Source: Obelidium mucronatum (taxonomy: Eukaryota > Chytridiomycota > Chytridiomycetes > Chytridiales > Chytriomycetaceae). Taken from it: a stretch of 64,000 bases of DNA. Where the stretch lies: positions 1 through 64,000 of the forward strand of contig JAIVFH010000015.1 in NCBI GenBank assembly GCA_025765595.1. The letters run 5' to 3'. This document shows, in pieces, positions 1 through 64,000 of this stretch (within the stretch, counting starts at the first letter, position 1; each line of letters begins with the position of its first letter). The notes below the pieces were generated by a model. The model was not told the DNA's origin. It did no database searches and saw nothing but the letters and a program-made list of their open reading frames with translations. The position numbers and the translations under genes were made by a program.

Positions 1-8
1 TTTAAATT

Positions 9-75
9 GTCAGCGTTTAAATATTTTGCGCTGAATTATTCAGCGCTTAAATATTCTGCGCTTAAATATTTTTTT
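9..75. repeat. AT-rich short repeat block
   Basis: Four imperfect copies of AGCGCTTAAATATT-like sequence lie head to tail, interrupted by short inverted copies of CAGCG/CGCTG. No coding potential is seen. The block lies upstream of the first recognisable NOT1 exon and may be intronic or a repeat boundary. Nothing else in 1-298 looks coding. Confidence 0.5.
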
Positions 76-129
76 AAGTGAAGTTATACTCCGTGGCGCC
101 ATATAAATTTGTAGAGCCACTTTCAGTAT

Positions 130-200
130 AGCCCGCTAGTTTAGCTGTAACAATCTCTGCTCGCAAGAGGAGGTCCGGGGATCAAACCCCGGAGTAGGAT
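130..200 (+). other. tRNA-like (SINE head-like) segment
   Basis: TAGTTTAGCTG at 137-147 fits the RNA polymerase III A box, and GGATCAAACCC at 179-189 fits the B box with one mismatch. A perfect 7-bp hairpin (TCCGGGG/CCCCGGA, loop ATCAAA) surrounds the B box, and TCTCT/AGAGG forms an anticodon-like stem. The acceptor arms do not pair and the anticodon loop lacks the usual T33, so this is not a functional tRNA gene as it stands. A tRNA-derived SINE head or a decayed tRNA are the likeliest readings. Confidence 0.35.
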
Positions 201-298
201 TTTGGAAAATGAAAATTTTCATGAAACCCTAAGTCTAATCCTGAGCTAATGAGTATAAAACCCTAATTCTTCCGGGCTTCACACTGTCTTGTTTGCAG

Positions 299-1413
299 TT
301 GATTTCGCATCGGTACTTTATGCCGAAGCTGTTGTCTGCCGAAGCACAGAAGGTACTTTGCTTAATTACTTTTCAAGGATGTTTGCTGATGGTCAAATTT
401 TGTAGGGATGGCCATTCTTCCAAAGACTGCTTGTCGACTTGTTCAAGTTTTTGGGACCATTTTTGAGACAATCTGAAATGGCTGATGCCATTCGTTTGTT
501 GTACAAGGCGACCCTGCGGATACTCCTTGGTCCTGTTGCATGACTTCCCAGAATTCCTTTGCGACTATCACTTTAGTTTTGTTGAAGTGATCCCACATTC
601 TTGCATCCAGCTCAGGAATTTGATTTTGAGTGCCTTCCCAAGAAACATGCGTCTTCCAGACCCATTCACACCAAACTTGAAGGTTGAACTGCTTCCTGAA
701 ATCAACCAGGCCCCCCACGTCATGTCGGATTATACCAGCTCCTTGAACCAAATCAATCTAAAAGCAGAGTTGGATGCTTTCCTCAAAAACCGTGCTCCCT
801 TTTCGTTCCTGACGGATTTGAAGAATCGTTTGTTACAAGCGAATCCACAACCGGATGATGTGACAAAGTACAACTCGCAGGCCATCAACTCGTTGGTGTT
901 GTATGTGGGAGTTCAGGCGATTGCACAGCAACAGGCCAAAGGAACGACTGCGGCGTCATCGTCGACTGCTCCGGCTCCGAGCGCGTCGTTGGATATTTTC
1001 CAACAGTTGATTGCGGATTTTGATTCCGAAGGCCGGTATTTGTTGTTGAGTGCGATCGCCAACCAGCTCCGGTATCCAAACAGTCACACGCATTACTTTA
1101 GTAATATTTTGTTGCACATGTTTGCGGAGGCTTCGGAAGAAATTATTCAGGAACAGATTACAAGGTAAAAAAAAAAACTGAACACATTTTTTTTTTTGAA
1201 TTGTGGTTTTAATTTTCTTATAGAGTGTTGATTGAGCGCTTGATTGTTAACCGACCACATCCATATGGTCTGTTGATTACATTTATCGATTTGATTCGGA
1301 ATCAACGATTCAACTTTTGGGAACACACAAACTTTATCCGATGTGCGCCAGAGATTGAACGCTTGTTCCAATCTGTATACAAGAGCATCCAGAGCTCCAT
1401 GTTGAGGGCTTAA
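299..1413 (+). CDS. NOT1: CCR4-NOT complex scaffold NOT1 (CNOT1/CDC39), C-terminal part
   Basis: C-terminal domain of the NOT1 scaffold, which holds the CCR4-NOT deadenylase together in cytoplasmic mRNA decay. Seen in order: [90 protein letters not shown] and [12 protein letters not shown], all highly conserved in this family. Exons are 299-352, 406-1164 and 1224-1413 with GT-AG introns. The N-terminal two thirds are not in the window. One extra base near 529 (CTT-G-GTC) breaks the frame inside the conserved stretch before VLLHDFPEF; without it the reading is continuous. I read it as a sequence error or a recent lesion in an otherwise intact essential gene. The gene converges on the CRN gene downstream. 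Confidence 0.93.
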
Positions 1414-1656
1414 AAAAATGAAGATTGTGAGATGAATGGAATGGATGAAATGATTGTATTAGGGATGGATGTAGTACTTTTTTTTGATTGTTGACAGTTT
1501 TTATTATTACGTTTATATTTTTTTTGGAAATTGATTGAGTGTTTGATGTAGAAGACTTTGCAAATATAGGTCCGTCAACACGTTATATTGTTTTATAACA
1601 CTTTTTTCTTCAATGAATTCTGCGATCTTCATTACACAAACAACATCAGTTGGCAT

Positions 1657-3978
1657 TTATTCCGCACAATTCTTCTGAATTTGGTTCAGCTTCAACCACC
1701 ATCCAGGCATACCCAAACAGTCAAAAAAATCAGGTCGAGTTGTTTCGTTCAACACCTCCACGCCCTCCATTCCCTCCGTTGTTTGTGTTGTTGTGTGCAA
1801 GAATACAAAGCGCTTGATTGATTTCGTTTGCAACAACTCAACCAGGTCCTTCTGACGTTTCTCGAATCCAGCCAATACTTTCTTGCTCTTTTTGTTCCAG
1901 TAGAAAAAATTGAAGTCTGTCGTATGGCAAGCATTCACACGCTCCTGCTTGCTGATCTTGTCCACAAATTTGATCTGAATCATGTTCACCACACCATTGA
2001 ATATGAACACAATGTCTGGTCCACAACATTGATCAGGAAAGAATACTTGGTCTTCGTCCTGGCTCGTCATATATTCGAGAAAATCTCCATACTTTGATTT
2101 GAGTGTTTTTCCTTTGGTTGGGTCTAATCCCACCACAAACGCATAAGCAACCAAATATTCCAAGATATATCCAACCATCTGTGGCTTTGGGCACGATGCC
2201 AACTGTAGACAAATTTCTGACACAATATCTGAAACAGGAATGAGATAGCGAAGGCATCCAACGACAGCAAGCTCCTCCAGAGTAAGGAACGAAATCATAT
2301 CATTTCCAACGTAACAGAATCCAAGGCCGTACTGAATAGCATCTGATGCGTCGTTATTCTGCATATGGAGAATGCCTTTCCCAGTGAATAGGTACTGAAC
2401 CACGCCTTTACAAATGATTGGTTCCAAAGTGGTTCTATTGACACTCCTGGGAAAGCTGCCTTTGCCTTGACTGACATCTTCCACATAGTATTTCAGTGGA
2501 AACATGATTCCATTTGGGATCGATATAGCCATAACAAAGTCGGCTATGGCGCAGTCAATTGGCTTCCCTTCGAGAACCCAATCCAGAACAAACGCCACAA
2601 AACGCCCTCTTCCAAGGAACAACTTGTTGGTGGTGACAGAATCGACGATATTCTGAACCTCTTTGACAGCAAGTGTTTGGCCAAGCATTTGACGTATGAA
2701 GGTCTCGGCTTGTAACGCGTCTAGCGGACGAAGTTTCGAAATAACTTTGAAAAAGTATATCTGATTGGATTTGAATGCTCCCGGGAACACCATTTCGCTC
2801 ATGAACTGAAAGTTAATCCAAGTCCCAGCCACAATGAAATTGCGAAAAAAGCGCTTTGAGTAGTACAACAGTGGAGAGAAGAATGGCCGTCCTGATGGAC
2901 TGCCAGGTCTTTTGAAAACAGGTTCACTCAAGAGAGAATGTTGGATTTCGTCAATCACCAGAAAATCAAAGGCGCCCTTCATTCCTCTCCATCCAGGACC
3001 AACTCTGACTTTACGGCTTGCAAGAGAGTCAAAAAGCTCGGAAAATATATCAACTCCAAAGAAGGCCACAGGATGCACTTGCGCCAACAGGACTTGATCT
3101 GGACGGTCCAAGCCGCAGTCCAGCAAGCGGCCACAAACAAAAGCTCGGACAAAATAAAGCAGCTCAATCAAGTCTTGTGCTCGTTCTGGAGAATACAGTG
3201 ACATTTCATGGCACTTTGCCAAGTCTGCAGAACCGAAATCTGCGATTTGCGGTCCCACAACAAAGTAGAACCCATGTTGAATATACAGGAGTTCCAGAAG
3301 CTGTCTGGTTTTCCCTGATCCAGACACAGCAAGCAGGACTTTTATGTTGTCGATGTCATCCAGTGTGTAATCAGTTCGTCTAATCATCAGAAACCCCTCC
3401 AAGCAATTCTGAGGAAACTCAGCAAGATTTGGCTTTCCGGGTTTAAATTGAGACAGCTTGTCAAACCGGTGTCGGAGAAACGTGATTGCGTCTTCGGGCT
3501 CGTTCAGATTGAGGCCATTGTCTAAAATGAACTTATCTCCACTAGGACTGCGACGAGGTGGTTGCAACGCAGCAACGTCAACGTCCATTTCTAATATGCA
3601 AAAGGCGGTCTTTAGAGTTATATCAACAAGAGTAGAAACACATGACTCACGCGTCTCTGCTTTGATGATGAGTGGCTTCCGGTCATCACGACCAACCAGA
3701 CCAAGCTCAGACAAGAGCAAGCCGGAACGAAGAGAGCCATCCGCATTGACTCTATCGTCCATTTTGTCGCCGGAGAGAGGAGGGAGAGCCAACCCGTCAG
3801 GCAGGTGGAGGGATAGGGGACCGACTTGAGACAGCAAACCAAGTTGAAGCAGGTGGCTCTCTCGAATGGCAACAATCACATCCCCTACAACTGAATCTTC
3901 GCCTGCTATAGTGGAAGGGAGTGTCTGAGTGATGATGGAGACAGTGTTCTTGCTGTTGGAGATGAAGAGACGGGGCAT
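1657..3978 (-). CDS. Crinkler (CRN)-type protein: ubiquitin-like header, P-loop NTPase, PD-(D/E)XK nuclease
   Basis: Single-exon 773-aa protein. I chose the ATG at 3978 because MPRLFISNS begins a Crinkler-like ubiquitin-fold header; the frame is open further upstream to 4077. A Walker A motif AVSGSGKT lies near residues 217-224 and a Walker B-like LVIDEIQ near 340-346. Near the C terminus PDIVFIF followed by MIQIKF (about 654-670) fits the D...(E/Q)xK core of restriction-type nucleases. This NTPase-nuclease layout is the one described for CRN/CR proteins of oomycetes, chytrids and other eukaryotes. Some are host-targeted effectors, others are thought to act in conflict within the genome. No classical signal peptide is visible. 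The frame is intact over 2.3 kb, unlike several neighbours, which suggests a maintained gene. Confidence 0.8.
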   Translation of the reverse strand: MPRLFISNSKNTVSIITQTLPSTIAGEDSVVGDVIVAIRESHLLQLGLLSQVGPLSLHLPDGLALPPLSGDKMDDRVNADGSLRSGLLLSELGLVGRDDRKPLIIKAETRESCVSTLVDITLKTAFCILEMDVDVAALQPPRRSPSGDKFILDNGLNLNEPEDAITFLRHRFDKLSQFKPGKPNLAEFPQNCLEGFLMIRRTDYTLDDIDNIKVLLAVSGSGKTRQLLELLYIQHGFYFVVGPQIADFGSADLAKCHEMSLYSPERAQDLIELLYFVRAFVCGRLLDCGLDRPDQVLLAQVHPVAFFGVDIFSELFDSLASRKVRVGPGWRGMKGAFDFLVIDEIQHSLLSEPVFKRPGSPSGRPFFSPLLYYSKRFFRNFIVAGTWINFQFMSEMVFPGAFKSNQIYFFKVISKLRPLDALQAETFIRQMLGQTLAVKEVQNIVDSVTTNKLFLGRGRFVAFVLDWVLEGKPIDCAIADFVMAISIPNGIMFPLKYYVEDVSQGKGSFPRSVNRTTLEPIICKGVVQYLFTGKGILHMQNNDASDAIQYGLGFCYVGNDMISFLTLEELAVVGCLRYLIPVSDIVSEICLQLASCPKPQMVGYILEYLVAYAFVVGLDPTKGKTLKSKYGDFLEYMTSQDEDQVFFPDQCCGPDIVFIFNGVVNMIQIKFVDKISKQERVNACHTTDFNFFYWNKKSKKVLAGFEKRQKDLVELLQTKSIKRFVFLHTTTQTTEGMEGVEVLNETTRPDFFDCLGMPGWWLKLNQIQKNCAE

Positions 3979-4160
3979 TTTGCTTCGGATTGGGCGCGAA
4001 ATTACCACGAAATTACCCATTGAAAGGCAAAGTGAAACCCCTGATAACAAATAATGATAGAATTTTAACAATTGCACATAAGAAATGAAGCTTTGTTGAT
4101 ATACCCTTTGAAATCTAAAACAAACAAACTAAAACTTAACAAAGGCATTATCCATCCAAA

Positions 4161-5475
4161 TCATTTCTGATCACCAGCCACCGATTCAGGAACATCGTGA
4201 TGAAGATCATTTACATTCACGTGATTCGAAGAAGGCGTCTCTGGCCTCCCACCACCACCACCACTCATCGAAAACCCTCCCGCCAACTTTGACAAGTGAC
4301 TCGAAATCCCTAAATCTGGAACCCGATACGAAGACCTCTTATTCAACAACGTCGGAACAGGGGACGGCGGGTTGCTCAAAATCGACGATCTCTTGCTGGG
4401 TGGTGAATCACTCTGAGATCGCGACGCTCTGGTTTTCAACGTTGGATCCTTCAACATGTCGTCAACAATGTTGATGAACATGTTGGTTTGCTTAATCAAA
4501 GCCGCGTCTAGGGACTCGATGTAGCTGTGCGCCAGAGATTCCATGTTGAGTTCAATCGAGACAAGCCGGTGGGAGAGTTCAGAAATTTCAGTGCTGGTGG
4601 CAGGGGGAGCGGTTGCACTTGACTGATGTGGGTGGAAAGCTTAGGTGAAGAAATCGAAGTCGGAGATGGTAATGGAACTGCTGGAACTTGTTGTTGAGTT
4701 GCTAGAGTGATTATCTCGCGCTTCAAGTCACTCTGTCTTGACGCAACCGAGTACACTTCCGTAGCAAGTAGTGAGCTTTGCTTCTCGATAGTTTCCAATC
4801 TGTTTCCGATATTTTCGAGCGATGAATAAATCTGTGTCATGCGGACGTTCCTTGGTAGCCACTTTTTCAAGTCGTGCCGCCAGAGACACAACACCACTTG
4901 CGTCTTCGCCATCCGGTCCAACGTTCGTCCCCTTCATTGAGGACAATTCTTCGAAGACGAGATGCTAGAGACTCCAGGTCCGCTGCCGGTTTCCTCGCTT
5001 GTTGTTTCTCCTTAGATGCCTCCGCTCCCTTAAATTGGCTGCTTTCCTCTAGACGGGAAACAAGGCTATCCAACAACACAACATCAACACTCTCGCCTCT
5101 CGGCGTCCTCGTTCCTTCTGCTTCCTTCAACTCCCGGATCCCATCCTCCAGATCCTCGCACAGACTCTCGACTCTCTCACAGCTCATTTCCACATATCCC
5201 AGTCTGCTCTCAAGGCTCTCTAGCTTCTGAAGTATCAAATCCAGTTTCTCGTTGGTTTCGTACTCATTGTCTTGCTCACTGATGAGTGTTTCTGAGAGCG
5301 TTGTAGCCAAGGTGCTGAATCGCTTGTCAAGGGCACGAGCAACAGCCTTTTCGATGGACTCGGAGGAGGCAACAGCTCTTCCTCCTTGGGTATTATTGTT
5401 GCTCGATGCTCGTAGATCTATCGTCGACTTTCTCGACGAAAGGGGATTCAGGATGCGGTTGAGTTTCCGCGACAT
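4161..5475 (-). CDS. Coiled-coil protein, member of a local three-gene family (frame-broken)
   Basis: Starts at ATG 5475 (MSRKLNRILNPLSSRKS). Long heptad-like stretches (EKLDLILQKLESLESRLGYV; SLENIGNRLETIEKQSSLLA) predict coiled coils. The C-terminal motif RVPDLGISSHLSKLAGG matches the motif in the next two genes. Coding continuity needs two +1 skips (near 4940 and 4850-4885). A third change near 4640 is either a frame break or an intron ending in CCCACATCAG. Polar, low-complexity segments separate the helices and there is no SH3 domain. A role is not evident; scaffold or cytoskeletal adaptor is only a guess. It could be a pseudogene if the frame changes are real. Confidence 0.55.
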
Positions 5476-5655
5476 GTTTTGTTTTCCCAATTTCCCCAAA
5501 TTGGATCAAGAAAAACCAAACACAAAAAACACAACAGCAAGTCTGACTTCGAATTCGAATATTTTGTATACTATTAATATTTCTAATGAAACGTCAAAGG
5601 AACCAAAAAAAAAAAATCAAGAAAAAGAGAAAGAGTAACTGTTTCATGTTTTTTT

Positions 5656-6976
5656 TTACAAGCGCTTGACGTAATTGGATGGAATCCAGCCTTCCTTTCC
5701 ATGGCCGTTTGTTGCATACCACCATCCAAAATGGGTTGAAAAGTCACCGTTTCTTCCGGCAGTGGCTGTTACTACCGCAACGTCACCGGCATCCATTTCC
5801 AGCTCGTATTCGCATTCTGGTTTGAAATTGTACAAGGAAATCACCTTCAAATGAGGAAGGCATTTGAGCATCGTCTGAATCGGCTGATAATGATGATGGA
5901 GCCAAATCAACATCCGAAGAAGTGGGTTCTTGGGTCAACGGAGAAGACACTTTCGGCTCATTGTCGGATGCAAGTGATTGGGAGGAAGAAGGACGACCCG
6001 ATGAGACATAGGCAGACAGTTTCGAGAATCGCTTTGCAATACCCATATCTGGTACAGAAGGCAGAGAAGGAAGAGACGGGATTGGAGGAAGCGAATTCCT
6101 GAATAGAGAACGTTGTTTGACATTATCCACAGCGTCTTTGGCGGAACTAGCCGAGGCAGCAGCCGATTCCGCTTGAGCCTTGATTAATCCAGTCAAGCTC
6201 TCTGTTTGTTTTTCCAGGGAATCGAGGAAGGTGTTTCGGTACAAGGTTGGGAGAGAAGAGATTTTTGATTCAAGAGTGTCGAGACGGTCAAAGAGTTCAT
6301 CGTCCTGGTTAATGCTTTGAGCTTCGACACGACGTCTCCAGGCTTCTTGCTTTTGCATTAACTCGTCGACTTGCTTGGACACGATGCTGTGTTGTTGATG
6401 TTGCGTCAGTCAATTTAAGGTTACAAGAACGAACTATGACAAAGAGTACCGAGGAATCTTTGCGGTGGAGGCTTCAATGCTGGCCAGCCGTGTAGACAGA
6501 CTGGAAATTGCATTCGACAGCGGCTCCAAGTTGATAACGGCGCCGCTGGTCTGCACGGTCAGGGCGTGGACGCTGTTCTGGCTGGGCGCAACGGCCAGAT
6601 GCTCGAGCCGCGCAGTCAGGGCGTTGAGGGCGTCGATGTCCGGACTCTGCGCGTGAGCGCGGGCGGCGACGGCCTCGAGTCTTTCCGCGAGTTGTTCGAG
6701 GGTTCTGCTGTCGTCTCTGGATGCGCCTGACACGTTCGCGGACACGACGGCCTCGACGCGGTCCAGCCGGTTGTGCAGCAGCGCAATGCCCGTCGTCAGC
6801 TGCGCGAGCGCCGCGTTCGTCGTCTGCGTCTGCGCGACAATCAGCTGCGTCAGATGCGCAAACTGCGTCTTGCTGTCGCCGTCCATTGTGTCCGGACACT
6901 GCAGTCGAACGACACGTCCGGCAAGCGTCGGCTCTTTCGCCATCTCCACTAGCGTTGCGGCGTCTCCTTCGGGCAT
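5656..6976 (-). CDS. Coiled-coil protein with C-terminal SH3 domain
   Basis: Two main exons. Exon 1 (6976 to about 6449) is strikingly GC-rich and encodes MPEGDAATLVEMAKEP followed by coiled coil. A GT-AG intron (GTACTC...AACACAG) leads into VSKQVDELMQKQEAW, and then comes the family motif SVPDMGIAKRFSKL. The C terminus is a clear SH3 domain: LYNFKPECEYELEMDAGD, a GWWYA core and GWIPSNYVKRL. SH3 domains bind proline-rich ligands, so this is likely an adaptor. Joining the SH3 to the upstream frame needs either a +1 skip at GAA-G-GTG (near 5848) or a 66-nt intron. The gene is divergent from the next one, with only 33 bp between start codons. Confidence 0.65.
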
Positions 6977-7009
6977 TTGCTTGTACTGCTGTTTACAGTC
7001 AACTTAAAA

Positions 7010-7729
7010 ATGCCTTACTCCAATTTACAGAAAACTCGGATGGACCCAGCTCAGTTCACCGCCTTTCTTGAACTGCAATCTAAGCAGCACAATGCCCTGC
7101 TCGAAAGGCTGGACAAGCTGGAAGACCGGCTGAGGACAATCGAGAATAACCTTCCTGCACTGACACAAACCACAACTACTACGACAACCTTGAAACGATC
7201 CTCGGTTATCCCACAAGCACTACAGCTACAGCAGGGACAAAGTCAGCAGAGCTCATCTGAAATTATATCCCGTCTTACCGACCTGGACCACAAGATTGAA
7301 ATGCTGCCTCTCATTTATTACGACACTGTGGCCACCGCTCTCCAACGCCAAACCAATTCGTTGATGAAAATATTTGACTCTATAGTTCAAGAGCAGACGG
7401 AAACTATTCAATCAGTTGTGGTTTCTTCTACCTCTGCTGCAGATAGGAATTCATCGTCATCCAGTCTTTTGCGTTCATCGATTCCGGATTTGGGTATCAA
7501 GAAACGGTTTTCGCTCTTGGTCGGGGGTTTGGGGAAGACTGGTGGTTTTGCAGCGGATGATACCCGCATTCAACCAGAAGGTAGTATCATCATTCACGCG
7601 GATAAGGAAACACCAGTTCAAGAGGAGAGGAAGCCCATTGAGTCCCCAACTGAAGGACCGCTGGAGCACATTGAAACTCCTCAACCACTCCATTCTCGTC
7701 AACTTATTGAAGGTGAAGACCTCTGTTAA
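7010..7729 (+). CDS. Coiled-coil paralogue without SH3 domain
   Basis: Open frame of 240 codons from ATG 7010 (MPYSNLQKTRMDPAQ); the second Met at 7040 is also possible. The N-terminal helix (LLERLDKLEDRLRTIENN) and the central segment (RLTDLDHKIEMLPLIYYDT) align by eye with the SH3 gene (DRLDTLESKISSLPTLYRNT). The motif SIPDLGIKKRFSLLVGGLG is shared by all three neighbours. The tail is acidic and polar. A short direct repeat (GACCTCTGTTAAAAAA) lies across its stop codon. Function unknown; the family looks like adaptor proteins that share a C-terminal peptide motif. Confidence 0.65.
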   Translation: MPYSNLQKTRMDPAQFTAFLELQSKQHNALLERLDKLEDRLRTIENNLPALTQTTTTTTTLKRSSVIPQALQLQQGQSQQSSSEIISRLTDLDHKIEMLPLIYYDTVATALQRQTNSLMKIFDSIVQEQTETIQSVVVSSTSAADRNSSSSSLLRSSIPDLGIKKRFSLLVGGLGKTGGFAADDTRIQPEGSIIIHADKETPVQEERKPIESPTEGPLEHIETPQPLHSRQLIEGEDLC

Positions 7730-7784
7730 AAAAGACCTCTGTTAAAAAATAAATGCTTGAGTGGGACTCGTAAAAAAAAATTGC

Positions 7785-9091
7785 ATGAATTCCATTGAGG
7801 ATGTTCTCACGTGTGCCATTTGCACATCAACTCTGATCAACCCTGTTCGCTTGGATCCATGCGACCACTATTTCTGCAAGGAATGCATCGACGAATGGCT
7901 AAAGCGGAACCGAATCTGTCCTGTCGACAGGCGGCACGTTATTCAGACCAAGCCCCCCGACCGACTAGTGCTATCAATCCTGGAAAAAGTGCAAGCAGAA
8001 GCAATTAAAAATGCCAGATTAAGCACTACCAGGGCTTCCAGCGTCGAAGGAGGTGAAAGTTCCAGTGCTCAAATACCCAGTCCGCAATCTCCTCGCAACA
8101 GCAGCAACTTAAGCCGTCCCCCACCGGCACAACACTCTTTCGTGGGTCGTTTCAAAGGGTTCTTCCGCTCTCCGCCAACAACTCCTTCTCCGATGCGAGA
8201 GACACCAGTTGCACAAATACCAGCGGTACAAATTGAACCTCCAAGAATGGGCCGCTCACAATCACAGGAGCCCGCCGTTTCTAATCAGAGCCTTCTTTTT
8301 ACTCAGCCTCAAGTATCTCGCTCGCGCTCCCAACAACCTGTCGCGGGTGCACGTCTCGTATTGCCCGAAACTCATGTAGACTCGCCTCTCTTTGATCCTT
8401 CTCCTCAAATTGGTTTCCTTTCTATACACCCTTATGATGATCATGCACCTCAGATCATGATTTCGCCGGCGATTGAATATTCCTCCCCGCCAGCTTCACT
8501 CCCCATGTTACCCACCATTCTTGCTGACGCAACAACATCGCCCCCAGAATTTTCTCTCGTCTGCAACTGCTGTACCATTGCGTATCCGCACTATCACCCA
8601 TTCTTCAAATGCACAACATGCAGAGACGCTCAATTCTGTCAGGACTGCCATCTTTCGGTCGCCTTCATTCACAACGACCAGCATAAATTTGTACCAATAG
8701 AGAATGGAAACGACGATGATTATTCCATGATTCCCGATGTCGAAGTTGCGCCTCGCGCGTCTAATGCTGGCTGGAGGACCGTCGTCATCGCGTCGCGGCG
8801 GCGGCGTTGCTGGTGGTAGTTCCAGTTCAACGTGGGAACAGCTACGACTCAAGCATAAAATTGAATTTTGCTCAATCTGTAGAAATCGAATGACTGGATC
8901 TATGTTTGTTATTCCCCTTCTTTGGGTGGTTGGTTACTGTTTATTTTAATGATTTTTTTTCTCTTCAAAACCTAGGCCGTGAATGCCAGAACAGTCAGGT
9001 TTCTACGCTTTCTAAAGAATGCACAGGTTTCCTTGAGTGTTTGCGAGTGAGTGTTGTTTCCTTTTTGTATTTATCGCAGGAAGGAAACTAA
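7785..9091 (+). CDS. RING-ZZ zinc-finger protein, copy 1 (probable E3 ubiquitin ligase)
   Basis: Start ATG 7785. An N-terminal C3HC4 RING (CAICTSTLINPVRLDPCDHY, FCKECIDEWLKRNRICPVD) is typical of E3 ubiquitin ligases. A Ser/Pro-rich linker follows, then a ZZ-type finger (CNCCTIAYP, CTTCRDAQFCQDCHLSVAF). The main frame stops at 8819. A +1 frame from about 8745 continues with EQLRLKHKIEFCSICRNRM, and a later segment ends GRECQNSQVSTLSKECTG at 9091. This matches the position of a third Cys-rich module in the tandem copy, so the reading frame is probably broken by one base and followed by one or two introns. N-terminal domains are certain, the 3' structure is not. Confidence 0.7.
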
Positions 9092-9410
9092 CTTTCTTTA
9101 CCAGTGTAAGCGCAAATCCTGTTGCTCAGCTTAGAAACTAATTTTTCTTCGATTGATATTTTTCTTTTGTTGCTTTTATAGCACGCCTTCCATTTTCATT
9201 GCATCTCTGGTTGGCTTTCACTTCGCCACGTGTGTCCTCTTGATAATAGAGCGTGGGAGACCAAAAAGGTGTGCTGTTATTTTTTTTTCTAATGCGCATG
9301 TATTGACGGACGATGAAAAATACTGCAGGTGATTCCACGAAGGGAATATGTGTATTTACTTTTGTTGAGTTGAAGCGAAGAATAAAGAACACGAAAACCC
9401 CCAACTTTGG
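9092..9410. other. Intergenic, no gene seen
   Basis: About 320 bp between the two RING genes. It is AT-rich with scattered T-tracts and no convincing open frame. It presumably holds the terminator of the first gene and the promoter of the second. I see no clear TATA box. Confidence 0.5.
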
Positions 9411-10334
9411 ATGGCCGCCGCCTCTGTTGCCGACGTTCTCCTCTGCGCCATCTGCACGAGCACACTGACGAATCCAGTGCGTCTCGACCCGTGCGACCAC
9501 TACTTCTGCAAGGACTGCGTCGAGCCGTGGCTAAAGCGCAACCGCATCTGCCCAGTCGACCGAGCAGCCGTAGTGAAAACCAAGGCGCCAGACCGCCTCG
9601 TGGCGTCGATCCTCGAGCAGCTGGCTGCCAACTCCAACAGCGCTGGGAGTCGTAGTCCGCAGCGACTTCAGCCCCCACTGCCAACTCCAAGTCCGCGTCA
9701 ACCACCGGCAGGGCCAACACTTCGCAACTCCGAGGCAGAATCCGTGCTCGCGAGGTTCTACCGCGTGTTCCGCCGTGTCAGCAACCTGGACCTGGCGCAG
9801 GACGTGCCGCCGGCTGCTGAGCCCGTGGCTGCTATTCCATCAGCCACTTTGAGCTGCAACGGGTGCGACCAGGCGTTTCCTGTGCAATACCCCTTCCACA
9901 AATGCACAGTCTGCGCAGACTGTCTGTACTGCATCGACTGCCATCTGTCTATCGAGTTTATTCATCCTGAGGGGCATTCTTTTGAACTCTTGGAGCCAGA
10001 GCCCTTAATCTCCCCAACGGCTGTAGTAACTCCACTATCGCTCCCCCCTCCACGACGCACGCGTCTATATAATTCGTTTCCTCGAGGTTCCTCTGCAGTT
10101 GGAAATTCCCAAAACACAACTGGTGGCACCGTAAAGGCTTGCACACACATTTGCGCACTGAGCAGCAACATCAATGGATGCTGTTTTTGCATGGACGCTA
10201 GACCAGAAACTCTGACTTACCATCGATATGTTGACGGCATTGGTGACACAAGAGCCGGTCTGAGATCCGAATATTACTGCGTTCTTTGTAAAGGGAGGAA
10301 TTACCCCTCTATTGCTACAACGCCTTTGATTTGA
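9411..10334 (+). CDS. RING-ZZ zinc-finger protein, copy 2
   Basis: Intact single-exon frame of 307 codons from ATG 9411. The RING (CAICTSTLTNPVRLDPCDHY, WLKRNRICPVD) is almost identical to that of the upstream copy, and the ZZ finger (CNGCDQAFPVQYPFHKCTVC, YCIDCHLSIEF) is also shared. A third Cys-rich module (CTHICALSSNINGCCFC, YYCVLCKGRNYPS) ends the protein. A ubiquitin-ligase role is inferred from the RING. The first ~550 bp are very GC-rich at third positions although the protein is nearly the same as copy 1, so the two copies differ in base composition rather than function. Confidence 0.85.
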   Translation: MAAASVADVLLCAICTSTLTNPVRLDPCDHYFCKDCVEPWLKRNRICPVDRAAVVKTKAPDRLVASILEQLAANSNSAGSRSPQRLQPPLPTPSPRQPPAGPTLRNSEAESVLARFYRVFRRVSNLDLAQDVPPAAEPVAAIPSATLSCNGCDQAFPVQYPFHKCTVCADCLYCIDCHLSIEFIHPEGHSFELLEPEPLISPTAVVTPLSLPPPRRTRLYNSFPRGSSAVGNSQNTTGGTVKACTHICALSSNINGCCFCMDARPETLTYHRYVDGIGDTRAGLRSEYYCVLCKGRNYPSIATTPLI

Positions 10335-10627
10335 GCTTTTCAGTTTTCGGGATGGGTTTTCAACGGATTCGATTAAAATAACGTGTTTTGGACTTCTATT
10401 TGAAGTTGGATTACTTTGACAACTCGAGGAAACCCCTCCAGCGGTCCCCGTCTTTGGAAACACCAAGAAGAAGCTGATAACGCCAACGCTTATCGCCTGT
10501 GATTATCTGCTGTCAAAATTCAGCCACGCCAGATAAGCCTGCAAAAATGATGAGAGAGATGACCATTGCGAAAAAAAGAAAAATTTCCTATATTTAGACT
10601 TCCAGCCAATCTCCCCCCTTTATTGAC

Positions 10628-11986
10628 ATGCTCCATCTGTTGCTGCTGCGGGAAGCTGCCGCTGCCGCTGCAAACGTCTCCTGCTCCGCCAATGCAACCT
10701 CCATCAATCGGCAAGATCAGGATGAACATGCTGTGTCCCACATCTCAGCCATCGTTGCCTGCAGTATCGGGCTGATCTTGAATGTCTTGGTGATAGTAGC
10801 AATCCTGAGGAACCGGTCAACGCTTCTCACGACCAGCAGTAGCACATCCATAGCGAGCAAGGGAACGACTTCACCCCTTACACCCACGGTCACCAAAGTA
10901 GACACTTCTGTAATGGACCAAACCATATTTGCTCTGCTCACAATATGTTCACTCAACTCCATCCTCATCATCGCCGCCTCCATCTTCAACATCTCCAATG
11001 TCATCACATCCTTCAAGGGCGGACCCGAGGCCCATCCTCGTGTTCGTTTCAGTGATACGGAGATATCTATCCGTTATACCCTTACTTTCGGGGGCTACCT
11101 GCTCGCCACTGCCTTATTTTGCACAAACACTGTTCTCGCCTTTGAGCGACACTGGGTCATTCGGTACTCTCGGTCTCTTTCGTATCGAGCAATACTGATT
11201 ATCGTTGCCATCGGAGCTCTCTTCTTTTCCTTTTTGGTGTCTGCTTTTGTCATAGCGGTCAGTCACGTGATTTCATTTTTGTATTATATAAGCATTTGCT
11301 TAATGAGTGTATACAGTCTGCCAACTCCATCACAGGATCTGGATTCAATTTCCATTTTGGACGGCCGTTCGCCATGCCAGGGAATCGTTCCAATACCCGC
11401 ATCATGGTTCTCTTTATGTTGGGAATGTCATACTTCCCTCTTTCGATCCTGGTTATTATTGGCGTCTATATGAATAGTTATCGTCTTATTTCGACAGTTG
11501 TTGATGAAACCTATGATGTGAGGGGTTTATTATTATTTTTTGTGTGTTGATGCGAATCTAACATCAAATGGTTGTGTTTGTTTTCTGTAGATGCACCGTA
11601 TCGATTGTGATAACGAATCACAATTAGACACCGTAAACAGCAGCAGCTCAAAAGCCAAACGACGCGTTCTAGTCCGTTGCGCTTTGATGGGACTCGGCTG
11701 CCTCGCATTTTACTTCCCAACGCTGTTTTGTATTTTCTGGGACCGTCTCAGCAACATGGAATCAAGCGGCGCTGCTGATACCAAGCGAGCAGTTGCAAAT
11801 AACTGTACACAATCTAGCAGTCGTAGCGTTGCAGCGAGTCCATCGTGGATGTATCCAACTACAACAGTTTTACCAGCTTTGGACGTTTTGTGGACACCGA
11901 TTCTGATTCTTTGGGTTCAAGCGCAGCATCGTCTTGCGTTTATTAAGCTTGGGAAGGATATGAGACGTGCGGTTTTTGGATACTGA
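10628..11986 (+). CDS. Rhodopsin-like seven-transmembrane receptor
   Basis: Three exons (10628-11257, 11317-11517, 11591-11986) joined in phase 0 give 408 aa. Seven hydrophobic helices are visible. TM1 has GLILNVLVIVAIL with the conserved Asn. TM3 ends CTNTVLAFERHW, an ERH in place of the DRY motif. TM5 is SYFPLSILVIIGVYM and TM7 is LDVLWTPILILW. The N terminus has NxS/T sites (NVSC, NATS), as expected for an outside end. The layout is that of class A G-protein-coupled receptors, which zoosporic fungi keep and most other fungi have lost. The ligand is unknown. No retinal-binding Lys is obvious in TM7, so it need not be a light sensor. Confidence 0.75.
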
Positions 11987-12231
11987 ACAGAAATATGACT
12001 TTCTAATAATAATAATTATAATAATAATGATCGAAAAACTTTTTTTTTTTGGATTCGACTTAATAATTATTCTTTAATTTTTTAATGGTTTCGAACCAGC
12101 CGAAGTTATGACAGTCAAAGAATATAATGGGGAAAGAGGAAAAAAAAAAATGGTGTGGTTTGGGATCGATGCAAAGTAGAAAAAAATCGTGTAAATACAA
12201 AAGAAAACGGGATTCATGAATTAAATGCCCT

Positions 12232-13502
12232 TCACAGTACAAGCGCTGCCGCCAATAGGGCAGATACAACTCCAGCCGCGTTTGACCATGCACTTGAAAT
12301 TTTCAAATTCGCGTCAGTCTGAGCATCCTTGATCAAGACAATGTTTCCTCCCAAAAAGCCACCTTCAGCGCCTCCAAGAATCTGTTGTTCACCAACGATT
12401 CCTCTAGATGGTGGGAAGACGTGAACGGTAGTTGGTCCAGCAACAACATTCTTGTCATCATCCAAAGAAACATCACGGTTCTGGTCAACAACAAACAACA
12501 TGGTTTGTGTAAATAGAGCTTGTGGGATGGCGATTGGTACTTGGCAAGAAGGAACGACCCGTCCGGCAGAGTCAGTGGCTGGGACAATTGGGGTTCTGAG
12601 TTGTTGGACTCCGAAAGCCCAGTTACAGAGGAGTCCTTCCGTGTTTACGGTTGAAGCGATTTCAAGTGGAATGAAGGAGTTGGCGCTGACGGCAGTTTGT
12701 GGGGAAGATCCGAATCCTCCAGTGGTAAGACCTGGGAATGGCTGGGCTGGGAGTGGGAATGGGCACGATCTGATCAAACCGGCGGCAATAGACACAATTG
12801 GACGAAGACCCATCGCAGTATCGAATGGACCTGGAGCGGCACCAGAACCAGTGAGCAGGTTGAGGAAAGCACTGTGGCGTCCTTCGACGGTGGCAATAGA
12901 AGCAGCAGCGTTCTTGATGTCGTTGGACTCAACAAGGTGGAGACCTCCGGCGTAGGCTTGAACTCCAGTGACTTCCAAAAGAGCAGCGAAGGTAACAAAA
13001 CTTTGAACGTTGGCAAGCGCCGCATCAAAGTTGTATACACACTTTGGCACAGCCAGGTTCATTCCGAACTTGGCACCAATGACACTCTGGAGAGTGGTGA
13101 CATGGATAGCTTCTTCGGCAGCAACAGTCAGGAATTCATTGGCGACTGAGGCTGGGATTCCAATGTTTTCAAAGTCGGCAACTCCAAATCGAGCCAGACC
13201 CTCCCTAATGACAAGAAAGTTTTAATAATTAAATCCATAACATGAAAGAAATCAAGTGAACCGTACTGGTAGAATGTTGATTCCAAGTGTTCAAGAGTTA
13301 ATGCAAAGTTGAGAACAGTCAAGTCGATTTGGGCGCCGCCTGCACCGCCTTCAGCCTTGGCTTCGCCTCTTGGTGCACCTTCACCTTTGGCACCGCCTTC
13401 GGCTTTTGCTCCTTCTCCTTCTGGTTTGGCACCACCTTCCTCATTGGCGAATACGGTAGAAGCGACAGCCAACAGTGCAAGTACGGTAGTGAAGACCTTC
13501 AT
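12232..13502 (-). CDS. Secreted, GPI-type ferritin-like (desiccation-related) protein
   Basis: Start ATG 13502; exons 13267-13502 and 12232-13204 with a GT-AG intron. The N terminus MKVFTTVLALLAVASTVFA is a signal peptide, followed by a Gly/Ala/Glu-rich low-complexity linker. The core (LNFALTLEHLESTFYQ, EGLARFG, AAEEAIHVTTLQSVIG, ATVEGRHSAFLN) fits the Ferritin_2 four-helix family related to plant desiccation protein PCC13-62 and fungal surface proteins. The C terminus ends in a hydrophobic tail after SSAWSNAAG, as for a GPI anchor. It probably sits in the cell wall or plasma membrane. Metal binding is not certain; Glu and His residues of the helix pairs are present. Confidence 0.8.
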
Positions 13503-13922
13503 ATTTTTTGTTTGATCTAATGAGCTGAAATTATTTGTTTTTTGGAGAAACCGGAGGCCTTTTTCTTTTCTTTTGTGTTTGTTTTGAAAATTTTCATAAT
13601 TGAACTTTCCCATAAAGTTGCCATAATGAGGACCGAACAAAATTCATGGTCCGCTTTCATGATGAATTCATTGCCAGGCGAAGGTTGGTCTCCGTTGGTC
13701 TGGAAATGAGAATCTCCGAGATAATTCGCCAAAATCATTACATTGTTCATTTACGACATGGGAAAGAGGATCAACCACGTGAGTATTTGATGGATATCAT
13801 TTTTTCATCTGGCTGTTTTGAAGTCCAAAGTTGGAGACGGGCATGGACATACATGGTAGAAGATTTCCAGTGTTCTCTGTTTGGATTTACAACCACAGAG
13901 AACAGTACCCTGAACACCAAAG
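13503..13922. other. Divergent promoter region, no gene seen
   Basis: About 420 bp between the divergent starts of the ferritin-like gene and the P-type ATPase. Open frames here are short and resemble nothing I know, so I treat the stretch as 5' flanks of both genes. Confidence 0.45.
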
Positions 13923-16900
13923 ATGCCGCGGCCTCTTCCTGCCAAAAACCTGCCGCCCGTCAGCCAGAGCATGGACTCTGTGTCAGATGGATCATTGTCC
14001 TCGCAGCAAAAGCTTGCCAACGCAAAGTCAAAGAACCTCTCGCGTTCCGAACACTCACTCCTTGATCCAGCCTCAAAATCAGATATTTCTGCTGTATCGA
14101 CCGATGACGCTTCTCCGCTGCGACGATCAAACACAACTTCTGGCAAAGACGGTCCTGCGGAGTCCACGCCCACTTTACCGCAGAAACGGGCTTTTGTCCA
14201 ATACATGGAGAAACCAGCGCCGCTTTTAAAACGCGCCTCGTCTGCTTTGATGCAAAAAGAGTCGGAAACGACAAGCAGCGAGAATCTCGGTGCTCCCCAC
14301 GTTCCTCACCTCGTTCCCCACCTTAAGCCGCATGGTCAATCGTCAAGATCACGAGCCTGTTCAACAGTCAGTCCGGACTCTCCCACCGCACCGGAGGATC
14401 ATCATCCGCTGGGTGAAATATTTTCAAAGGACGATTCCAGAGACCCAAAAGATTTGGGACCTTTGAAAGACGCCAGCGTCAAAATTGTAAGGTACAACAC
14501 TTAAAGCAGTCATGATTTAATCGGATATATAGGATGAACACCATTTACCATTGGAAGAACTTGCAAAAAAGTTTAAAACGAGTGTGAACTTCAAATCGCC
14601 CCAAGATTCCCAAGGTCTATCTCATACCTGCCGCCAAAGATTTGCTTTATCAGTATGGAAAGAACCTACTCCCGAAACCCAAAAAAGAGTCGGCTATTTA
14701 CCGCTTCTTCATGTGTATCACAAATCTTTTCAACTTGCTCTTGATTTTCGGGGGCATCGCGTATATCATTCTCTGGTCGTTTGATCCTGTTGAAAACTTT
14801 GCAAATGTAAGGCGTTTAAAAACAGCTTTGTTAATGATATCATCATCCATGTTTCGAATTTCGATAGGTGTATATAGGAACAGTCTTAATTTGTGTCGCA
14901 TTTATCAACTCGTTTATTGAATTTTATGAACTCACCAAAGTGTCCATGATTGTTGAATCGTTTACTGTGAGTAATTAAGATTTGATCCTATGCGAATCCC
15001 ATAATACTTCTGGTAAAAAAAGAGCATGATCCCACATGAGGCAAAGTGCTTTCGAGCAGGAATGCTGCAGTCCATCAATGTCGCTGAACTTGTGCCAGGC
15101 GATATTATTACATTGAAGCCGGGGGACAAGATCCCTGCTGATGCAATTGTGGTTTCATGTCATGAACTTCGTGTGGACAACTCTTCTCTTACAGGAGAGA
15201 GTGAAAGCGTTGAAAAAGGTGCGGTTTCGGCAGGTATTTTGTCTGCCGACGTTGGTGCTCTGGAGGCGAAGAACGTTGTTTTTGGTGGAACAGGTTGTTT
15301 CAAATGGTAATTTAAGAGTCACTTTGATTGTACTTTTTTGAAGCCTGTCAGTATACAGGTGATGCAGTGGTTCTTGTTATTCGAACGGGATCGCAGACTG
15401 TGCTCGGACAAATTGCGAATCTAACCCACAAGTCAACGGGCTCCAAGAAAAAAAAGAAGCGGAGTCCTCTCAGTTCTGAGATTCAAAGATTTTGCAAGCT
15501 CATTTCGTTTTTAGCCAGTGTTACTGCGATTCTCTTTTTTCTCGTCAGTCTTGCAAGAGGCAGTGGGTTCAACGCAAGTTTTCAGTTTGCTATAGGAATA
15601 CTGGTTGCTTGGATTCCTCAAGGACTTCCTGTTACTGTTACAATGTTGTTGGCTGTTGCCGGCGAGAGAATGGCAAGGCGAAATGTCCTCATCAAGGATT
15701 TACATGGTGTCGAAACATTAGGTGCCATTACTATGCTTGCAACAGACAAGACAGGAACTCTCACGATGAATGAAATGAAAGTATCAAGAGTCTGGACGAA
15801 TTTATTCACTGTTTATGCGGGGAGAAGGACCAGCACCGACTGGGGAACGTCCCCTCAAACTTGAAATTAGTGGAATACCACAAATACTTCATATGGCTGC
15901 AACTTGCACGCGGTAAAAAATTATTTCGTAATATCTTTTTTTCAATCGCCTCATAATTAATCAATTGAATTAGGGCGCGCTTTGATTCGGTGGAATCGAA
16001 ACTTGCAGATCGTAAAATCCTTGGGGATGCGACCGACAAGGGACTTTTGGAGTTTGCAGCAAGCCGCCTTGCAAATGTAGACAAGGTAAGAATGACATGT
16101 CATCCTCATACTTCGCTCAATCATTTTTTCAGCTGTTTACGCAATATCCAAAAATATTTGAAATACCATTCTCCTCGGAAACAAAAACACATCTTTCAAT
16201 ACACAGAAAGGGTCACTCAGATGGAGGTTTGACAATGCACGTCAAAGGAGCGCCGGAGCGAGTATTGGCGTCCTGCTCTACAATCTTATTGAACGGGAAA
16301 GCCGAACCGCTATCAGAATCACACAAAACGCAATTCAAACAATCATATGAAAAAATGGCCCAACGTGGGGAAAGAGTGATTGCTTTTGCGCAACTTTGGC
16401 TTCCAGGACGAAAATTCCCAGACAACTTTAGGTTTAGTTTAGAAAAGGGAAACTTTCCTACGACTGGATTGACATTTGTAGGACTCGTTTCTCTTGAAGA
16501 TCCGCCAAAGTCGGGCGTGCGTGAGGCAATTGGGAGCATTAGACAAGCCGGTATTCAAGTTGTTATGGTTACAGGAGATCACCCACTTACGGCTGCAGCA
16601 ATCGCGAAAAGAATTAATCTTCTGACACTTCCAACTGTCGATGAAATCGCCAAAGAAAGCGGAAAGCCCGTGGAAAGCATCCCAGATAGTGATGTACATG
16701 CAATTGTTGTCAATGGGGAACTACTGCAAGGATTCTCAGACGACGACTGGGATAGAATTCTCAGCAAGCAAGAGGTCATTTTCGCTCGAACTAGTCCCAA
16801 GCAAAAGCTTGAAATTGTGAAGCGATCTCAAAGCATCGGCCATATCGTCGGGGTTACTGGAGATGGTGTGAATGATGCAGCGGCTTTGAGGCACGCAGAC

Positions 16901-18595
16901 TTGGGCATCGCCATGAACAAAACAGGAAGCGATGTCAGTAAAGAAGCCGCAGGTATGATACTCATGGACGACAACTTTGCGAGTACAGCTGTTGGTATTC
17001 TTGAAGGTTTGCTTATAATTCTCCTGCTTATATTTTTTGCAATATTCACCCCTCACACATCGTCAAGGTCGCACAATCTTCATCAATATGAAAAAGAGCA
17101 TCCAATATTTCCTTACTCATATTATGTCCGAAGTATTTCCATATTTGGCCAATGTTGTGATCCCAATCCCTTTGGCCATTACAGCCATACAGATTTTGGT
17201 GGTTGATCTCGGATTTGAGTTGTTCATCACACTTTCTTTTGCCTGGGAACCCCCTGAAGATGCTGAAGCGCTTCTTCGTCTCGGTCCTCGACAACCAGTC
17301 ACATTAGAAAGCATACAACTTATGAAAAACAAAAGAGAAGCGAATCGAGAAGTGTTAGAAGCGCAGGCCGCTATTGTCGCCGAAAGAAGAGCGTCTGTTG
17401 GAAAGATTCTCGATCCAGAAAAGAATGAGAGTCAATCAAAAGCGTTCCCAAAATATGCATTGGCTGCTGATGACGATGATGATGACGAGTTCTTGATTCA
17501 CCATTCTAATGAAGAAATTCATGGTGAAGAAATCAATGAGGCGAAAAAAGCTGCTCTTAAACTAAAAGGTCGCTGGTGGAGACACATGCTTGAGTTGAAA
17601 GCTATGCTGACGGATGTCAGATATTGGAAAGCTCAAGAGAAGCAGTGGCGAGCGATTGTGGCAATTAAAGAAGGGGAGCGTCTTGTTGATGCAGAGGTCT
17701 TAAGCTGGGCATACTTGGAAGCGGGTATTATGGAAGCCGCCATATGCATTGGAACTTTTTTCGCTGTGTTTTATTGGGGCTGGGGAGTCTCCCCGACTGA
17801 TGCGAAGAGAATTCAGATACACAGAGGATTCAAACCTCATAGCCCCCCATTCCTTTTAGAGAGTGGTGAAATGATTGTAAGTGAATATAGTATTTTTCTC
17901 GAACGCAGCTTAACAAAATCAGTCAGGAGAAGACCAACTGGAGTCTCTTGAGCAAGCGCAATCAGCTTTCTATTTATCTATTCTCATCGTTCAATTGTGG
18001 AACCTTTTCGCTTGCAAGACACGCCTTCGTCTTCCGACTCAAAAAATTTTCACGTCAAACACAAACACTCTTATCGCGATAATATTCGGGACCTCATTTG
18101 CTCTCATGGTTGTTTACGCACAATTCACCGATGGTAAAAACAACTGAAAATGGCTGCTTCGCCGTATTAAACCGCGATTTCGAAATTAGAAATTTTTATG
18201 ACATCCAGCCGTCTGAATCCTCTGTTCCTTCTGTTTCCGCTTTGTTTGGGATCTCTCGTCTTCATTTACTCCATATATAGACGCTATCTCCTAAGAAAAT
18301 GGTGGCCGCAGACATTTGCAAAAGATTGTGCTGCCAATGTAAAACTAAATATGGCCAAATCAATAGAGGTTCGTAAGTTCTTTGACTGTATGCCGATTTA
18401 AATTATAGGTTTATTTAGGTTATGGACGAAAAACTATGAAAAAGAAGTGAAAATAAATATAGATTTTCGAATTAACAAACATCTTTGTTATTTGTGGATT
18501 TCCTTTTGGAGCTGTACAAGCTTAACCTTCATCATTACAAGTGGCAGGCTGATAAAGAATACACCAACGTCCTAGGTAGGCTTACTTTAGCATAA
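13923..18595 (+). CDS. Type II P-type cation ATPase (Na+/K+-ATPase alpha-subunit-like)
   Basis: Long, intron-rich gene. After a Ser-rich N-terminal extension come the family landmarks: VDNSSLTGESE (actuator loop TGES), AWIPQGLPVTVTMLL (M4), the phosphorylation site DKTGTLTMNEMKV, MHVKGAPERVLASC (nucleotide-binding Lys), VTGDHPLTAAAIAKR, VTGDGVNDAAALRHADLG and the M5 start. A large acidic insertion (DDDDDDEF and following) sits after M6, as in fungal members. My C-terminal exons run through SAFYLSILIVQLW and FGTSFALMVVYAQF to a stop at 18595, with an intron in 17877-17922 ending AAAATCAG. Two +1 skips are needed, near 14632 and 15797-15815. It should pump Na+ or K+ across the plasma membrane. 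Its last bases overlap the stop of the convergent 7TM gene. Confidence 0.85.
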
Positions 18596-19366
18596 AGCTG
18601 TATCTAAAAGAGAGTTTCGCACCACAAATGCTAGCAGCAATGAATACGTTTTCAAGTTCTCCTCACTATCATCAGACGCCACCACCAAGAACCAAATGTA
18701 GAAACAAAGCGTTCCAGCCATCAATATACTTGTCATAAGCCCATATTGGGTGATGATTTTGAATAATGCCACTACTTCAATCTCCATATCTCCATGTTTC
18801 AACTGTACAGTTTCAATTGTTCGCCGAAAAATATAGCGGCAATAATTAAACGCAAAAAATGAATCAATTGAAAATACTCCAATTCCGGCGAGAACATTTG
18901 TGAGTGTAACATACACTTCTTGAGAGGTTGGATTAATTGGCAGCAAAAGAACAACTACAGGCCCAAACGCTAACAGTGTTGTCAATATGAGCAAAACTCG
19001 AATTATTCGTAGGATAACTGGATTAGATGTAATACGAAAAACTTCATGCGAACGCGTCCAACTGCTCCAAATGTAAAACACAAGCCATCCGGCAAAAGCG
19101 AGGCCGTTCGCGACACTCAATTCAGAATTGATTGGATTTGTTACATAAATTCCATGTGTAATAAAATACGTTCCCTGACAGAGTAGTAGCATGAACAGCA
19201 GCGAGTTTTTGATCGAAAATACTTTTGACATCGTTCTTGATGTCAATGTTATAAAGCAGAAATAGCCAATCAATTCTGCACACGTAAGCGCAGATACTGT
19301 GTACATGTACCCAGCGGAAAGCGACTGATAGTACGTTTGGTTTGGTTGGTGTATGATGATGTCCAT
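18587..19366 (-). CDS. Seven-transmembrane protein, local family copy 1
   Basis: Start ATG 19366 (MDIIIHQPNQTYYQS); 259 aa, single exon. About seven hydrophobic helices are visible. Shared landmarks with copies 2 and 3 are a Trp-Thr-Arg step after TM3 (SSWTRSHEVFRITSNP), the cytoplasmic loop FRRTIETVQLKHGDMEIEVV and FKIITQYGL. The fold resembles a small 7TM receptor, but I do not recognise a described family. The stop overlaps the end of the convergent ATPase gene by 9 bp. It lies in tandem with copy 2, 62 bp apart. Confidence 0.65.
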   Translation of the reverse strand: MDIIIHQPNQTYYQSLSAGYMYTVSALTCAELIGYFCFITLTSRTMSKVFSIKNSLLFMLLLCQGTYFITHGIYVTNPINSELSVANGLAFAGWLVFYIWSSWTRSHEVFRITSNPVILRIIRVLLILTTLLAFGPVVVLLLPINPTSQEVYVTLTNVLAGIGVFSIDSFFAFNYCRYIFRRTIETVQLKHGDMEIEVVALFKIITQYGLMTSILMAGTLCFYIWFLVVASDDSEENLKTYSLLLAFVVRNSLLDTALC

Positions 19367-19427
19367 TATGCGAAAAAACAATGGCGGAAAAAATATGTAA
19401 GTGAGGCTTCACCAAGTATACTTTTAT

Positions 19428-20306
19428 TTACTTTTCCCTCTTTATCAAAGTTAATCTAATCTTCATCAAAACCAAAGGCAGTGAAATGCAAAATATACAC
19501 ACATCCACTAAAACCATCACTAAAACATACGTTTCAAAACCACTCTGATCAGTACCCGTCGCCAGCGTCGTAAAAACTACAAATAAACACAACGTTGAAA
19601 GCGCCATTAACGCCTGCAGACAATCCATATCGAGCAATAATTCTGAAGATTTTAACCGCCTGCACTTCGGGTCCCTTCAACTCCACAGTTTCAACAGTCC
19701 TCCGAAATATATAAATCACATAACTCCAACCAAAAAACGTATCAACAGCGACAACGCCCGTTCCACAAATAATGTTTGTTAAAAGTAGAGCTAGCTCTCG
19801 GGTTTCTGATGACGAAGTCGGAATTATGAAAGCCAAAAAGGGCGTAAAACATGTCACTGTTGTCGCAAGGAGTATGCCTTTGACTATCCGCAACATCAAC
19901 GGACTCGAAGTCACATGAAATACGTCGTACGATCGTGTCCATCCTGTATATTTGGCATTTAGTTGATATCTAGTGTCTTTTACCTCATCTTTGAACATCC
20001 CTCACCTGTCCATAGATAGAATACTTCCCAACCACCAAAAATCAAAGTGTTGATGCCGTTTATTGTTGGTGACAGTGGTAAATCGACATATATGGCGTGT
20101 GATACGAAGTACCCGCATTGGCACAAGAGAAGGCAAATCAACATCAGATTTTTGAGGGAAAAGGCGTGGTTGATTGAACGCGATAGACAGAGAAGAAAGC
20201 CGATGAAAAAAACGACTTCAACAATAGACACAACGCCAAGGCCCCACATTGCAGTTGCAGCAAGTGTTCTGAAGTCGGTATGATTTGAGTGCAGCAGCGC
20301 GTCCAT
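19428..20306 (-). CDS. Seven-transmembrane protein, local family copy 2 (one frame break)
   Basis: Start ATG 20306 (MDALLHSNHTDFRTL). Exon 1 (20006-20306) joins exon 2 from 19943 across a GT-AG intron, giving FYLWTGWTRSYDVFHV, which matches copy 1. IFRRTVETVELKGPEVQAV and FRIIARYGL follow. At about 19615 one extra base (GGA TTG-T-CTG CAG) separates this from the last two helices, ending LVLMKIRLTLIKREK at 19428. Without it the protein aligns over its full length with copies 1 and 3. Membrane protein of unknown role, probably a sensor. Confidence 0.6.
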
Positions 20307-20481
20307 TTTTAGGTGCCAGTATAAGGGATCGACATTGCAAATCTTAAGGGAGATGCAGAAAACCAACCAGGTGCCTGAAAAATGAATTTATTTGAAAATT
20401 TTTGTAGGTTGTTTGTACGTTGTTAATCTCCAAAGAAAAGACATATTTGAGTCGGAATAAATTAGTAAAGGACTTCAAAAA

Positions 20482-22463
20482 ATGAGTGCCAATTCACCGC
20501 ACCAAGCATCACAATCCAAAGACAAAGACGAGATGCTTGACTTGATAGTAATTGGTGGCGGTCCACACGCGCTCTCTCTTCTCTGTCGTCTGCTCGAAGG
20601 AAGTCCTTTCAGTACCATGACGGACCAAGATCATCAACGCTACCACCATATTCGCGCCTCAAAGTCCAAGTCTTCAGCCGGAACCCCTCTTGTACGACCA
20701 TGTTGCCCAACTCTGGACTTGGCTGCCATGAAAATGCGAATCAAAGTCATTGATGCCAACGCCGCTGAAGGCGGTTGGATGTGCAAATGGAACAAGAGTT
20801 TCGAGGCATTAAGGATTTCATACCTGACGATCTCCAATGTTTTTCCATCCAGACCCGTTGAGTAATCCCCCAGTATTTCATATATGCTTTTTGCAACTCA
20901 CATAGTTACTTCAGATTTCACCCAGACGCGCTCCGCACATTTGCAAGAGAGGAATCGCGGGAATGTGAGCTTCAGGATATTACTGCCTGCTTCGACGTGG
21001 GCTGCAGAACTTGTAAGAAGAAGAAGCAACGGTACCAAAATTTCTCAAACAGATAAAAGGTTCAACACCCTTTACAATCCCTAAACAACCAATTTTTAGG
21101 TCACACTTCATTCCGAATGATCGTCACCAATTCTACACTCCAAGCTGCATCTCTCTTTGCTGATTTTTGCAGCTCCCTCGTCGACAGATACAATCTACAT
21201 GACGTCCTCCATCAAGGAACCTGTCACCTCCATCATCCCACGCTGCGACCACGTCACTGGATCAAAACACTTTATCATCAAATCTTTCAACAAAGAAACC
21301 GGCGCCACTGAAACATTCAAAGCTAAACGCGTGGTTGCGGCCTTGGGGAATGCCAATCACGCCAGGATCCCACCTTGGGTTCACATGATTGACTACAGTA
21401 AGGTTCCCGAGCACAGAATTGTGCATTCATTGGAGTTTATGGAGTGTTTGAAGAAGGGCGTGGATCATTGCAGTTCTGAATGCAGCAGTGGCGATCGTGG
21501 GGATATTGTTGGTAGAGACTATTATTGAAATGATGGAGAAGCCTCAAGACCAGAGTCGTGAAGTAAAACTTCTCGTCGTTGGTGGCGGTTTAACAAGTGC
21601 CCAACTTGTCACGTTGGCTCAAAAGCGGGGAATCAAAAACGTAAGCAACCGTTTTTAACTTGAGCTTTGTGAATCGCAGAAAACTAAAATAAGTACGGTA
21701 CAATAGGTTACTCTGATTACTCGCTCGAAACTCAAAACCAGCCAATTTGATTTATCCTTGGACTGGATTGGGAGAAACGCAAACCTGCAGTTCGCCAAAT
21801 TCTGGAACGAGCCCTTGGAAGCAAGACTCGCGATTCTTCGGCGTGCTAAAAACGGTGGTAGTATCACGCCAGAGTACATGAAGCTTCTTAAGGAATACCA
21901 GTCTGAGAAATGGTTGAAAGTCAAGGAGAATTTACAGGTTAGACAAGTGACCTGGGTTCAAACCAGCGCATTGAATCGCCCATGCTGGAATGTGGAGTTT
22001 GATGATGGCGACGTGGATTGCTTTGATTTAATTTGGCTTGGTACTGGTGCCAGAATGGATGCCGAAAAAGAACCTTGCTTGGCACCGATATTGGAGAAAG
22101 CTCCCATCAAAGTTGTAGGTGGCTTACCTGCTTTAAACGAAGGTATTATATTCTTGTTTAAAAAACCACGAACACTAAATCCATTTAACAATAGAACTCA
22201 AGTGGGGTGACCTGGAATTCTACATGATGAGTGGTTATTGTGCGTTAAGTCTCGGTCCAACCGCTGGGAATCTCATTGGGGGCCGGATCGCGGCTGATAG
22301 AATCGCGAGTTCCCTGTGGTCCAAATGGGTCAAGGAAAATGATGAGCTCAAGGGTTTATCTGCTCTCAAAAATGCTGAAAAGCACAAACCAGACTTAAGC
22401 AGCTTGGCGACAATGACTGGAAGCTTCGAGAATTTCTGGAGTGTATTAGTTGAGACTGACTGA
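20482..22463 (+). CDS. FAD-dependent oxidoreductase, N-hydroxylating monooxygenase-like (several frame breaks)
   Basis: Start ATG 20482. The dinucleotide-binding motif LIVIGGGPHALSLL is near the N terminus, a second one (KLLVVGGGLTSAQLV) is in the middle, and a third glycine-rich turn (YCALSLGPTAGNLIGG) is near the C terminus. Together with SPMFFHPDP and a YTP segment this resembles flavin monooxygenase and lysine/ornithine hydroxylase-like proteins. Several GT-AG introns are evident, for example before NVTLITRSKLKTSQFDLS. The first half needs four +1 skips (about 20827, 21147, 21221, 21510); the second half is clean. The 7TM genes on both sides suggest, without proof, a shared pathway. Substrate unknown. 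Confidence 0.7.
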
Positions 22464-22631
22464 TCAGGCAAAAGAAACGAAATCAAACAAACAGTCAGCC
22501 ACTTCTTACTGAGAGAAGAATTTTTCTTCAGAGTTCAGACCTTAATGTTAATTGAACAATAAACAACGAATCGCATTTTTCATTATTTGAAGCGCTTGAT
22601 CTTCCATTGTTTACATCTCGTAATTTCAACA

Positions 22632-23705
22632 ATGGACTTTGTCGTTACACATAAGAATGACACTCCAATGAGCTACAACACCCCTCTCGGCAGCACAAAT
22701 AGTATCGCAAACAGTATTTCTGCAAACTCCTTCACCCACGACCTCGTCACAAATTGTTTCTACGCGTTATCTGGGGCAACATGCCTCATGATCCTATCTC
22801 TCATCTATTTTATCAGTTACACAACAGGAACAAAGTCTCTCGTCAGCTCCAAAAACCTCCTCCTCTTTGGAGTTCTTTGGGCCGAGTTTGGCGTCCAAAT
22901 AGCCTGTGCCTTTGATGTTTCCGCCGGCGCAGGCTTGGAAACATCTGTATTCCGCTTCACAATGGTAGCTTTATTCCAAACCCTGTTTCTTTGGTATCAA
23001 TGGACGCGCTGTCATACTCTTATTGAAACTGAGCTCAGTCCGTTCGTGATCCGGGTGATTAAAGGTGTCCTCCTCTTTGTCACTCCAATTCTTTGGCTAC
23101 AGCCTGTGCTTCGATTCGTGTCCGTGTTTGGCCAGCGTGCGGCAATGGGTGCATCGGCGCTGCTTGTTTTCGCGTTGGATATTGTGTTTGGAGTCATTTG
23201 TCGGAAGGGTTTAATCAAGAGGGCGGAACAGGTGCAAGAAATCAAAGGGGATAAAGCGCGCGGTGTTGCATATACAAAAATCATAGCCAGATATGGATTT
23301 CAAGCGAGTGTGTACTTGGGGTTGAGTTTCTTGGCACAGACAGGGAATATCGTGTTGCTTCAGGTTTTCCGAAGGGCTGCTACGCCAGTTGATGGGACAA
23401 TGTACGGCATCTTTCTGGTTGTGGCAAACTGTTTTGTTTTCATGACAGTGGTTGCGTTGCTTCTGATGAAAATCAAGCTGGCGGCAGCATATGAAGCGCC
23501 ATCAGTGAAAGTAGTTAGGGTTTCTGCTGCAACAGGTGGCAATACCAATCAAGTGGCTCAAATCAACATTCATTCAAGTAGAGTCTCTGCGTTGGAAGTA
23601 TCACGTCTTGGTGTTGGAAATAACGCTATTTCCACGCAAATATCCACTTCTATTGTGGATCGATCAGTTTTTGATAGATCGGTTATTGGATCTCTACGAG
23701 AATAA
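22632..23705 (+). CDS. Seven-transmembrane protein, local family copy 3
   Basis: Start ATG 22632 (MDFVVTHKND); 357 aa, uninterrupted. Seven hydrophobic helices, YQWTRCHTLIETELSPFVI after TM3 and YTKIIARYGFQASVYLG before TM6 place it in the same family as the two minus-strand copies at 18.6-20.3 kb. It has a longer Ser/Thr-rich cytoplasmic tail (RVSAATGGNTNQ onward), which may be a phosphorylation region. The N-terminal segment has potential N-glycosylation sites. Family and ligand unknown to me. Confidence 0.7.
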   Translation: MDFVVTHKNDTPMSYNTPLGSTNSIANSISANSFTHDLVTNCFYALSGATCLMILSLIYFISYTTGTKSLVSSKNLLLFGVLWAEFGVQIACAFDVSAGAGLETSVFRFTMVALFQTLFLWYQWTRCHTLIETELSPFVIRVIKGVLLFVTPILWLQPVLRFVSVFGQRAAMGASALLVFALDIVFGVICRKGLIKRAEQVQEIKGDKARGVAYTKIIARYGFQASVYLGLSFLAQTGNIVLLQVFRRAATPVDGTMYGIFLVVANCFVFMTVVALLLMKIKLAAAYEAPSVKVVRVSAATGGNTNQVAQINIHSSRVSALEVSRLGVGNNAISTQISTSIVDRSVFDRSVIGSLRE

Positions 23706-23748
23706 TGGCTTATTTTTGAGTTTATTGAATGATTCGAATTAGTATTAT

Positions 23749-25146
23749 TTACGTCATTTTTTCAGCCCCTTCAACCTCTGATTCATTCTGCGCAGCCAAA
23801 GCCTTTTCCAGCTTTTTCAACCTGCTGCGTTCCACAAGTTCCAACCTCCTTTCTTCCATTTCCCGCTCTTCCAGAGCCTCCTCTTCCTGCTGCTTCATCT
23901 TCTCCCAATAATGCACAACTTCAAACCCAATCTCAACGCTAATCAAAACAATAATCGCCCATTCCAACTTCAAACTATGCTCCTCATGCAAATGATTCCT
24001 CAACACCTCCGCCAACTCATTTGCATAATCCAACTTCTTGTTGAAAATCGCAATCCGCGCTCGAACATCCAAATTCCTACTAATAGCACTGAACGCATCC
24101 TCCATTTTGGGACTACTCCAACAGAAATCAGGTAAATCCAACAACTCACTATGCAAATTCACATGCCCCCGTAACGAAAACAACTCCCCAAGACTCTTCA
24201 TGATGGCATGTCGCCCCAACGGCAACTTTTTCCCTTTCAACAGTAAATCCGGAATCTCTCTGTTCTTGTGTAAATGCCCGTCAAGCAGGTTTTCAAGAGA
24301 TGCGAGTTTGGCGCTTCGTGCGAGACCGCTCGAGAAGGCTAGTTTGTATTGGTCTTGTGGTAGGTCTGAGCCGATAATTATTGTGTCGTTGTGGATCCCG
24401 CCGTGTTGGTCCTTGTCGATGGAGTAGTCAAACCATTCGACTTCGAGTTCAGGGTATTTTGATTGTCCGACTTCATTCGCTACTAACAAAAGCTGTTCGA
24501 TTTGGGCGTCGGTTGCGCCCCAGGTGACAAACACACCGTTGCTGAAGTAGAAGGCTTCTGTGAGTGAATCAATCCTGACATGGAATACGTCGTCGGCGAT
24601 AAACGGAAGGAGAATGAATTTGTCTTCGAGAATGGTCAACAGTTGATCAAAGTTGTAGGATTCAGCGGTGGAGAAAGCAGAGGCCCTGTGGGTCTAAACG
24701 ACCAGTAGGAAAAAAACGTTGGTTTATATACTCTCAAGGCTTAGCGAAGGGCCCTTTACCTCCAAGCACACGTTGATCTCCTTCTACTTCACTGCTTTGT
24801 GGTATGGACTGAACAACGCCAACTGATCTCACTCCCTTTTTCTTTGCCTTTGTGACTGATGTGTTTTTGATTCGGTAGGCTGCAGCAGCCGAGTCCTGTT
24901 GAATAGGATATATGGTAAACGCATTGCCTTCTTGTTTAGAATCAGGGTCCCATAGTTACCAGGACTTTCTTTGTTTCAGAGCTGTATGATCGCCAACCAC
25001 TCGACTGCTGATGGATCAAGGATTGGCTCAACGGTTTTCGCTGAAGAAGAATTGCTGCTCCAACTGTATCCGAGTATTCGACTAGACGTTTGTCTCAGTA
25101 GCGATTGGTGGACGACTCGTTGCACAATCCGTTGAGCTTGAAACAT
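23749..25146 (-). CDS. RMD1/RMND1 (DUF155) family protein, copy 1
   Basis: Start ATG 25146; the N terminus MFQAQRIVQRVVHQSLLRQ is basic and amphipathic, as for mitochondrial import. The main exon (to 23749) holds the DUF155 core: GVFVTWGATDAQIE, SGLARSAKLASLENLLDG, LSLRGHVNL-like, LLDLPDFCWSSPKMEDAF and LRNHLHEEHSLKLEWAII, followed by a C-terminal membrane helix and a coiled-coil tail. Yeast RMD1/Sif2 and human RMND1, a mitochondrial translation factor, belong here. Small exons at 24.77-24.91 kb and 25.0-25.15 kb supply the N-terminal part. Two joins there need one extra base to be dropped, so 5' details are uncertain. The gene is in tandem with a second copy. Confidence 0.8.
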
Positions 25147-25269
25147 GCTCCTGTTCCGAAAAACAAAGACAAAAAAGTACAAGAACACGTCAGTTTTATT
25201 ATCAAAGCTGTTTCATATGACAAATTACGTGGGAAAAAAAAAAGAAAATGTGCAAAAATATATGACAAA

Positions 25270-26607
25270 TCATGCTGATGCTGAAGCTTCCAATTCAAGC
25301 AAATCAATTTCACGTTGCAGCAGTTTGCGCGCCCGAATCTTTTCTTTTCGAGCCAAATGATCCATGTAATTCACAGTCTCAAAGCCAACAGCTATTGTAA
25401 TCAACCAAATAATGATCCATTCCAGTTTCAAGGCTGTGCTCTTCATGCAAATGATTCCGTAGAAACCTCGCTCAACTCGTTCGCATAGTCCAGCTTCTTG
25501 TTAAATATCGCGATTCGTGCCCTTACATCCAGATTTCTACTGATATCACTGAATGCATCTTCCATTTTTGAACTGCTCCAACAAAAATCGGGTAGGTCGA
25601 GCAATTCACTGTGAAGGTTGACATTCCCACGCAACGCAAACAGTTCGCCAAGGCTTTTGAGAATCGCATGTCTTCCAATCGGTAACCGCTTTCCTTTTTG
25701 CAATAGATTTGGAATATCCCGTGTCTTGTCGAGGTGTGAATCCAGCAGATTCTCGAGCGACGCCAGTTTTGCGCTTCCTAGCCAGGCCGCTTGAAAAAGC
25801 CAGCTTGTACTGGTCTGGCGGCAGATCGTTGCCAATGACGATAGTATCGTTGATGATGCCGCCCTTTCTGTATAATTATGTGAAATCAGCACAACTTGAA
25901 GAAACAAAAGAAAACAAAAGAAACACGCAACTGGCTGCAGTCCTCCGCGTAGTCAAACCATTCGAACCTCCAAGTCGCCGTACTTGTTTTCGCCGACCTT
26001 CGTCGCAATGCGCAGCAGCGCCTCGATTTCAAAGTCCGCGGCGCCCCACGTGACAAACACGCCGCTGCGGAAGAAAAACGCCTCGCCGCGCGTCGCGAGC
26101 GCCACGTGCGCCACGTCGTCCGCCGCAAACGGCCGCAGCGCAAAGCGGCTTTCGAGGACCGCAAACAGCGCGGCCGAAGTCGTACGCCTCGGCCGTCGAA
26201 AACGCACTGGCGCGCTGGATCTGCATTAAATTAAATTAAAATTAAATTAAATTAAATTAAATTAAATTAAAATAAAATAAAATAAAATAAAATAATAATA
26301 TACTTCGATTCGCCGGCTTTCGTCCACATACGACACTACCGCCCGCACCCCCTTCTTCTTGGCCTTCAAGGTCACGCCATGCATCTGTCGAGCACTCTGG
26401 AAATCTGCTGATGCGAGAGGATTTGCAGTCTGGGCAGAGTGGGTCAACAGTAGACCACCACCAACTGATCTGTCCTTTCGAGTGGTATGATAGATGCTTT
26501 GCATGTCCTAATCCTACATGCGAGAGTGTAAAGGAGCTGGTTCGAAGCGGTTGGGTCTGTATCTGACGACGAAGCGAGCAAGCTGACGTTGTGAAACGCA
26601 AAATCAT
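25270..26607 (-). CDS. RMD1/RMND1 (DUF155) family protein, copy 2 (at least six frame breaks)
   Basis: Likely start ATG 26607 (MILRFTTSACSLRRQIQTQ, mitochondrial presequence-like). It follows copy 1 closely: QRASAFSTAEAYDF, then GVFVTWGAADFEIEALL, LASLENLLDSHLDKTRD, LLDLPDFCWSSSKMEDAF and an LEW segment near the end. Comparison with copy 1 pinpoints +1 skips near 26175, 25972, 25777, 25462 and 25430, with another near 26500. In most the surplus base doubles its neighbour. One exon (25950-26226) is very GC-rich. Either this copy is decaying or the sequence has local insertion errors. The intron at 26227-26300 is a simple repeat. Confidence 0.65.
26224..26302. repeat. Pentanucleotide microsatellite (ATTAA/AAATA)n
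   Basis: About 14 units, first TTAAA/ATTAA and then AAAAT, followed by ATA repeats. It lies wholly inside an intron of the second RMD1 gene, between the exon ending RRIE and the exon beginning IQRASAFS. Confidence 0.9.
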
Positions 26608-26683
26608 CCAACGTGTTTTGGATTGATTTCTGAATAAAAAAGAAACCAACAATAAAAAATATATATAAGAAATATTAATATCA

Positions 26684-29200
26684 TCATTCATTATTATAAT
26701 GTTTAACTTCTTTCGTTTTCGGTTTCTTGGTTTGATGGAAAGCGTGTCTCATCTGTTTCTCACGCATCGCGGCTTCTTTGGCTAAAATCTTTGCTATTCT
26801 CGCTTCAACCCGCTTGTCGTGTTGCAAATCCAAGGATTGATTAATCAAGTCTTCAGACACCTTCTTCATGTGGTTGGCAGCTTCAACTCCCGGGAAATTC
26901 GCTGGGTATCGCAAACTATGATCACAAAAAAGTTAACTTCACATAAAAAAAAGAAGGGAAACATCGCATACCTAAGCCAAATATAGAGAACAATCACTTT
27001 GTGTAACTCTTCCAATTCTCTCAACGGCTCTGACGCCTTGGGTGGGCTGTCAGGAAGGCTAACGACATCTTGTAGCAAAATCTCATCTCCCTCGCTTATA
27101 CACTTTGCAAACTTCAACAATGCTGGGCCACCCACAGGACTTTCTGAATTTGAGGGAGCAGAAACAAGAATATATCGGTCTTGCAACGTTAATTCCACTT
27201 TTTGAATCAAATCCGCGCTTTGCTTTTGTGCAGTCAAGTTGCACAAGAAGAAGTCTCCATCAAGTCGAGAAAGTTCTTCAAATTTATCCTGTTACATTTT
27301 TTTAATCGTATGTTGAGAAGTAAAAGGAATCTGGAATTTTACCAAAAGACCAGAAAACGTCTCGTTTGGGAGTTCAGCGGCGAATTTTTCCATCTGCTCC
27401 AAGTTGGGGTAGAGTCCTGCAGATGGTAGTGGGAGCGGATTGATTGTAGCCATTGCTTCTCGTACTCTTCTCAAGTCTCCGTTATGAAATGTGGTCACAG
27501 AACCATCTTGGAAAGCTGTCTTGAATCTTCCAGCACGACCTCCGATTTGCTTGATTTGACTTACAGTTAGAAAGGAAAGCTCTGTTCCATTAAACTTCTG
27601 AACTCTCTCAAAGATGACACGTTTGATGTTTCTAAAAACAAAAACAAAATGAATTAGAAGGAACGACAAAACGTTTGCAACAATTTAGAAAACAAAAAAT
27701 ATAACATACAAGTTCAGACCCATTCCAATCGCATCAGAAGCTACGAGAACGTCATACCCACTATTGGCGTCATTAAACAATCGAGCCTGCTCAGATCTCG
27801 TTTCAGGAGGCAACCCGCCATAAATCACAGCTGCCTTCAAATTCCCAAAACTCTCAATCCGCTTCCTCAACGCAAAGATGGACTTTCTCGAAAACGTGAC
27901 TACACAGTCTCCTTTCCGGATATTTGAAAACGACGAATGGAAACCCTTTTTCTCGACAGTCAAGGGCGTCAGACGCTCATACGTGTTGACAGTCACATTG
28001 TCTCCCGTAGTTTCACAGATCCGCTTAATCAAAGGAACAACCGTCGCTTCCCCACAGAGATGGATTTCACGTGCACGAAGACCCAGGAACGCTTGCGTCC
28101 AAGCCCAGCCTCGCTGGTCGTCTCCAATCATTTGGATTTCATCAATCACGGCTACTTCAAACTCCCGGTGAAGGGGTGTCATTTCAACTGTACATGCCCA
28201 TTTCTCCACACCGTCGGATTCACGTCTTTCTTCTCCAGTCAGCAGATTGCAAGGGGATCCCGCAGTGTTGAGTCGTTCGTAGATTTCATGCGCGAGAAGA
28301 CGTAGTGGTCCACAAAAGACTCCCGTGTCGCATTGTTCGAGGCGTTTCAGAGCACTGTATGTCTTTCCAGAGTTTGTCGGCCCGACATGAAGTATAATAT
28401 TTCTAGAAAATGAAACCGACAGGTATTTCTTTTCAGTACGGGTGTGTTGGTGGAAAAAATAAGCGACCGCCGCACCTCTTCATCAAACGAGCTTCAGGAA
28501 ACCACTCAGCAGGAGTTCGAAGGTCCGTAAATTTCATGAGCGTCTTGAATTGGTCCACATCAATCGCATCCTTCTTTTCATGCAAAATAAACTCATAAAG
28601 GCCAGGAAGCAAAAACCGTTCCATGTTCTCTGTTTTTTTGTTTTTTTCAAAACGTCCGTCAGTTTCCACTAAAAAGAACAAACAAAAAGACTCAACTCTT
28701 TGCATAGAATGCATCCACAGCGACATCCAGTCTCATATAGGCAAGCTTATCCTGCATGATGGCATTCGAATACGCTTCAACAAGTGCCGGAAGCTGAGCT
28801 TCCTCGATTCCAATATCTTTGCATTTGGTTTTGATGAATTCAGAAGAGCTGAAGGACTTTCTCAAGTAGTGGTTTAGGTCTTGGTTTTTTTGTTTTTGTT
28901 TTTTTTTAAGGACCAAAAGCATCATGCAACCAACACAAACAAAAAAAACTCACTAGTAGGATCCGCAACTTTTTGTTCAAAGGGAATTAGTACTGGGACA
29001 ATTTCTTTTTTCCCTGGACTGTGTGACTTTGGAGGTTTTGGGGTCGTAATCTGAGGACTCAGCACTTCGTCCAGTAGCTTTGTTGACCACTTTGGTTTCG
29101 CATAGGTTCGGATTTGTAGCAGAAGATGCAGTGGCTGGCGGGAAGCGACTGTCCAGTTGCTGAGTCGCTGTTGGTGAAAGCAATGCTGCAAGCGACTCAT
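26684..29200 (-). CDS. SUV3: SUV3-type mitochondrial RNA helicase
   Basis: Start ATG 29200: MSRLQHCFHQQRLSNW, with a basic presequence, suits mitochondrial import better than the out-of-frame ATG just upstream. The helicase core is complete: HVGPTNSGKTYSAL (motif I), VAVIDEIQMIGDDQRGWAW (motif II), VVTFSRKSIFALRKR, VASDAIGMGLNL and QIKQIGGRAGRF (motif VI). A C-terminal domain ends in a basic tail (KKPKTKEVKHYNNE). Several introns of 50-90 nt split it and all joins I checked keep frame. SUV3 unwinds structured RNA and works with an exoribonuclease in mitochondrial RNA turnover. Confidence 0.9.
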
Positions 29201-29433
29201 ACAAAAAAAAAAAAAATCAAGAATAAATTATGATAAATAATATATTATTTATTTTAAAAAATGAAATAAAAGGAAAGAGGAATGTGTACAGAACGATAGA
29301 GCGTTAAAATACCAAAAATACTAACTGCTCACTATATATTCAAGCAAATGTGTAATGTACAGTATGCAGAAATACCCAAAGTGAGGCGATCACACAGCCG
29401 AAACAGTACAAGCTTCTCGTTTTGGTAATTCCA

Positions 29434-29927
29434 TTACACAGACATTTCGAACGTTCCGAGGTGACATTGCTGCTGTTGGAAAGTAACACTGAGCTTTTTT
29501 ATTCTGGTCTGGGCCATGGCGTCATTTGGACAATACCGATTTGACTCGTTTTTATGAATGACGTGAAGAAATCCAAGACTTTGTGAAATTTGGGTGGGAT
29601 GAATAGGGCGTGCCCTCTTCATGATTAACCTATAAAAAATTTCATTTGTTTTAGCTTGGATATCGACACTTGAGACTCACGTAAACCAGTTGGCAGCTTT
29701 CGAAGCATATGACTGGAAATAAATGCTCCCCATATTGACTGTCGAATTATTAGACAAGTTGCGAAGGTGGCAATGGTCAAGGGGGCACGTTTCATTATTG
29801 GGCTTGATTCTGAAGCGTGCCCTCCGTCCAGCGTGCCTTCTATCCAAAAATTGTGCATCAAGATTTTTTGGGCATAATCGGTATAAAGACCGCAAGTTTT
29901 GCCATCCTCAATTGCCTTTATCCACAA
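29434..29927 (-). CDS. Hypothetical small Cys-containing protein
   Basis: Possible two-exon gene read from about 29927 (MLWIKAIEDGKTCGLYTDY). A GT-AG intron (29634-29682 region) joins YASKAANWFT to LIMKRARPIHPTQISQ and the frame ends EMSV at 29434. The segment NNETCPLDHCHLRNLSNNST is rich in Cys and N-glycosylation sites, as in secreted proteins, but no signal peptide is found. One frame change (near 29805) is required. No family recognised. It could be noncoding flank of the divergent transporter gene. Confidence 0.3.
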
Positions 29928-29940
29928 CATCTGATCACAA

Positions 29941-31625
29941 ATGTCTTCCTTCATTGACAAACTGTTCCCTGGATTCTCTGCTGAGCAAAAGCGCAACTTG
30001 CTCTTCTACACAATCGGTATCATGTGCTACAAGCTTGGTCTTGAGTCTGCCCTTGGTGCTGTGAAGACTATGGTGAGCACTGATGTTGTCTTCTGTGATT
30101 GTGTCCCAATATGATGCTAAACCATAACCTGTCATGCTAGATGACGGAACGATTCAACTCGAACCCTGCCACCAGCGGAAATGCTTTCGCCACCATTGGT
30201 CTTCTTGAAGGTCTCAACCAGCTCTGCCAATCCCTTGGATCTATTGCTGTCGCCCCACTCATCTTCCGTTTCAAGACTCCAAGAGTTCTTGCCACTGCTA
30301 TTTCATTCTTTGCATGTATCACTTTGGTCTTTCTTATCATGGAGCCAGCTACTGGAGGCCAAATCGTCAGCTACATCACCAAAAACGGAAAGGAAAGTCC
30401 AGATCCAAAGACGTATGGATCATGGACTCCATACCTTCTCTTCCCACTCTTCCTGTCAATTGGAATTGCCTACGGTATTATTGAACTCATCCGTCGTGTA
30501 ATTCCTCGTGATATTGTTGGTGGAGACGCAGGAAAGCTCAAGAAGATGGACGCCACAGTTCACATTTGGTATGAAGTCGCCGGTACCGGTGGTGCCTTCT
30601 TTTCAGCTTTCATGATTCAAAAGTTGGGACACGTTTATGCAATGTGTGTCTGCCCAGTTCTCTTTGTTGCCGCTGCTTGCTCTTGGTGGCAAGTTTCTTC
30701 CCCAGACCGTGTTATTTCAGCCAAACTGCAAAACGCCCCTAAGCGATCAGCCCTCGGCGCCATGGGCCACTACGTTGTCGTTTACTTTTCCTCTATTGTT
30801 ACTGGTGCCCGTATCATTTTCAGCTCCCGCAAGTTCATCTGGTTGATTCCTGGTTACACTATCGGTTTGGTCTTCCACAGATACTTGGAGAATGGAATCG
30901 CCCCCAACTTTTCCAAGATTGTTCTCGGAGATGCTTCTTACGCCCAGATTATGAACGGTGGATCCAACTTTGGTGAACTTTGTGGAGCATTCATTGTCTT
31001 CATCTTCAACACTCAAATCCACACTCCAATCCCTTGGGTTCGTTGGGATGCCCTTGTTTTGAACTTGCTCTGGCTTGTTCCAGGACTCGCGTATCAGCTC
31101 TTGTCAACCGGTACAAGCCCACAAACTTTCTCCTGGATGGTTGCCGGTCTTTTCATGTTCATTTCCATGGGTTGGGCTGCTGGTGATGTGTCCCTTGCGG
31201 CTTACATTCAATCTTCTTTGGAACACAGCGAAGATGATGAAGAATCCACTGAGGAAGTTTCCCCATTGGGTGCTGTGATGGCCTTCCTTTACTCCTCCTA
31301 CATTGCCTTCTACTTCTGTCTCAACTTTGGTCTTGGTAAATACTTGGATATTTACGCCAACAAAGTCAAGGCCATCAAGAATGACAAGCTTCTCGCATAC
31401 AGCACTGGTATTGAGCCTTTCTACATGATTGCTGGAGTTATGTTCTCCATTGGTTGCGTTGTTGTCCTCGCTGGAACATTTATTCCAAAGGGATCTTTTG
31501 CAATGAACCCAACATTGGTTGAAGTCGTCGTTCCTCGAAGCGATGCTGAAATGGCCGTTGAGAAACACGCGGAGGAGGAATACGCACACGAGCTTGAAGT
31601 CCTTAAAGTCCCAACCCAGAATTAA
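29941..31625 (+). CDS. MFS membrane transporter
   Basis: Exon 1 29941-30072 (MSSFIDKLFPGFSAEQKRN) and exon 2 30141-31625 in phase 0 give 538 aa. Around twelve hydrophobic helices are visible, with a large polar loop near the middle and an acidic loop (SSLEHSEDDEESTEEVS). The first half carries GIMCYKLGLESALGAV and GNAFATIGLLEGLNQL; the pattern is that of a fungal major facilitator family member. Substrate cannot be read from sequence. The C terminus is acidic and cytoplasmic. The frame is intact. Confidence 0.75.
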
Positions 31626-31738
31626 TCAGATATTTTTCTTCTTCAGTTTTCGCGTTCTTCGTTTTCGAATAAATACTAAACTTTTAAATAATAACCTCTC
31701 TTTGTGTTCAGTATTTATTTTTAATATTTGAAGATTGA

Positions 31739-34700
31739 ATGATACCTTCACAGACACCAACACTGGCTGCAGCAGCCGCCAGTGGAGACACGGAATCACT
31801 CATGCGGATGCTTGGATTGAAGAGAAGCGCCAGCTCTGAGAGTATAACAGGAACTGTGGGAAGCCCTCTACTTGTAAACACAGTACCATCACCACTGCTG
31901 GCAGCAGCAGCAAGAGGCCATCTGGATGCAGTGGTGCTTCTTGTATGTTGTTTATTGCTCGAATATTGAGTTGGATTCTTACTGCGGTCTATGCCCTCAG
32001 GTGGACAGAGGAGGTGCTTTGGTAGACTTCAGCGATTCGGATGGAGAGGCAAGCAAACACCAACAAGCGGTCTATTTAAGAATCTTATTCTTTCTTTATC
32101 AGACGGCTTTACTCAAAGCGGCCTTCTATGGACACTTTGCCGTTGTTTGCTTTTTGACTTCGCGAGGAGCTTTCGTTGACCACAGAGACAAGGACGGATG
32201 GTCAGCTCTTCACAATTCGGCAAGCGGCGGATTTGGCGATGTTTGCGGGTATCTGTTGGAAAAGGGCGACTCTGCTGACAAAGTGAATAAGGCGGGATTT
32301 ACTGCTCTCAGTTGAGTCTGGAGTTAAACTATTGAATTCGAGGCTTACATTCAATCCATCATTTGCAGTGAATGCAGCTTCTAAGGGTCATACTCATATT
32401 GTACAGCTGCTTCTATCCAATCATTCCTCGACAATACAACTAAACAAGTATGGAGATACAGCATTCTCCCTCGCTGCCCAATCCGAACATCTAGATGTTT
32501 GTGAAATTTTAGCTCAATCATCTATATATTCTGTCCACTGTGCGGAGGTCGAGATTGTTTATGAAACACAATCAAGCACTCTATTTCACCCCAATGTTTT
32601 TTCCCCCACTGGGCTGTACCATAAGGGGTCTTTTCATCAAACATACTCTGGTCCAATTTTGTCTCTGAAAGATATTAAACTGCCCGCAGCTGAAGCCGAG
32701 CCTCTTACTATCCAGCAAGGGGACCCATTCCCACTCACAGCTACGGCCGGGAAATGGTTCTGGTTAACCGATTGGAGAATTGACGACGCGTGTATAATAT
32801 CCACACATGATTCGGACTCTCATTGCGATGAAGATGGATGGAGGTATTCAAAGTCCCTGGATGACAAGGATCCCTGGTTCTCTACTCCTTCAGAAGTGCA
32901 AAAAAGGTCAACTTTTGGCGCGGGTGGTCTTGTTCGAAGGCGCAGATGGTTCCGTGTTCGAAAGCGAAAAATGAATGTGGTTCTTAAGCAGGCCGAGGCC
33001 AATGTCTTCCGGCGTGTAGTCGAGCCGGTAGACTACGTGACACGAGCTGCCGCCATTTTGACTAATCCAGAGAGTATTGAAGAAAATCAAGATGTTGGCA
33101 ATCTGTTGGTTCGGTGGAGAGCTGAATTGACGAGGTACGAAGGAGCAATTCAAATTTTGTTAAGTGGAATCAAAGGTGAGCCACTTCCATATGTGCAGAT
33201 TAAATGCTTAAGAAATCTCGATAGCGGACAATGATGCCATCAGGAGGAATGATGCCACTGAAAAAGCCACAGCGCTCCTTTTTCAGGCCGAACTACTAGC
33301 TGAAAAAATGTCTTCGATGCAAAAACAGAGAAATACTCCAGGCCATGGTGGTTTTGCCGGTGCCACAGTCACTCCGCGAGAAAAGAGTATCTCAGATGAC
33401 CGGGAGGAATCTTTGCCAAAACAGGTATTTAGCATCAATATCAGTGCAAACAATCCAACCATTTTTTTAAGCATCCCTCAGTGTTGAGTGAGGAGACAAG
33501 TGAGCCTGCAGAAACAGAACAAATAGAAAGTTCTGATTGGAAAGCATCTGTCTTAGCGTCAGCCGGATGGAAGCTCGATGGTCGCTCATTAGAAATTGAT
33601 TCGAATAGCCCCGTTGCCTGTGGGTTCTGTTTTCAACGAATGCACAAGTATTGATATTCACCATTTTAGCCAACTTGCCCCTCTCCATTCAAGACCCACA
33701 AGGCCAACGCTGGACCTCAAATGATGCCATTGTTTATACTGAAGATGTTTTTGATGACGACTCGGATGAAGTTCAGCCTGTGCGTGATCAAGACTCCCCA
33801 CGACTGTCACCCTTTGATGATCAAAATACGACTGATTCTGAAGATGATGAGCTCTCATACCACCCTGCAGCTCCAAACTCTCAGCCCCAAAGCGAAAGTC
33901 CTCGAATAACGAATCTGTTGAACCTCAGACCGGGGATTTCCTTTAAGACACCACTAGCTCCCAAAACCACAACTGCAGTAATGGCGCAGCGCGATCCTGT
34001 TTTGGAACCCTCATCGCCAATTGTTAAGTTGGATGTTAGGAAAATGAGTGTGGCTTCTATCTCTTCGTACGAAAGTGCACAGGAAGAACTTTTCAACAAT
34101 GGAGAATCGACAGATGAGATTGATGTATTTGGGCTATCCACATCGTCTAGTCCAGCAATAGCAATTCCGCAATTACCCATTCCTGGCGATGCCGTGGATA
34201 TTCAAATATCAAGCCCTGGTAGCGTGAATTCTCATGGAAACAATACAGTTCCAGCTGGTGTTATATTATCTTCGTCAGCTGGAAGCAGTTTTGTTGGTAC
34301 TATCAGGAACCGATCACCAGTAGGGTCCTGGCAGTCGAGTGAGACAGCAATTAATTGCAGGCAATGTCGCCGGAAATTTTCTTTATTTCTTAGAAAGCGT
34401 CATTGCAGATGGTGTGGCTTTGTGTTTTGTGATGCATGCTCGAATCACCGGGTGGCCCTGTCAAACGGAACTGAACCGGCGGCAAGCACTTCCGTTCCCC
34501 AGCAGCAATCACAAGGAGAATTCCATCGTGTTTGTGACACATGCTATAGTTTCCTTACGGACACCACAGACAGTCCGCTATATACAAATCCCATGACACG
34601 CCCCAGCCCGCCAGCCCACCTTTCCAACATAAACCAACACGATCATTTGTTTGGATCTAGTTCTAGTAGCTCAAGTGCTCTAGATCTCATAGCAAGTCTT

Positions 34701-35281
34701 TCGCATCAAATTACAACGGCTTTCACAAATGTGGTAGCGGCCGGAATTACCACTGGCGCGCAACTCGGACAGCAAAATGAAGAAGAAAACGAAACAGATG
34801 GCGATGACTTGTTGACTCCATCAACTGCTGGATCTACGATACCAAAAAGGAATATGAGTGATAGTTTAATGTTGGAATGTCCCGTCTGCCAACATAGCTT
34901 ACTAAAGATGAAGACAGCGGGTGAAGCTGAGGCGCATGTAGCCGAATGCTTGACAAGGAGCTCACCAGAGATTAGCGGAAATCGTTACATTGGTATATTT
35001 CTATATTTTATCGTGTTTATTTTCGGGATGGGAAACTAACTTTGTTTCCCATTGCCAGTACAAACCCTGAAAGAAAGCGTTGATGCAGAATGTGTAATTT
35101 GCTTTAATGACATGGTTGAAGGAGAACGGGTTGCCCGCCTGAATTGTCTTTGTATCTATCATGAAGCTTGTGAGTCCGATTTTCCATTTTGTATAAACGC
35201 GTGTAATAACAGAGCTCCTTTGTTTCAGGCATCAAATCTTGGTTCAAAAAGAAGTCAAGCTGTCCTGTGCATTATAAATAA
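31739..35281 (+). CDS. Ankyrin-dysferlin-FYVE-RING multidomain protein
   Basis: Multi-exon gene. Ankyrin repeats come first (TALLKAAFYGHFAVV, DGWSALHNSASGGFGDV). Next is a dysferlin (DysF) pair, KWFWLTDWRIDD with EDGWRYSKS and then VRRRRWFRVRKRK, as in PEX30/TECPR1-type proteins. A FYVE finger follows (CRQCRRKFSLFLRKRHCRWC, GFVFCDACSNHRVAL, CDTCY), then a Cys/His finger (CPVCQHSLL), and finally a RING (CVICFNDMVEGERVARL, HEACIKSWFKKKSSCPVHYK) ending at 35281. FYVE binds PI3P on endosomal or autophagic membranes and RING suggests ubiquitin ligase activity, like yeast Pib1. One intron (after SDSDGE, GCAAGC donor) is GC-AG. One surplus T near 33630 must be skipped. Confidence 0.8.
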
Positions 35282-35390
35282 ATCTGAATCAATCTCCCTC
35301 GAATTGAACTTTTTTCTTGAAACAGTTTAAGGTTCAAAATATTGGCGACCAAGCCTGTTCGCCGTCCTTTTGACATTAGACCAAAAAAAG

Positions 35391-35909
35391 ATGTCTTCGA
35401 CGCCATACAAAGCCTTTTTCACTGATTCGACTTGCAGAAATGCAACAAGAATATCCTTTGAACCAATAGTGAGCTGTGCTCTAAGGCAACAGGTTTCCTC
35501 CTGCCTTCCGGACCCGGCTAATGAAGGATGGTACATCAAGACAGGATGTGTCGCTAGAGGAAACTTTGTGTCTCTCGGAGACGGAGAGTTTGGTGGCATT
35601 CCACAACTCACTTACCTTGAAAAGAATGGCGACTGTTCCTCAACGCCCTCGTGGTCATTCCAGTACCCGATTGGCAGATGCGTACCAAACATTGAGAGGA
35701 ACCTTGGTCCTGGAGGAGTCGCGTTCACTCACGAAATGCTTGTTGGCACTGAGGTGAAGGTTGGAACAAGTATTGATCTGGACGTGACTCTTGGTCTTTA
35801 CAATGACGCAACTTGCTCATCGAGTCGTGTATCTGAGTATAAAATAACGACTGAGTTCAAAGCGAATGCTGAACCGAATCGTTGTTTCACGTATGAACTT
35901 CTTCATGCC
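35391..35909 (+). pseudogene. Cys-rich repeat protein, 5' part (split by LTR retrotransposon)
   Basis: Frame from ATG 35391 (MSSTPYKAFFTDSTCRN) runs to the target duplication ATGCC at 35905-35909. It reads on in frame from 42428 once the inserted element and one copy of the duplication are removed. Cys spacing and modules YKAFFTDSTC, LGLYNDATC and (in the 3' part) LDVYYTDSEC show an internal repeat of roughly 130-170 aa. Paired Cys suggest an extracellular protein, yet no signal peptide precedes this ATG; a first exon may be missed. The insertion almost certainly disables this allele. Confidence 0.7.
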
Positions 35910-36136
35910 TGTGGACTCCGGGGCTTAGGGGGCACGGTGCCTCCGCGGCGGCGCTTGTGGCGGCGGCGAGGGCGCCGGCTTGGCAGGTCATGAGCACAAG
36001 GAGTCCTCTGGCAGTCATGGTTTATTGGATTCTTCTTCCCTTATCTCCTGCCGCACCGCCTTATTCCCTCCTTCATACCAAGCCCGCTTCCTCCCTGCTC
36101 CTCCCATCCCGCATGTCTAACCCTAAGGTTACGACA
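35910..36136 (-). repeat. 3' LTR of the retrotransposon
   Basis: 227 bp, same sequence as 42196-42422. It contains a GC-rich block (GCGGCGGCGCTTGTGGCGGC) and a pyrimidine-rich block. The adjacent host sequence ends with ATGCC at 35905-35909. Confidence 0.95.
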
Positions 36137-36156
36137 TCACCCCCCCTCCTCCTCCG
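36137..36156 (-). promoter_or_regulatory. Polypurine tract for plus-strand priming
   Basis: On the minus strand the bases just before the 3' LTR read GGAGGAGGAGGGGGGGTGA. This is the expected position and composition of the RNase H-resistant primer for second-strand synthesis. Confidence 0.8.
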
Positions 36157-36170
36157 CGAAGGTTGCTAGG

Positions 36171-39100
36171 TCACTCTTGTCTCCACTTCCGCTTACCCTT
36201 GGCTTTGGTGGCCTTATCGTTCAATGCATCGTGGTAAGCTCTGATGATTTCCGTGTCTTGAAAGTCTGCGAAGTGGACCCATGAGTTCTCTGCGTCGGGG
36301 TTCGCCCATTTGACCAGGTATGATTTCGACCTATCACTCTCCGTGCGGTGGTCCATAATTTCCTTGACTTCCGCCGTTTCGTCAAATGGTACTTCTGAAG
36401 AGATGAGCTTGAGCTGTTGCGGTGAGTATTTCCTGTTCAGCAGGTGTCCATCGGCGTCGAGCAGCTGGTAGGTTCCCGCTCTTGTCGCGTGCACTATCTT
36501 GTATGGCCCCTCGTATCGGGGTTGTAGCTTTGAGCTCCTCACATCTGGTGTGGCCATGACGTAGGCCCCCACTTGAAATCGCTCCTTCCTGACTCGGTGC
36601 TTCTTGTCGAATTTGATTCTCATCGCTTGCTGGTACGCATCGAGTTTCTCCGCGATGGTGGGGTAGATCAGATCCTGCATGGTGTCGCATCGTCTTTGCA
36701 GTTCCTCAATCGCGATTGGCTCGGTTGTCACATACGCGTAGTCCGTGAGTGTATTGCCCAGCCTTGCAAACATCAGGCTAAATGGTGTTGAGTCATGGGT
36801 CCTGGATATTTTTGTGTTCAGTATGAACTGTACCCATGGTACCATTTCCTGCCAGTGCGTGAAGTCTCCTTGTAGCTGCTTCATTAGCACCGTCTTGGCG
36901 TCGGCCACATGTCTCTCCGCGATCCCGTTCGCTTGTGGGTTGTAGGGTGTTGTCTTTCTCCAGCTTCCTTCTTTCAGAATCTTCTGCACTAGGTTGTTCA
37001 CGAATTCCTTCCCGTTGTCACTCTGGATCACTTTAGGGAATCCGAAGTCGCAGAATATCTGGGTTAGTTTTTCGGCTACTTCTTCGGCGTTCTTGGTTTG
37101 TAGTGGTCTTAAAATGACGAACTTTGTTGCTACGTCCACAAACACCAGTACTGCGTTGTACCCTTCTGCTGACGTTGTAGAGATTCCGAAGAGGTCCACC
37201 GCTACGTGGTCAAATGGTAGGTCTGCTCTGATTGAGCGCAGTGGGTGAAAGCCGTGCTTTCCGACGTTCCACTTGCAGCATTCCAAGCACTTTGCTGTGT
37301 GGGCCGCGGTGTCTCTTTTTATGGAGGGCCAGTCCCATCCTTCCGCCCAGAGTCCTCGCATCATGGCTGACGCGCCCCGGTGTCCCATGCTGTGAGCTTG
37401 TTCCAACAGTTCTTGTTTCTGTTCTTCTGTCGGTTCCGTTCGTAGTACTGGGTCTACTACTGCCAGGTGCTTGATTTCCGCTCGTATGCTCTGGTGTTTC
37501 TTAGCATCTGGTTGGAAGTTGCGACCCAGGTCCATTATGTCATCGTCTTTGACCTCAGAAGGCGCGTCGTTCCTCCTAATAGACTGTGGGACCGCGGTCT
37601 CAAAGTCTTCCAGAATTCGGCTCAGTGCATCCGGTAGTTTGTTTTTGATTCCGGGGATGTGTGAGATTGTGAAGTCGTACGACAGAAGGGTGTCGATCCA
37701 TCCCTGCAGTACTACGCTGAGTTCTTTCTGTCTGAAGAGGTATGTGAGGGCCATATGGTCCGTCTGCAGCGTGAATCGTGTGCCGTATAGATGTGGGTGG
37801 AACTTGTTCAAGCAGTGTACGATCCCCAGGAGCTCCTTGTGCGTTGCCGAATAGCGAGTCTGTCGGTCTGAGAATGTTTTGGCTGTGAACTGTATGTACT
37901 TCTTCGTTCCATCGTCCGCTATTTGATACAGTACGCCCCCTACTCCAAAATTCGACGCATCTGTCGCCACAAAGAACTCCTTGGTGTAGTCTGGGTCTGC
38001 CAGGATCGGAGCGTTTGCTGCGGCTTTGCAGAGGGCTTTGAGCGATGCTTCCTGTTCGTCTCCCCAATGTCTCTGTAGGTTTTTCAGGTTTCGCACGCTT
38101 TCGAGGGGGGCCGCTAGTGTCGCATAGTTGGGGATGCTGTCCCTTAAGTAATTGAGGAACCCCAGCATATGCCCCACCGCCGTGTATGATTTTGATTCGC
38201 GCGGGGTTTTCCATGTGGCAATTTCCTTAAATCGAGCTGGGTCGATCCGGATACCTTCGGCGCTCTTCATGAATCCCAGTAGCTTCACCTCTTTGTGCCC
38301 GAATTGACACTTTGATCGCTTGATTCTGAGGTTGGCTTCCGTGAGCTTCTTGATGACCGTTACCAGGTGGTTCCTGTGTGCATCCCAATCTCTCGAATGG
38401 ATAAATAGGTCATCCATGTAGATGACTGTGTTCTCCAACCCCAGCTTCTCCATTTGTTCCTGAAAGAACGCTGGCATGTTCTTCAATCCGAATGGGGGCG
38501 AGTTGAACTGGTATCGTTTGCCCTTGAACGTAAATGACGTCAAGTGGCGATGTTCCTCCTTGATATCGAATTGCTGGTAAGCTCCTTCCAGATCGATTGT
38601 GGAGAATACTTTCGAGTCGGTCACCGTCGTCAGCGCGTCCCTGCATGCTGGGAATTCTCTGTTGTAGCTGACCGTCTGGGAGTTCAGTGCTCTCACGTCC
38701 AGGCACACTCTGATCTTTGGGGGCTGTCCTGCTATGTTCCGTTGCGGCGCAATCAGTGGCGCATTCCAGTCCGATGCTCCATCAACTGCTTCGATGCTTC
38801 TCTGCTCGATCCATGTTTGTATCTGTCTTTACTGGTGAGTTCTGCTGTTGCGGTCTTTGTCCTAAATGCTCACCTGCTTTTCCACTGCCGCCATCCGCGT
38901 GAACGGAATCTTGTACTGGCGTATCCGTGATGGTTGCGCTCCTTCCACTAAGTCGATCGTCACTACGGCTCCCGGGATGTTTGTCTTTGCCCATGGTAGA
39001 ATCTTGGCGTTTTCGTCCAGGAATGGTTGAATGTCTTTCAAGAGGTTCTCCCGGTTCTGGCGGTCCTCTTCCGACTCTTTGGCTTCCGGGAATTCCACCG

Positions 39101-39881
39101 CGGGTGTAGGTTCTGACTCGAACGGCGTGGGTAGTGGTGTGTCTCCTGCTGCGGACAGTCCCGTCAGTCCTATGCCTAGATTTGGCATGACGTCTGTCCC
39201 CAGCGTCAGTATCTCGTCTGGGTTGTGTCCTAGGATCACGTTGCAGGTGAATTCTTGCCCTTTGTTGTTCGTCATTTGTCAGTTTTGTGGTGTTTACTGT
39301 GTTTGCTTACCATTGAAGTTCGTGAATGTCACCGGTTGCGATATAGCCATGTCTGTTTTCCGTGGCACGTTGTCGAATCCTGTGACGGTCATAGCTGCAG
39401 TCGCTACTTTCTTGATCCCATTCTCCGCTGCCCAGGTTTCGTTCAGGATGGATAGTTGGGCTCCTGTGTCGCAGAGGGCCCAGTTGTCGCTTCCGTTGAT
39501 CAACACTCTGGTCCTGATGTGGCTCCCTAGTCGCATCCCGCCACCCAGCTTCTGGCTTTCGAATTGCTGGATCAGTTGATCTATTTCCGGTTCTCTTGTC
39601 GGTTTGTGCTGCTTGCCAGCTCTTCTCCACTCCTCCTGCGCGTAGTGCTTCGGGTCCAAGTAACTGTGGTCACTGCTGGGTCCATCCTCTGGGGTATGGA
39701 CGCTGCTTCCTGCGTCTTGTTCCTTTGCTGCTCTACCCCAGGCCGACTCCTTGCTCGCCTTTTCCCAGTCCTTCTGCACGTGGTGCTTCGGGTCCAGTGG
39801 GTTGTTGTGCTGGTTAACTCCTCTTGCTATGCTCCCCAGGATTGCGATTGCTGTTACTACCCTATCGATTCTGAGTCTCAT
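36171..39881 (-). CDS. pol: Retrotransposon pol: protease, reverse transcriptase, RNase H, integrase (two introns)
   Basis: From ATG 39881 (MRLRIDRVVTAIA), exons 39311-39881, 38874-39259 and 36171-38822 give about 1,202 aa. The protease has WALCDTGAQLSIL. RT has KIRVCLDVRALN, VFSTIDLEGAYQQF and VIYMDDLFIHS (the YMDD box). RNase H has FFVATDASNFGVGGVLYQ. Integrase has an HHCC-type finger (AHTAKCLECCKW) and a DDE core (HVAVDLFG, VIQSDNGKEF, NGIAERHV). The C terminus has a chromodomain-like segment (VKEIMDHRTE, YLVKWAN, SWVHFADFQ). Both gaps are 51 nt, begin GTAAGC or GTGAGC, end AG and hold in-frame stops. So the protease can be joined to RT only by splicing, or by bypass. Confidence 0.88.
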
Positions 39882-39977
39882 GGCTGCGTTCTTGACAGTA
39901 GAGAAAAAAATGCAAAAAGGGGAAAAAGAAAAAAAAAAATTCGGCAATCTTTATTATTTCGGGGAGGTTCGGCTCAG

Positions 39978-39983
<6 letters not shown>

Positions 39984-40034
<51 letters not shown>
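39984..40034 (-). repeat. Homopolymer run, 51 A on the coding strand, between gag and pol
   Basis: The plus strand shows 51 consecutive T. The run lies 31 nt after the gag stop and about 100 nt before the pol ATG. Its exact length is likely to vary and may be mis-called. Confidence 0.9.
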
Positions 40035-40065
40035 CCTACTCCTCCCACTGGTCCGTGCTTATTTC

Positions 40066-41526
40066 TCAGATTGAGAATGCTCCGTAAGTTCTGATCCCTT
40101 CTTCTTTCTCTTCCGTCTCCGTTTCTCCCTCTTGCGGCTTGTCATTTTCCGTTACCAGGTAGATTTCTTCGACGCTGCTCCCAAAGTATCTGAGTGATAC
40201 CGACGGTCCGTTTCCCCTGCGACTTTTCTGTCTGCATTGCTGTGGGAAGTGGTTGAATGTGATGTCCTTGTTCACCGCGCTCATCTTTTTGCATTGGAGG
40301 CACTCCTTGACGTGTCCTTTCGCGATGAGTGTTTTCTGATGCTCCTCGTTTGGGTTGAAACAGTCCTCCAATCCGTGGCTCAGGTTTGGGTGAGTGATGC
40401 ACTTTTCTTTTTCCATCTTCGCCGCCCCTCCTTCTGCCTGTTTGGTTGTCGGGTTACTGCTTGTTGGTGTTCCACGCGTGTAGCCGGTTCCACTTCTTTC
40501 TACCCGTTGCTTCTTTGGTTCCGGCAGATCCGCCTCTTCAACCACTCGGCACTTCCTTTCGGCCTTTCGCATTGCGTCGGCTAAGTCCGTGATCGCGTCT
40601 TCGTCGAGCTTGTCCTGGAGTTCTTTGCTGAGGAGGCTTAGGTACTGTCGGACACTCAGCTGGGCTCTGGTGTGCTTGAGGATCGCTTTCAGTTCGTTAT
40701 TGAACGGCATTGCTGCCTTCCCGGTTGGCATTGCATGTTTCATGGCTAACCCGTAGACTGCGTCGTTGACTCCCGTCTTGGTCGTATTGAGCATGACAGC
40801 GATAAAGCCCGTTTGGTAGTCTTCCCATGACTCGCAGCCTAGTTCGAAGATCCTGTCAGTGGTGCCAGAGTCGTGCGTCAGTGTCACCAGCTTTCTGATG
40901 TCTTCGGTTGTGGCTGGTCTTGCTTCAATCCTGGTCAACTCCATGGCTTCCAGGTGCTTGAATCCCAGCGTCTGATTCTTGCTTGTTACCCATTGAGGTC
41001 TTTCTTTCGGTACCTTAAACGGGCTCAGCCCCGCACCTGGTGGTGGTGGCAAAAATGGGAACGGAAATGGAAACGGTGGTAGCTTTCCAACGGGGGTGTT
41101 CGCTCCGGTGTTTGTTGCTGTCGCTGCTGGTGTCAGCGCAGCCGTCGTGGCTCTGTCGTCTTCGAGGATGCTCTGGCAGTACTTCCAGTCATTGGACGCT
41201 TTGTTCAGTTGCTGCTCCAATTTTTCCTTCTCCGCTTTCCACTCTGTGGCCTCGCGTGCTTCCTTCTCGTCCCCCAATTCGTACAGTTTCGTCTTTGTCT
41301 CCTGGATGGTGAGGTTGTGCCCCACAATGTCACGCCTTGCTTTTTCGATCTTCTTCGTATGGTTCTCCTTTCGTTCCTGCTCATGCTTTTCCTCATCCAG
41401 TCTGCCCTTAATTCTGTCCTTGACTGCTGCAATCTTCTTCATTGTTTCCTCCAGCTCGGCGGCGTCTGCTGCTGTCGCCAGTGTTTTGGACAGTTCTGTC
41501 AGTTCTGCTTGCTCGCTGTTTGACAT
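40066..41526 (-). CDS. gag: Retrotransposon gag-like protein
   Basis: 486 codons from ATG 41526 (MSNSEQAELTELSKTLA). An N-terminal coiled coil is followed by a Pro-rich hinge (FPFPFPFLPPPPGAG). A capsid-like helical region (ESWEDYQTGFIAVMLN, YLSLLSKELQDKLDEDA) comes next. Two Cys/His clusters follow (CITHPNLSHGLEDCF and CLQCKKMSAVNK...HFPQQC) in place of classic CCHC knuckles. Position upstream of pol and the layout support Gag, the shell protein that packages element RNA. The Cys/His clusters are unusual. Frame intact. Confidence 0.8.
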   Translation of the reverse strand: MSNSEQAELTELSKTLATAADAAELEETMKKIAAVKDRIKGRLDEEKHEQERKENHTKKIEKARRDIVGHNLTIQETKTKLYELGDEKEAREATEWKAEKEKLEQQLNKASNDWKYCQSILEDDRATTAALTPAATATNTGANTPVGKLPPFPFPFPFLPPPPGAGLSPFKVPKERPQWVTSKNQTLGFKHLEAMELTRIEARPATTEDIRKLVTLTHDSGTTDRIFELGCESWEDYQTGFIAVMLNTTKTGVNDAVYGLAMKHAMPTGKAAMPFNNELKAILKHTRAQLSVRQYLSLLSKELQDKLDEDAITDLADAMRKAERKCRVVEEADLPEPKKQRVERSGTGYTRGTPTSSNPTTKQAEGGAAKMEKEKCITHPNLSHGLEDCFNPNEEHQKTLIAKGHVKECLQCKKMSAVNKDITFNHFPQQCRQKSRRGNGPSVSLRYFGSSVEEIYLVTENDKPQEGETETEEKEEGIRTYGAFSI

Positions 41527-41727
41527 TTTGGCGGAACGAAAGTCGGAAAAAAAAACGAAAAGGGTTTGCTCTTTTATGGCAACTCCCTCCTTTCTTCGTC
41601 TCGGACTCTTCCTTTTCTTTCTTTTCTTTTCTTTTTTGTAATATATTCGTGTGGGTTAATATAAGTAGCTCGTGTGTTGCGATATGCAGTTTCCCTTATT
41701 CGATATTCGCCACATGGAGGGAGCAAT

Positions 41728-42029
41728 TTGAGCGTTGCAATGCGCTGGTTTTTGGTCTAACCACAGACTGAAAGGCAATTCGAGCGTTGCGATGCGCTGG
41801 TTTTTGGTCTAACCACAGACTGAAAGGCAATTCGAGCGTTGCGATGCGCTGGTTTTTGGTCTAACCACAGACTGAAAGGCAATTCGAGCGTTGCGATGCG
41901 CTGGTTTTTGGTCTAACCACAGACTGAAAGGCAATTCGAGCGTTGCGATGCGCTGGTTTTTGGTCTAACCACAGACTGAAAGGCAATTCGAGCGTTGCGA
42001 TGCGCTGGTTTTTGGTCTAACCACAGACT
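41728..42029 (-). repeat. 52-bp tandem repeats in the retrotransposon leader
   Basis: Nearly six head-to-tail units of 52 bp, each holding GCGTTGCGATGCGCTGG, TTTTTGGTCTAACCACAGAC and TGAAAGGCAATTCGA. Units are almost identical; the first differs slightly (TTTGAGCGTTGCAATG). They lie between the 5' LTR and gag, where packaging, dimerisation or transcription signals are usual. Confidence 0.95.
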
Positions 42030-42195
42030 CCGCGTACTGATCCAGCCTTTGCGGCTCCTCAGTTTGATTCAAATTCAGTGAGATAATAAAGATTCTTCCC
42101 GCTGGACCGCTGGTTCGGCGGTGTGTTGGGTTGGTCATTTGAGCCTTTCTGATCTGCCCGTCTGTAGGCTCATAGAGACGACTCAGAGGAAAAAA

Positions 42196-42422
42196 TGTGG
42201 ACTCCGGGGCTTAGGGGGCACGGTGCCTCCGCGGCGGCGCTTGTGGCGGCGGCGAGGGCGCCGGCTTGGCAGGTCATGAGCACAAGGAGTCCTCTGGCAG
42301 TCATGGTTTATTGGATTCTTCTTCCCTTATCTCCTGCCGCACCGCCTTATTCCCTCCTTCATACCAAGCCCGCTTCCTCCCTGCTCCTCCCATCCCGCAT
42401 GTCTAACCCTAAGGTTACGACA
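42196..42422 (-). repeat. 5' LTR of the retrotransposon
   Basis: 227 bp, identical by eye to 35910-36136. The right-hand duplication of the target (ATGCC) is at 42423-42427. It should hold the promoter for the element RNA on the minus strand. Confidence 0.95.
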
Positions 42423-42427
42423 ATGCC

Positions 42428-42982
42428 GAACCAATGTGGGCGCTGGATGTCTATTACACCGATTCGGAATGCAAAAACGGAGTAGCCTCGTATGTGACTC
42501 AAGTTAATAGACCTTGTGTTGTTACATCCGGATGCCCACCAATCGAAACTCCAGCGAGGCGAGTTTGTCAAGGGTTGAAGGAGGAACTTCGCCCTTCTTT
42601 TTGGATGACTGTTGGATCACAAATTACTTCGAAGAAGCCCTATACTGAAGTAATGAAGGGGTCGTGTGATGGGAATAACGATCATTGGTATACTGGAGGG
42701 TTCGCAGCTGTCTTAGATACCTGTGTAGCAAGTCCATCTTCTCAAGCCCCATATGCCAAGTCGGTGATTTACACGGCATCCAACCAAACACAGTTTGTCC
42801 AGACATCTCATTATGCCCGTCCGGGGTGCAGTGGCGCGCCATCGAATTCGGAATATTTCCAATTACGCGAACCCATCACCTGCCACTCTCCAGCCCAGAT
42901 TAACCTGGTGAATTACGAATCGTCTTCGAGACATTTTTTTGTTGATCTTTTGTTAGGGTTGATGCTGTTCTTGGTTTCTTAA
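42428..42982 (+). pseudogene. Cys-rich repeat protein, 3' part (split by LTR retrotransposon)
   Basis: Reads EPMWALDVYYTDSECKN in frame with the 5' part, then further Cys-rich modules (CVVTSGCPPIETPARRVC, MKGSCDGNNDHWYTGG). It ends in a hydrophobic stretch (HFFVDLLLGLMLFLVS) that could be a GPI-anchor signal or membrane tail. Several NxS/T sites occur. Together the halves make about 357 aa. Family not recognised; a surface protein is likely. Confidence 0.7.
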
Positions 42983-43217
42983 TAAACAGCGCGCTCTTCG
43001 ACTATCTTTTAATTATTATATTCACTTTGTAAAATAAGAAGAGATTCGAGCCAAGCATCCTAGACCAGTGCGATCTGATCACGCGAATGACTGGCAAAGC
43101 AAAAAAGTTGTATTTAACGAAAAACAAGACCACAGTCGCGCCTCTCCCACTGCCTCCCACTTACCCTGATACCAGTTGCCATCCCTTGTTTTGCATATAT
43201 CGTAAACTGTGACTGGA

Positions 43218-46200
43218 ATGAAGCCTCTCTCCTTCCGGCTGAGCCTTGCTATTCCGGGGACAAAGACCAGATGGACAAGCACCTCCGCTGCCGTTGCTGC
43301 TTGTACGTCATCCGTAGCAATTATACACTAAATTCTAATCGCTCCCCCTTCGTATTATTAGGCACGCCTTATGCCTCTCTTGTCGTCGGCACTCCGAAGG
43401 AATCGTTCGAGAATGAAAACCGAGTGGCGTTAACCCCAGCAAACACAAAGCTGCTTCTCAAGAAAGGATTCTCAAAGGTTTTGATTGAAAAGGGCGCCGG
43501 ATTGAATGCACAATTCACTGATAAGATGTACCAAGGTATCAATTGGGTCTTTTGGCTTTGGACGTTTCGTTGTCTCATCCGTTTATTCTCCTAAATTTGA
43601 AAACGTCTAGATGCTGGAGCAACCCTCGTTTCCTCCGAAGAACTCTTTAATGCTTCAGATATTCTTCTTAAAGTGCGACCACCATCCGTCGCGGAAGCCA
43701 AGCGTGTTCGAGAAAAAGCCACTGTGATTTCCTTTCTTTATGGTTTGTTCCGAATTCTTTCCTTCAGCATATGCTTAAGAAAACTTTCAGCTGCAAGAAA
43801 CCAAGCAGCTGTTGATGCTCTGAAGGCCCGAAACGCTACTGTTCTGGGAATGGAAATGATTCCTCGAATCTCTCGTGCACAAGTTTTTGACGCTCTCAGT
43901 TCCATGGCTAATATTGCCGGGTACAAGGCTGTTCTCGAGGCTTCCAACCACTTTGGCTCGTTTCTTACTGGGCAGATTACTGCTGCGGGAAAGATTCCCC
44001 CAGGTAAAGTTTTAGTCATTGGTGCCGGCGTTGCTGGGCTTTCTGCCGTCGTCACTGCTCGTCGTCTTGGTGCTATCGTCCGTGCCTTCGATACTCGTTC
44101 TGCAGCTCGTGAACAAGTAGAGAGTTTGGGTGCAGAATTTTTGGAAGTTGTGGGAGTTGAGGAAAGTGGTGACGGAGGTGGCGGTTATGCCAAGGAGATG
44201 TCTCCAGCCTTTATCGCTGCGGAAATGAAACTGTTTATGGAACAATGTCGCGAAGTTGACATTGTTATCACCACTGTAAGGCATTCCTTGTAGTCACCCT
44301 TCATGCTTTTAACGGTCTCCAGGCTCTTATTCCAGGCAAGCCTGCACCTAAGTTGATTACTACCGAAATGGTTGCGGCTATGAAACAGGGCTCCGTCGTT
44401 GTGGATATGGCAGCCGAAATGGGTGGAAACTGCGAGTTGACCAAACCTGGAGAAGTGTTTGTCTCATCAAACGGTGTCAGCATTATTGGTATGCGAATGA
44501 ATGATATTTGTTTGCGGAAATTTAATGATTTGAAACCAGGATACACTGATCTGCCAAGTCGCTTACCAACTCAATCTTCAAATCTGTATTCAAACAATAT
44601 CACAAAGTTTCTTCTATCTCTTGGAAAAGACTCGCAGCTCAGCATTGATTTGAACGATGAGGTTACTCGCGGCGCGATTCTACTTAACCAAGGTACCCTT
44701 CTCCCACCAGCACCTCGACCAGCCCCTCCACCCGCGCCTGCTGCTGCCGCTTCTTCGGCCGAAAATGAAAAAGAAAAAATCAAGGCCATTACACCATTTC
44801 AACAAAAGACGTATGAAGTTGCCACCATTACTGGTGCTTCGACGGCGCTTATGCTTTTAGGAAAAGCCACCGGTGGACTATTTATGGCTGGAATGACCAC
44901 CTTCACGCTTGCTGGTCTGATTGGATATCGCGTTGTTTGGGGTGTGGTTCCCGCCCTCCATTCCCCTCTCATGTCGGTAACCAACGCGATCTCCGGTATT
45001 GTTGGAGTTGGGGGAATGTTTTACATGGGTGGTGGTCTCATTCCATACACGATCCCACAACTGCTTGCCGCACTCTCGGTACTTCTGGCCAATATCAACG
45101 TTTTTGGAGGATTCGTTCTGTCCCAGAGAATGCTTGACATGTTCAGACGGGAAGGTGATCCTCCTGAATACTCGTACCTTTACGTTGCTCCTGCAGCCAT
45201 CTTTGGAATTGGATTCCTCTCCAATTTAGGTGCTGCAGATGTTAGCGGATTGGTTCAGGCTGGATATCTCGCGTCTTCACTTCTTTGCATGGCCTCTTTA
45301 AGTGGGCTCGCTTCGCAAGCAACCGCTCGTGCAGGTAACGCAATGGGTATTCTCGGTGTTACTTCGGGAATATTGGCTGCTCTTCTTTCCGTTGGCTTTA
45401 CTCCTTGGGTTCTTGCTCAGTTTGCCATTTTGACTGCTGTGGGCGGAACTGTTGGTGTGTACTTTGGCCGTAGAGTCACTCCAGTTCAGCTTCCAGAAAC
45501 TGTTGCCTTGCTCCACTCTGTTGTTGGTCTTGCTGCCGTGTTGACTTCAATTGCCTCGTTTATTGCTCACCCAGCAGGGGCTGTTCTTCCAAAAGTCATC
45601 GCCTACTTCGGCACTTTTATCGGAGGTATCACATTCACAGGGTAACTTTGACATACACATGTGATATATTTGCGATCGTTTAGTGATTTAAATCTTCAAA
45701 TTAGATCGCTGGTCGCTTATGGAAAACTCGCAGGAACAATGAGCTCGAAACCTCTCGCCCTTCCAAACAAAAATTTGATCAACATTGGTTTAGTCACAGC
45801 GAATGCTGCTTTGATGGTTCCTTTCTTGAGCACTACTGCCTGGGTTGGAATTCCCATCGCTTGTCTTCTCGGAAACGTCGCATTGAGTTTTATTAAGGGA
45901 TACCATCTGACTGCTAGTATCGGAGGAGCTGGTGGGTCTAAACCTTCATTTTTCTTTCGCTTCTAAGTCTTTAAACATCAGATATGCCTGTTGTGATTAC
46001 TGTCTTGAACTCTTACTCTGGCTGGGCTCTTTGTGCGGAAGGATTTATGTTGGGTAATGATTTGCTCACAGCTGTCGGTTCTTTGATTGGTGTATCTGGT
46101 GCTATCCTGTCTTACATTATGGTTTGATGCAAATGCTCCCCAGAATTTTCTTTTAATTCATTTTCGATAGTGTAAAGCAATGAACCGATCGATTTGGTCT

Positions 46201-46963
46201 GTTATCTTCGGTGGCTCTTGGAATGCCGCCCCCGCGGCTGCTGCTGGTGACGGATCCGCAGCTAAAACTGGCCCAGTTATTGAAACATCTGTTGAAAATG
46301 TGGTGGAAGATCTGGTCAACGCTGAGACCGTTATTATTGTTCCTGGATATGGTCTCGCGGTTGCTAAAGCCCAATATGCGATTGCCAATACTGTGAAAAT
46401 GTTGCATGATAAAGGAATCAAGGTTTCGTATCCCTTATTGAGTAAAGATGTTGTTCTGAATTTTGATCAGGTGCGATTTGGTATCCACCCTGTCGCCGGA
46501 AGAATGCCAGGCCAGTTGAATGTCCTCCTTGCAGAAGCAGGTGTTCCATACGATGGTAAATATCTATTTACAGCATCAATCGCGTAGTTCTTAAAAATCA
46601 AACATCGTTAGTTGTTCTTGAGATGGAGGAGATCAATGAGGACTTCAAGGAAACTGATGTGACGTTGGTAATTGGTGCCAATGACACTGTCAACCCCTTA
46701 GCCCTTGAGCCTGGAAGTATTATTGCTGGCATGCCCGTCCTTCATGTTTGGAAATCAAAGCAAGTTATTGTGATGAAGCGGTCTATGGCTGCTGGGTACG
46801 TTTCGTATTATATTTTGAAGTTGCTTCTAATCCTGTTAAATGTAGTTATGCCGACGTTCCAAACCCGCTTTTCTTTAACAATAACACCACAATGCTGTTT
46901 GGAGACGCTTTGAAGAGCTGTACAGGAATCAGAGATGCGTTGGCTTCGAGATTGGGAAAGTAG
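43218..46963 (+). CDS. NNT: Mitochondrial NAD(P) transhydrogenase (single-chain)
   Basis: Start ATG 43218; exon 1 (43218-43302) encodes a transit peptide, [19 protein letters not shown], and joins at a GTACGT donor to [20 protein letters not shown]. Domain I (NAD-binding) has [20 protein letters not shown]. Domain II is about 13 membrane helices (44.8-46.1 kb). Domain III (NADP-binding) has [31 protein letters not shown] and [19 protein letters not shown]. About nine introns, all in frame. The enzyme uses the proton gradient to make NADPH from NADH in the inner mitochondrial membrane. Length and domains are complete. Confidence 0.95.
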
Positions 46964-47100
46964 TCATCAGTAAAACGGGAATTTAACTCAAATAAACAGC
47001 CCCTGGTACATTTAAGTAATTTATGCTAACTGATATGCAAAAATTGATTTATTGAACTATTCCAGATAGTCCTTATTATGAAAATATGCGAATGTGAAGA

Positions 47101-48464
47101 TCATTTTTGATTTGAAACAGGCTTCTTGGTGGGTGTTTTTGCAGCAGCGCCAGCAGCAACACCAGCTTTTTTCGCAGCTTTTGCTTTCACTTTTTTCGCT
47201 GCAGGGGCGGGAGCCAGCACCTGTGCTTCAGCAGTTGGACCACCATTTTTCTTAAGTAAAGCAATTAAGGCAGGGGTGTTGAAAGTGAGAGATTGGGTAA
47301 CACCAGCAGCATTTCGATTCGCGGTAATCGGTGATTGGATAGATTTCCCATTTGCTCCTACGAGTGGAATCACGGTATTGCATGTCAAACCGGTCCAAGA
47401 TGCTTCAAATCGTTGTCCCAAAAATGTGAACAAGTCTTTTCCGTTAGCTGGATCCGGACTTGTTTGCCCCACCAGAAACTTAATATCAGTGATAAACCCT
47501 GGTGCGGTGATGTTGAGCATTCCTTGGCAGAAGGCAAGAGTTTCGGCTGCACTTCCAGTTGCAGGTGGCTGGTTCACTGCTGCGCGGTACATGTTCTGCT
47601 TGTTGATGTTTGGTGCCCCATTTATCTGAACGAATGGGTCTGTGGGCGGAATCAACGCTTGAACTTTTCCTTGCAATTTCTTTGCTTGGAATTCGTTTAA
47701 TGCAAGAGATCCGACAAAAGGGCCTGTGGGATCGGCAAGGTTCCTGGCCGTGAATGGGGAGCAACCAATAGCCGGTCTGTAAGACGCATCGAGGAGGAGG
47801 TTATCGGATCCATTCGTGATTTCCTGCGCCCCCTTCAACGCGACTTTATTCTTGACTGTTTTTTGTGCAAGCTTGTTGTTGGCACCACCCATCAAGTAGC
47901 TTGTGACCACATTGTCTGAGGGATCCATGTCGATAATCTGGAATGATCGTGTCGTGTAGCACGGTAGCCCGTTGTTTCCAGTAGCCAGGGGCGGAATTTG
48001 TACGATTGGATTTGCTGCTGCAAAAAACTGCTTTGCATTGCACGCAGCGAATTGGCCGAATATTGCTCGTCCGTTGATTCCAATGCAATTTGCCGCACGA
48101 ACATCGGCACCGTTGTTATTGTCGGTCAGGGCAGTGGTCATTCCGTTTGTGCCAAACCAACAACCGATTGCACTCTTCGCAGGAAGTGTCGGAACAGTAG
48201 GTGGGATAAAGTTAACTCCGGGTTTAGCTCCTTTGTTTACTAGCAGGGGAGAGTATACTGAGAGTGCCCCCGTCGCAAGATCCACTATGGTGCATTCCGC
48301 AAACCTAAAATAGGATAAGGACATGAACTTCTACGCTATGATAGATTGAAATTTTACCTTGGGTTGACAGTCTGGTCACATCCAGTAACGGTCCAAGGGG
48401 TTGAAAGTCCTTTCACACTCAGCGCATTGGGAGGAAGCGTTACGACGCAGTTCAACGCTGCCAT
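47101..48464 (-). CDS. Conserved protein of unknown function
   Basis: Start ATG 48464 (MAALNCVVTLPPNALSVKG); exons 48358-48464 and 47101-48304 give 436 aa. Motifs such as AIGCWFGTNGMTTALTDN, AANCIGINGRAIFGQF and evenly spaced Cys recall uncharacterised fungal proteins, but I cannot name a domain. No clear signal peptide. The C terminus is Lys/Ala-rich (KKVKAKAAKKAG), histone H1-like in composition, which could bind nucleic acid or be a sorting tail. The 15-kb transposon lies only 91 bp upstream of the start codon, so its promoter is probably displaced. Confidence 0.6.
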
Positions 48465-48549
48465 TCTATTTCGCCTGCGATTTTTTTTTTGCTTCTTTTT
48501 CTTCAGCCTCTTCCACAAGGCGACGGTTCTTAATGAATCAACAAAAATT

Positions 48550-48555
48550 TAATAG
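48550..48555. repeat. Target-site duplication TAATAG (left copy)
   Basis: TAATAG directly precedes the left terminal repeat (TACGGTGG...). The same six bases follow the right terminal repeat at 63848-63853. A 6-bp duplication fixes both ends of the element. Confidence 0.9.
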
Positions 48556-48724
48556 TACGGTGGTTAGTATGAACCGAGCAAAAATATTATTTTTAAAAAA
48601 CATTTTTGATTTTTTGAAGCACCCCCTCGGGTCTTTTTCGTCCACCTACCAACAAAAGCAACCTGCTCTCGCCACCAGAGCAGGCACCAGTGCTTGTTAT
48701 GCACAGCTGGTGTCTGTGTCTTGA
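48556..48724 (+). repeat. Left terminal inverted repeat
   Basis: 169 bp matching the reverse complement of 63679-63847 with one difference seen (CTCTCGCC here, CTCTTGCC there). The inner end holds a degenerate form of the internal repeat core (CAGGCACCAGTGC...GCACAGCTGGTGTC). Confidence 0.93.
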
Positions 48725-48759
48725 ACCAATGCTAGATTGAACTTGCAGGGGTTTCGATG

Positions 48760-49615
48760 GCTCTGGGTATGTCTCGGAATCGATGCTGGACACGCAGCAT
48801 GACGGGCGGGTTGTCTCACCATCGCTGCTGGCACCAGCGCGTGCTAAGCACAGCTGGTGCTTGAGCCTTGAATCGATTCTGGAAATTTGGTCAAGTTTCG
48901 AAAGTTCTGGAATTGGTTTGGAATCGATGCGGGGCACACAGCGCGACGGGCGGGTTGTCTCACCGTCGCTGCTGGCACCAGCGCATGCTAAGCACAGCTG
49001 GTGCTTAAGTCTTGAATCAATTCTGGAATTTTTAACTTGCTGGAGTTTCGAAAGTTCTGGAATTGACTTGGAATCGATACGGGGCACACAGCGCGAAGGG
49101 CGGGTTGTCTCACCGTCGCTGCTGGCACCAGCGCGTGCTAATCACAGCTGGTGCTTGAGCCTTGAATCGATTCTGGAATATCGGTTATGTTTCGAAAGTT
49201 CTGGACTTGACTTGGAATCGATGCGGGGCAAACAGCGCGACGGGCGGGTTGTCTCACCGTCGCTGCTGGCACCAGCGCATGCTAAGCACAGCTGGTGCTT
49301 AAGTCTTGAATCGATTCTGGAATTTTTAACTTGCTGGAGTTTCGAAAGTTCTGGAATTGACTTGGAATCGATACGGGGCACACAGCGCGAAGGGCGGGTT
49401 GTCTCACCGTCGCTGCTGGCACCAGCGCGTGCTAATCACAGCTGGTGCTTGAGCCTTGAATCGATTCTGGAATTTCGGTTATGTTTCGAAAGTTCTGGAC
49501 TTGACTTGGAATCGATACGGGGCACACAGCGCGAAGGGCGGGTTGTCTCACCGTCGCTGCTGGCACCAGCGCGTGCTAAGCACAGCTGGTGCTTGAGCCT
49601 TGAATCGATTCTAGC
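48760..49615 (+). repeat. Subterminal repeat array 1 (about 6 units)
   Basis: Units of about 143-150 bp, each with CAGCGCGACGGGCGGGTTGT, the palindromic core GCACCAGC...GCTGGTGC and GAATCGATTCTGGAA. Two types alternate: a long form with TTTTTAACTTGCTGGAG and a short form with TTTCGGTTATG. The array ends 150 bp before the start codon of the protease gene, so it doubles as its upstream region. Long open frames on both strands here are a by-product of the repeat period (a multiple of 3) and are not genes. Confidence 0.93.
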
Positions 49616-49725
49616 ATTGCCTACACTGTTAAAGTTGTTTGTCTGCGCATTACCCCGAAAGGAGGCCTCAAACTATACTGCCAGTATGCAAGACTAGTGT
49701 ATAGTTTTTTGCTGATGCAAACAGG

Positions 49726-49732
49726 TATAAAA
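49726..49732 (+). promoter_or_regulatory. TATA box of the transposon protease gene
   Basis: TATAAAA within GGTATAAAAGG lies about 37 bp before the ATG at 49763, downstream of repeat array 1. Confidence 0.6.
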
Positions 49733-49762
49733 GGCGTGCAAGGAATAAAAACCGAAAAATAA

Positions 49763-52296
49763 ATGTTCTCATACCAAGCAGAAAGCTGCTACAACCCAAA
49801 GGCGGTAGTCAACGATGAGAGAGGTGTGATAATTTGGTTTTGGCAGGAAGTTCTCTGTTGACAGTTGAAGTGTTTTGCAGAGTCCCAGGCTATCTGGAAA
49901 CCGCCTATGTCTGGAGCTTTTGGAACAATATGCACTCCAACAACAACCAGAAATGTGGGAGTTCAAACGGAATTCAATGTAACTGTTCTTGGTGATCGGT
50001 ATTTGATACTAGATCTAGACTCTGTACCAGGTTGGATTTCTCTTTTTTTGGCTAGGGATGTCCAACACTAACATATCCACACACAGGGCATCCAGGTCTC
50101 AGTTTGTATATTAACAACAAAGTTCCTGAGCAAGACACCAGTTTGGTGGGTGAAAAAACTGTTGTCAACCAGGTGGACAAACTCGACCAACGTATTGATG
50201 GAAATTGCGTCGGAGACGATGACGCTGCAACGGCTGAAAATACTGTGTACAAAAGGACCAAGTCAAGTGTTCATGCGGCTCCAGCATCTCTACCTCAAAC
50301 TCACAATGTTGAACCAGGCGTTGAAGTTTTGGCCAAGTCAGCCAGTAGGGTTGGATGCACCGGCGACGACAAAATGGATGGAGACGCAGGGGATTTCCTT
50401 TCGTTCATGGCTTCGAAGTCCCGTAGTGTTGCGGCATTTCGAAATTGGGAAACGACCGAAAATTTGCATTCAACCACTCCCCTGTTCTCGTCCTTCACTT
50501 TTGGTACCTCTGGCAAGGCCAATGTTCATCCAAAAACAGGGGGACTTGAAAAGCAATCGGTGACGCATGAAGTGTTTGCGGTGGTTGCTGATACGGCCAG
50601 GCCGTTGAAAAGAATCCGAGTCAAGAACCCATTGCCGCCGTTTTTTCCTGACAAACCATTACCATCACTTGGGATCAGATCAGATCCGTCGCTTGAAGTT
50701 GTTCCAGTTAACCAATTGAGGTGTAGCACCTGCAATACTCCAACAAAAGCGACTCACTGGTTTTTGGGGTTTGTGCCAGTGTGTTTTGCCCACTATAAAG
50801 GTGAGAATTTTATTTGTTGGAATATATATTACTATCTGATACAATTTTACTTACACAACCTCTTCTTAATAGAGCATAACTGGGAGCCGACCAGTTCGAA
50901 TGATGCAGACCTTTCTGTTGTGGCCCAGGCTTTGCCATCGTCGGAAGGCTGGACGGAAGACATGTTCTTTAAGACCAAGTTCGACAGTTTTTACCACTTT
51001 ATTGGCTGCCACGGGGAATTTGCTATGTTGGAATTTGATATTCTGCTACTGGAAGCTTTGAACCAACCTGTTCCCAATGGCTCATATGTGGGCATGACAC
51101 ATATCAATCAAGTCAAAAATTTGTTGTTGTACCCCGTTATATATGAAAGCGGCGCTGCTACTCGGTACATCTCAGCCGACCTTGCCAAGGAATTGGAAGC
51201 TTTTTGTCTAGACATAGAAGAAGAAAATCTGGAGTACTACAAGTTGGTATACACCACCCAACAGATGATGGGAGTTGTTGGGTTGGAATGTTGGAAAAAA
51301 CTGTTGCAAAGAATATGCGATAAAACAGTTGTCAAGAAACTGACTGACCAAATTACATCCAACTACTCTCACTTTGACTTGGATTCCCGTCTGCTGGTAT
51401 TACAAGAACATTGCTTGAAACAGGCATTGGAGTACTACAACCGTGACGACACTCGGACATTGATGAACGCCCGCAAGATTTCCTTGCTCGAATGTGGGAA
51501 AAATCTTCCAGTATTCAACAGGTTGTACTCCAATGCTGTTTTGAAAGCCCTCTCCGACAAGCGTGTACGAATTGGATACTTGGACCACTCTGATCTTTGT
51601 TCCCTTCTTCACGTGAATGATCCACTGGTCCATGCTCATGGGGACATTTCCGGGGAAGTTATTGACGGTGTTGCCTCTCTTCTTGAAACCAGACGTCCCC
51701 TGTTTCGATACGTTCCAACTGGTTTCACTGATGGTTACAAGAAAGGGGATGGTTCTTTTTTCAAACGTGAAGCTGTGCGTCTGAGCATGAGTTTGCTCCC
51801 CAAAGACAACAAAGGGATTGCTATTCCATGTTCCTTCTTCACTCCTGTCCATATCGACATCCCCACCCGGAGGTCTTACGGAGGCCATTGGTTTTCAGTT
51901 TACTATCATCGAATCAATCATGCCATATACTACGTCAATTCTGCCCCTACTTATCTTGAAAAGGAAGTGCTCACTGCAGTGAGATATGTATCTTGTGTGG
52001 TTGCAAAAGCCTTTCAAACCACGCGCCCAGGAATATTTTTTCTAGAAAGTGCCACCCAAACAAACAGCCACGATTGTGGTCTCTTTGTTCTTTGGCATTT
52101 AAGGCAGTTGAGGCAATCTGTGGATGGGTGGATCAACGACTGGAACAATTGCCGAAGCAAAGTTCCGTTATCGAACACCTTGAGATCAAGGGAGCTGGAA
52201 TTTCTTGTTAGTAGCAAAGTTGAATTGGACCAAATGGCGGGACGAGGAAAAGGACTTGGATTTTTTAGGAAGTGTGTTTCCCAAAAAAACAAGTAA
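49763..52296 (+). CDS. Transposon gene A: Ulp1-like (C48) cysteine protease
   Basis: Exons 49763-49823, 49881-50030, 50087-50800 and 50873-52296 join in frame to give 782 aa (MFSYQAESCYNPKAVVN...). The last quarter holds a Ulp1-type catalytic core: GGHWFSVYYHRINHAIYYVN (His and Asn) and QTNSHDCGLFVLWHLRQL (Gln and nucleophile Cys in DCG). The upstream 500 aa are unrecognised, with a CxxC pair (CSTCNTPTKATHWFLGF). Ulp1 enzymes remove SUMO or related tags or process precursors; in transposons they may mature the transposase or counter host SUMO-dependent silencing. It is followed 65 bp later by gene B on the same strand. Confidence 0.85.
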
Positions 52297-52361
52297 TAAA
52301 GCAGTTCCAAAATTAGAAAAATTAGAATAATTGAATTCCAAATCTAGAAAGCATTGTTTCA

Positions 52362-54750
52362 ATGTCAGCGACTGAAGAATGCGGGCTTTGCAGCCAATTC
52401 TTTGCTGTGAAGGACATGTTCATGGACGAAGAATCGGGGGTTTCCGTGTGCCAACCTTGTCATGACAAACTCCTGATTGAAGAAGATTGGGAAAACTGCC
52501 TCCTTTGTGGGAAACAATGGCCGTCCTCTCAAATGGCACGAAATGAAGCGGATCCTTCGGAGTTTTGTTGTGCTCAATGTAACTCTGAGGAAGTGGAGAA
52601 GGCAACATGTGGCATATGTGGGGACGAACATCTAAAAGCTGAACTGCTTAAAGATACAGAGAGTTCCCTTCTGTGTTGTGAAGGCTGCAATGGAAGTGAG
52701 ATTCAAGGCAAGTCTTTTCTCTGAGTAATAATTACCTTACATTTTACGAAGCAGAGTATATCTGCTGCTTTTGCGGGAATTCTGTTTCTAGTCCAGCCCC
52801 AATGGAATCGACAGTAATATGCGACCCATGCAAGAAATCTCCCCAATGTTATGGGTGTGGGGAAGTTTTTCCACTTGATGAACTTTTTGAAGTTTTGGTG
52901 CAAGAAGTAGCTGAAGAAATCCCAGATGGCGATCCATTTCAAACTGCAGATGACCCTTTCGAGGACACTATCCGATTTGTGTGTAATGCTTGCAAAATTG
53001 AATGTCAGAGTTTGGACAATGATGCCGCTTTCAACAGCCACATCACCAAGCTACATTTGAGGCCACGGGAACAGGAAAAAACCCCAGATAGAGCATGTTG
53101 CATCCAAAACCCAAGTCACTCATTTATTGACCCAGTTGATGCTACGAGTACACCATGTTGCTTGTCCTGCCATGTGAAATTAATAGTGTTGCACTATTTT
53201 TGGGCAGGAGACCCGCACACAAAAATCAGGGAGAAGCTTCTTGAAGCTGGACATGTTTTTACGTAATCTTATTTTTAATATTTAAAATGGTTTTGGAGTG
53301 CCTCTAACACACTTCTTTTTGATAGGAAGCGGACGTTTCAGAAGTACATGGAAACACATAAATTACGCCGTCGAGGACACACTTTGAAGGAGATAGCTGA
53401 AATGGAGGAAAGCGCAAGAAGAGCTATTTTAACATACCGTCAAAACGTTGGGGAGCGCATGGGATACAGGCTAATGGCGCAGCATTTACATCTGGTGCAC
53501 AACATACCGATGCCCCGGTAAAATCTTCCCAAGTGGGGATAAGCTGTACTAACTTCCTTAACATGTAGCGATAGCGTTCGTAAACTTTTGAGGGCCATGG
53601 AGGCATCCTTGGTTGACTCTCGAAAGTACCGAAAGCTTAAAAGAAACAATTTTGTGGGTAATGGCCCTTTTGAGACATATGCATACGACCAACACGACAA
53701 ATTCAGTAAGGTCAAAATGGATGCAAATTTAATTATTTTTTTATTCATACCCGCCTTGTTTCAGGAAGATATGGTGTCTATGTCCATGGCGCTATTGATT
53801 GCTTCAGCAGATTCCTTGTTAATCTCTGGGCACACAAAACAAATCGACAGGGCTCACTTATTGCCATTAAATATTTGGAGGCATGTCAGAAGTTTTCTCG
53901 TGAGATGCCTTCTTGTTGTTGGGTTTGATTTGGAGCTCAACTCAAACACATTCAGGTGTGTGGGACACTACTATTTCAGATAGAGGGACAGAAAACATAC
54001 TGCCAGGAAAAATTCAGTGCAAAATTGTTGGGGATCTGATTGAAGCATACTTGGAACTGCATCCAGAAGACAAAACTGTATTGGACCGAGATCCAGAAAA
54101 AAGCCACAGAACAGTATACGACTCAAGACTCAACCAAAAAATAGAATGTTTTTGGTCACATTTTTTACGCCAAATAGGATTTGACTTGTTGAATCGCCTG
54201 GAGGAGGGGGAACGGGGCATGCACTATGACGTTAAAGACATGGTTCACCGGTATGGCAGGCCACCACCCCAAAGTAAATCCTGATCTGCATTTTTACAGA
54301 ACGGTTTTCCAGTATTTGGCAATCCCCTACTTGAATGGCATCTTTGATGAGTATCGTAGAAAGTTCAACTTGAGAGACAAGAGACTTCAGAGGAACCGGG
54401 TGCTGCCCAGTGGAGCTGGCAGCAAAGCAGTTAATTTAATGCACGATCCTCATCTTTACCAGGCGGAGAAGATGGGGATTCAAGTTGATCCAAAGGTTCT
54501 TCAACCTATTATTGATGGCCTACAAAGCGACAAGCACAGCCAACTCTTCCCAGACGAAATTAAACTGTACTTAATTGAGGCCCATCAAGCATGTGGAAAG
54601 TCAAAAGTAACCTCCATTGAGTCCATTTGGCCAGTGATGAAGCAAATGGTGACATACATCAACAACCAAGTCGGTTGGGCGGCCCTCATCCACAGATACC
54701 AGGGAGCAACTTCACAGGACCTTGAAGAAGATGATCCCATAAAATGGTAG
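52362..54750 (+). CDS. Transposon gene B: zinc-ribbon protein with DDE integrase-like core (probable transposase)
   Basis: Seven exons (52362-52707, 52755-53262, 53326-53517, 53569-53705, 53765-53899, 53956-54250, 54300-54750) join in frame to 687 aa. The first intron is GC-AG (GGCAAGTC donor). The N-terminal third has repeated CxxC ribbons (CGLCSQFF, CLLCGKQW, CGICGDEH, CCFCGNS, CYGCGEVF). The central region has an RNase H-like integrase fold: YDQHDKF and YGVYVHGAIDCFSRF, then TTISDRGTEN, and after about 55 residues NQKIECFW, giving D...D...E. GTEN and NQ.IE.FW are hallmarks of integrase-type DDE enzymes. This is the best candidate for strand transfer of the element. Confidence 0.82.
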
Positions 54751-54799
54751 TCCCCAAATGATGCCAGGCATTCTTCAATTTCATAAACATTTTAAATAA

Positions 54800-55628
54800 A
54801 TATTGACCCTGGGCACACAGCCCGACAATTGATTCTGGAATTTTTAACTCTGGAATTGACTTGGAATCGATGCGGGGCAAACAGCGCGACGGGCGGGTTT
54901 TCTCACCATCGCTGCTGGCACCAGCGCGTGCTAAGCACAGCTGGTGCTTTAGTCTTGAATCGATTCTGGAATTTTTAACTTGCTGGAGTTTCGAAAGTTC
55001 TGGACTTGACTTGGAATCGATGCGGGGCAAACAGCGCGACGGGCGGGTTGTCTCACCGTCGCTGCTGGCACCAGCGCGTGCTAATCACAGCTGGTGCTTG
55101 AGCCTTGAATCGATTCTGGAATTTCGGTTATGTTTCGAAAGTTCTGGACTTGACTTGGAATCGATACGGGGCACACAGCGCGAAGGGCGGGTTGTCTCAC
55201 CGTCGCTGCTGGCACCAGCGCGTGCTAAGCACAGCTGGTGCTTGAGCCTTGAATCGATTCTGGAATTTTTAACTTGCTGGAGTTTCGAAAGTTCTGGACT
55301 TGACTTGGAATCGATACGGGGCAAACAGCGCGAAGGGCGGGTTGTCTCACCGTTGCTGCTGGCACCAGCGCGTGCTAAGCACAGCTGGTGCTTGAGCCTT
55401 GAATCGATTCTGGAATTTTTAACTTGCTGGAGTTTCGAAAGTTCTGGACTTGACTTGGAATCGATACGGGGCAAACAGCGCGAAGGGCGGGTTGTCTCAC
55501 CGTCGCTGCTGGCACCAGCGCGTGCTAAGCACAGCTGGTGCTTGAGCCTTGAATCGATTCTGGAATTTTTAACTTGCTGGAGTTTCGAAAGTTCTGGACT
55601 TGACTTGGAATCGATACGGGGCAAACAG
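54800..55628 (+). repeat. Internal repeat array 2 (about 5 units)
   Basis: Same ~143-150 bp units as at the left end, same orientation, after a truncated first unit. The order of long and short units and small variants (GTTTTCTCACCATCG, then GTTGTCTCACCGTCG) repeats in array 3, so the two arrays arose by block duplication. It lies between the 3' end of gene B and the inverted fragment of gene D. Confidence 0.93.
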
Positions 55629-56041
55629 TTTGGGGCTTCAGAAAGAACCCTGGCTGATCGCAGAGCGGTTTGAACGGCATGCCGAACAAGTCGACGTTTT
55701 CTGCGTCTACTGCTGTCAGCTACACTGTGCAGCGGTCTTGACTGTGCCTCTACAAGCGCTGGCGCATCTGGGCCCTTATTGAAACAGAGTGAGTTAGAGT
55801 GAGTTAAACCAGAAGCAACAGGACGCCAAATAAGAGCAACACCTTCTTCGGGCACATAGCCTCTGCCGCCAGTTTTGGTGACAAGTTGCAAACAGAAGGG
55901 GGTTGAGAGGCTTCGCTGCGATACGCTGCTAGGCCCTTCCCACACATCTCCAAAAAAAGGAAAAAATCTGACGCGGGAATTAAGGCAGCAAAATTGCCTA
56001 ACTCTTTCCAACCAGCTAATGAATTGCAAGAATCAGCAGGT
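55628..56041 (-). pseudogene. Inverted partial copy of the 5' end of transposon gene D
   Basis: The sequence is the reverse complement of about 59562-59975, ending at the same GAAGCCCCAAA and including the promoter-side GCAGGTACCTGTGCC junction with the repeat. It carries the first exon, the first intron and part of exon 2 of gene D and then runs into repeat units. It has no downstream exons, so it is a dead fragment made by an inverted duplication inside the element. Confidence 0.88.
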
Positions 56042-56044
56042 ACC

Positions 56045-57083
56045 TGTGCCTTAAATCGATTTTGGAATTTTTAACTTGCTGGAGTTTCGAAAGTTCTGGA
56101 ATTGACTTGGAATCGATGCGGGGCAAACAGCGCGACGGGCGGGTTTTCTCACCATCGCTGCTGGCACCAGCGCGTGCTAAGCACAGCTGGTGCTTTAGTC
56201 TTGAATCGATTCTGGAATTTTTAACTTGCTGGAGTTTCGAAAGTTCTGGACTTGACTTGGAATCGATGCGGGGCAAACAGCGCGACGGGCGGGTTGTCTC
56301 ACCGTCGCTGCTGGCACCAGCGCGTGCTAATCACAGCTGGTGCTTGAGCCTTGAATCGATTCTGGAATTTCGGTTATGTTTCGAAAGTTCTGGACTTGAC
56401 TTGGAATCGATACGGGGCACACAGCGCGAAGGGCGGGTTGTCTCACCGTCGCTGCTGGCACCAGCGCGTGCTAAGCACAGCTGGTGCTTGAGCCTTGAAT
56501 CGATTCTGGAATTTTTAACTTGCTGGAGTTTCGAAAGTTCTGGACTTGACTTGGAATCGATACGGGGCAAACAGCGCGAAGGGCGGGTTGTGTCACCGTC
56601 GCTGCTGGCACCAGCGCGTGCTAAGCACAGCTGGTGCTTGAGCCTTGAATCGATTCTGGAATTTTTAACTTGCTGGAGTTTCGAAAGTTCTGGACTTGAC
56701 TTGGAATCGATACGGGGCAAACAGCGCGAAGGGCGGGTTGTCTCACCGTCGCTGCTGGCACCAGCGCGTGCTAAGCACAGCTGGTGCTTGAGCCTTGAAT
56801 CGATTCTGGAATTTTTAACTTGCTGGAGTTTCGAAAGTTCTGGACTTGACTTGGAATCGATACGGGGCAAACAGCGCGACGGGCGGGTTGTCTCACCGTC
56901 GCTGCTGGCACCAGCGCGTGCTAATCACAGCTGGTGCTTGAGCCTTGAATCGATTCTGGAATTTCGGTTATGTTTCGAAAGTTCTGGACTTGACTTGGAA
57001 TCGATACGGGGCACACAGCGCGAAGGGCGGGTTGTCTCACCGTCGCTGCTGGCTCCAGCGCGTGCTGAGCACAGCTGGTTTTG
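56045..57083 (+). repeat. Internal repeat array 3 (about 7 units)
   Basis: Seven units in the same orientation as arrays 1 and 2. The first five closely copy array 2. The last unit is altered (GGCTCCAGCGCGTGCTGAGC) and breaks off at CAGCTGGTTTTG. The array is followed by the 3' end of gene C on the opposite strand. Confidence 0.93.
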
Positions 57084-57263
57084 ATTCTGAAAAACCTGTG
57101 GCCATTTGATATGCAAAGATGATATGCAAAGACAAATCTTCAACGTGTGAGGGCTGATAATTGGAAACAATTTATTTTTCTGAAAGCACATAGTCAGAAT
57201 CAGAATCGGAACACACAATCCTCTTTCGTTTTTCGCCTATATTTGCAGTATGAGCCCTTCCTT

Positions 57264-59335
57264 TTACGATTTCCTGTCTTCCTCGTCGTCCTCATTGTCG
57301 AGGAACACCATGAGTTGGGTATCCACTTCGTTTTTCTCCACAACTCCTTCTTCCAGTCCATTTGCGTCCCCCACTATCCCAGAGTTATATTCAGCCCACT
57401 CAGTCAATGACATTTGAGTGATGTTCTCCAACATGTCACTAACAATCGGCAAGCAGGAATCGTCGTATAAATCAACCAATTGAGCTGCTCGCATATACCA
57501 CATCAACTGCTGTGTAATCTCGTCGTCGTCAAGATAATTTATCATTGAAACGCCTAGAGCAACAAACTTAGTTCATAAATATTTAAAACCTGACGATGCA
57601 ATACCATCATATAAAACATTCCTGGCCAGCTCAACAAATCGCCTTGAGTGACTGTATCCGTCCAGAAAAGCAACAGCGGCACTACTTCGAATCTGACCCT
57701 CTGAGGTGATGTTATTGTCAGGGTCCGCGTATATTTGGTCGAATGCTTTGTAGTCACAGGTTGTCGGGTCGAAATTCTGGGGCAAACGCGCAGGAGGGGA
57801 ACATAACTGGCAACCGCAAAAGAGAACACCATGCATCTGGGCGTTCAGAGATGTTTGAATATAACTGGGCTTAGGAGTCAGGCCAGGATAGCAGGAACAG
57901 TCTGGAATACTTGGGGAATAGCAATCGTTACCCGCTCCGGCATGCTGTGCAAGGCCAAGAAACCCAACTTCGGACCCAGGAATAAATAGCGTGGGACTCC
58001 ACTTGTCAGGGTCACGGTCCTTCAACGGTGAGTAGTTTTTTGTTGCGTAGATGACATCGGCTTCTTTCAGTGGAAGGCCATGACCGGTTTGACGAACAAT
58101 CCCATGTCTCTCCCCAACAGACGGGGCTCTGATAAAAAACTGTTGAACGCAACAAATTATTTGGCTGTGCAATTAACTGACCTCGGCTCGTACAAATCCA
58201 AAAAATTGTTTCGTTGTCTGAAAATAGTTGTCTTTGTCGTACGCCCTATGGAAAGCAGAGTAGAGTAAACTCCCATCACATGGGCGTCATAGTGGTCCAT
58301 TTGCTGGTAAGTCAGTCCTGGTATGCTTAAAAGCAAAGCGATACCGGAGATTTTTATGTCCTCCTCTAACACTGTTGCCCCAAAAAATTCCTTCATGTAG
58401 CGAACAAAGACGCTCGTTCTGTTCTGTTGCATTTTCTTCAACGATCTGTCCAAAACAGAAAGACGGTCCTTCGGCACATTGTTCGTTTCAGCCCAGTCAA
58501 ATATATGCTTCCAACCTTCCAAGTAGAACTGGAAAGCATTTCCCGAAATACGTGAAACACCTTCTGGTAGTTTTGCTAACTGTCCTGACTGAAACTTTCG
58601 CCCAGCTTTGTGGTATTCTGTAAGCCAATATGTGGCCGATTTGTGAGGCGGCCAAAAAACAGACAGGGCCATGGCCTCCAGCACTTCAGCCACTACTTTT
58701 GTTTCACAACGGTCAAGTGGATGGAACATATGGCAGACGCCATGTGACCTGAAGCGCGCCAGGAGAGCCTCCATGTCAGAGTAATCGGGGAGCGCTGATC
58801 AATTGTTATTAGTTTAATTGAAATTGATTTGTGACCACTATTTACTTGGAAAAGGGGGTATCGATTTGGCTGTAAACTCCAGTGCCTTGTGTATCATATC
58901 GGTGGTTACAGCCAGGGCATCAGATGGAATCTTGCCATCCAGTAGTGGCCAAATCTCCAAGTCAAGCACGGACTTGGAGTCTATGGTTGAAATGCGCCAG
59001 CTGTACTTTCGACGGCCGCCGCCATGTCGCACCGAGTGCTTGTGCCTGAGGACAATATCCAGATTGTCAAGGAAAGCCATGCGGCTGCTCTCAATCCAAT
59101 CATGTGGCAGCTTTGCCTTGACGGACAGAACAAAAAACGGCGTTGGTCGGGGATAGATGTGGTCATGAACGTTGGATGGTTCCAATATAAACTCAGACAC
59201 CAGCAACGGCCTGGTTTCAGGCAAGACAGGATGCATCCGCTGTTCTGGAGTATGTTGCACAGGACGAAGCTGCTCAGGGGCAGTCCCTGTTGCTTTCCTG
59301 CTCTGCCTGTTCTTGCTTTTGCGTTTGGGTGGCAT
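57264..59335 (-). CDS. Transposon gene C: unrecognised protein
   Basis: Start ATG 59335 (MPPKRKSKNRQSRKATG, a basic, nuclear-signal-like N terminus). Exons 58846-59335, 58182-58794, 57590-58128 and 57264-57553 join in frame to 643 aa. Central landmarks are FWPPHKSATYWLTEYHKAG, FGATVLEEDIKISGIALL and a Cys cluster (CYSPSIPDCSCYPG, FCGCQLC). The last exon is very acidic (LDNEDDEEDRKS). I do not recognise a domain. A nuclear accessory factor for transposition is a fair guess from the basic start and acidic end. It is divergent from gene D, with one repeat copy between the two starts. Confidence 0.65.
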
Positions 59336-59366
59336 TTTAAACTATTTTAAGGGACAGAAACAGTCT

Positions 59367-59560
59367 CAAAACTCCAGCAAGTTAAAAATTCCAGAATCGA
59401 TTCAAGGCTTAAGCACCAGCTGTGCTTAGCACGCGCTGGTGCCAGCAGCGACGGTGAGACAACCCGCCCGTCGCGCTGTTTGCCCCGCATCGATTCCAAG
59501 TCAATTCCAGAACTTTCGAAACTCCAGCAAGTTAAAAATTCCAAAATCGATTTAAGGCAC
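59367..59560 (-). repeat. Internal repeat array 4 (one unit plus partial unit), inverted
   Basis: One full unit with the core GCACCAGC...GCTGGTGC and flanking half units, in the opposite orientation to arrays 1-3. It sits in the divergent promoter region of genes C and D. Confidence 0.9.
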
Positions 59561-59658
59561 AGGTACCTGCTGATTCTTGCAATTCATTAGCTGGTTGGAA
59601 AGAGTTAGGCAATTTTGCTGCCTTAATTCCCGCGTCAGATTTTTTCCTTTTTTTGGAG

Positions 59659-61036
59659 ATGTGTGGGAAGGGCCTAGCAGCGTATCGCAGCGAAGCCTCT
59701 CAACCCCCTTCTGTTTGCAACTTGTCACCAAAACTGGCGGCAGAGGCTATGTGCCCGAAGAAGGTGTTGCTCTTATTTGGCGTCCTGTTGCTTCTGGTTT
59801 AACTCACTCTAACTCACTCTGTTTCAATAAGGGCCCAGATGCGCCAGCGCTTGTAGAGGCACAGTCAAGACCGCTGCACAGTGTAGCTGACAGCAGTAGA
59901 CGCAGAAAACGTCGACTTGTTCGGCATGCCGTTCAAACCGCTCTGCGATCAGCCAGGGTTCTTTCTGAAGCCCCAAAGAGGTTTCCGCCATGTCAACCAA
60001 AGGAGCGTCTTTTTGTTGTGCTCAAGGATGACGGGGCGACACTTTCCCACGCTCGGTAGGTCATTTGCCCCTTGGCTTTAGGTTGATGTGCAGTCGCTGA
60101 TGAATTTTTTAGTCTGACCATTGATCCAGTGGCTTTTCGAGCCTATAGGCCTTTTCTAGATCGATTGTCTTCATTTTGCCGGAAGGGCAAGCGTGCCGAT
60201 GGGATGGAGCTAATCTGCTTCTGGAGGAAGGTTCAGGACTGTATAGTGAGTACATATTAATACCCCGTACCGCAAATACTAAAAGCTTCCCAGGCAGAGC
60301 CGCACTACAACGCTAGCATTACCAAGCCTGGGGTATCTGTGAAAAAAGCGGCGGCGGAGGGTGAGTATTTCACTCTAGGGGAGCACGTTGCACCTGCTCT
60401 TGCCGACTGCATCAGGGGCTTGCGGCCCTTGACTGACGACGTTCGATCTGCTTGTGAAGTATTAATGGGAAATGAAGCGGCCGAATGCTCAAGATTGGTT
60501 CAAGATGTAGGTTTGTTGTTGGTGGGTTCAAGTGAATGTTACTTATCTTCCTACTTAAGGATCTGTCTCGGTATGGGGAGGTGCCCTTTCCAGGTTTCAC
60601 AGCCAATTTTGCAACAGGCCCTAAGTGTCCTAGAGGAGTTCAAGGCCATTTAGACCTGAGCAACCACCCTTATTCAATTGGGGCTCTAATTGGTATATAC
60701 ACAGATCGTCCCACTCCCCGAGGAGTTTTGCCTATGCTGTACTTGCCGGACTCAGACACTTGGATCAATTTAGCGTCGAATGAGATAGCGTTGATTCCTT
60801 TCCAGGACACCAAGCACTACGTGGCTTTGTATCCTCCCGAAGAAGCTGCCAAGCTGTCCCCTGAAGAAATTGAAGAGTGTTGGGCCCAACGGACCTCCTT
60901 TATTTTAACTGACAACATGCGTACAACCAACGCATTCGTTCGAGAAAACCCAACCAAGTATCAAAAGTTCGCCAAAGTTATAGGGGAAAGTGTAGTCTGG
61001 AACACAAAGCACAGTGTTTTCTTTGAAAAGAAATGA
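59659..61036 (+). CDS. Transposon gene D: unrecognised protein
   Basis: The frame open from 59577 has no ATG. My model starts at ATG 59659 (MCGKGLAAYRSEASQPP), removes an intron 59797-59831 with a CTAAC branch site, and continues 59832-60055, 60113-60245, 60294-60506 and 60560-61036, about 394 aa. Exon 2 has a strongly basic patch (SSRRRKRRLVRHAVQ), a likely nuclear signal. The segment FRAYRPFLDRLSSF, ELICFWRKVQDC and ACEVLMGNEAAECSRLV recalls the helical pattern of RGS domains, but the match is weak. The C-terminal half is unknown. It converges on gene E with about 60 bp between stops. Confidence 0.6.
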
Positions 61037-61097
61037 ATGAAAAATAAAGAACTGCTTGAAAGAGATAAAGCATTGTAGTGAAGGAAATAGGTTCCTC

Positions 61098-63172
61098 TCA
61101 AAGAAGTGGGGGATAGTTGAACTTTCGACAGAACTCCCCGCACTTGTGACTTTGTTTGAAGTTGATCAAAGCCTGGGCAAAATTGGATCCACTAAAATAA
61201 CTTCAAATAGAACATGTGAGAACACAGCATGTCCAAAAAGACAGCTTACAGATTCGGGACTTTGTCTTTGTACTGTACACTCATGACAACCGCCACATCA
61301 GTCAGCCTCAAATGCCTGCCTGTGACCCCCCCTTGAAGGTCTGTGATCAAAATTTGACCTTGATACTTCTGAAAGGTAAAATGGCTAAACGAGGAAAGAA
61401 GATTAAAAATGAGCTCCTTGTCGGAGCCCAGGGGAAACATATCCTCCTCACAAACACCACTGTTGTGAAAGAACTTCACAAAATCTTGGTCATAAAGCCT
61501 TGGCTCCAAAAACCCGGAGGAGATCAAATCAAACTCCTGTGCCTGACTTTTGTCAATGTCGAAGCCAAAGGCTGGAATGCACTCCAGAAGGACCCCATTT
61601 TCCTTTACTGAACATACAATTATGAGATAACCTTCATAATTCTTTAGCCCGAGTACTTACGTGTTTGGGCCACACAAGACTCAGAACACCACTTTTTCAG
61701 AAAAGCAGCCACAAAATGCTGTTGAATAATTCCAGAGGCAGCGGCTGTGGACGGCTGCTGGGATAGGTTGAAATCAATCGCTTTGTTTGCATTTCGATCC
61801 CCTGGGATTCTGTCCCTACTACCAAGAAAATGCTTGAATACCAATGCTTTGGGACTTGGCAGGTTATCTGTTTTTTCCCAAGTACCCCCCAACACAGGCA
61901 TCACTCTTCGAAAAGACCCCCTTCCTAATTCCTGCAGTTGCACAATAACAGCCCCTTCGTGCAAAACCGTTTTTTCGTACTTGGTTCCCTGCAAAACAAG
62001 CTGGTACACCACCCCATTTAAGGTTGAGGTTGTGACTTTGGTTCCAACAAATGAGGGCGCTAGGATATTTCCTATCGCCATTGCCACAGCAGTGCCCTCA
62101 AAATCCCACAGGGCTTCCACATCTTGTCTTCCACGCTTGGATGAGGGCTCTTCTGGGTTGGAATCAGATGGGGCCAAGAGTGTAACCTCAGACATGTGAC
62201 TATTGAGGGGTTGGGCATCCTTTCGTGGCCGTCCTCGGGACCTTTTGACAGCCCCGGAAGTGAAAACTGTAGAAATCGACTTGGAGACGGACAAGCCCGA
62301 ATTGGAATTGGAGGACCCGCAGTTTGATGGAATCGACTCAAGAGCCTCCATCAGAAACACTCCATGAATGTTATTGACGGGTTTGGTAATCTCCAGTCGC
62401 TTAGGGGTCTTTGTCCATTCCTTGAACTCAGCACTGTGGCTTTTGAGGGTCTGATTGGGTTCGATCACACAGTGTGGTTTGGGAGACCCTACAAAAAGCC
62501 TTTAACACCCAGAACCAGAACAGGGCAAAACATACCTTTTGAGGTGGAACTCATCAGAATATATTTGCACTCAAAGTTGGGCCCATGGTCCTTTTTCACT
62601 TTGGCGAGGGCTTCCAACAACTGTGCAGAGTCGAAAACCCGCCGATGAAGGTCCAATATTTCGGTTTCATAGCTGCATTCATATTCCAAGGGAAAAGGCA
62701 GGCCAACAGGGGTGTAACTGTATCCTTTCTTGGAGAGAACCGCCTTGCATGGATGAACCACAAACGAATACTTGTACTTTCCGGTACCCCGACTGGGGTT
62801 ACCAGCAGCGTCATCGCGACGAGGTAAGGGCCTTTCACTTTTGGTCTGCTTCTTCTCAAATAAGTTGGGTTTGTGCTCCGATTCAGCCACTGTTGAAACA
62901 GATGTTAACAACAAACAATGAAAAATGAAAATCATACCCATGACAAAGCACTCGCGACAAAGGGGAGCCCCCTCAACCAGCTCAACAGCTCGTGCAGCAC
63001 ACCGGTTGATGCACTCCTTCTTGTGCCCTGGGCAGAAACCAAATGCAGCGAACACTTTGGTACCACATCCCTCCTCCTTGCAGTAACTATCCCTTTTCGG
63101 CAGGCCAGTAGCCCCCATTCTCAAATCTCGAAGCTTTGAAAGCGCTGCTGCGCTCATTGTCTTGCCCGACAT
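61098..63172 (-). CDS. Transposon gene E: zinc-finger/AT-hook protein with C-terminal alpha-kinase
   Basis: Start ATG 63172 (MSGKTMSAAALSKLRDLRM). Exons 62938-63172, 62536-62889, 61661-62488, 61250-61607 and 61098-61191 join in frame to 622 aa. The N terminus has a Cys/His cluster (CKEEGCGTKVFAAFGFCPGH, CINRCAARAV, CRECF). The middle has an AT-hook (KRSRGRPRKD). The C-terminal ~240 aa follow the alpha-kinase (MHCK/eEF2K) pattern: ALVFKHFLGS, GFLEPRLYDQDFVKFFHNSG, FSHFTFQKYQGQILITDLQG, LTDVAV and the zinc site FKQSHKCGEFC with H-x-C-x3-C. So it should bind DNA and phosphorylate Ser/Thr. The plus-strand frame over the same bases is a shadow. Confidence 0.8.
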
Positions 63173-63274
63173 GGTTTGCACTTTTTGACACAATTTCAAA
63201 TTTCAGCGTTGCAACAATGCCAACAATGTATTCCCAAGTAATTCCGGCAGTACCAACATTCCAGCAAGCATTCA

Positions 63275-63665
63275 AAGAGCCAAATACCAGCTGTGCTTAG
63301 CACGCGCTGGTGCCAGCAGCGACGGTGAGACAACCCGCCCTTCGCGCTGTGTGCCCCGTATCGATTCCAAGTCAATTCCAGAACTTTCGAAACTCCAGCA
63401 AGTTAAAAATTCCAGAATCGATTCAAGACTAAAGCACCAGCTGTGCTTAGCACGCGCTGGTGCCAGCAGCGACGGTGAGACAACCCGCCCGTCGCGCTGT
63501 TTGCCCCGCATCGATTCCAAGCCAATTCCAGAACTTTTGAAACTTGACCAAATTTCCAGAATCAATTCAAGGCTCAAGCACCAGCTGTGCTTAGCACGCG
63601 CTGGAGCCAGCAGCGACGGTGAGACAACCCGCCCGTCGCGCCGTATGCCCCGTATCGATTCCAAG
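63275..63665 (-). repeat. Subterminal repeat array 5 (about 2.5-3 units), inverted
   Basis: Same units as at the left end but in inverted orientation, so each end of the element points its units the same way relative to the terminus. It lies 100 bp upstream of the start codon of the kinase gene. Confidence 0.92.
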
Positions 63666-63678
63666 CAACAACTTGCAT

Positions 63679-63847
63679 TCAAGACACAGACACCAGCTGT
63701 GCATAACAAGCACTGGTGCCTGCTCTGGTGGCAAGAGCAGGTTGCTTTTGTTGGTAGGTGGACGAAAAAGACCCGAGGGGGTGCTTCAAAAAATCAAAAA
63801 TGTTTTTTAAAAATAATATTTTTGCTCGGTTCATACTAACCACCGTA
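63679..63847 (-). repeat. Right terminal inverted repeat
   Basis: Reverse complement of 48556-48724 with one mismatch seen. It ends CCACCGTA and is followed by TAATAG. Confidence 0.93.
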
Positions 63848-63853
63848 TAATAG
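63848..63853. repeat. Target-site duplication TAATAG (right copy)
   Basis: Same six bases as 48550-48555. The remaining 147 bp to the window end are host DNA. On the minus strand they hold an open frame (KLSKFQHSLPNGIGLQVFD) that might be an exon of an upstream gene; nothing firmer is seen. Confidence 0.9.
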
Positions 63854-64000
63854 AGATTTAATTCATTGGTGACCCATTTCAAAAGTGGGTCGAATACTTG
63901 TAAACCTATTCCATTTGGCAATGAGTGTTGGAATTTGGATAGTTTTTGGAAGGTTGTTGAAATTGGGTGAAACTGAATTCGCGTTTCAGAATGGTTCAAC

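Follow-up and report, generated by a model that had tools for sequence, protein, structure and literature searches.

The window analysed here is a stretch of 64,000 nucleotides from the chytrid Obelidium mucronatum, which we take to be a saprobe. Positions 48556-63847 of this contig are occupied by a transposon of 15.3 kb with five intron-bearing genes, named g1 to g5 from left to right. The left terminal inverted repeat, which starts with TACGGTGG (48556-48725, plus strand), and the right one, which finishes with CCACCGTA (63678-63847, minus strand), are both 170 bp long, differ by 1 mismatch and lose their similarity from base 171. The termini read TACGG..CCGTA, and the 6-bp target site duplication (TSD) TAATAG is read at both flanks (48550-48555 and 63848-63853). 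A preliminary description of this DNA had claimed a complete DNA transposon with inverted ends of 169 bp, one mismatch and a TAATAG duplication, and the measured ends bear this out. It had also proposed a search for an empty site and for second copies, and both were found.

The empty site lies at C421:5609-5779 (minus strand), where the joined flanks align and TAATAG occurs exactly once; the alignment covers 100 bp of the left flank and, on the right, ends after 73 bp. The C421 sequence matches the left flank on C15 at 97% over 1556 bp and represents the locus a second time, in collinear order. C81 and C21 each contain both the first 245 bp of the element and its 170-bp end, C631 has a match to the former and C441 to the latter, in every case at 100% after rounding. 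The 18-bp terminus within 2 mismatches gave 46 matches, compared with 4 for the reversed control. A 6-bp TSD was present in all of the 10 examined insertions, which belong to three terminus families and have duplications that all differ; the count covers insertions with both ends readable, leaving out 5 further listed end pairs, and includes as weaker evidence C15:339060, whose AAAAAG sits in an A run. The empty site, the several copies and the 6-bp TSDs together indicate that the element has been mobile recently and has precise ends. The copy in C21 is without g4 and g5, and may be an internal-deletion derivative that is helped by other copies.

All five genes yield open spliced models with 19 introns, of which 18 are GT-AG and 1 is GC-AG. 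The five intron-containing genes reported earlier to stay in frame are retained, with two corrections, a fifth exon of g5 and a new start of g4. The g1 gene (49907-52296, plus strand; exons 49907-50030, 50087-50800 and 50873-52296) encodes a protein of 753 aa with a weak match to Pfam Peptidase_C48 (1.4e-4) and with H, N, Q and C at the motif positions. Ulp1 proteases usually carry D where g1 carries N. A Ulp1-type cysteine protease is a supported assignment for g1, as judged from its sequence. The g2 gene (52362-54750, plus strand, 7 exons) encodes an integrase-type DDE transposase of 692 aa with a Cys-rich N-terminus, which matches PF24764 at 1.1e-11 and whose triad is placed by alignment at D389, D453 and E508. 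A DDE profile gave no integrase match among PDB sequences, and the protein search with g2 returned no more than 4 DDE homologues, which come from Obelidium and Rhizoclosmatium.

The g5 gene (61098-63172, minus strand; exons 62938-63172, 62536-62889, 61661-62488, 61250-61607 and 61098-61191) encodes an alpha-kinase of 622 aa with a Cys/His-rich N-terminal part. The added exon at 61098-61191 completes the kinase fold, and the match to PF02816 (3e-18) covers profile positions 36-185 of 185, reaching the profile end. Compared with the TRPM7-type kinase 1ia9 (4.4e-7), the TDLQG, LTD and HKCGEFC motifs align, so that the catalytic and C-terminal zinc-module motifs are present.

In fungal IS3EU transposons, described from Pucciniales and Tuber, the TSDs are 6 bp long, the terminal inverted repeats exceed 30 bp and end in TAYGG..CCRTA (as stated for the Pucciniales families), and the transposase and an alpha-kinase are oppositely oriented with a TET/JBP gene between them, according to the main text of that study (PMC12730594, December 2025). 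More generally, IS3EU elements usually have a 6-bp TSD and TA..TA termini, and GingerRoot, which is grouped with IS3EU, has 6-bp TSDs and mostly TA..TA ends; GingerRoot differs in its clubmoss host, with relatives supposed in animals, and the consulted part of the report mentions neither kinase nor oxygenase (PMC10045372). The present element likewise has a 6-bp TSD, TA..TA termini and the IS3/integrase-type DDE domain expected of IS3EU, and its alpha-kinase lies on the minus strand opposite to g2, with a gene in the oxygenase slot between them. It differs from the TET-bearing fungal elements, as far as these are described in the main text, in having a chytrid host, long repeat arrays, a Ulp1-type protease, the orphan g3 and a divergent, oxygenase-like g4 where those elements have a recognisable TET/JBP; that main text, taken apart from its tables and supplements, mentions neither Ulp1 nor a protease (PMC12730594).

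A sister element in the same genome, C240:884-11737, has the TSD CAAGGG and encodes a relative of g1, a DDE transposase, a Tet_JBP protein (Pfam match 1.1e-8, at the curated cut-off) and then an alpha-kinase in the opposite orientation. The first 16 bp of its ends are the same as in the window element, and its alpha-kinase also has an N-terminal Cys/His part. The two DDE proteins share stretches of 28-59% identity (47-59% in the later part, 45% overall). The g1 relative gave no match in a Pfam search, and no g3 match was found in C240, which has a canonical TET/JBP where the window element has g4. The inverted similarity of its ends extends over only about 37 bp, compared with 170 bp in the window.

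We consider the most probable reading, at about 85%, to be that a complete IS3EU-superfamily transposon, mobile until recently, spans 48556-63847, in which g2 would act on the ends and g1, g4 and g5 would be helpers; the superfamily assignment is drawn from the ends, the TSD, the domain and the layout. The preliminary description had regarded the gene combination as an unrecognised mobile system. The protease, DDE and alpha-kinase on one mobile element stand, but the ends, the TSD, the DDE type and the orientation of the alpha-kinase match published fungal IS3EU. It is improbable that the element represents a previously unknown superfamily with a DDE of an undescribed lineage and coincidentally IS3EU-like ends and TSD. 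The general nature of the integrase-core family PF24764 and the small number of DDE homologues given above would suit such an origin; against this, the TACGG..CCGTA ends, the 6-bp TSD and the opposite alpha-kinase all fit fungal IS3EU as described in the main text cited above, and C240 adds a TET/JBP in the reported position.

Two other groups of elements share features with this transposon. Polinton/Maverick elements encode an integrase together with a cysteine protease and create 6-bp duplications, and Ulp1 is carried by Zisupton elements. The resemblance to the former is the ground for viewing the element as what is left of a Polinton/Maverick or virus-like element after decay, with integrase and protease retained, which we consider extremely unlikely: the Pfam search of the five window proteins gave no DNA polymerase, capsid or packaging ATPase match, and C240 has TET/JBP and a kinase. 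Zisupton, Dileera and Kyakuja (KDZ) are fungal elements that may carry TET/JBP, with 8-bp TSDs in Zisupton and a Dileera family and 7-bp TSDs in Kyakuja, according to the main text of PMC12730594. They have a different transposase from the window element, and a KDZ/Zisupton identity was set aside because the examined insertions have TSDs of 6 bp, not 8 bp.

The g4 gene (59659-61036, plus strand) encodes 378 aa in exons 59659-59763, 59832-60055, 60113-60230 (or 60245), 60294-60506 and 60560-61036, its start being set at 59659 from the NCBI model of another copy. The preliminary description had counted g3 and g4 as two orphan proteins, which still holds for g3, without a Pfam match, whereas g4 probably encodes a dioxygenase of the 2OG-Fe(II)/TET-JBP-like kind, though a divergent one. 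It contains an HLD motif (within 60644-60664), an H (within 60809-60829) and an R (within 60887-60907), and HxD, H and RxS are invariant in an alignment of 5 sequences whose distant members are 27-29% identical. An hhalign comparison with the C240 TET/JBP gave a score of 32.7 (P 6-7e-4, at a probability of only 27-29%), whereas the reversed sequence scored 12.9 and none of 60 shuffles scored above 24.1. The gene also occupies the slot between transposase and kinase that TET/JBP has in C240, and has many distant relatives in the Obelidium genome. Searches of Pfam with g4 gave no match, the search of PDB sequences gave nothing useful, pairwise BLASTP against the C240 TET/JBP gave nothing, so that profile comparison alone matched, and an AlphaFold model from 3 sequences reached a mean pLDDT of only 37. 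These results would suit an unrelated orphan, which would make both extra genes novel cargo, a reading that we hold to be possible but doubtful in view of the invariant residues, a profile score above all 60 shuffles and the shared slot. With moderate support from its sequence, g4 is thus probably a divergent member of the TET/JBP-type oxygenase group, and it exposes an oxygenase-like family that is invisible to domain searches.

Repeat units of about 147 bp with a 30-bp dyad are a further feature of the element. At up to 3 mismatches, the window contains 21 copies of the dyad where 0 were expected. None of them falls outside the element, and they are placed at its ends and in the g2-g3 and g3-g4 intervals. 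The left array of a 144/150-bp unit (48683-49612, plus strand) has 6 dyad copies, and the right array (63286-63666, minus strand) has 3, one of which starts at 63284. Two arrays lie between g2 and g3 (54849-55628 and 56034-57079, plus strand), and inverted units lie between the divergent starts of g3 and g4 (59366-59572, minus strand). The preliminary description had placed shared repeats at ends and promoters; they are present at the ends but are not confined to these places, as 11 of the 21 dyads occupy the space between g2 and g3, whose 3' ends converge there. The repeats are probably protein-binding sites. The element also contains an inverted 99% duplicate (55620-56240, minus strand) of 59366-59986, which comprises the 5' part of g4 and a repeat, and the core of this duplicate was not found at that place in the copies C81 and C21. 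Recombination among the repeats could produce internal deletions and rearrangements like those seen among the copies. In C240, no 147-bp arrays were found; the only repeats seen there were one of 108 bp in the left half and, close to the right end, a short 22-bp array.

In the proposed mechanism, the Cys-rich N-terminus of g2 would bind the 170-bp ends as well as dyad repeats close to them, and g2 would cut and insert with 6-bp staggers. The g1, g4 and g5 products may keep the transposase and the element active, g1 by removing SUMO-like modifiers, g4 by oxidising methylated DNA at the element and g5 by phosphorylating the transposase or host silencing factors, with g3 as a possible accessory protein; all of these helper roles we infer.

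The partnership of transposase, oxygenase and alpha-kinase, known from rusts and a truffle according to the main text cited, is extended here to a chytrid, so that the alpha-kinase seems to have been retained by these elements over the long term instead of being there by chance. The open-access literature search found nothing on IS3EU in Chytridiomycota, on TET/JBP in chytrids or on alpha-kinase on chytrid transposable elements; for Tet dioxygenases and transposons in Chytridiomycota it brought up a single paper, which concerns low-complexity regions. As far as this search reached, IS3EU in a chytrid, the added protease, the divergent g4 oxygenase family, the arrays of dyad repeats and the conserved orphan g3 are new. 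Recent copies and an exact empty site provide a setting in which the contribution of an alpha-kinase to transposon biology can be tested. It is only tentatively suggested that the alpha-kinase and a base-oxidising enzyme are not cargo but form a core of fungal IS3EU from rusts to chytrids, to which chytrids added a Ulp1-type protease, while the window family swapped TET/JBP for the new, divergent oxygenase family of g4, perhaps acting on another methylated base. Such an element would be equipped against host silencing by acting on protein modifiers, by phosphorylation and by DNA demethylation, and g3 would be a conserved element protein not described before.

The g3 gene (57264-59335, minus strand, 4 exons) encodes 638 aa, and neither it nor two homologues gave a Pfam match. 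The protein search with g3 gave 3 matches, all from Obelidium, the profile search of PDB sequences gave nothing useful, and the AlphaFold model, again from 3 sequences, has a mean pLDDT of 37. Homologues in C109, C23 and C274 occur with related repeats, and no relative of g2 was detected in the stretches around them. This, together with the C21 copy without g4 and g5, would agree with g3 and g4 being host genes captured by chance, passive and with no role in transposition. We hold such passive carriage to be rather unlikely, as the C21 copy may, as said above, have arisen by internal deletion and be helped by other copies, and the dN/dS of g3 is 0.24 over 601 codons relative to the C109 homologue, which indicates purifying selection on g3.

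The element at 48556-63847 (15.3 kb) is bounded by terminal inverted repeats of 170 bp with one mismatch, and TAATAG is duplicated directly outside both, in agreement with the preliminary description of a complete transposon. The empty site which that description had proposed to look for was found when the joined flanks were searched against the same genome: C421:5609-5779 crosses the flank junction with a single TAATAG and without the element. The left flank is 97% identical between contigs C421 and C15 (the contig of the window) over 1556 bp and the order of its other matches is identical on both, so C421 is an allele or a duplicated segment; the empty-site alignment stops 73 bp right of the insertion site. 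The element is real and recently mobile. A second difference between the two contigs lies just right of the element. It spans window position 63927 to a point about 5.5 kb past the element, and there C15 is longer by about 4.7 kb according to the coordinates, perhaps through another insertion.

The five gene models contain 19 introns (18 GT-AG and one GC-AG). The g1 gene encodes a Ulp1-type protease (Pfam 1.4e-4). The transposase g2 has a Cys-rich N-terminus and the integrase core PF24764 (1.1e-11), in which D389, D453 and E508 are present; a protein search returned four matches, one from Obelidium and three from Rhizoclosmatium. The alpha-kinase g5 matches at 3e-18, up to the profile end, with the fifth exon and at 4.2e-14 without it, and HKCGEFC at its C-terminus aligns to the 1ia9 kinase. 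In the predicted route, g2 would likely cut and paste at the element ends with 6-bp staggers, while g1, g5 and g4 (a probable dioxygenase) would be helpers, judged from their families alone.

A second copy and recurring ends, on which the claim had also been made to depend, were both found. Close relatives lie at C81:45732-57808 (12.1 kb, target-site duplication (TSD) ATTTCG) and C21:163408-173398 (10.0 kb, TSD CAGAAC), and a further one (TSD TCCTCG) probably has its two parts on different contigs, C631 and C441. Over the main stretches that align, these copies share 94-99% identity with the window element. In the C81 copy, deletions affect g3 and g1, and g1 and g2 contain gaps; the C21 copy is without g4 and g5, and C631/C441 carry only the left end and a right part starting within g3. 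With up to 2 mismatches, the 18-bp terminus gave 46 matches versus 4 for the reversed pattern, belonging to at least three families whose ends continue AACCGAGC, GCTCT and CCGTATGAACCTG. All 10 insertions readable at both ends have 6-bp TSDs, all different, five more listed pairs being outside this count; one of the ten, AAAAAG, sits within a run of A. Several elements measuring only about 1.0-1.3 kb (loci L015:715-1993 on C505, L036, L038, L041 and L044) have ends of this kind and TSDs of 6 bp, and are likely non-autonomous relatives. On C295 (L055, L065, L067 and L068), stops interrupt pieces of g1, g4 and g5, and this locus is a decayed relative.

A second IS3EU-type element is present at C240:884-11737 (L070-L071; TSD CAAGGG), a transposon bearing TET/JBP in a chytrid. 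Its products include a g1 relative (36% over 145 residues, 7e-20) that has no Pfam match of its own, and a DDE transposase (PF24764, 5.5e-8). It further encodes a canonical TET/JBP dioxygenase, whose Pfam match (1.1e-8) lies right at the cut-off and which matches Naegleria Tet-like (0.0019) and CcTet (0.015) in PDB. Its alpha-kinase (1.5e-12) is in opposite orientation and has a Cys/His-rich N-terminus similar to that of the window kinase. Rust IS3EU elements are reported to have TAYGG..CCRTA ends and 6-bp TSDs, the TET/JBP gene of all TET+ IS3EU lies between the transposase and an oppositely oriented alpha-kinase, and Tuber indicum also has a TET+ IS3EU family (PMC12730594). For complete IS3EU, TA..TA ends are reported, with TSDs that usually measure 6 bp (PMC10045372). 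The C240 gene set ties the window element to these published fungal elements, so the gene combination is less unknown than had been claimed, and the window element is a new variant within IS3EU. Its additions worth following are its occurrence in a chytrid, the protease gene, the divergent oxygenase and g3; among the open-access papers searched, none mentions IS3EU together with Chytridiomycota.

The g4 protein, whose start was set from the NCBI model for the C441 copy, had been described as an orphan together with g3. Its distant relatives in the genome are 27-29% identical to it. The family alignment comprises five sequences, of which two are almost the same (P0009 was excluded), and the invariant columns include HLD, KH and RxS, the signature of 2OG-Fe(II) dioxygenases. 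The family profile aligns these motifs in register with the C240 TET/JBP protein (P 6-7e-4, probability 27-29%) and scores 32.7; the best of 60 shuffles reached 24.1 and the reversed sequence 12.9. No pairwise match to that protein, no Pfam match and no useful PDB match were obtained, and the low-confidence predicted structure was counted against an oxygenase. On balance, g4 is probably an oxygenase, in which case the orphan label would hold for g3 only. Distant relatives lie on C45, C90, C144 and C25 (L072, L073, L074 and L077). In all, 75 genome stretches match g4, many of them weakly; the count takes in the close copies, and a single gene can contribute more than one piece. The oxygenase-like family is thus large and divergent. 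Window 55620-56240 is an inverted, 99% identical duplicate (621 bp) of 59366-59986, the 5' part of g4; neither C81 nor C21 has its core at the corresponding position, so the duplicate is a rearrangement of the window copy or an assembly fault.

The 30-bp dyad within the 144/150-bp repeat unit occurs 21 times in the window with up to 3 mismatches, always inside the element: six left, 11 between g2 and g3, one between g3 and g4 and three right, the left and right arrays being mutually inverted. Repeats shared by ends and promoters had been proposed; the ends do carry them, but the 11 between the convergent 3' ends of g2 and g3 are hard to reconcile with a role in promoters alone. We favour the reading that the repeats are putative sites bound by the element's own proteins, and that recombination among the units would lead to gene loss.

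For g3, no family was found by Pfam search or by PDB sequence search with its profile, and among the 8000 candidates sharing most words a protein search gave three matches, all Obelidium. Homologues with related repeats occur on C109, C23 and C274 (L018, L019 and L020), and no relative of g2 was detected in the stretches retrieved there. The C109 homologue has 84% protein identity and a dN/dS of 0.24 over 601 codons. Exchange of g3 and the repeats between element families seems to occur.
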